From Candidatus Altimarinus sp. (lineage in GTDB: Bacteria; Patescibacteriota; Gracilibacteria; BD1-5; UBA6164), in the NCBI GenBank assembly GCA_020724225.1, contig DYHI01000014.1, forward strand, positions 1 through 32,171: a stretch of DNA of 32,171 nt. Direction: 5' to 3'. How positions within the stretch are numbered: the first letter of the stretch is position 1; each line of letters begins with the position of its first letter. The position numbers and the translations under genes are program-made. The notes beneath the pieces are model-generated. The model saw only the letters and a list, made by a program, of their open reading frames with translations. It did no database searches and was not told where the DNA came from. Shown piece after piece: positions 1 through 32,171 of the stretch.

Positions 1-865
1 TGATGATTTATGAATTGAGTGAAAAAATCTTAGATTGATCAAGAAGGCTATTGAACTACCTAATTGAATAATATTAAATAGTTGACCAACATGATCTTGA
101 AAGACGACAACTTTATATTCAATTTTGTCTATATTGAATAGAATTTGAGTAAATATAATGACACTTGAAGATCCGGTAGAAATTCAAATGGATTGAGTTA
201 ATCAAAGTCAAGTTAAGCCAGATATATGATATGATTTTGCATATTGATTGAGAACATGACTTAGACAAGATCCAGATATAATGATGGTTTGAGAAATAAG
301 AGATAAAGAAACAGTTGATATAGCTATAGAAGCAAGTTTGACATGACATTTAGTTTTGTCTACAATCCATACAAATAGTGCTGCTGAGACTATAACAAGA
401 GTATTAAATATGTGAGTACAATGATTTCTTATTCCAGCTTCGTTTAATATAATTATAGCTCAAAGACTTATAAGAAAACTTTGTCCACATTGTAAAACTA
501 CTATGCAGTTAAATGAATTAGGTGAAGATACAGTAAAGAATATAAAAAATGCTGTAGGACTTATCCCAAAAGAAGAATTGCAAGAAAGGGTAGGTGAAAA
601 ACTCCAAAAACCAGTTTTTTATAAAGCTGTTTGATGTGATAAATGTGATCTAACAGGGTACAAATGAAGAATTTGAATATATGAAGTACTTGAAATTACT
701 CCTTGAGTTAAACAAATGATTTTATCGGGACAATCTGCATTTAATATAAATCTACAAGCAATGAAAGACTGAATGATATCTTTGGAGCAAGATGGTATAA
801 TGAAAGCACTTAATTGATTAACATCTTTAGAGGAAGTCTATAAAGCTGCAAAAACAGTTGGTTAA
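1..865 (+). CDS. pilB: Type IV pilus assembly ATPase PilB (GspE family), 5' end cut by window
   Basis: Cytoplasmic hexameric ATPase that powers pilin polymerisation. The frame starts at base 2 with TGA read as Gly. It shows the Walker A motif GPTGSGKTTT, the Asp box TLEDPVE, a Walker B region ending RQDPDIMMVGEIRD and the His box TGHLVLSTIHT, in that order. A zinc-binding CPHC pair and a later CDKC pair follow, as in PilB/GspE C-terminal domains. The GTPGSG-type glycines are partly encoded by TGA. It ends in TAA at 863. The N-terminal domains lie outside the window. pilC follows after 22 nt, so they form one operon. PilT is an alternative, but the C-terminal Cys pairs and the following pilC favour PilB. 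Confidence 0.95.
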
Positions 866-887
866 TTTAACACTTAACATTTCTAAA

Positions 888-2033
888 ATGTCTGAAATAA
901 TAATTCTAGAAAATAATGAACAATGACAAAAGTCAGAGTTTTGAAGTAAAAACAAAAAAAGTATTGATATAAACAATATTTTTTCAGCATTTTCAGTTAT
1001 AAAGATAAAGGATAAGGTAGTTTTTTATAGACTTATATCTGTTATGTTAAATTCATGAATGACTTTGATAAAAGCTATATCTACACTAGAAAGGCAAGAA
1101 AAAAACAAAGTTTTGAAAGATATATATACAAAATTTCTTGTAAATTTAAAAGAATGAAAAAATTTGTCAGAGTGCTTGGAGTTGTATCCTATGTCATTTT
1201 CTGAGTCAGAAATATGAATGGTAAAATCTTGAGAAAAAACTTGAAAATTGAACGAAGTACTTTTAACAATTGCTATACAAGTAGAAAAAATCAATTCTAT
1301 TGTAACAAAACTTAGATCTGCACTTATTTATCCATTGATGATTATAATAGTAGTTTTGTGAGTTATATGAGTTATGATGGTTTATGTAGTACCAAAATTG
1401 TTAACAATATTTGAAAATAAAGAGTCATTACCATCTAGTACAAAGTTGTTGATATGAATGTCTGATTTTTTTATATCTTATTGGTTTTTTATAATTATTT
1501 GATTCATAATTTGATTTATATTTTTGATTGTATGGAAACAAACAGAATCTTGAAAATATTATATAGATAGAGCTAAAATAAATGTACCAAAATTTGGTCA
1601 AATATATAAAAAATACATATTATCAAAATTTGCTAGAATGTTATCTAGTTTGATAGCATCATGAGTATCTGTAGTTGAGTCTTTAAAGATTATATCTGGC
1701 TCATTAAATAATGAAGTTTATAGACAAAGGATACTTCTTTTAACTGAAGATGTAAAATCATGAATAAAGATATGGGAATCAATAGACAGTGATCCATTAT
1801 TTCCAGATATGATGGTACAAATGATACAAGTTTGAGAGCAAACTGCAACACTAGATAAAACTATAGTAAAAGTAGCTGATTTTTACGATGAACAATTCGA
1901 TGCTACTATATCTATGATAAATAAATTGATAGAACCGATAATAATTGTAGTTTTAGCTGTTTCAGTTTGATTTATAGCAATAGCAATAATGCAACCAATT
2001 ATGTGACTTGCAGATCAAATTGCAGCAACTTAG
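888..2033 (+). CDS. pilC: Type IV pilus inner-membrane platform protein PilC (GspF family)
   Basis: Polytopic platform protein that couples the PilB motor to the growing pilus. 381 residues, near the usual 400. It has two GspF-type repeats: the first carries MVKSGEKTGKLNEVL (about residues 115-130), the second MIQVGEQTATLDKTI (about 315-330), the classic paired signature. Hydrophobic helices follow the first repeat (about 145-175 and 195-220), and the C-terminus ends in a hydrophobic stretch and GLADQIAAT. The start is the first ATG after pilB. No Shine-Dalgarno is visible. The stop is TAG and a strong hairpin terminator follows, so the operon in this window is pilB-pilC. Confidence 0.95.
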
Positions 2034-2054
2034 TTGTCTAAAATGATTTAATTT

Positions 2055-2090
2055 AATAGCTATTTTTTACTTTAAAATAGCTATTTTTAT
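2055..2090 (+). terminator. Rho-independent terminator after pilC
   Basis: A perfect 12-bp stem, AATAGCTATTTT at 2055-2066 with its complement at 2074-2085, a 7-nt loop, then a T-rich tail. It closes the pilBC operon. Confidence 0.85.
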
Positions 2091-2217
2091 TTATAGACAA
2101 TATAGACAAAATCTAAATATTTTTTATTTATTTTGCTATTTCTTAATTAATTAATTATCAAAATATGAAGTTTATGTGAAGAAATGTGAAGATTTTGTGA
2201 AAATAAGTGGTTTGTAT

Positions 2218-2245
2218 TTGACTGGATAAAAAAAAAGGATAAAAT
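2218..2245 (+). promoter_or_regulatory. Sigma70-type promoter of the S-layer gene
   Basis: TTGACT at 2218-2223 and TAAAAT at 2240-2245 with a 16-bp spacer. The predicted start of transcription is near 2251, which gives a leader of about 290 nt before the ATG at 2544. The pilin gene at the other end of the window has the same -10 and spacer length. Confidence 0.7.
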
Positions 2246-2250
2246 CTGTG

Positions 2251-2543
2251 CACAATTATTTTTTGGTTCATTAACATCAACCGATGTAAACAAAAATAAA
2301 TTTGGTATATTTTGTAAACTCCCAAATTGTTATTTGTTGTTACGACTTTGGAATAGAGCGAAAAATATTTCTATCATTCTTATGAAGATAAGAAACTATT
2401 ATTTTATTTTTTCTTCTATCCCAAAGTCGTGCACAAAAGACTTTTGGGTTAAGGCTTTAACCTTTTTTCTAGCTTTTTAATAAAAAAGCTAAAATCACAA
2501 AGGGGTTTTTACCTCTATTTTATTTCTTAATAAGAATACTTTT
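2251..2543 (+). promoter_or_regulatory. Long structured 5' leader of the S-layer gene with mutually exclusive hairpins
   Basis: No ORF is convincing here. Arm 1 (2342-2357) pairs with arm 2 (2415-2430): 16 bp with one mismatch. Part of arm 2 (CCCAAAGTC, 2420-2428) can instead pair with GACTTTTGGG at 2439-2448. The end of that segment forms GGTTAA/TTAACC (2447-2452 and 2457-2462), followed by six T, a terminator-like hairpin. A further perfect 8-bp hairpin lies at 2471-2490. The arrangement resembles an attenuator or an mRNA-stabilising leader. Stretch 2091-2217, between the pilC terminator and the promoter, holds nothing I can recognise. Confidence 0.55.
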
Positions 2544-5500
2544 ATGAGTAACTTATTTAAAAAAGTTGTTGCTTCTGTTGCTACTGTATCAATCGTTTTA
2601 TCGATTGTTTCTCCTGCTTCAGGTGTAATGGCTGCATACTCTACATTAGAGGCTGCTAATAAATTAGCTTCTCTTGGAGTTATAGTTGATAATTCAGCTA
2701 ATCCTGCTAATTACAGATTAGGTGATTCTATAACGAGATGAGAAATGGCTAAAATTACTATGAAATTATCTGAAACTGAAGTTTCAGAAGTTTGTACTGG
2801 TAAATTCAGTGATTTATCTGCTTCAAATTGGGCATGTAAATATGCTGAAGCTGGTTTAGGTCTTGGTTTCTTTGCTGCTAATCCTACTTTCAGACCAAAT
2901 GATAGTGTTACTAAAATAGAAGCACTTAAAATGGTTATGCAAGCTAGAGGAATTGAAAAATCTTCAAATTCTGATTGGAAAGCTGCTTATGTTGAAGCTG
3001 CTGTTGAAGCTGGTGTATTAGAATCATCTTTTAGTGATTATGATACAGTTGCAGTAAGAGGATGGATTTTCCAAACTGCTGTTAATGCTATTGAAGGGTT
3101 ATCTGATGAAGGTGATGATCTACTTGGAGATCTTCTAGGTGGATTAGATGGAATGACTGATGATGAAGATGATATGACTGATGATACTACTACTGGAGAT
3201 GATACAGTTGTTTCTGGTGATGCAGTATTAGTTGCTTCTTTATCTCCTGAAACTCCTGCTTCTGCTACAGTACCTCAAAATATTTCTGGTTTACCAGTTG
3301 CTAAATTTGATTTAACTGCTGGAAGTGAAGATGTAACTGTTACATCTATAACTGTTGCTAGAAGAGGTTTATCTGATAGTGCTACTCTTACTGGTTTAGC
3401 TGCTTTTACTTCTGAAGGAAGAGCTTCTAAATCAAGAGATGATAGTTCAAATAACAATACAGAAGCTACTTTAACTCTTACTAATGGTTTAGTTGTTAAA
3501 GCTGGTGAGACTAAAACTCTTACTATAGTTGCTGATGTTGCTAATGTTTCTTGAGCTGAATTTGCTATAGAATTAAAAGAAATTATTGCTTCTTCTTCTG
3601 TAGAAACTCAAGGTTCATTAGTTGCTAACACTATGAAAGTAGGTTGAGTTGCTGCTGATATGTTAACTATTGCTCCAAACGGATCTGTTACAAATCCTAA
3701 ATTGGGGGATGAACAAGTTGATGTATTGAAATTTAAATTAACTTGAGACAATGATTCTGATATGTTAGTTAAAAGTCTTACTTTTAAAGCTGAAGGAACT
3801 AATGGTTCTAATGCTGATGATAACATGATGAATTTCAAACTATATAGAGGTTCAGATTTATTAGCTGAAACTACTTACATGAACGGAAGATATTTAACTT
3901 TCGATCTATGAAATGGTTATACAGTTAAAGAAAATAAAAATGAAACTTTTGTAGTTAAAGCTGATATCGTAGCTTGAGCTGGTGATAAAATCCAATGGAT
4001 AGTTGATAAAAAATTAGATATAACTGCTGTTGGTTTAAGATATGGATACGGAGCTAATGTAACTATTACTTGAAATGAATGAGCTACTTTTGGTGACGAA
4101 TTCACTATTCAAGCTGGTCAAATAACTCTTGTTGATATAGATGCTGATACTACTGATATCAGAGAAAATAAAAAAGATGTTGTATTATGAGCTATAAATG
4201 TAACTAATGTATCTGGAAAAAATTTAGAATTACAAAAATTTACTGTAAATCTAGTTTCTACTAGTACAGGTGTTGCTAATATATTAGAAAACTTAGAACT
4301 TTACAATGAATCAAATGGAGCTGTTTATGATTTAACATTAACAACTTCAGGATTAAATGGTACAGGTTCAGATACTGATCTAAATATATCTTTACCACAA
4401 GGTACAACTAAATTAGTAATCAGAGCTGATACTAAAAAACCAACTACTCCAGGTTTATTGGATGGATCTTCAGTTACTATATCTGTAGATGCTTCTTCTA
4501 GTGTATGATTCTATGTAGTTGAAACTAATGATGACAAAAGAGTTACTGATATAACTCCTTCTAGTTTAAGTTTCAAAAAACTTAATATGGTTGCTTCTAG
4601 TGCTACTTTCTCTTATACTCCACTTGCTAACTCTACAGTTGTAAGAGGGGCTAAAGATCAAGTAGTTTCACAATTTGAAATTGAAGCTGGTAAAACATCT
4701 TCAGTTGTTGTTGATGAAATAAAAGTTTATGTATCTACTCAATCATGAGCTGCTGACAATAAAATAGTTTCAAGAGTTGCTCTTTATAAAGGGTCAGTTT
4801 CTGAATCTAACTTATTGAAATCAGTTTCTACTCTTGCTTCAGGTGTTGCTACTCTAGATGGTTACAAAGTAACTGTTGCTAAAAACACTAAACAAACTTT
4901 CGTTGTAACTGTTAATGTAGTTGACGGAAGTGATGTTGAAGGAAAAACTATTACAGCTAGAGTTGATAATGATTCTAATTGATCAAATGGTCCTTCAACT
5001 ACTGCTATATCTGCTGAAGATGAAGATAGTGATGATGTAACTATATCCGTTGCTGATACTACTGCTAAAAATTTAGTAGTAACTGCTGCTTGATCAGTTA
5101 CTGTAACAAACGATGCTAATAATACTGATAATAAAGATGAAAAAACTGTATTAGCTGGTTCTTCAGTTGCTGTTTTCTCTGCTGATATACAAGCTAAAAA
5201 TGAAAAAGTTGATGCTGAAAGAGTTGAGTTTACATTGACTTGAGCTACATTTGCTAGCTTAAAAAATGCTATAACTACTGCTTCTCTATACTTAGGAGAT
5301 ACTCTTATAGCTACTAACTCAAATGCTGATATAACTGCAGCTACTGCTAGTGGAACAACTACTGTTGCTTTCAAAAACTTAACTTCTATGATAGTTCCTA
5401 CTACTTCTTCTGAAGTTAGATTGGTATTAAACACTGCTAATATAGGTTACGAAAAAGTAGGTGCTACAGTTAAAAATGTAACTGTAACAGATGTTGCTTT

Positions 5501-6047
5501 AAAAACTATGGATTGAGTTGATTCTGGTAAATCTATAGCTGACTACAATGTTGCTATAACTTCATCTAAACAATTTGCTATAGTTCCTGCTACTGTTACT
5601 GCTTCTGTAGTACAAACTATGTCTTCTAGTGATAGAAAAACTAAAGTTAAATTTACAGTTAACGATGGAAATAACTCTGCTTCAGGGTCTCAATCTGATG
5701 TATCTGTACAATTAACTAATTTAACTTTCACTGCTTGAGGAACATATTCAGGATCATATAGAATATATGTTGATGGACAATCTTCACAATCTGCTACTGC
5801 TCTTCTTTCTGGAGGTACATTAACATTTACAGGAGGACAATTAGCTTCTCTATATGGTGCTGCTACAACTACTTCTAGTGAAACTTATGTAATAGAAATG
5901 GTTGATGCATTAAGTGCTGGTAACAATGCTTCATTAACACTTATTAAACAAGGTGTTGAGTACAGTGCTGTTAATGTAGACAATGCTACTGGATTAACTA
6001 CTAATGCTACTTCTGAACTTGAATTAGGTTCTGCTGTTGGTAACTAG
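2544..6047 (+). CDS. Large SLH-domain surface (S-layer-like) protein
   Basis: 1,167 residues. The N-terminus has a Sec signal peptide: basic MSNLFKK, a hydrophobic core, and likely cleavage near VMAA (about residue 30). Three SLH-type repeats follow at about 32-75 (YRLGDSITRGEMAKI), 85-130 (FRPNDSVTKIEALKM) and 135-175, which in known proteins bind cell-wall polysaccharide. An Asp-rich linker lies at about 185-220. The remaining 940 residues are Thr/Val/Ala/Asp-rich with alternating beta-type patterns and no enzyme motif, as in S-layer or adhesin stalks. It has only two Cys and almost no Trp. By hand count 16 of 94 glycines use TGA and the rest are mostly GGT, unlike neighbouring genes, which suggests high expression. 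It has its own promoter, a long leader and a strong terminator. It could also be a giant adhesin; surface location is well supported. Confidence 0.85.
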
Positions 6048-6081
6048 TTTTATCTAGATTAAACTATTCATTTAGTTTTCT

Positions 6082-6120
6082 AAAAAAATCCCCACTTCCG
6101 CAAGGAAGAGGGGATTTTTT
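6082..6120 (+). terminator. Terminator of the S-layer gene; first copy of a repeated cassette
   Basis: A-tract, CCCC-CTTCC stem, 4-nt loop GCAA, the complementary GGAAG-GGGG arm, then TTTTTT. This hairpin and the 15 nt after it (GTTGTCTTGATTTTT) recur almost exactly at 7287-7344. Confidence 0.9.
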
Positions 6121-6152
6121 GTTGTCTTGATTTTTAAGGGAAAGATATAATT

Positions 6153-6181
6153 TTGATTTTGAAAATTAATATATATAATAT
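6153..6181 (+). promoter_or_regulatory. Promoter of TA-like module A
   Basis: TTGATT at 6153-6158 and TAATAT at 6176-6181, spacer 17 bp, 28 nt before the ATG at 6210. A second TTGATT (6127)/TATAAT (6146) pair just upstream has only a 13-bp spacer and is probably not functional. Confidence 0.55.
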
Positions 6182-6209
6182 TAGTGATTTATAATTAAAG
6201 ATTAAAACT

Positions 6210-6347
6210 ATGAAAAAATTATATTCATTATCTGAGGCTCAAAGAATTTGAACAAAAATTATAGAATTGCAAGCAAAAGAGCTAAAAGAAGATTTATTAA
6301 AGGCTAAGACAAAATCTATAGATAATAAAAATTTAACACATGTATAA
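6210..6347 (+). CDS. Module A, small first gene (antitoxin-like position)
   Basis: 45 residues, starting MKKLYSLSEAQRIGTK. It is mostly charged and helical in appearance (rich in Lys, Glu and Leu), with no Cys. I recognise no family. Its role is inferred only from layout: a short ORF directly after a promoter whose last 8 bases (6340-6347, ATGTATAA) contain the start of the next gene. The same layout occurs twice more downstream. A type II antitoxin is the likely role. One glycine is encoded by TGA, so the standard code would truncate it. Confidence 0.55.
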
Positions 6348-6687
6348 AGTATATTTTGATGAAAGTTTTTTCGATTGATTGAATTATTTTGTCTCATCTA
6401 TGAAAAATTATTATTCTAATTTTTATAGTAATACAGGATTATATGATGAAGAAAAAATTGTAGAATGATATTTTGAAAAATATGAAAAAATGAAAACAGA
6501 TATATTTAATGATATACACAATATTTGTGAGAATTGAATTATATGAAGAAAAATGACTTATGTTTTTGAAAAAATAGAAAATTGTTCTTTTATTTTTAAA
6601 TATTGAAATTATACTATTTCATTTACTGCTATAAAAAATGATTTAGATAAAAAAATAATTGTAAATACATTAAGGATTGAAATTTAA
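6340..6687 (+). CDS. Module A, second gene: putative toxin paralogous to module B
   Basis: 115 residues. It begins MYKVYF, a beta-strand start as in RelE/ParE toxins. A long Tyr/Lys/Glu-rich helical middle contains IVEGYF (about residues 42-47). A GRK motif (about 71-73) and three predicted strands follow, ending VNTLRIEI. It shares MY(K/R)VYF, a KxYY segment, IVxGYF and GRK with the module B product (6946-7269), so the two are diverged paralogs. The fold order (strand, helices, GRK, sheet) fits a RelE-like toxin, but I cannot match catalytic residues. It is translationally coupled to the preceding ORF by an 8-nt overlap. Five glycines are TGA. Confidence 0.55.
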
Positions 6688-6800
6688 TTAATTTATAAGT
6701 ATATTTAGTCATTAGATGTGGATTTTTTTTGGACTAATTTGGTTTTGTATTTTTTTGAAAAAGATTATAATGATATTGTTTAAAAATTAATTATAGAATT

Positions 6801-6953
6801 ATGAAAAAAATTAATTGAGAAATTTATTATGATGAAAAAGAATTTTCTGATATAATTGAAAAAGGTATTATTAACCAATCTGAAATATTAAGAAAAAATT
6901 TAAGAGAAAAAAGGAATAAAAATAATTTTGTTAAAGAATTTGCTTATGTATAG
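6801..6953 (+). CDS. Module B, small first gene (antitoxin-like position)
   Basis: 50 residues, starting MKKINGEIYYDEKEFSDI. The C-terminal half is strongly basic and helical (ILRKNLREKRNKNN). I recognise no domain. The layout repeats module A: a short ORF whose final ATGTATAG (6946-6953) contains the ATG of the next gene. A TATAAT at 6766-6771 lies 29 nt upstream but the -35 is weak, so it may have its own promoter or be read through from module A, since no terminator is visible at 6688-6800. Confidence 0.55.
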
Positions 6954-7269
6954 AGTATATTTTAAAAATGATACTTCTAAATATATTCTGGATTATTTTG
7001 AAAATTATAGAAAATATTATGAAAGTTTGTATGAAGATAGTTGAATATGGTCTGAAAATCAAATAGTAAAATGATATTTTAATGAATCACTAAATAGACA
7101 TAATGAATTAAAGAATCTAATTATAAATTGATTAAAAGTAGAAAATGTATTATGAAGAAAAGATAATAATTTAGTTATTATAAAATGGAGAACAAAATAT
7201 ATTTTTATAAATTATGAAGAAGATATAAGCTTGAATGAAAGATATGTTTTGAATATTTCAATTAGGTAA
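6946..7269 (+). CDS. Module B, second gene: putative toxin paralogous to module A
   Basis: 107 residues, beginning MYRVYFKND. A Tyr-rich helical centre has IVKGYF, then VLGRKDNN, then hydrophobic strands IIKW, IFINY and LNISIR at the C-terminus. It is the paralog of the 6340-6687 product, sharing motifs across the whole length. The order resembles a compact RelE/ParE fold, but this is inference. It overlaps the upstream ORF by 8 nt and is followed at once by a strong terminator. An alternative reading is a small immunity or phage-defence protein, since no catalytic residue can be assigned. Confidence 0.55.
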
Positions 7270-7286
7270 AAATTATTAAATTTTCC

Positions 7287-7328
7287 AAAAAAAATCCCCA
7301 TCTTCCGAAAGGAAGAGGGGGATTTTTG
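7287..7328 (+). terminator. Terminator of module B; second copy of the repeated cassette
   Basis: The A-tract, CCCC-TCTTCC stem, GAAA loop, GGAAGAGGGG arm and T-tract are nearly identical to 6082-6120. The same GTTGTCTTGATTTTT follows. The promoter of module C lies inside this downstream part. Confidence 0.9.
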
Positions 7329-7333
7329 TTGTC

Positions 7334-7361
7334 TTGATTTTTTGAACTGATTGGATATAAT
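7334..7361 (+). promoter_or_regulatory. Promoter of module C
   Basis: TTGATT at 7334-7339 and a perfect TATAAT at 7356-7361, spacer 16 bp, 29 nt before the ATG at 7391. The -35 is part of the sequence shared with the first cassette copy. Confidence 0.65.
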
Positions 7362-7390
7362 GAGAGTGTTATTTGATAATTATAAAAAGT

Positions 7391-7567
7391 ATGAGTAATG
7401 AAGAAATAGATCTAGAAGCTTTTAAAAAAGCTGGGTTTAGTTATGAAGAGATAGAGAGTGTAAAAAGGTGATTAAGTGATATAGAAAATTGAAAAGTATA
7501 TACAGAAAATGAATTTTATTCAAGATTAGATAAAAGGTTATTTTCTAATCAAAAGTCACATGTTTAA
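7391..7567 (+). CDS. Module C antitoxin, small ParD/RelB-like protein
   Basis: 58 residues, beginning MSNEEIDLEAFKKAGF. It is acidic and helical, with a GKVYTENEFYSRL segment (about residues 35-47). The pattern Gly-x-Val-Tyr-x-x-x-Glu-Phe is common at the C-terminal side of small ParD/RelB-type antitoxins that pair with ParE/RelE. The final ATGTTTAA (7560-7567) holds the start codon of the toxin gene. It probably neutralises the toxin and autoregulates the promoter at 7334, as known for type II systems; operator sequences are not evident. Confidence 0.7.
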
Positions 7568-7829
7568 TATATATTATACTCCAGAATCAGAAGATAATCT
7601 AGCTGAGGTTTTTACTTTTATATCATGAGATAATGTATTTTATGCAGTAAAAGTAATAGCAAGTATAAAAACAACAATTGATATTTTGAAAATTTTCCCA
7701 TTATCATGACAATCAATTGATACTTCTAGAAGAATGGTTGTAGATTCTAAATATAGGTATAAAATTATTTATACTGTTAAAAATAGCAATGTTTATATTT
7801 TGTCTATATCTAAATATAAAAGTTATTAA
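7560..7829 (+). CDS. Module C toxin, RelE/ParE family
   Basis: 89 residues, the usual RelE/ParE length. It opens MFNIYYTPESEDNLAEVFTF, the family's first strand and helix. A second helix follows (AVKVIASIKTTIDILKIFP), then LSGQ, then RRMVVDSKYRYKIIYTV, the family's central strands with conserved basic residues, and VYILSISKYK at the end. RelE proteins cut ribosome-bound mRNA and ParE proteins poison gyrase; the sequence alone does not tell which. It is coupled to its antitoxin by an 8-nt overlap. This is the clearest toxin of the three modules. Confidence 0.85.
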
Positions 7830-7852
7830 AACTCTATTTATTTAGTTTTCTC

Positions 7853-7890
7853 AAAAAAACCCCCTCTTCTAAAGAAAGAGGGGGTTTTTT
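7853..7890. terminator. Bidirectional terminator between module C and the FKBP gene
   Basis: AAAAAACCCCCTCTT, a 6-nt loop, then the perfect complement ending TTTTTT. Tracts on both sides allow it to end both the plus-strand TA genes and the minus-strand mfd operon. It is a diverged third relative of the cassettes at 6082 and 7287, preceded by the same TTTAGTTTTCT stretch as the first. Confidence 0.85.
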
Positions 7891-7900
7891 AATACAAGTT

Positions 7901-8464
7901 TTATTTTACATCAACTATTTCTATATCAAATTTAAGAGTTTTACCAGCTAGTTCATGATTTAGATCTAGGGTTATCTCTTTTTCATTTGCTTCAGATATA
8001 GTCAGCATGCCAAACTGAGTTGGAAGCTTTTCTCATATCTCAAGTTTATATCAAGCATTTTCAAAAGAACTTAAGTCATCTCTATTAACTATTTGTTTTT
8101 TAGATTCATCATATTCTCAATAAGCATCTTTTGCTTCTATTATTAGAGTTTTTTTCTCTCAAGTTTTCATTCCAATTACTCAAGCATCAAATCATGCTAT
8201 CATTTGCCCAGCACCTGCAGTAAATTCAAGAGGTTCTCATCTTTTGTACGAGTTATCAAATTCTGTTCAATCCTCAAGTGTTCCTATGTAGTTCAGTGAT
8301 ACTGTACTTCAACTTACAATAATTTTTTCATTCATAACATTTTGTTCGTTAGTGGTTAAATTGTCTTTATTCTCTGCTGATTTTTCTTCATCTCATCATT
8401 TAAAACATGATGTAAGACTTATACTTAATATGCTTAAAATAAAAATAGTTACTATTTTGTTCAT
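7901..8464 (-). CDS. FKBP/SlyD-like peptidyl-prolyl isomerase lipoprotein
   Basis: 187 residues. The N-terminal signal ends in the lipobox LTSC (Cys about residue 20), so the protein is probably lipid-anchored outside the membrane. After a charged linker comes an FKBP domain with DGTEFDNSYKRGEPLEFTAG and MIAGFDAGVIGMKTGEKKTL, where the fold's hallmark G-x-D-x-x-x-x-G-M-x-x-G-E is visible. The insert (about 115-160) and the closing DLNHELAGKTLKFDIEIVDV are those of the SlyD-type flap domain. SlyD's His-rich metal tail is absent. It catalyses proline cis-trans isomerisation and chaperones exported proteins. The start lies 5 nt after the mfd stop, so it is co-transcribed with mfd. Confidence 0.9.
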
Positions 8465-8469
8465 AGATA

Positions 8470-11400
8470 TTATTTCTTAGAAACTAATCTGATCTTTTTA
8501 TTTGATGTTTTATTATCAAAAAGACTTAACATATATTGTAAGAATTTTTCATCATTTTCAAAACTTTTTATTGAAGTTCTTAATTTATCTATATTTACAA
8601 CTACAAATTTTATATCTTTATCCAGTTCCAAAAACTTTTTTAGATCATCAACTTTTATTTCAGGGGCAAAATCTATTTGATAGTTTACTCATACTTTTTT
8701 TATATTTGTTATCTTATATTTTGATGCTTTTATTCTAAGTCGAATTATATCAAATAAATTTTGTTCCTGTTTTTCTATTTTTCAATTTATATTTTTGAAA
8801 TCTTCTATTAGTAATTCTAAGTCATTTTCTTCTTCTATGTTTTCTATTTCTTTGTAGAAGTTTATTTTGTCAGTTTCAGAATTGAAATAATTATCATTTA
8901 TGTAACACTCAATATTTAAATCAATTATAGTGTCTATTATCTTTATATTATTTTTTGCATTTTTTAATTCAAAAATCTTTTTTTCTAGTAATTCCAGAAA
9001 AATGTTGACACCTAAATCTTTATTTTGTCCACTTTGTCTAATACCAAGAATATCTCATCATCATCTGATTTCTAGATCTTTCATTGCTAGCTCAAATCAA
9101 GCTCAAAGAAAACTATAGTCGACAATTGTCTTTAATCTTTTAGCCGTATCTTTGTCTATATTTTCTTTTTTATATAGTAGGTGGCAGTATCATTGTGTAT
9201 CACTTCTACCAACTCTTCATCTAAGTTGGTGGATTTGAGCAAGTCAAAAGTTTTCACAGTTATTTATAAAAATAGTGTTAACATTTGAAAAGTCTATCCC
9301 ATTTTCTATAACCGTTGTAGACAAAAGTATGTCGTATTTTCTGTGCTTGAAGTCTATTATTCTATCTTCGAGTTCATCTCAAGTAAGTCTACCGTGAGTT
9401 ATTACTATCTTTTTATCTGGAAATAATTCTGATAACATATTTTTAATTATGTCTATATTTTCTATTCTATTGTGTATAAAAAATACTTGTCATCATCTAG
9501 AAAATTCATTTTTGCATCACTCTAGTATAACATTTTCATCAAATTTTGATATAAGTGTTTTTATACTTTTTCTTCACATAGGAGGCTCTTTTATGATTGA
9601 TATGTCTCTTACATTTGCTAGAGCCATATTTAGACTTCTTGGAATAGGAGTTGCAGACATAGACAATGTGTCTACTTTGATTTTTATTTTTTTAAGTTTT
9701 TCTTTGTCTTCTACTCAAAATTTATGTTCTTCATCAACTACTATAAGTCATAAGTTTTTAAATTTAACACTTTCAGATAGAAGTTTATGAGTTCATATAA
9801 CTAAATCTATTTCTCAATTTTCAAGTTTTTTTAATACTTCTTTTGTATGTTTAACTGACTCGAGTCTGGTTAGTACCTCAATTTTTACTCAAAAATCTGA
9901 AAATCTTTCAATTGCTTTTTCATAGTGTTCGTAAGCAAGTACAACAAGAGGGGAAATAAAACATGCTTGTTTTTTATTTATTATACAATTATAAATAGCA
10001 TTGAAAGCAACCTCAGTTTTACCAAATCACACATCTCATACAAGTAATCTGTCCATATTTTTAGTTGAGTTCATATCAGAAAGTATATCTTCAATTGCTT
10101 GCATCTGTCATTCTGTATATATGTATGGAAAGTTTCTTTGAAACTCTTTTTCTTTGTCTATAAGTCTTTCAAATTTGTGTCAATTATGGACAATTCTATT
10201 TGCATAAATTTCAAGAAGCTCTTTTGCTATTTTTTCTACATCTTCATTTACTGCCTTTATTTTTCTATCCCACTCTTTTGTATTTAATCAAGTTAATTCT
10301 GGATTTTCGTTTCAAACATATTTACTAACTCTTGCAACTTCACTAATAGGAACAAAAAGTTTATCATCATTTTTATATTGGATTTCTAGATACTCTTTTC
10401 TTACACCATTTAATTCTTTTATAACTATTCCATTAAATATTCATATTCAATGATCTATATGAACTATATAATCGTTGTTACTTATCTTCAGAAGTAAATC
10501 CAAGTCTGCTTTGAAGTTTTTCTTGACTCTTTTTTTTATAAATATTTTAGAAATATTATCATCACAAATAACTATATTTTTTGGTGTTTCAAATGATTTA
10601 AATAAATTTTCATTCGATTCAATTATTGTATAGTTTTTTATGTTGTTTAGATTTGCAAAATTTTCAATTAGTTTTTTATTTTTTGTAAAAATTATTTTTG
10701 ATTTATCTTCGCTTAATTTATTTTTAAGATCTTCAACTATGTCTATCTCCAAATCTTTGATTTCTAGATTTGTAAAATTTCATCTTTGTCATATGAAATC
10801 AAAAGAACAAAAGTTATCTAAACTACTTGTAAGAAATTCATAATCTTTATGAAAATCTAAGCTGTCAAAAATCGTAAATATATCGGGGTTAAAATGACTT
10901 TCAAATTTTATTCATTTAACTCAAAATCAATTTTCTGATTTTGACTCTGTCAAAATCTTGAATAAGGAATTCAGTTCTCGTTTATTTCATAAAATTTTAA
11001 AGTCATTTTTAGTTTGATTTGAGTTTATTTTAAATTCTTTATTACTTCATATATAAACCTCACTCAATTCTTTATCCTTAGCAAAGTCTCAATGTATTCT
11101 TTCCTTTACCCATATTTTCTCTATATTATCTCACCAAAAACTTATTTTGAATTCCTTTTTTCAGTCCAGAGTAATTACATATATCAAATCTCATACCTTT
11201 CTATATGATCAATTTGAAAAATATTCGCTGTAACTATATCAAATTTGTGTCAATTTGTGAATAAGTTCTGATTGTTCTATATATGAATCAACTTTTAAGT
11301 ATAAGCTAGTTTTTTTTGCTTCATATAAATTTATTTCAGAGTTTATAAGTGTATCTATTTTTACAGTAAATAGATTATCAGAATCATTTAGAATTAAATC

Positions 11401-11604
11401 TAGTAGGGTAGCCTCATTTTTTATTTCTATTAAATTTTTTCAAAAATAATGTAGTAATTTTTCATATATTTTTATGTATTTATCATCTTCTAGTACAAGT
11501 AGACTTTTTTTATTTAAGTCTTTTAAAATTATACTTTTTGAAAAATAGTTGCCTGTGGAAGTATAACTTTTTTTATTTTCTAGATTTATATTTAGGTGAA
11601 GCAT
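8470..11604 (-). CDS. mfd: Transcription-repair coupling factor Mfd
   Basis: 1,044 residues, slightly short of the usual 1,100-1,180. Mfd uses ATP-driven translocation to push stalled RNA polymerase off damaged DNA and recruit UvrA. A diverged UvrB-like N-terminal region is followed by the CarD-like RNA polymerase interaction domain at about 370-430 ([25 protein letters not shown]). The helicase motor has Walker A VGDVGFGKTEVA (about 523), DEEHKFG (about 623), [12 protein letters not shown] (about 650), HGRLTGDE and QIHQLRGRVGRS (about 795). The GFGKTEVA and DEEH(K)FG forms and the CarD-like domain separate it from RecG. A C-terminal D7-like region follows. Almost all glycines are TGA. It starts at the only ATG in frame near the divergent tsaB gene. 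Confidence 0.95.
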
Positions 11605-11713
11605 TTTCTATATCTAAGTCATTAATTTAAAAATTGTTAGAATTATATTTTTTATTTTGAAAAATGGAATTTTTTCTTAAGATATTTTAGTAATCCTTAA
11701 AATTTGTATATAT

Positions 11714-12271
11714 ATGAATCTATTTTTAAATGCAGTATCTTCAAATTGAGTAATAATTGTCTTTGACAATAATAGACAGATTATAGACAGTGAAAACATT
11801 TCAATTTTGTGACAAGAATCAATAAAACTAATAGATATTATAGACAGCTTTCTACTGAAAAATAATGTTAAATTTACTGATATTAATAACATAGTTGTAG
11901 TTAATTGACCTGGAAGTTTTACTTGAATCAGAACAATTGTTTTGGTTGTAAATACTTTGGCTTTCCTTAATAAAAATATGTTACTTACTCCAATTTCATA
12001 TTTTGACTTATATAAAAATTATCCTATAATAAAAGCTTCTTCAAAAAGAGATTTATTTGTAAAAAACGATAAAAATAGTATAATAGAGGTTGTAAATAAT
12101 GAAGATTTTTTGAGTGAGTTCTCTGAAATAAAAATAATCGAAGAATGAGAATATATTTGAGATTGAGTTTTTAATTCAGTTATTGATTATTATTCAATAT
12201 TAAAAAATATAGAACTTACAAATAAAAAGCAAATTGAAGCATTTTATGTAAAAAAACCAAACATATGCTAA
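11714..12271 (+). CDS. tsaB: tRNA threonylcarbamoyladenosine biosynthesis protein TsaB
   Basis: 185 residues, shorter than the usual 220-230. The family signature VVNGPGSFTGIRT (about residues 61-73) is complete, with both of its TGA glycines at conserved positions. The N-terminus forms the ASKHA-type first strand (NLFLNAVSSNGVIIVF). TsaB is the scaffold partner of TsaD in forming t6A37 on ANN-decoding tRNAs. The C-terminal lobe is reduced and poorly conserved, as common in CPR genomes. It is transcribed away from mfd, with 109 nt between the start codons. No Shine-Dalgarno is visible. Confidence 0.9.
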
Positions 12272-12358
12272 ATAAAAAATAAAAAATAAAAAATAAGAGA
12301 TCAAAAATTTTTATATTATCTTTTATTTATTATTTCTTATCTTTTATTTATATAATTT
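12272..12358. repeat. A/T-rich imperfect palindrome built from short tandem units
   Basis: The left half is ATAAAAA repeated about four times. The right half contains a 15-bp direct repeat, TTATCTTTTATTTAT, at 12316-12330 and 12337-12351. The halves are largely complementary and can fold into a long hairpin between tsaB and the PH-domain gene. It may act as a terminator; similar designs occur at 24136 and 24565. Confidence 0.6.
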
Positions 12359-12919
12359 ATGTCATGACATGTAGTTATAGAACATTCTAGACCTTGAGAG
12401 GTTATGGAACTTGTTGTTAGAAGACACTGGATTGTTTATGTAATAGTTTGATTAAATTTTCTTGCTTGATTATTTGCAAGTATAGGTGTTTTGGTAATGT
12501 TTTCTTTTCAAGCATGGGTAAATCTACTTATAGTTGCTTTTTGGATGTTTTTCTCACTTTTTTTGTTTATAGAGTGGTTAAATCATGAACTTGATTTATT
12601 TGTTGTAACTAACAATAGAATTATATGAATAGACCAAATATCTTTTTTAAATAGAAAAGTTTCTGAATGTAATCTGTGACAAGTGCAAGATGTATGATCT
12701 TTAACTAAATGATTTTTTGCAAATATATTAAATTACTGAACTATATCTATACAAACAGCATGAAATGCCGCAAATTTTATTATGGAATTTGCTCCAGAAC
12801 CAATTGAAACATCAAGAAAAATTCACAATATAGTAGATCACTATAGAGATTCTCATAGTACTTGAAAGGTAAAAACTGATTGAAGTGTAGGAGAGATGAT
12901 AAAATGAAAAGTTGAATAA
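12359..12919 (+). CDS. Membrane protein with bacterial PH (bPH2/DUF304-type) domain
   Basis: 186 residues. Two transmembrane helices at about 25-50 and 55-80 are followed by a bPH2-type domain: DLFVVTNNRIIGIDQISF (about 83-100), then SECNLGQVQDVGS and the strand NYGTISIQTAG. These are the motifs of the YdbS/YdbT and DUF304 families. The C-terminal tail is basic and glycine-containing. Function in the family is poorly defined; a role in the cell envelope is likely. It is codirectional with tsaB but separated by the palindromic repeat. The ATG overlaps the T-rich end of that repeat. Confidence 0.85.
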
Positions 12920-12966
12920 GCGATAAAATGAATAGTTAATATAAATATTACTAATCAATTATTCAC

Positions 12967-14067
12967 TTAGTCATTTCATCAATTTATCATCATTGCATCT
13001 CAAAAAGAAAAAAATCTGTATTTTTGGCTTATAGCATAACTATAAGCTTTTTTTATATTTTCTTTTCAAGCAAGAGCTGAAACTAGCATCATAAGAGTTG
13101 ATTTAGGTAGGTGAAAATTTGTTATAAGATTATCTATAAATCTCCATTTATATCAAGGGTAGATAAATATAGAGGTTTCTTTTTCTCAGTATCAAAGAGT
13201 TCAGTTTTCATCTGTAAAACTTTCAAGAGTTCTAACTGATGTAGTTCAAACTGCTGTTATTTTTTTTCCTTGTTTCTTATAATTATTTAATCTAATGGAA
13301 GTTTCTTTATCTATACTTATTAGTTCAGAGTGCATATTGTGTTCTAGTATATTTTCAGTTTCAACAGATTTAAAAGTCCCAAGTCAAACATGAAGTAAAA
13401 CTTCTTCTATAATTACTCATTTACTTTTTAGTTTTTCTAATAATTCTTCTGTAAAATGAAGTCAAGCAGTAGGAGCTGCTACACTTCAGCTATCTTTTGA
13501 GTATATAGTTTGATATCTGTTTGAGTCATCAAGTTTCTCTTTGATGTATGGTGGAAGTGGTGTTTCTCCAATTTTTTCAATTATTTCCAAGAATTCTATT
13601 CATCATATATTAAACTCTACTATTCTTCATGAGTCTGAGATATCTTTTATAGTAGCAGAGAGTGTTTTATTTCCCCCTTGATAAAGGGGGCTTACCAAAA
13701 CTTGCCCCCTTTTGTAAAGGGGGGTAGGGGGTTTTTGTTCTAATATTACTTTTGTTCATACTTTCAATTTCTTTCAAGGATAAACTAGACAATCCCAAGT
13801 TGTATTATCGATTTGTTTGTGAAGAAAAATTTCACATTCTTTTCATCACACTATTACTCATTTCAATCTAGCATTTATTACTTTTGTTTTGTTTACTACA
13901 AGTACATCATTTTCTCATAAATAATCTACCAGATCATAAAAGTGTTTATCTTGTATGTCTCATGTTTTTTTGTCTATTACCAAAAGTCTAGAATGGTCTC
14001 TAGGGTAAATAGGAGTTTGTGCTATAAGTTCAGTTGGTAAATCATAGTCAAATTCTGAAAGCTTCAT
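12967..14067 (-). CDS. queA: S-adenosylmethionine:tRNA ribosyltransferase-isomerase QueA
   Basis: 366 residues. It transfers and isomerises the ribosyl moiety of SAM onto preQ1 in the tRNA wobble position, giving epoxyqueuosine. Family landmarks in order: [17 protein letters not shown] and PRDHSRLLV at the N-terminus, [30 protein letters not shown] (about 195), [47 protein letters not shown] and the end FFSFGDAMMING. About 22 extra residues (about 110-132, rich in Pro, Leu, Tyr and Gly) sit between the strands KVILEQ and TLSATI. They are encoded by the GC-rich palindrome at 13671-13737, in frame. All surrounding motifs are intact, so the enzyme is likely active. Confidence 0.95.
13671..13737. 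repeat. GC-rich palindromic repeat inserted in frame within queA
   Basis: CCCCCTT-GAT-AAAGGGGG (13673-13690) and CCCCCTTTTGTAAAGGGGGG (13705-13724) plus TAGGGGG form nested hairpins, in sharp contrast to the AT-rich gene. On the coding strand it reads as a Pro/Leu/Tyr/Gly-rich loop without stops. Similar CCCCCT-TTT-AGGGGG families are scattered through many bacterial genomes; here it has been tolerated as coding sequence. Confidence 0.8.
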
Positions 14068-14120
14068 AAAGTGAGATTAGTTTTAATTTCGATTATTATA
14101 GAAAAAATTTTCAGATTGCA

Positions 14121-14153
14121 ATAAAAAAATAAAGCTAGTTGTTAGCTAGCTTT
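14121..14153 (-). terminator. Terminator of the 842-residue membrane protein gene
   Basis: Perfect 8-bp stem AAAGCTAG (14131-14138)/CTAGCTTT (14146-14153). On the minus strand it is followed by ATTTTTTTAT (14121-14130), so it terminates the gene that stops at 14157. Confidence 0.8.
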
Positions 14154-14156
14154 GGA

Positions 14157-16685
14157 TTATACAAATTTTATTTCATATCAACTTAATCATAACAAATTTA
14201 ATTGTCATTTTACTATATCTTTTCTTAAGTAGTCAATTCAATTTTTTAAAGTATCACTTTCTATTCATGAAATTTTTATTTCTTTTCAATTTATTTCTAC
14301 TTTTGAATTTTGAGCTCAGAATTCTTTAAGTTTTGTTTCAATTATAGCAACTAGTCCAATATCCTTATCTTTATTATTTGGATCTTTTGCTATTTTGTAT
14401 GCTTCTTCTTCGGATAAATGGTCTTTTGTATATTGTTGATATCATATATATCATATCATTGCAATCATAGCAATTGCAAAAGCTTGTTTTTGTTTTGGTG
14501 TTATCTTATATACTTTCAGTTTTTCTGCAGCTTCTTTTGCTATGTTTCATAAGCTTGTTGAACTTGAAACTATAGCTTTTCATGTCATCCAAGAAAATCT
14601 TGTAGTTCACCTTAATATTTCATATACATCTACACCAGGTTTAATTAAATATGGTAAAACTCATTTCATCCCTCATTTTATCAAATGGTATCAATCTAAA
14701 GTAAGAAGAGCAGCTCACATTGTTGCATCTCATATTCATGTAACTTTTCATTCTGTATCTAATCATATTCATCAAATCATCATAACAGGTCATATTACTG
14801 GAATTATCATCCATATATCTTCTTTTAAAGCTTTTATTGGTTCTTCACTTGTAATAGCCATTCATCATACAGCAATAATAGGTAATTTTCCTAAAACCCC
14901 TCTAAGTATATCAGGTCAAGCCTGATTTAACTCTTTTATCCAAGTTTTGAAATTTGTAGCATTATCAAATGCAAATGTCAATCTATCTCAATTTCTAGAA
15001 ACATGTGCTAATTTTTGAGATTCAAAAACTTTAAATAATTTAGCTGGTCATCATTTTCACTCTGAGGCTAATCTTTGTTGCATATCTAAAGTATCGTTTA
15101 TACTCGTATAAAATTCATTTAATCTTCAAGTTTGATTTCTAGTAAAATTTCATTTAAAATTTTTCCATTCCCATTTTTCTATGTTAATTCTTGCTTTTCA
15201 AACCTCTGTTTTAGCTAATTCTGAGATTTTTGAACTAACTCAATCTTTTGGCATATTATCAGGGATAGACTCAATACTTTTTACTAATCAATCAAATTTT
15301 TTTGCTAATTCTTTTCAATCTGTAGTTTTTGTAAAATATTCTAATATTTTACTTTTTTCATATCAAGAGCTATTTAATACTTTTAATAATTTATAATTAT
15401 TCTGCACTGCTTCTGCTTTCAATCTTGCATCATTTAATATCGGTATTCATCAAAATTTTGTTGCATTTTCTCATAAAGCACTTTCTATTTTTGCAAAGTC
15501 TCTGATTAGTTTATCATAATTGTTAGTCATAGAGTTTGCAAACATAGAGAATCAATTTGCAGAAGTATCAGTTAAAAATGAGTTCAAAAGTTTATAACTT
15601 CAATATCATAATCATCAAAGTATAGAAAAGAAAAGTCATCATTCTCTATAGATTAATGCTATTGATTTTTCTTTTGCTTCTGCATCCATTTCATTTACCA
15701 TATTTCAAAAATTTTCCAGACTAATTAATTTTTTTACTCAAAATGCCTGTCAAATTCAATTTATTGTCAAAACTATACTGTTAACTCATTTTTCTGCGAA
15801 ATCAAAGGCTATATCATAAGTATCTACTATTCATCTTGTAACTAATCAAAAAGTAAAAAATACAGATGTTAAAACGATATTACTTAATACTCAAAATGAA
15901 TCTTTTACAAATATTCAATTTTTGAAAGGATCTTTAACTTTTTCTAAGAACTCTCTTAATTTATCATCGTTTAATTTTCCATAGGATTCAGTTATTAGTT
16001 CATTTAACTCTTTAAGTTTTTCTGGTTTTTTTGAAAAATCAATTCCATATCTTTTTGAGATGTCTTTTGGTATTGATACTTTTAATTGATTTATAAGTTC
16101 TTCTTTTGTTTTTGGATCATTAAAATCTAATTTTAATTCTTCAATTTCATCTCACATTTTCCCAGCTACTTCTTTTGCTTTATTCACAATATTTAAATTT
16201 AATCCAAATAATTCTCATAACCATTTAAATATTCATCAGATAATAGGAATTGATGCTAAAAGTGTAAAAATTGGAGTAAGTAATTCTTGAACTCATTCTT
16301 TCATTGCACTTATTGTTTCTTGAATAGGTTCTAATGCTGCAGTTGCTCATGCAATTGTTAATGGAACTCAAGCATGAGGAATTGATTTTTTTAAATTATT
16401 TTGTGTTTCTTGTACTAACTTCTTTAAGTTATCTTTGCTTTCAGCATTAATTGTATTAATTTTTCATTCTAGAAATTTTTTAAAGATTAAAGCTTTTTCT
16501 TTTGTATCAGTTATATTTATTTCTTCTCTAAGTTTTTTTAATTCATCTTCAGTTAATTCAATTATATCGCCATCATCTAGTCATTCTGGTAATTTAAAAT
16601 CAACTAAATTAAATTCTTCTTTTAGCTCTTTTATTGTTTTTTCTTGATTTTGTGTTTTAAATTTCTCTATTTGAGTTGATCCCAT
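14157..16685 (-). CDS. Large unrecognised membrane-associated protein (842 residues)
   Basis: I recognise no family. It starts MGSTQIEKFKTQNQEKTI. The first 110 residues are charged and coiled-coil-like. A Gly/Ala/Ile-rich hydrophobic block follows (about 112-175, with TIAGATAALEPI and FTLLASIPIIGGIFKWLG), then a soluble Lys/Glu-rich part. Further hydrophobic segments lie at about 275-300, 345-375 (LFFSILGGLGYGSY) and 620-700 (DIWMIIPVIGPVMMIGGIG), and a last one near 765-785 (AFAIAMIAMIGYIGYQQY). No signal peptide is visible. Nearly all its glycines are TGA. It has its own promoter region and terminator and lies directly downstream of the protease and the giant gene. A pore-forming, surface or effector role is possible but unsupported by a motif. 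Confidence 0.85.
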
Positions 16686-16743
16686 AATTTATAAATTATT
16701 ATAATATCTATTATAATTTTACCATAATTACTTTTTAAAAGCA

Positions 16744-16771
16744 AAAAAGCACTGAATTTTTAGTGCTTTTT
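16744..16771 (-). terminator. Terminator of the protease operon, overlapping its stop codon
   Basis: AAAAAGCACT (16744-16753) and AGTGCTTTTT (16762-16771) form a perfect 10-bp stem with an 8-nt loop. The protease stop codon (16770-16772) lies at its edge. The 58 bp to the next start at 16685 hold TATAAT-like boxes on the minus strand for the 842-residue gene. Confidence 0.8.
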
Positions 16772-17558
16772 ATGGTCTTAATTTTTCTAATAGAATTGTT
16801 CTATTTACAATATCTGGTCAAGGGAATAATATAGGAGTGTAAAATTCCCCTTGAGGATTAACTGAGTTTACCAATTTTAGAAATAGTGATTTTTCTAATC
16901 AAACAATAGATATAACACCAATTATTTTTCTATCATAAAAAATTGGAGATCATGATAATCCACTAAATATTGTTTTTTTGTTTTTTGAAATATCATCACT
17001 TGTAATTTGTAGTCAGGCTTCTATAAAATATTCATTTATTTTTTTTACTAGTTCATCGAATCTAATAAATCAAATTAATCTTCAATCTCAAAAATCATCG
17101 ATATCATTAATGTCAAACTCAATATTTATAGTATAAAGTCTTCATCAATAATTAAAAGGTAATTTTCATATGACTTGAACGGTTTTTCAAAGTAAATCAG
17201 TATTTCTTAAATTTAAATCATAGGATAAAGGAGTAAATTTTGTTTTATTTTTCATTTTTCATATTTTGAAGTCTCAATTATGAAATGTTCAATCAAAATT
17301 ATTTGAACAATGTTCAGCAGTAACTACATAATTTTCTCATTTTATAGATATGTTTGATATGTTACATAGTCATCATGAATTATTCATACCAAGTCTAGTG
17401 CTGTTTTCTAAGACATAGTTTCAAAAATCACTAGATTTAACATGTCATGGTATCGTAAGAGCTAGAAAAACAGCCATAGAAAATTCTCAAATGACTATTT
17501 TTAATTTTTTATTTAACTCTTTAATTTTAGGATTATTTGAAAAACTAAGTTTATTCAT
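16770..17558 (-). CDS. Trypsin-like (chymotrypsin-fold, S1-type) serine protease
   Basis: 262 residues. The N-terminus is basic (about 1-20), then a hydrophobic segment (IVIGEFSMAVFLALTIPG, about 22-38) acts as signal peptide or anchor, so the enzyme works outside the cytoplasm. The catalytic His is in VVTAEHCSNN (family form TAAHC) with a preceding GLCNISN. The likely Asp is in SYDLNLRN, and the Ser is in SGLSGSPIFYDRKIIGVIS, the canonical GxSGSP box with the following strand. Two Cys near the His may form the usual disulphide. It starts 12 nt after the stop of the giant gene, so the two are translationally coupled and the giant protein is a plausible substrate or partner. About four of five glycines are TGA. 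Confidence 0.85.
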
Positions 17559-17570
17559 AATTTGTAATTT

Positions 17571-20500
17571 TTATACATCTATTTCTTCAGGGAAAGGTGT
17601 ACCAAGTCATCAAACTACATTTGAAGTGTTGTTTTCGTCTTGTTGATTTTGTTCTGAAGGAGTTCATGTATTATTATCTGTATTTTGGTCTAGTATAGTT
17701 TCTGTTTCAATATTTTGAGGAGGGGGTGTGTAATTTTCTTCTTCATTAACCTCTTCATTATCAAATATTCAAGTATTCCATGGAGATATTCCATATATTT
17801 CATCAATTATTGTCCAAAATGCTCAAGCAAATACTAGCTCAGCATAAGATATAGCTGTTTCTTTAGTTCATACTAAAAATGATGATAATACTCATATTTC
17901 ACTACTTCAATCTGGTTCGAATCAAGGTATAGTCTCTCAATTTTCTGGTTTAGAGTCTCATAAAAATCATAGTCAAGTTGCAAATGCTAAAAATCAAGCT
18001 TGTTTAGCCCCAACACTTCACCAAGATATATTTTTATCTCAATTTAGAAGTATTTTTACTCATTCTCATGGTTTTCATTTTGTTATACTATTTACAAATG
18101 AAAAAATATCGAGTGGTTTTAGAGCTGAAGCACTTATATTTACTTGACCATGATATTGGACGATAAAATTGTAATGGATTGTACCATCAAGCACTTTCTT
18201 TTAGCCATTTTCTAAATTTTACATCAAGTTCTCACATCTTTGTATCACTAATTTTTTTTAGAATTTCTTGTCTCATAGTTAATACATCGCTACTAAAAGT
18301 AGGAAATGCTTTATTTAGTATTTTACTAGCAATTGTAGGATTATTTAATATAGAATTACTTTCTTCTTTTGTAGCTAATCTAAATCAATCTCAATCTTTT
18401 ATCATTACTGTTCAATCTGCTCTTACTTTTGTATTTTTATCTATTTTAATTTCTCATAATTCTCATTTTGTTCATTGCTTTATTTCTTTTAATGATTCTT
18501 CTGAATTTCTAATTAATGTAGTTTTTTGATCTGACTCTGTTATTTTACTTTTTAATTTAGTTTTGGTAATTTCATTTCACTTTGAATCTTTAAAAAAAGT
18601 TTCTCACTTTGTTGTTTTAATTTTTGTGTAATTTTCTCATCAGATATTTACAGTTTTTCAGTTATCTAATTCTTTAAAAATAAGTTCATTCGCTCTTGTT
18701 TTTTGGAAAAAAGATAGTGTTCAATGGTAGTTATTAGTGTCAATATTTCTTAAAATATTTCAACTAGTGTTTACTGGAGGAACTGTTTCTCAATAAACAT
18801 TAGTATTACTTGATGTGTTATTAGTAGTATTTTCAGTTCCTTTTGGTTTTTCAGGAGATGAATTTTGAGAATCTTCAGTTTTTCTCATTGCTCTTATATT
18901 ATCATCAGTTTGTTTTTCCATTTGTTTTGCAATATCGTCTCTTCAAACTGCAGAAGCCATTCTTTGTCTATTATATGATTCCAAGGTTTTATTAGCAAAA
19001 TCTTTTCTAATCTTTCAAAAATCATGTCATCTTAAAAATATAGGTAACAATGCCCAAATTAGGTTGTTATGAACTGCATCTGCATAGCTTACATTTCAAT
19101 CATTTCTTAGATAGTCAGAAACTGCTCATATATTTACATCGATTACAGCTTCTCATGCGGTAACTCATGCAAGACGAGAATATTTTGCCGCTTTTGTTCA
19201 TTCTTCAGCTATTCTAAGAATTCTATTTCATATTTTTATCGTTGCTCATCAAACTCAAAAAGTTCATATATTTATTCATAATTCTTTTCATCAAACAGAC
19301 CAATGTTCCATAAAGTAATTATCCCCGTGATTAAGCATCATTCAAGCTGTTGCTACAGTTCATCAAACAATAGCTCAAGTAATTATTCATGGTACAAATC
19401 AGACACTTCATACTTGTGCTCAAGCATATATTCATGCTACTATTACTCAGATATCTATTCATCATAGTTTTATACCATCCCAAGTTGATTTTTTCCATCA
19501 ATTTGTTCATTCTATTTCTCTTAGTAGTGCAATTGCTTTTTTCTGTTCGTCTGTTAATGTTTTTTGATCAAATGAATCTAGATATTTTTTCAATTCTTTT
19601 TCGTATTCTGAAGCTAATTTTTTTGATTCTTCCTCTGTTTTATCTTTTACCAACTTATTTTCAAAAATAGTTTTTTCAGGAGTTCATTTTGCTAATTCTT
19701 GAGCTATATAATCAGATACTCAAGTTCATTTTAATCTACTTAAAACTTTTAAGAAGTCAGGTCTTTGAGGTGGTTTTTTTATTGAAGAAAGTATACTTAA
19801 TGAAATTTGGCTAGATATATCATAATCTTTCCAGTGTTCATTTTCTATTGTTAAATTTCAAGCAAAATAGTTTGCCAGAGTTATTTTTAGTTTATTTACA
19901 TAATCTATATTTTCTTTAGTTGCTTTTCAACTTAATAATAATTCATTAATTTTATATATTAGGTTATTATAATTGGTAATCAATATAATTTTACTATCAT
20001 TTTTTTGTTTTTTTGTTTTTAAGTCTCAGAAGCTATCTATACTTTTTGCTGTTTCTAAAAATGTTTTATATAGAGAACTTATTTCATTAATGATCGTTCT
20101 AGTATTTATGTTTTCTTGTTTAAATTCTTTTCTTTCAGTTCTTGGAAAGGTAGGTAGCATAGGATTACTATTTCATGTTTCTTTTTCCACCTCATTTTTA
20201 TTCTCTTCTGGTTTTTCTCAAATAGAAATAATATCTCAAACTTTTATATATATTTTATCTCATTTTGTTCAATTTTTTTCTATCTCTATTTCTGTTATTT
20301 TATCTCAAACTTTTTTGTATTTTCATGTAAATACTCAGTTCTCATTTGAATTATAAGCAATTTTATCTCATTTTTTTAGGTTGTAATTATTTACAATAAT
20401 AAACTCTCTATCGTTTATTTCAAAAAATACTTCTATGGGCTTCTCATTTGCAGGTTTTTCTTTATCTGTAGGAGTTGGAGTATTTGGTTTACTTCATTCT

Positions 20501-20772
20501 CATGTATTTCAACCTACATTAACTTTTACTTTGGCAACTTTGTCTCTTGTATCTTTTTGAATTTTTGATTTGTATGCTTCTAACCATTTATTTAATAAAT
20601 CCTCATATTCTTTTGTTGAATACTTCTTTTCAGATAGTTCTTTTTCTACCCATTTTTTAATATCTTCTAGTTTTTCTCTTGTTTGTTTTTCTATTTTTTC
20701 AGGAGTATCTCAAGCATTCAGCATATCAAGAGAGGTTTCTATATGCCATTTATTGATTCAAAATAAACTCAT
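17571..20772 (-). CDS. Giant unrecognised membrane-associated protein with a +1 frame disruption
   Basis: Frame 1 runs from ATG at 20772 to TAG at 18088 (894 codons). Frame 2 is open from 18200 to TAA at 17571. Both look coding, so a +1 shift near 18200-18190, in the A-run CTAAAAGAAAG, would rejoin them as about 1,066 residues. No family is recognised. The N-terminal 90 residues are a charged coiled coil. A small beta-rich domain follows (about 120-190; GVFTGKYKKVGDK). A Gly-rich hydrophobic block occupies about 430-480 (GVIVAGIYAGAQVGSVGF, GAIVGGTVATAGMM), with further Gly-rich hydrophobic stretches to about 580. Asn/Thr linkers are near 650. Frame 2 holds two more hydrophobic segments and an Asp/Glu/Asn/Pro-rich tail. 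No signal peptide is visible. The Gly-zipper pattern recalls toxin or pore-forming segments; that is inference. Confidence 0.75.
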
Positions 20773-20804
20773 AAGTTTGTTTTTAATAAAATAATCTTTA
20801 ATAA

Positions 20805-20833
20805 ATTTTATCATATATTTAAAATCAAATCAA
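20805..20833 (-). promoter_or_regulatory. Promoter of the giant gene-protease operon
   Basis: On the minus strand TTGATT (20828-20833) and TAAAAT (20805-20810), spacer 17 bp, with the start codon 32 nt beyond the -10. Confidence 0.6.
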
Positions 20834-20843
20834 TTATTTATTA

Positions 20844-20871
20844 TTGACATAACATCTTATTATCGTATTAA
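20844..20871 (+). promoter_or_regulatory. Likely promoter of ftsX
   Basis: A consensus TTGACA at 20844-20849 and TATTAA at 20866-20871, spacer 16 bp. It is divergent from the giant-gene promoter. A leader of about 58 nt would precede the ATG at 20936. Confidence 0.45.
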
Positions 20872-20935
20872 TATTTTCTTGTAATATTTTTAAAATTTAT
20901 ATAATAATAGAAATTAGTTTTTAATACTTCTATAA

Positions 20936-21838
20936 ATGTTCACTCGTATTTTAAAATATTCACTAAAAAATATACTTAGAAATAAATTTCTATCTATTTC
21001 TTCTGTTTTAGTTTTAACTCTACTTATGTTTTTTATAAACATACTTTTAGTTGTTCATAATATCAGTTTTAAATTGATTGATTCAATTAATTCAAAGCTT
21101 AGTATTTCACTTTATTTAAAAGATTGATACGATAAAAATTCTTTAGAAGTAATTGATCTTATGAAAGATATTCAAAGTACTTCATCTTCAATTAAAGCAA
21201 TTTATAAGACAAAAGATGAATTATTGGAAGAATTAAAAGAAAAAGATCCAAAACTAGTTTGAATACTTGAAAAAGAAAATCCACTTCCAAACACTATCTT
21301 GGTTTCAAATATAGCTCTTAATGAATATTCAACTTTAAATTGAAATATTTGAAAGAAACTGTATTTGCTAGATAATTGAAATAAATGAGATAAGAATCAA
21401 AATTTTGCAGATTATAAGGCTCAGTATGAAAGAATTGAAAGAGTAATTATGATTTTGGATGCACTTAGGTTATGACTGTATGTTATTATTGCAATATTTT
21501 TACTTTCTATATCTGTTATAGTTTACTCTGTTATTTGAAATTTTATATATTATTATAGGGATGAAATATATATAACTAAATTAGTATGATGAAATAATAT
21601 ATTTATATATTGACCATTCAGTCTTCAATGAATTATTTATTCATTTATATCATTTATTTTCGCTACAATATTTTTTCTATTATTGGTAAGCAATATTAAT
21701 TTCATATTTTCATTAGAACATTCATTTGACTTTTTATTTAATAATTTCTACTTAATATTTTTTGTGGAGTTAATTATTTTTATAATTATAGGGGCATTAA
21801 GCGGATACTTTTCATCTAAAAAATACATAAATAACTAG
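20936..21838 (+). CDS. ftsX: Cell division protein FtsX
   Basis: 300 residues, family length. FtsX is the membrane subunit of the FtsEX complex, which activates peptidoglycan hydrolases at the septum. The N-terminus is LKYSLKNILRNKFLSISSVL, typical of the short cytoplasmic helix before TM1 (about 20-42). The extracellular loop has the family's LEKENPLPNTILV (about 115-127). TM2 is at about 180-200, followed by the family's RDEIYITKLVGG (about 213), then TM3 (about 230-255) and TM4 (about 275-295). ftsE is not adjacent, although the two are often paired. Stop is TAG. Confidence 0.93.
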
Positions 21839-21895
21839 ATTTAATGGCTATTTTTAGCTATTTATATAAAAATTTAAAAAAAGTTAAAAAAATAT

Positions 21896-21923
21896 TTGCA
21901 TTAATTAAAAAATTTTATATAAT
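21896..21923 (+). promoter_or_regulatory. Promoter of the tRNA-Asp/tRNA-Ala transcript
   Basis: TTGCAT at 21896-21901 and a perfect TATAAT at 21918-21923, spacer 16 bp, 41 nt before the tRNA. A GC-rich box, GCCTCGC, follows the -10, as in stringent-type discriminators. Confidence 0.5.
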
Positions 21924-21964
21924 TTGCCTCGCTTAATTACTTTAAGCAATAATTGTTTTTGCAT

Positions 21965-22042
21965 GGGGGTGTAGCTCAGCTGGTTTAGAGCGCAGCACTG
22001 TCACTGCTGAGGTCGCGGGTTCGAACCCCGTCACTCCCGCCA
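21965..22042 (+). tRNA. tRNA-Asp (GTC)
   Basis: Full cloverleaf. The acceptor GGGGGTG pairs with CACTCCC, the anticodon stem CAGCA/TGCTG frames the loop CTGTCAC (anticodon GTC), and the T loop is TTCGAAC. The discriminator is G and the CCA end is encoded. Confidence 0.95.
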
Positions 22043-22056
22043 TAAAAACAGTTTTT

Positions 22057-22133
22057 GGGGCCTTAGCTCAGTTGGCTAGAGCGCCTGCTTTGCACGCAGG
22101 AGGTCAAGGGTTCGACTCCCTTAGGCTCCACCA
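22057..22133 (+). tRNA. tRNA-Ala (TGC)
   Basis: The acceptor GGGGCCT pairs with AGGCTCC, including the G3-T70 pair that identifies alanine tRNA. The anticodon stem CCTGC/GCAGG frames TTTGCAC (anticodon TGC). CCA is encoded. It lies 14 nt after tRNA-Asp, so they share a transcript. Confidence 0.95.
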
Positions 22134-22168
22134 TTTAAAGTGATGCTTTATTTTTTTATTTAGAGACT

Positions 22169-22381
22169 ATGACTGGGTGTGGTAAAAGACCAAGAAGATT
22201 AAATTATGCTGTTAATAAAATGTCAACTAAAAGTTGAAGTAAAGTTTTTAATGCTGCAAAAGCATATAAAAAATTATTACAAAGAGTTGAATTTGAATGA
22301 CAAACTAAATGGTTAAGTAATGCTTTGGAATTTGCTAAAGCAAAATTGAAAAAATATTGAATAAATCCTAACAAAATATAG
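22169..22381 (+). CDS. Small basic protein upstream of tuf (unrecognised)
   Basis: 70 residues, beginning MTGCGKRPRRLNYAVNK. It is strongly basic (about 20 Lys/Arg against three Glu), with a helical Lys/Ala/Leu-rich centre (FNAAKAYKKLLQRVEF) and the end KKYGINPNKI. Composition and place in a tRNA/ribosomal-protein block suggest an RNA-binding or ribosome-associated protein. I tried to see bS21, bL34 and bTHX in it and could not. It is followed after 1 nt by another basic ORF. Glycines at residues 23, 44 and 64 are TGA, so the standard code breaks it. Confidence 0.65.
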
Positions 22382-22382
22382 T

Positions 22383-22469
22383 ATGGCTAGATTGACTTGA
22401 CATGCACACAGAAAACTTAGAAGAGTTCTTAAAAATATTGAAAAAAAAGTAAGAAAGAAAGTTTCTTAA
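22383..22469 (+). CDS. 28-residue basic microprotein upstream of tuf
   Basis: The sequence starts MARLTGHAHRKLRRVLK and ends KKVRKKVS, with 11 Lys/Arg and 2 His in 28 residues and a single TGA glycine. The ATG lies 1 nt after the stop of the 70-residue ORF, which suggests coupled translation. It has the composition of the smallest ribosomal proteins but matches none I know. It could be a chance ORF; the spacing and the basic character argue for a real gene. Confidence 0.45.
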
Positions 22470-22546
22470 ATTTTTTGTTTTTTTAAAGTTTTTAATATAA
22501 TTAAAAAACTTATTATAATATATTTTATTTTATTATTTTTATTATT

Positions 22547-23734
22547 ATGGCTTTTGATAGATCTAAACCACATATTAATATTGGTACAATTGGTCATGTA
22601 GATCATGGTAAAACTACTACTACTGCTGCTATATCTGCTGTTTTAAATGCAAAATATTGAACTTGAGAAGTTACTGCTTTTGATAAAATTGATTCTGCTC
22701 CAGAAGAAAGAGCAAGATGAATTACTATCAATACTGCTCATATTGAATATGAAACAGCTACAAGACATTATGCTCATGTAGATTGTCCTTGACATGCTGA
22801 TTATGTTAAAAACATGATTACTGGTGCTGCTCAAATGGATGCAGGTATATTAATTGTAGCTGCTACTGATGGACCTATGGCACAAACTAGAGAACATATA
22901 TTATTATCTAGACAAGTTTGAGTTCCATACATAGTTGTTTTCTTAAACAAATGTGATATGGTTGATGATCCAGAAATGTTAGAATTAGTTGAAATGGAAA
23001 TCAGAGACTTATTAAATAAATACGAATTCCCTGGAGATACTACTCCAATTATAAGAGGTTCTTGATTAGCTGCTTTAAATAATCCAAAAGATTTTGAATG
23101 AGCTGCTAAACCAATACTTGACTTATTTGATGCTATAGAAAAATGGGTACCAGTTCCTGAAAGAGCTTTAGATAAACCATTTTTGATGCCTATCGAAGAT
23201 GTTTTCTCTATTAAAGGTAGAGGTACTGTAGTTACTGGTAAAATTGAACAATGAGTAATTAAAGTAGGTGAAGATGTAGAAGTAGTTGGTATCAGAGATA
23301 CAAGAAAAACTACTGTAACATGAGTTGAAATGTTCCATAAACTATTAGAACAAGGTCAAGCTTGAGATAATGCTTGATTACTTCTAAGAGGTATTGAAAG
23401 AGATGATGTTGAAAGAGGTCAAGTTCTTGCTAAACCAGGATCTATTAAACCTCATACTGTATTTGAATCTGAAGTATATGTACTTACAAAAGATGAATGA
23501 GGAAGACATACTCCTTTCTTTAAATGATATAAACCACAATTTTACTTCAGAACTACTGATGTAACAGGTGATATTGAATTACCTGCATGAGTAGAAATGG
23601 TTATGCCAGGTGATAATATCAAAATGACTGTTACTCTTCAATCTCCAATCGCTATGGCTGAATGATTAAGATTTGCGATAAGAGAAGGTGGTAGAACTGT
23701 TGGTTCATGAGTTGTTGCAAAAATAATAAAATAA
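22547..23734 (+). CDS. tuf: Elongation factor Tu
   Basis: 395 residues, full length. It delivers aminoacyl-tRNA to the ribosomal A site with GTP. G1 [10 protein letters not shown]2 [13 protein letters not shown]3 [13 protein letters not shown]4 NKCDMVD and G5 near GSGLAAL are all present, and domains II and III follow with [11 protein letters not shown] and [18 protein letters not shown]. The G3 glycine and the glycine of RGITI are TGA, which is the clearest proof of the code in this window. By hand count 16 of 39 glycines are TGA and 23 are GGT/GGA. rpsJ follows, keeping the common tuf-rpsJ order; fusA, rpsG and rpsL are not upstream. Confidence 0.99.
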
Positions 23735-23746
23735 TAAAATCTGATA

Positions 23747-23775
23747 TCAAGCCTTTCTTAAAAGGAAGGGCTTGA
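23747..23775 (+). terminator. Hairpin after tuf, possibly an attenuator or processing site
   Basis: TCAAGCC (23747-23753) pairs with GGCTTGA (23769-23775) and the stem extends through TTTC/GGAA. No strong T-tract follows, so it may reduce rather than end transcription into rpsJ. Confidence 0.5.
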
Positions 23776-23810
23776 AATTTAGCTTATATTAAAATTTTAT
23801 TAATACTATA

Positions 23811-24128
23811 ATGACTAAAAAGAATACTCAAAAGATAAGAATAAGTGTAAAATCTTTTGATCATAGATTATTAGATGAAGCTGTAAAAAAAATTGTAACT
23901 ATAGCTAAAGATTCTTGAGCTTTAGTTGTTTGACCAGTTCCATTACCAACAAGAATTGAAAAAATTACTGTTAATAGATCTACATTTGTAAACAAAGATG
24001 CAAGAGAACAATTTGAAATAAGAAGACATAAGAGAATTGTAGATATTCAAGAACCTACTCCAAAAACTTTGGAGATGCTTCAAGATATCAGTATACCTAG
24101 CTGAGTAGGTATTGAGATAAAAGCATAA
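23811..24128 (+). CDS. rpsJ: Ribosomal protein uS10
   Basis: 105 residues, the usual length. S10 is a small-subunit head protein and also a NusB partner in antitermination. Recognisable segments are [40 protein letters not shown] and [14 protein letters not shown], with the hydrophobic C-terminal strand (SGVGIEIKA). It lies 76 nt after tuf. The rest of the S10 operon (rplC onward) is absent here; rpmB follows instead. Confidence 0.97.
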
Positions 24129-24135
24129 ATTTAAA

Positions 24136-24220
24136 TCTTCAATTATGAATTACGAATTACGGGTAATTGAAGATAGTAAAAAATTATATTCGTAATTCGT
24201 AATTTTTTAATTCGTAATTG
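24136..24220. repeat. Overlapping inverted repeats in the rpsJ-rpmB spacer
   Basis: A perfect 10-bp stem, TCTTCAATTA (24136-24145)/TAATTGAAGA (24164-24173), crosses a perfect 13-bp stem, AATTACGAATTAC (24148-24160)/GTAATTCGTAATT (24192-24204). A third TAATTCGTAATTG unit lies at 24210-24220. The stems interlock, so only one forms unless there is a pseudoknot. Confidence 0.7.
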
Positions 24221-24226
24221 AATAAA

Positions 24227-24424
24227 ATGTCTAGAATTTGTGAAGTAACTTGAAAAAGAACAAGAGTTTGAAATAACAGAAGTCACTCAATGAGGGCTAC
24301 AAAAAGAAAATTTTACCCAAATCTTTTTTATAAAAATATAAAAGATCCTGAAACTGGACTAGTTTATAGAATTAGAGTTTCTGCTTCTTGAATCAGAACT
24401 TTAAAGAAAAAAGGTATAATTTAA
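24227..24424 (+). CDS. rpmB: Ribosomal protein bL28
   Basis: 65 residues. It has SRICEVTGKRTRVGNNRSHS, then RATKRKFYPNLF and the C-terminal strand YRIRVSASGIRTLKKKGI, the complete bL28 pattern. The two CxxC zinc motifs of some bL28 proteins are absent (one Cys only). Position inside a tRNA/ribosomal block fits. Stop TAA. Confidence 0.97.
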
Positions 24425-24465
24425 TAGTAAAAAGTTACAATAAATTGTGACTTTCTACTAATTTT

Positions 24466-24552
24466 GCCCAGGTGGTGGAATCGGTAGACACGCAGGACTT
24501 AAAATCCTGTTCCTTCATCGGAGTGCGGGTTCGATTCCCGCCCTGGGCACCA
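24466..24552 (+). tRNA. tRNA-Leu (TAA)
   Basis: An 87-nt class II tRNA. The acceptor GCCCAGG pairs with CCTGGGC. The anticodon stem CAGGA/TCCTG frames CTTAAAA (anticodon TAA). It has a long variable arm (about TTCCTTCATCGGAG), T loop TTCGATT, and encoded CCA. Confidence 0.95.
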
Positions 24553-24564
24553 TATATAAATACT

Positions 24565-24640
24565 AGTGAATAATGAATAAAGAATAGAGAATAATTTTAG
24601 TTGATTTTCATTAATTATTCACTATTCACTATTACCTATT
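24565..24640. repeat. Imperfect palindrome of short tandem units between tRNA-Leu and rpsP
   Basis: 24565-24578 and 24617-24630 are complementary over 14 bp with one mismatch. Each arm continues as short repeats of the GAATA/TATTC type. It may process or end the tRNA transcript. It shares its design, not its exact sequence, with 12272 and 24136. Confidence 0.6.
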
Positions 24641-24654
24641 AATTAATTGATATT

Positions 24655-24894
24655 ATGTTAAAAATAAGATTAGCTAGAGCTTGAAAAAGAAACACTCCTT
24701 TTTATAAAGTAGTTTTAACTGAGCATTCAGCTCCTTCTAAAACTTGATTTAAAGAAGTTTTAGGATTTTATAATCCTATGTCAAAAGAATTTAAAATCAA
24801 CGATTTAGATAAAGTAAAAAAATACTTATCTACTTGAACTCAATTTTCTCCTAGAGTTGAAAAACTTATGAAAGATAATAATTTATCTGCTTAA
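24655..24894 (+). CDS. rpsP: Ribosomal protein bS16
   Basis: 79 residues. MLKIRLARAGKRNTPFYKVV is the universal S16 opening, followed by GFYNPMSKEFKINDLDKVKK and YLSTGTQFSPRVEKLMK. It binds 16S rRNA during 30S assembly. KhpA follows, as rpsP-khpA is a common bacterial pair, although a terminator hairpin stands between them here. Confidence 0.97.
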
Positions 24895-24901
24895 ATTTCT
24901 T

Positions 24902-24936
24902 AATCCTTCTTTATTATATCGAAGGATTATTTTATT
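24902..24936 (+). terminator. Terminator between rpsP and the KH-domain gene
   Basis: An 8-bp stem, AATCCTTC (24902-24909)/GAAGGATT (24921-24928), then ATTTTATT. The tail is weak, so some read-through into the next gene is likely. Confidence 0.7.
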
Positions 24937-24952
24937 ATATAAATAGTTTATC

Positions 24953-25189
24953 ATGCAAGAACTTGAATTTTTACAATATTTAATAGAAAATATAGTTACA
25001 AATAAAGATGATATTAAAATTGAAAGAAAAGAAGATGAATTATGAATTTTGTTAACACTTTCAGTTAATAAGGAAGATATGTGAATTATTATTTGAAAAG
25101 GAGGAAGTACAATAAATTCAATTAGGTCAATAATGAGGCTTGTTTGAATGAAGTTAAACAAAAGAGTAAATGTAAAAGTTTTAGATTAA
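24953..25189 (+). CDS. khpA: KH-domain RNA-binding protein KhpA
   Basis: 78 residues, the usual KhpA size. The type II KH core GIIIGKGGSTINSIRSIMRL (about residues 44-63) has the GxxG loop intact (GKGG). A family-like LEFLQYLIENIVTNKDDI precedes it. KhpA binds RNA, often with KhpB, and influences cell size and translation. Placement directly after rpsP is the normal one. Confidence 0.93.
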
Positions 25190-25202
25190 TAATTTTTATA
25201 TT

Positions 25203-25628
25203 ATGGTTATAGAAGTTACATATGCCAATGAATCATCATCAGTATTTTGAAGTGTTTTAGATTTAGGAGAATTTCTTCTTTTAGCTATTTCTATATTTGT
25301 ACTTTTTGCTTCAGTTTTTTCTGTACTTTTTATATTGCGGGGGTGAGTACTTCTTGTCCTTTCATGATGAAAAGATGAAAAAATTAAACCTGCAATAAAT
25401 ACAATTAGATATGCATTTATAGGTTTGGTAGTCACAGTTGCAACTATATTTTTGTTTCCAATTTTTTGAAGATTACTTTGACTTGATGTAAAAAAATATG
25501 CAGAGCCTAAAGCTATTTTTTCAAAAATTGAAGAAATTTGATCAAAAGTTTTTTGAAGTTCTTCATCTTGAAATTGATCATCAGATATAAATAAATTAAA
25601 TGAGGAAGATTTTATAAATTCACTATAA
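25203..25628 (+). CDS. VirB2/TrbC-like small membrane protein
   Basis: 141 residues with two transmembrane helices (about 20-48 and 70-92) linked by a short charged loop, RGGVLLVLSGGKDEKIKPAI. The order hydrophobic helix, Ser-Gly-Gly, Asp/Glu-Glu-Lys-Ile, then a second helix beginning YAFIGLVV is that of the TrbC/VirB2-like proteins common in CPR genomes. The C-terminal tail is Ser/Gly-rich and then acidic. It could be a pilin-like or membrane scaffold protein; no other type IV secretion gene is in the window. A start at 25203 leaves 13 nt after khpA. Confidence 0.6.
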
Positions 25629-25664
25629 CAAAATAAAAACGGATTTATTCCGTTTTTATTTTGT
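25629..25664. terminator. Bidirectional terminator between convergent genes
   Basis: A perfect 14-bp stem, 25630-25643/25649-25662, with a 5-nt loop and A and T tracts on both flanks. It begins at the stop of the VirB2-like gene, and the stop of the opposite gene (25656) lies inside the stem. Confidence 0.9.
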
Positions 25665-26066
25665 TTTTCAAAAAATATAATAATTCCATTTTTCAAAATT
25701 TGTCATTTGTTCTATTATATCATTTTCTTTTTTAATTTGATTTAGTATATTTTTTTCATAGTTAATCATAGAATTAGGATCTGTAAATTTTTTATATTTT
25801 TTTTCATCTGTTAAATAAACAACTTTTTCATCTTTATTTTTTAATCACTGTTCTTGTTTAAGAAGTTTATTTTTATAACTTTTTGTATTTTTATAATCAA
25901 TTAAATCCTCAGCTTTTTCTATACTTTCACTAATCTCTGAATTTAATCTAGATATTTCCTCTATATGCGAATTTATTTTATACTCTTTATATTTATAACT
26001 AGATATTAGATATATCATATAAAATAGTATAAAAATTATTACTAAAAATATATATTGTTTTTTCAT
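25656..26066 (-). CDS. FtsB/DivIC-like septum formation initiator
   Basis: 136 residues. One N-terminal transmembrane helix (about 5-25) precedes a coiled coil (about 32-58; IEEISRLNSEISESIEKAE). The segment KQEQGLKNKDEKVVYL (about 70-85) matches the family's short motif after the coiled coil (xLGLxxxxExVV-L). This architecture belongs to FtsB/DivIC, divisome proteins that bridge FtsQ and FtsL. The C-terminal extension ends KWNYYIFGKTK; its last Gly is TGA. A generic coiled-coil membrane protein is the alternative. Confidence 0.65.
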
Positions 26067-26113
26067 ATTTTCCGATTAAAATTACATTAATTATTTTTAT
26101 TACTCATATTATA

Positions 26114-27394
26114 ATGAAAAAAATAAAAAATAAATTTATATTTATAATACTTTCTTTAATTGTATTAGTTTTGTGATTACAAGTGTATTCTTCAAGTAAT
26201 CATATTGATACAAATTCTTATGCATTACTGATAAGTTGAACTTGATATATAGATAATGACTTATTAAAATTTAAAAAAAGACAGATAATTAATGTTTGAT
26301 CTACTATAAAAACTGTATGAGAAGATAGTGTTGTAGTTATTGAATGGTGAGATAATAGTATAACAAGACTTTGATGAAATTCAGAAGTTAATATAGTAGA
26401 AAATTATGTTTCCTCTGATTTAACAAAACTTCAATTCTCATTTAAATTAGTTACATGAAAAACATGGACACACTTAGTATCTATTTTCGGTAAAGATTCA
26501 TATTTTAAACAGTATATCGATGATGTAGAAGCATGAGTAAGATGAACAGTATTTGAAGTAAATAAAGAAAAAGATTATATTATCGTTCAAGATCATGAAG
26601 TAACTTTAAAAAATTTAAAAAATCAAAATGAAATAATTGTATGAGAAAAAAAACCTGTATCTATAAAAACTTTTTCATTTATTGAATTGCAACAATATTT
26701 AAATAATCTAAAAAATAATGCATGGGAAGAATTAAATAAAAAATTGGATAAAGAGCTAATACTAAAACTACAATCATCAATAAATAAGTTACATAGTAAT
26801 AATCCTATAAATTCAATAATTGGGTTATTTTCAGATAAACAAGATATACTAAATTCTTTAAAGAATTGAGATAATATAGACGAAATAAAACTAAAGATAT
26901 CTAAACTAAACGAATCTGAAAAAGTTAAAATTTTTAATGAAATTTTTACCAAGTACCAAGGTTTAAATTTTTTATCTGTAAATGACGAAAATTATGATAA
27001 AAAACTCTATTATAAAGAAGCTTTGTTACAATCATCAACAAATGCTGAAAATACATCTAGTTTAGTTAAAAATACTTTATATGATATAAATGATATTATT
27101 GAATCAAATAATTTGATGAAATTAACTGATTCTGTTAAAGTTTTAGCTAATCATAAAGAACTTGTTAAAGAATTAAATATTGATTTTAATAAGTATGTCA
27201 ATTTATCTTTAGTTCCAGATTGATTAAAAGAAAGTATGATTAATTCACTAACTCCATTAAAAGATATATTGAATATAAATCTTGATTTGTCTTCCTTAAA
27301 ATCATTAGATTGAGCAGTTAAGTGAAAAATCAATGAATTTTTAGATGAAAATGTAGGATGACTTATAGATTCTATTAAAAACTTAAAAAAATAG
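26114..27394 (+). CDS. FecR-domain membrane/secreted protein
   Basis: 426 residues. An N-terminal hydrophobic segment (about 7-27) acts as signal anchor or signal peptide. The FecR domain follows: DSVVVIEWGDNSITRLGGNS (about 75-95), a Trp-containing strand and the hallmark EAGVRGTVFEVN (about 137-148). The remainder (about 190-420) is helical, Leu/Asn/Lys-rich and unrecognised. In other bacteria FecR domains pair with CHASE2-cyclase or sigma/anti-sigma systems at the surface. The cyclase gene starts 1 nt after this stop, so this is probably its ligand or sensor partner. Confidence 0.85.
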
Positions 27395-27395
27395 T

Positions 27396-29510
27396 ATGAC
27401 AAATAACTTTTTTAGTAATATTTGGAAAAATAAAAATTTTTTATCAGTGTTCCTTACTACTATAATTTTTTTTATTGTAGTTTTCATTTATTTATCAGGT
27501 TTTTGAGCATTAACAGATAAAAATATTCAAAAATGGATTTTTAATTATAGTTGAAAAGCAGATGATAGAATTGTAGTTATTGAAATTGATGAAAAAACTG
27601 TTAAATCAAAAGAAAATTGATGACTTTGAAGATTTCCATTTGATAGAGAGGTATATGCAAAAATAATAAAAAATCTTAATGAGGTTTGAGCTTGAGTTAT
27701 ATGATTCGATATTATATTTGCAGATGAGACAAATTTAATGTCAGATTCAATTTTTTCAAAAGCTGTATCAGAAGCAGAAAATATAGTATTGTGAGTCTCA
27801 ACTATTCCAATTCAACCAGAAAATAATATATTTGAAGCTGAATTACCTATTAATTGATTATTTAAATGAGCTATTTGAATTTGATTTTTCGATGTTTCAA
27901 CTAGTGTATTAAATAATGTGGCTTTTTCAGTTTCCCCATATAAAAACTATAAAAATTGAAGCTTTGAATATTTTTGAATTACATTATTAAGGGCATATTA
28001 TTCAATAATTTTTAATGATGAGAATTTTTTAAAATCAAAATTAGAAGTTATTAATAATAATATTACAATCAATAATAAAATAATTATTCCCTTATCTTTA
28101 GATTATAATGAAAATATAGAAAATTCAGATATATTAATTAATTATACTAAATCAACAATTTCATACAGATCTTTTATAGATTTTTATAATGATGATGCAT
28201 TTGAATGATTAAAAAAACAATATTGAGAAAAGTTTCTAAAAGATAAAATTGTTATAATTTGAACTACTCTTAGATGAAAAGATATTTTTAAAACTCCATT
28301 AGATGAAGAGTTATGAAAAAATTTCTGAATTTATGTACATGCTAATTTCCTGAATACAGTTTTAACTAAAAATTTTTCTAAATATTTAGATCCTAAGTAT
28401 GAACTAATACTAATTATTTTACTATCTATCTTATCTATTTATATTAATTTAAATAATTCATGAAAAACTCTTTTCTTTACTAATCTATCAATCTTATGAA
28501 TTTTAATTTTGTATTTATCAATAGTTTTAAAGTATAATTTAGTTTTAAATTTTCCGTTTGAGTTATTTTTATCTTTTTTGTTAGCTTTACTTCTTTCAAA
28601 TATAATTAAATATTGAATTGAAAATAAAGATAAAACTAAACTAAACAAAGCCCTTTCAGAATATGTTTCTAAAGATATAGCTGCTGAGATATTGTCATGA
28701 GCTTGAGCTATAAATTTGGATTGAGAAAAGAAAAGAATTTCAATTTTCTTTTCAGATATACAATGATTTACAACTATAAGTGAAAGATTTACTCCTGAAG
28801 AACTTATATCTTTTCTAAAGGATTATTTAAATGAAATGTCAAATATAATTATGGATAAGAAATGACTTATAAATAAGTATGAGTGAGATGCTATTATGGC
28901 TTTATGGTGAGTTTTTACTAAAACTACTGAAAATATATCATATGATGCTTGTGATTCAGCATTAATACAAAAACAAAAACTTAAAGAACTGAATAAAAAA
29001 TGGATAATGAATTGACTACCTGAAATAATTATCAGAATCTGAATAAATGTTGGGGATGCTATTATATGAAATATATGATCTAAGTGAAGAAAGATGGAGT
29101 TTACTGCTATTTGAGATAATGTAAACCTAGCATCCAGATTAGAAGCTATTAATAAACATTATTGAACATATATGTGTGTAAGTGAATCTGTATATATTGA
29201 CACAAAAGATTTCTTTGAATTTAGATATCTTGATAAAATAAAAGTAAAATGAAAAAATAATGCAGTAAATATCTATGAATTATTGGACTATAAATGAAAG
29301 TTATCAAAAATAGAATTAGATATATATGCAAAATTTCAACAATGAATTGATTTGTATTTAAAAAAGCATTTTGATGAAGCTGCTATTATATTTGATGAAT
29401 TAGCTAGCTTATGAGATAAACCAAGTAGAGTATACAAAGATAGGTGTGAAGACTTTATAAAAGCTCCAATTGAAGATTGGGATTGAATCTGGGTAATGCA
29501 AGAAAAGTAA
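27396..29510 (+). CDS. CHASE2-domain class III adenylate cyclase
   Basis: 704 residues. TM1 lies at about 18-38. An extracytoplasmic CHASE2 sensor (about 40-325) has DDRIVVIEIDEKT, GRFPFDREVYAKII, VGAGVIGFDIIF and KDKIVIIGTTLRG, the family landmarks. Three TM helices follow (about 330-410). The cyclase domain has the metal-binding Asp residues in ISIFFSDIQGFTTISE (about 451) and NKYEGDAIMALWG (about 493). IGINVGDAIIGNIGS and MEFTAIGDNVNLASRLEA (about 570) carry the substrate Lys/Thr pair typical of ATP-specific class IIIb enzymes and the transition-state Asn/Arg. All residues expected for cAMP synthesis appear present. A short helical tail follows. All but about two glycines are TGA. It is coupled to the FecR gene. 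Confidence 0.95.
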
Positions 29511-29536
29511 AAAAATAAACTATTTAATATTATGCG

Positions 29537-29561
29537 GTCATTCCTGAGAAGGCAGGAATCT
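29537..29561. repeat. dRS3-like short palindromic repeat, copy 1
   Basis: GTCATTCCTG, 6 nt, CAGGAATCT: a 7-bp stem, ATTCCTG/CAGGAAT. It shares both arms with 31837-31862. Confidence 0.7.
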
Positions 29562-29611
29562 TTCTTTAGATTAAGAAAAGCAAAATAATCAAACATAGAA
29601 TTTAATATATC

Positions 29612-29652
29612 AAAAAAACAAACTATTTCATTTGAAAATAGTTTGTTTTTTT
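29612..29652. terminator. Bidirectional terminator between the cyclase and typA
   Basis: A 17-bp perfect stem, 29612-29628/29636-29652, with a 7-nt loop, framed by its own A and T tracts, so it works in both directions. The typA stop is 4 nt away. Confidence 0.9.
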
Positions 29653-29655
29653 ATA

Positions 29656-31452
29656 CTAATTTTTTCCTGCTCTTTTTCTGTCTGTCTCAGTTAGATATTT
29701 TTTTCTAAGTCTTACAGATTCTGGAGTAACTTCTACATATTCATCATTACTTATATAATCAAGAGCTTCTTCAAGTGTAAATCTTCTAGGTGGAGTTAAT
29801 CTAACTGCTTCATCACTACCAGATGCTCTCATGTTTGTAAGTTTTTTATTTTTACAAGGATTAACAGTTAAATCTCATCATTTTAAATGTTCTCAGATAA
29901 TCATTCATTCATACAATTCAGTAGCAGGATCTATAAATATTGGCCCTCTATCTTGTAAATTCCATAGACTATAAGCCATAGCAGTTCAAGCTTCTCAAGA
30001 TATCATAGATCAAACATCTCTTTTTTCTATATCTCATTTGTAAACATCATATTTTTCAAATGAACTAGTAAGGATTCATTCACCTTTAGTAAGTGTAATA
30101 AATTCTGATTTAAATCAAAGTAGTCATCTAGTAGGAACTAAAAATTCCAAACTAGTTATTCAATTTTCTTCAGACATTGATAACATTTCTCATTTTCTTT
30201 TTCACATTTTTTCAATTATACTTCAAGCAAATGTCGAAGGTAAGTTAACAGCTACTCTTTCGATTGGTTCAAATTTAACTCATGCTTCCATTCTATAAAT
30301 TACTTCAGGAGCTCAAACTTGTAGTTCAAATCATTCTCTTCTCATAGTTTCTATAAGTACTGACAAGTGTAATTCTCATCTACCTGAAACTATATAATTA
30401 TCTTGTGAATCAAGATCCAATTTTAATCATACATTTGTTTCTAACTCTCTTTCTAATCTATCTCTGATTTGTCTACTTGTAACAAATTTACCTTCTCTTC
30501 ATGCAAAAGGAGAGTTATTTACTAAAAACTCCATTTTTAATGTAGGCTCATCTATAGTAATAGCAGGAAGAGCTTCTTGACTCTCATCTTCACAAATAGT
30601 TTCTCAGATATATATATCTGAAATTCATGCTATAGTTACTATATCTCATGCAACTGCTTCTTTTACTTTTATTTTATTTAATCATTGGTTTGTAAGTACA
30701 TCACTTATTTTAGCTTTTCTTTTTTTACCATCATTTCAGATTATTACAACTTCTTGTCATTGTTTTACAGTTCATTCAGTAATTCTTCAAATTCATAGTC
30801 TTCATAGGAAATTGTCATATGCAAGATTTGCAATTTGCATTCTTAGTTTTGAATCTGCACTATTTTCTTTTGTTTCAACTTTTTCGATAATCATATCCAA
30901 AATAGGATGTATATTTTCGCTATGATCATTTAAGTATTTTTTTGCAATTCAATCTCTAGCAATAGCATAACAAATAGGGAAATCCAATTGTTCATCTGAA
31001 GCATTTAATTGAACAAATAAATCAAATAAATGATTTACTACATAATCTGGTCTAGAAGTAGGTTTATCTATTTTGTTTATTACAACTAGAGGTTTAAGTC
31101 ATAGTTCAAGTGATTTTTTAAGAACGAATTTTGTTTGAGGCATAGGCCCTTCATAAGCATCAACTACAAGAACAACACTGTCAACCATTCTAAGTACTCT
31201 TTCTACCTCAGAACCAAAATCAGCATGTCAAGGAGTATCAACTATATTGATTTTATAGTCTTTATATGAAACTGATGTATTTTTTGCATAGATAGTGATA
31301 CCTCTTTCTTTTTCTTGGTCATTACTATCCATAACACAAGTTTCAACTTTTTCATTTTCTCTAAAAGTTCCACATTGTTTTAATAATGCATCAACTAAAG
31401 TTGTTTTTCCGTGGTCTACATGAGCTATAATTGCTATATTTAAATATTTCAT
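29656..31452 (-). CDS. typA: Ribosome-associated GTPase TypA/BipA
   Basis: 598 residues, family length about 605. G1 [15 protein letters not shown], switch [14 protein letters not shown]3 [17 protein letters not shown] and G4 VINKIDKP (about 126). The TypA-specific RLGIGRITEGTVKQG (about 204) starts domain 2, [19 protein letters not shown] (about 388) marks domain 3, and the C-terminal TypA domain has FLVPTRGLLGFKSEF and DRGPIF. The order and the RLGIGRI/LHLS segments distinguish it from LepA and EF-G. It binds 70S ribosomes and assists subunit assembly and stress adaptation. Stop TAG. Confidence 0.97.
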
Positions 31453-31618
31453 AAAAATTATTAAGTATTAAGCACTAAAAAATATAGTGTTTTTGAAAAC
31501 GGCGGAATTATATAGATAAATTTAAAAAAGTAAAGTTTTTAAATTATTAAAAAATTAACCTATTAATTTTGCTAAACAATACTATCTAATAGAGTCAAAT
31601 TCAAATCACTACAAACCT

Positions 31619-31646
31619 TTGACAACTACTACATAAAAATTAAAAT
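31619..31646 (+). promoter_or_regulatory. Promoter of the pilin gene
   Basis: A consensus TTGACA at 31619-31624 and TAAAAT at 31641-31646, spacer 16 bp. The leader to the ATG at 31907 would be about 254 nt, similar in length to that of the S-layer gene. Confidence 0.6.
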
Positions 31647-31836
31647 AATTTTATTATCCATTTAGCAGATATAAATGCTAATACAACAAGCTACAACAAG
31701 TAAAAGTAAATGGAATAAAGTCTTTAAAAACAACAAGGCTGTTTTTTGTATTTCTACAATAATATAAGAATTACAGAAAATAGTCTTTTTTTGTTCTTTA
31801 AAATCTAAGCTAATAATATAAAAACAAATATATTTC

Positions 31837-31862
31837 GTCATTCCTGCGGATGCAGGAATCTG
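31837..31862. repeat. dRS3-like short palindromic repeat, copy 2
   Basis: The stem ATTCCTGC/GCAGGAAT (31840-31847/31852-31859) is preceded by CGTC. It is in the pilin leader, 45 nt before the start codon. Confidence 0.75.
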
Positions 31863-31906
31863 TAAAAAAGTAAAAAGTCCACATAATATACCTTAACCAA
31901 ATAACT

Positions 31907-32171
31907 ATGAGAAAAATACCTCACCCTAACGACCTCATTACAAGAGAAAGAATAAAATGAACAAAAGCCTTCACCCTAGTAGAACTAATCGTAGTAATCA
32001 CAATTCTAGCAATCCTAGCAACAATATGATTTGTAGCCCTACAATCATACACAAAAAATGCAAGAGATTGAACAAGAATATCAGATCTAAACAGTATCAA
32101 AAAAAGCCTAGAACTATTCATAATAGAAAAATGATTCTATCCAACCCCAGATACACCAGTATGAATAACAT
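31907..32171 (+). CDS. Type IV prepilin (PilA/PilE-like), 3' end cut by window
   Basis: 88 codons are visible. A 22-residue basic leader (MRKIPHPNDLITRERIKGTK) ends at Ala, followed by FTLVELIVVITILAILATIG, the standard class III signal: Glu at mature position 5 and a long hydrophobic helix. The residue before the cleavage site is Ala in place of Gly, which is tolerated less often. The helix continues into NARDGTRISDLNSIKKSLEL, the usual alpha1-C, then YPTPDTP. Codons are C-rich (ATC, ACC, GCC, CTA), unlike other plus-strand genes. It probably forms pili with pilB/pilC at the other end of the window. Confidence 0.93.

Follow-up and report, generated by a model that had tools for sequence, protein, structure and literature searches.

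BoxA is the site bound by NusB and S10 in rRNA operons, and the EAR, LoaP and put processive antitermination RNAs are structured RNAs situated close to the start of operons for surface components or polysaccharides. In other bacteria, abundant S-layer mRNAs have long and stable leaders. An rRNA-type boxA in the suhB mRNA leader represses suhB in a manner tied to Rho (2017, PMC5725501), and a passage of PMC7862264, citing Stringer et al., describes boxA upstream of CRISPR arrays as helping transcription of the long unit. Here we describe the leader of an S-layer gene in a Gracilibacteria-like genome in which TGA encodes glycine; comparison of related leaders suggests that the S-layer mRNA may be made, and probably trimmed, much like rRNA. 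The features of the locus, within a window of 32,171 nt (the whole stretch of DNA analysed), are as follows.

Upstream of the leader: T2SSE and T2SSF (pilC-like) genes.
2218–2245, forward strand: promoter, TTGACT and TAAAAT with a 16-nt spacer; transcription start expected at about 2252.
2266–2277, forward strand: boxA GTTCATTAACAT, with a trailing ...CCGA to 2284 that is common to rrn boxA; presumed NusB/S10 site.
2321–2338, forward strand: arm0, an imperfect complement of arm3 that closes an outer helix around the hairpin; present in the MFE fold.
2342–2351, forward strand: arm1 ACGACTTTGG, 5' strand of the basal ~10 bp, covarying with arm2.
2352–2419, forward strand: upper stem and apex, variable in sequence, with insertions in some species.
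2420–2430, forward strand: arm2 CCCAAAGTCGT, 3' strand of the hairpin, with arm3 as alternative partner.
2439–2448, forward strand: arm3 GACTTTTGGG, partner of arm2 in the alternative state and of arm0 in the rod.
2446–2462, forward strand: core GGGTTAAGGCTTTAACC, near-invariant, sharing two G with arm3.
2463–2468, forward strand: six T after the core, kept in this genus and unconserved in the family.
2470–2491, forward strand: A+T-rich hairpin AGCTTTTT/AAAAAGCT, in the same genus only.
2516–2543, forward strand: U-rich translation start region, conserved as (A/T)TTTTATTTnnTAACTnnTATA...ATG, without a Shine-Dalgarno sequence.
2544–6047, forward strand: S-layer protein gene, 1167 aa with an SLH domain, TGA read as Gly.
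6085–6121, forward strand: strong intrinsic terminator of the S-layer gene (-20.2 kcal/mol), used as an internal yardstick.

The promoter matches the consensus at 10 of 12 positions and is the best site of the region in a consensus scan; TTGAC/TATAAT-like boxes also stand ahead of boxA in the majority of related leaders. At -72 kcal/mol, the fold of the leader lies far below that of shuffled sequence (-42.9 ± 4.5; z = -6.5). An earlier note on this DNA had located the arms, the hairpin and the six T correctly and had overlooked the rRNA-type boxA at 2266–2277. All leaders that we extracted share one order, running from the promoter through a boxA-like sequence, arm1, a variable apex, arm2, arm3 and the core to the S-layer gene, with pilC upstream. 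A glycosyltransferase-like gene begins 24–30 nt past the core in several genera, with the S-layer gene 1.1 kb further on, and even there the leader keeps its place at the head of the operon; it therefore appears to act on the transcript rather than on the S-layer translation start. The U-rich (A/T)TTTTATTTnnTAACTnnTATA...ATG, again without a Shine-Dalgarno sequence, is also seen at related loci where the S-layer gene is second in its operon. The 16S 3' end reads GGATGGACTATCTCCTTA at L040–L046, where the usual form is GGATCACCTCCTT, which means an altered anti-Shine-Dalgarno region in this order. Two S-layer paralogs (G042:C56:10023-11603 and G042:C29) match at the coding start and apparently lack the leader core, and hence the leader seems tied to the copy beside pilC.

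When the leader was compared by BLAST with 48 genomes of the family, strong non-coding conservation was found over 2399–2492, with 26 bases identical across genera. The pattern GACTTTTGGGTTAAGGCTTTAACC, allowing up to three mismatches, gives one copy per genome wherever it is present, and the element is normally single-copy, lying between pilC and the S-layer gene with the glycosyltransferase gene sometimes interposed. A core-plus-arm pattern run over 84,980 species genomes found 36 loci; most lie in genomes titled Gracilibacteria, and a few in genomes titled Patescibacteria or simply bacterium. A covariance model also placed the element in another family of this order (f3), again before an S-layer gene and with the core as GGTTAAAGCTTTAACC or ...ACT, and found none outside families f1 and f3 among 242 genomes of the class and 380 of the phylum, these large searches being strict filters that weak members may escape. 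All of the evidence is comparative; expected counts were derived from shuffles, and relatedness was partly controlled by taking one leader per genus.

The earlier note had claimed that arm2 has two exclusive partners, arm1 or arm3, and had proposed a covariance analysis of related leaders as a check. That analysis bears the claim out, as compensatory changes occur in both helices, across about 20 genera. For arm1:arm2, 91.5% of cells are paired, two-sided changes are present in 14 of the 21 hairpin pairs, and the covariation score of 0.375 is twice that of shuffles (0.177; 0/500) and of slid controls. The stem, which runs on from arm1 to about 2367, measures at least 21 bp in every species (21–26 bp without apex insertions, up to 38 with; median 24.5). 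Repeat-like insertions sit in the hairpin apex of four leaders (L004, L011, L037 and L038) and leave the hairpin base unbroken.

Because a one-base bulge shifts the register of arm2:arm3 between genera, we avoided column-based pair counting for this helix and relied on duplex energies and explicit pairs. The duplex is possible in 48/48 leaders; cognate duplexes score -10.7 kcal/mol against -8.3 for partners from other genera, and cognate pairs won all 5000 genus-representative permutations (0/5000 as good). Compensatory swaps are found at seven arm2 positions (-2, -3, -5, -6, -7, -8 and -9). Two comparisons within a genus are instructive: between L001, L003 and L004 on one side and L005 on the other, the same base pair is altered in all three strands together, and between L141 and L142 two arm2:arm3 pairs change jointly (GTTAT/ATAAC to ATCAT/ATGAT) while arm1:arm2 gains a mismatch. 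The outer helix is weaker but supported, with 3 of 5000 genus permutations as good as the cognate arm0:arm3 duplexes. That an alternative pairing is conserved in these leaders thus appears close to certain.

The two states differ greatly in stability. Folds with arm1 masked are on average 24 kcal/mol less stable than the arm1:arm2 rod, whereas an RNA starting in arm2 adopts the arm2:arm3 hairpin in 33 of 34 species. With such a difference, the alternative state would need an active or irreversible step, and removal of arm1 by an irreversible event, for instance cleavage, is the natural trigger.

For boxA we extended the published consensus GYTCTTTAANA (Baniulyte et al., PMC5725501) by a T (GYTCTTTAANAT). 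At most one mismatch to this was found in 39 of the 48 leaders, against 0.9 expected from shuffles (44 times chance); ten leaders match exactly, the copy studied here has one mismatch, and a few (L019, L055, L135) have no recognisable boxA. A first, loose boxA pattern performed at the level of its control, and we turned to a strict one, TCHTTAAMATNNNCYGA, which gives 65 sites in the 48 genomes against 9 for the reversed control. These matches comprise many S-layer leaders, some rrn spacers and a few sites after the promoters of other genes; the single strict match in the genome studied here is the S-layer leader, its own rrn operon being missing from the assembly. The copy has A at position 5, where the gamma-proteobacterial consensus (GTTCATTAACA) has T, and related genera show this A in their rrn boxA too (the L043 spacer and the L044 leader). 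In relatives, rrn boxA reads TTCTTTAAAATAA in 16S leaders and TGTTCTTTAAAATAATCTGAA in 16S–23S spacers, including the trailing TCTGA. We consider it very probable that the element in the S-layer leader is a boxA. We also tried a presentation of boxA in the loop of a small hairpin (GGTT/AACC here); permutation gave no covariation, and the candidate was dropped. Further boxA sites lie 20–50 nt past strong promoters (L086, L103, L106, L110), and the genes behind them, judged by eye, include a phage-type terminase, a tetrahydrodipicolinate succinyltransferase-like enzyme and a PP2C-like phosphatase, which suggests that boxA may be used on several Gracilibacteria mRNAs.

The factors expected to act on such a leader are present in the order. 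NusB was found in 20 of 21 genomes (own copy E = 3e-14), with matches below the TIGR01951 curated cut-off, the f3 NusB passing that of Pfam, and RNase III scores above its cut-off in 20 of 21. Gene coordinates place nusB directly before the RNase III gene, within ~300 nt and on one strand, in 18 of 20 genomes (e.g. G000:C49:2894-4210), an adjacency which suggests a link in this clade between the recognition of boxA and processing by RNase III. The RNA-binding domain of Rho (PF07497) was found in none of the 21 genomes of the order, and TIGR00767 matches, Rho-like at first sight, were not accepted as Rho, the one examined, in the genome studied here, being an F1-type ATPase subunit.

We propose that 2252–2543 is an antitermination leader of the rRNA style: RNase III would cut its hairpin, and arm2 would then re-pair with arm3. 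RNA polymerase would start at the strong promoter and boxA would be shown ~15 nt from the start, so that NusB and S10 could bind it and the S-layer operon would be transcribed by an rRNA-type modified polymerase. Since no Rho was found, the gain would lie in speed, in resistance to intrinsic pausing and termination, and in ordered RNA folding and processing rather than in protection from Rho. The RNA would then fold into a long duplex made of the ~24-bp arm1:arm2 stem and the imperfect arm0:arm3 helix, and RNase III would cut it near the middle, as in rRNA leader-trailer helices. We infer this cleavage from stem length and from the analogy with rRNA: a duplex of about two turns or more is present in all members, and a stem that never falls below 21 bp while its apex varies would fit a two-turn RNase III substrate. 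The leftover arm1 strand of ~11 bp, covalently detached, could be displaced by arm3, and the mature mRNA would open with a short unpaired tail, followed by the arm2:arm3 hairpin and then the invariant core, a 5' end that may protect against 5' decay, bind a protein, or both. As a whole chain this reading is tentative, and we put its chances a little short of even.

A bolder formulation is a processing-triggered strand-exchange switch: an mRNA under rRNA-type boxA control, in bacteria that yielded no Rho, would be cut by RNase III, and a purpose-built arm3 would recapture arm2 into the mature 5' end. We regard it as possible and hold it with more doubt than belief. Such a switch would be a leader class absent from the literature and the Rfam collection that we searched, and limited to one Gracilibacteria order: no paper that we found links boxA and antitermination with S-layer genes, and no Rfam family corresponds to this leader.

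The weakest point of the rRNA-style reading is the role of the core. It forms the hairpin GGTTAARGCTTTAACY, in which GGTTAA (2447–2452) and TTAACC (2457–2462) enclose GGCT, and competes with arm2 for two arm3 bases. It is identical in 34 of the 48 leaders; variants are confined to the first G, R7, A14 and the last C, the hairpin is possible in all of them, and the internal or 3' variants (R7, G14, Y16) retain it in RNA through G-U pairs. A stabilising hairpin alone leaves this near-invariance unaccounted for, whereas a site for a protein would be expected to be near-invariant. The core also contains CTTTAAC, similar to the middle of boxA, with the complementary GGTTAA just ahead of it, and a nut-like role is therefore conceivable. 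On such an account, boxA and a second signal formed by the arms and core, to which a protein or RNA polymerase binds, would together serve processive antitermination without any cleavage, and the competing pairings could hide or show the boxA-like sequence. The position of boxA, fixed in most leaders, and the persistence of the leader at the operon head agree with it. Yet the core has G before CTTTAA where a true boxA has T or C, and is thus not a boxA by consensus; an invariant core offers no covariation; and a nut-like site by itself leaves the stem of at least 21 bp and the double match of arm2 unexplained. We consider this account unlikely, though the most serious rival to the rRNA-style leader.

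The earlier note had read the same competition as exclusive terminator and antiterminator states. In a full attenuator of this kind, arm1:arm2 would permit termination at the core hairpin and its T-run, arm2:arm3 would be the antiterminator, and a ligand, a protein or a boxA complex would choose between them. The geometry of 1:2, 2:3 and 3:4 pairings matches an attenuator exactly, and all three are possible in nearly every leader; a T-tract (at least 6 T in 8) follows the core in 24 of 48 leaders, and the six T are common to the closest relatives. As a conserved function these states do not hold up. The core hairpin is worth only -3.5 kcal/mol alone (16 nt) and -5.2 with its surrounding sequence, whereas three real terminators of the same window reach -19.4 to -22.5 kcal/mol; the T-tract is missing from half of the leaders, including whole genera and most of f3; and the hairpin sequence is nearly invariant, unlike those of terminators. 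The default fold would be the OFF state for an abundant protein, and nothing obvious frees arm2 from the far more stable stem. We found no conserved leader peptide in the 48 leaders, where starts of any kind preceded by a Shine-Dalgarno sequence occur in 19, scattered and without a common length. A signal-sensing element, also suggested earlier, gains no support from a scan of 4227 Rfam families, in which the leader matched far below gathering thresholds and no riboswitch was among its matches, tRNAs being the only families found in the window. Attenuation is, in our judgement, improbable.

The simpler alternative of the earlier note, a stabilising 5' UTR, survives in part. Protection of the mRNA from decay by a structured 5' end is close to what the rRNA-style reading would entail, the rod fold is very stable, and long stable leaders of this kind are known from abundant S-layer mRNAs elsewhere. 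It is the static form that fails, in which the hairpins guard the mRNA and neither boxA nor the alternative pairing has a function of its own: such a leader has no need for arm3 to track arm2 at seven positions over 48 leaders, for an invariant core, or for a boxA so far above chance, and we think it a poor candidate. Least probable is a DNA operator (a repressor or activator site) with RNA structure secondary, for although the core is an almost perfect 16-bp palindrome that hardly varies within the order, it lies ~200 bp inside the transcript, always abuts arm3 and shares its GG, and the variants G7, G14 and T16 keep the RNA hairpin via G-U pairs while breaking the DNA symmetry.

If the rRNA-style reading is true, these bacteria, in which no Rho was found, would give a clear example of the tag for rRNA transcription on a protein-coding gene, and boxA function would be separable from protection against Rho. 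The leader provides a new, sequence-searchable RNA family for Patescibacteria, a group with hardly any work on gene regulation, together with a strong native promoter-leader module for a surface-layer gene of uncultured cells; its three-strand design would also offer a direct test of processing-driven RNA refolding.

Comparison with described systems sets the leader apart from each of them in some respect. The EAR, LoaP and put RNAs share with it a structured form and a place near an operon head, but it matches no Rfam family above noise. With trp-type attenuators it shares the order of mutually exclusive pairings (1:2, 2:3, 3:4), but it lacks their leader peptide and conserved terminator, and its arm1:arm2 helix is too stable for equilibrium switching. 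CRISPR-array boxA, as the passage cited above presents it, is likewise a use of boxA outside rrn, with a non-coding target and no structured switch. The suhB leader also carries an rRNA-type boxA in an mRNA, whereas here no Rho was found, the gene encodes a surface layer and the leader is structured. Closest is the rRNA operon leader (PMC10250234, PMC4807359), from which the S-layer leader differs in standing on a protein-coding mRNA, in a helix that is local rather than bracketing rRNA, and in possessing arm3 and the invariant core, neither of which occurs in the seven rrn leaders and 16S–23S spacers compared; the two share the succession of promoter, boxA and long RNase III-type helix, and the identical boxA sequence is found in an rrn spacer of the same clade.
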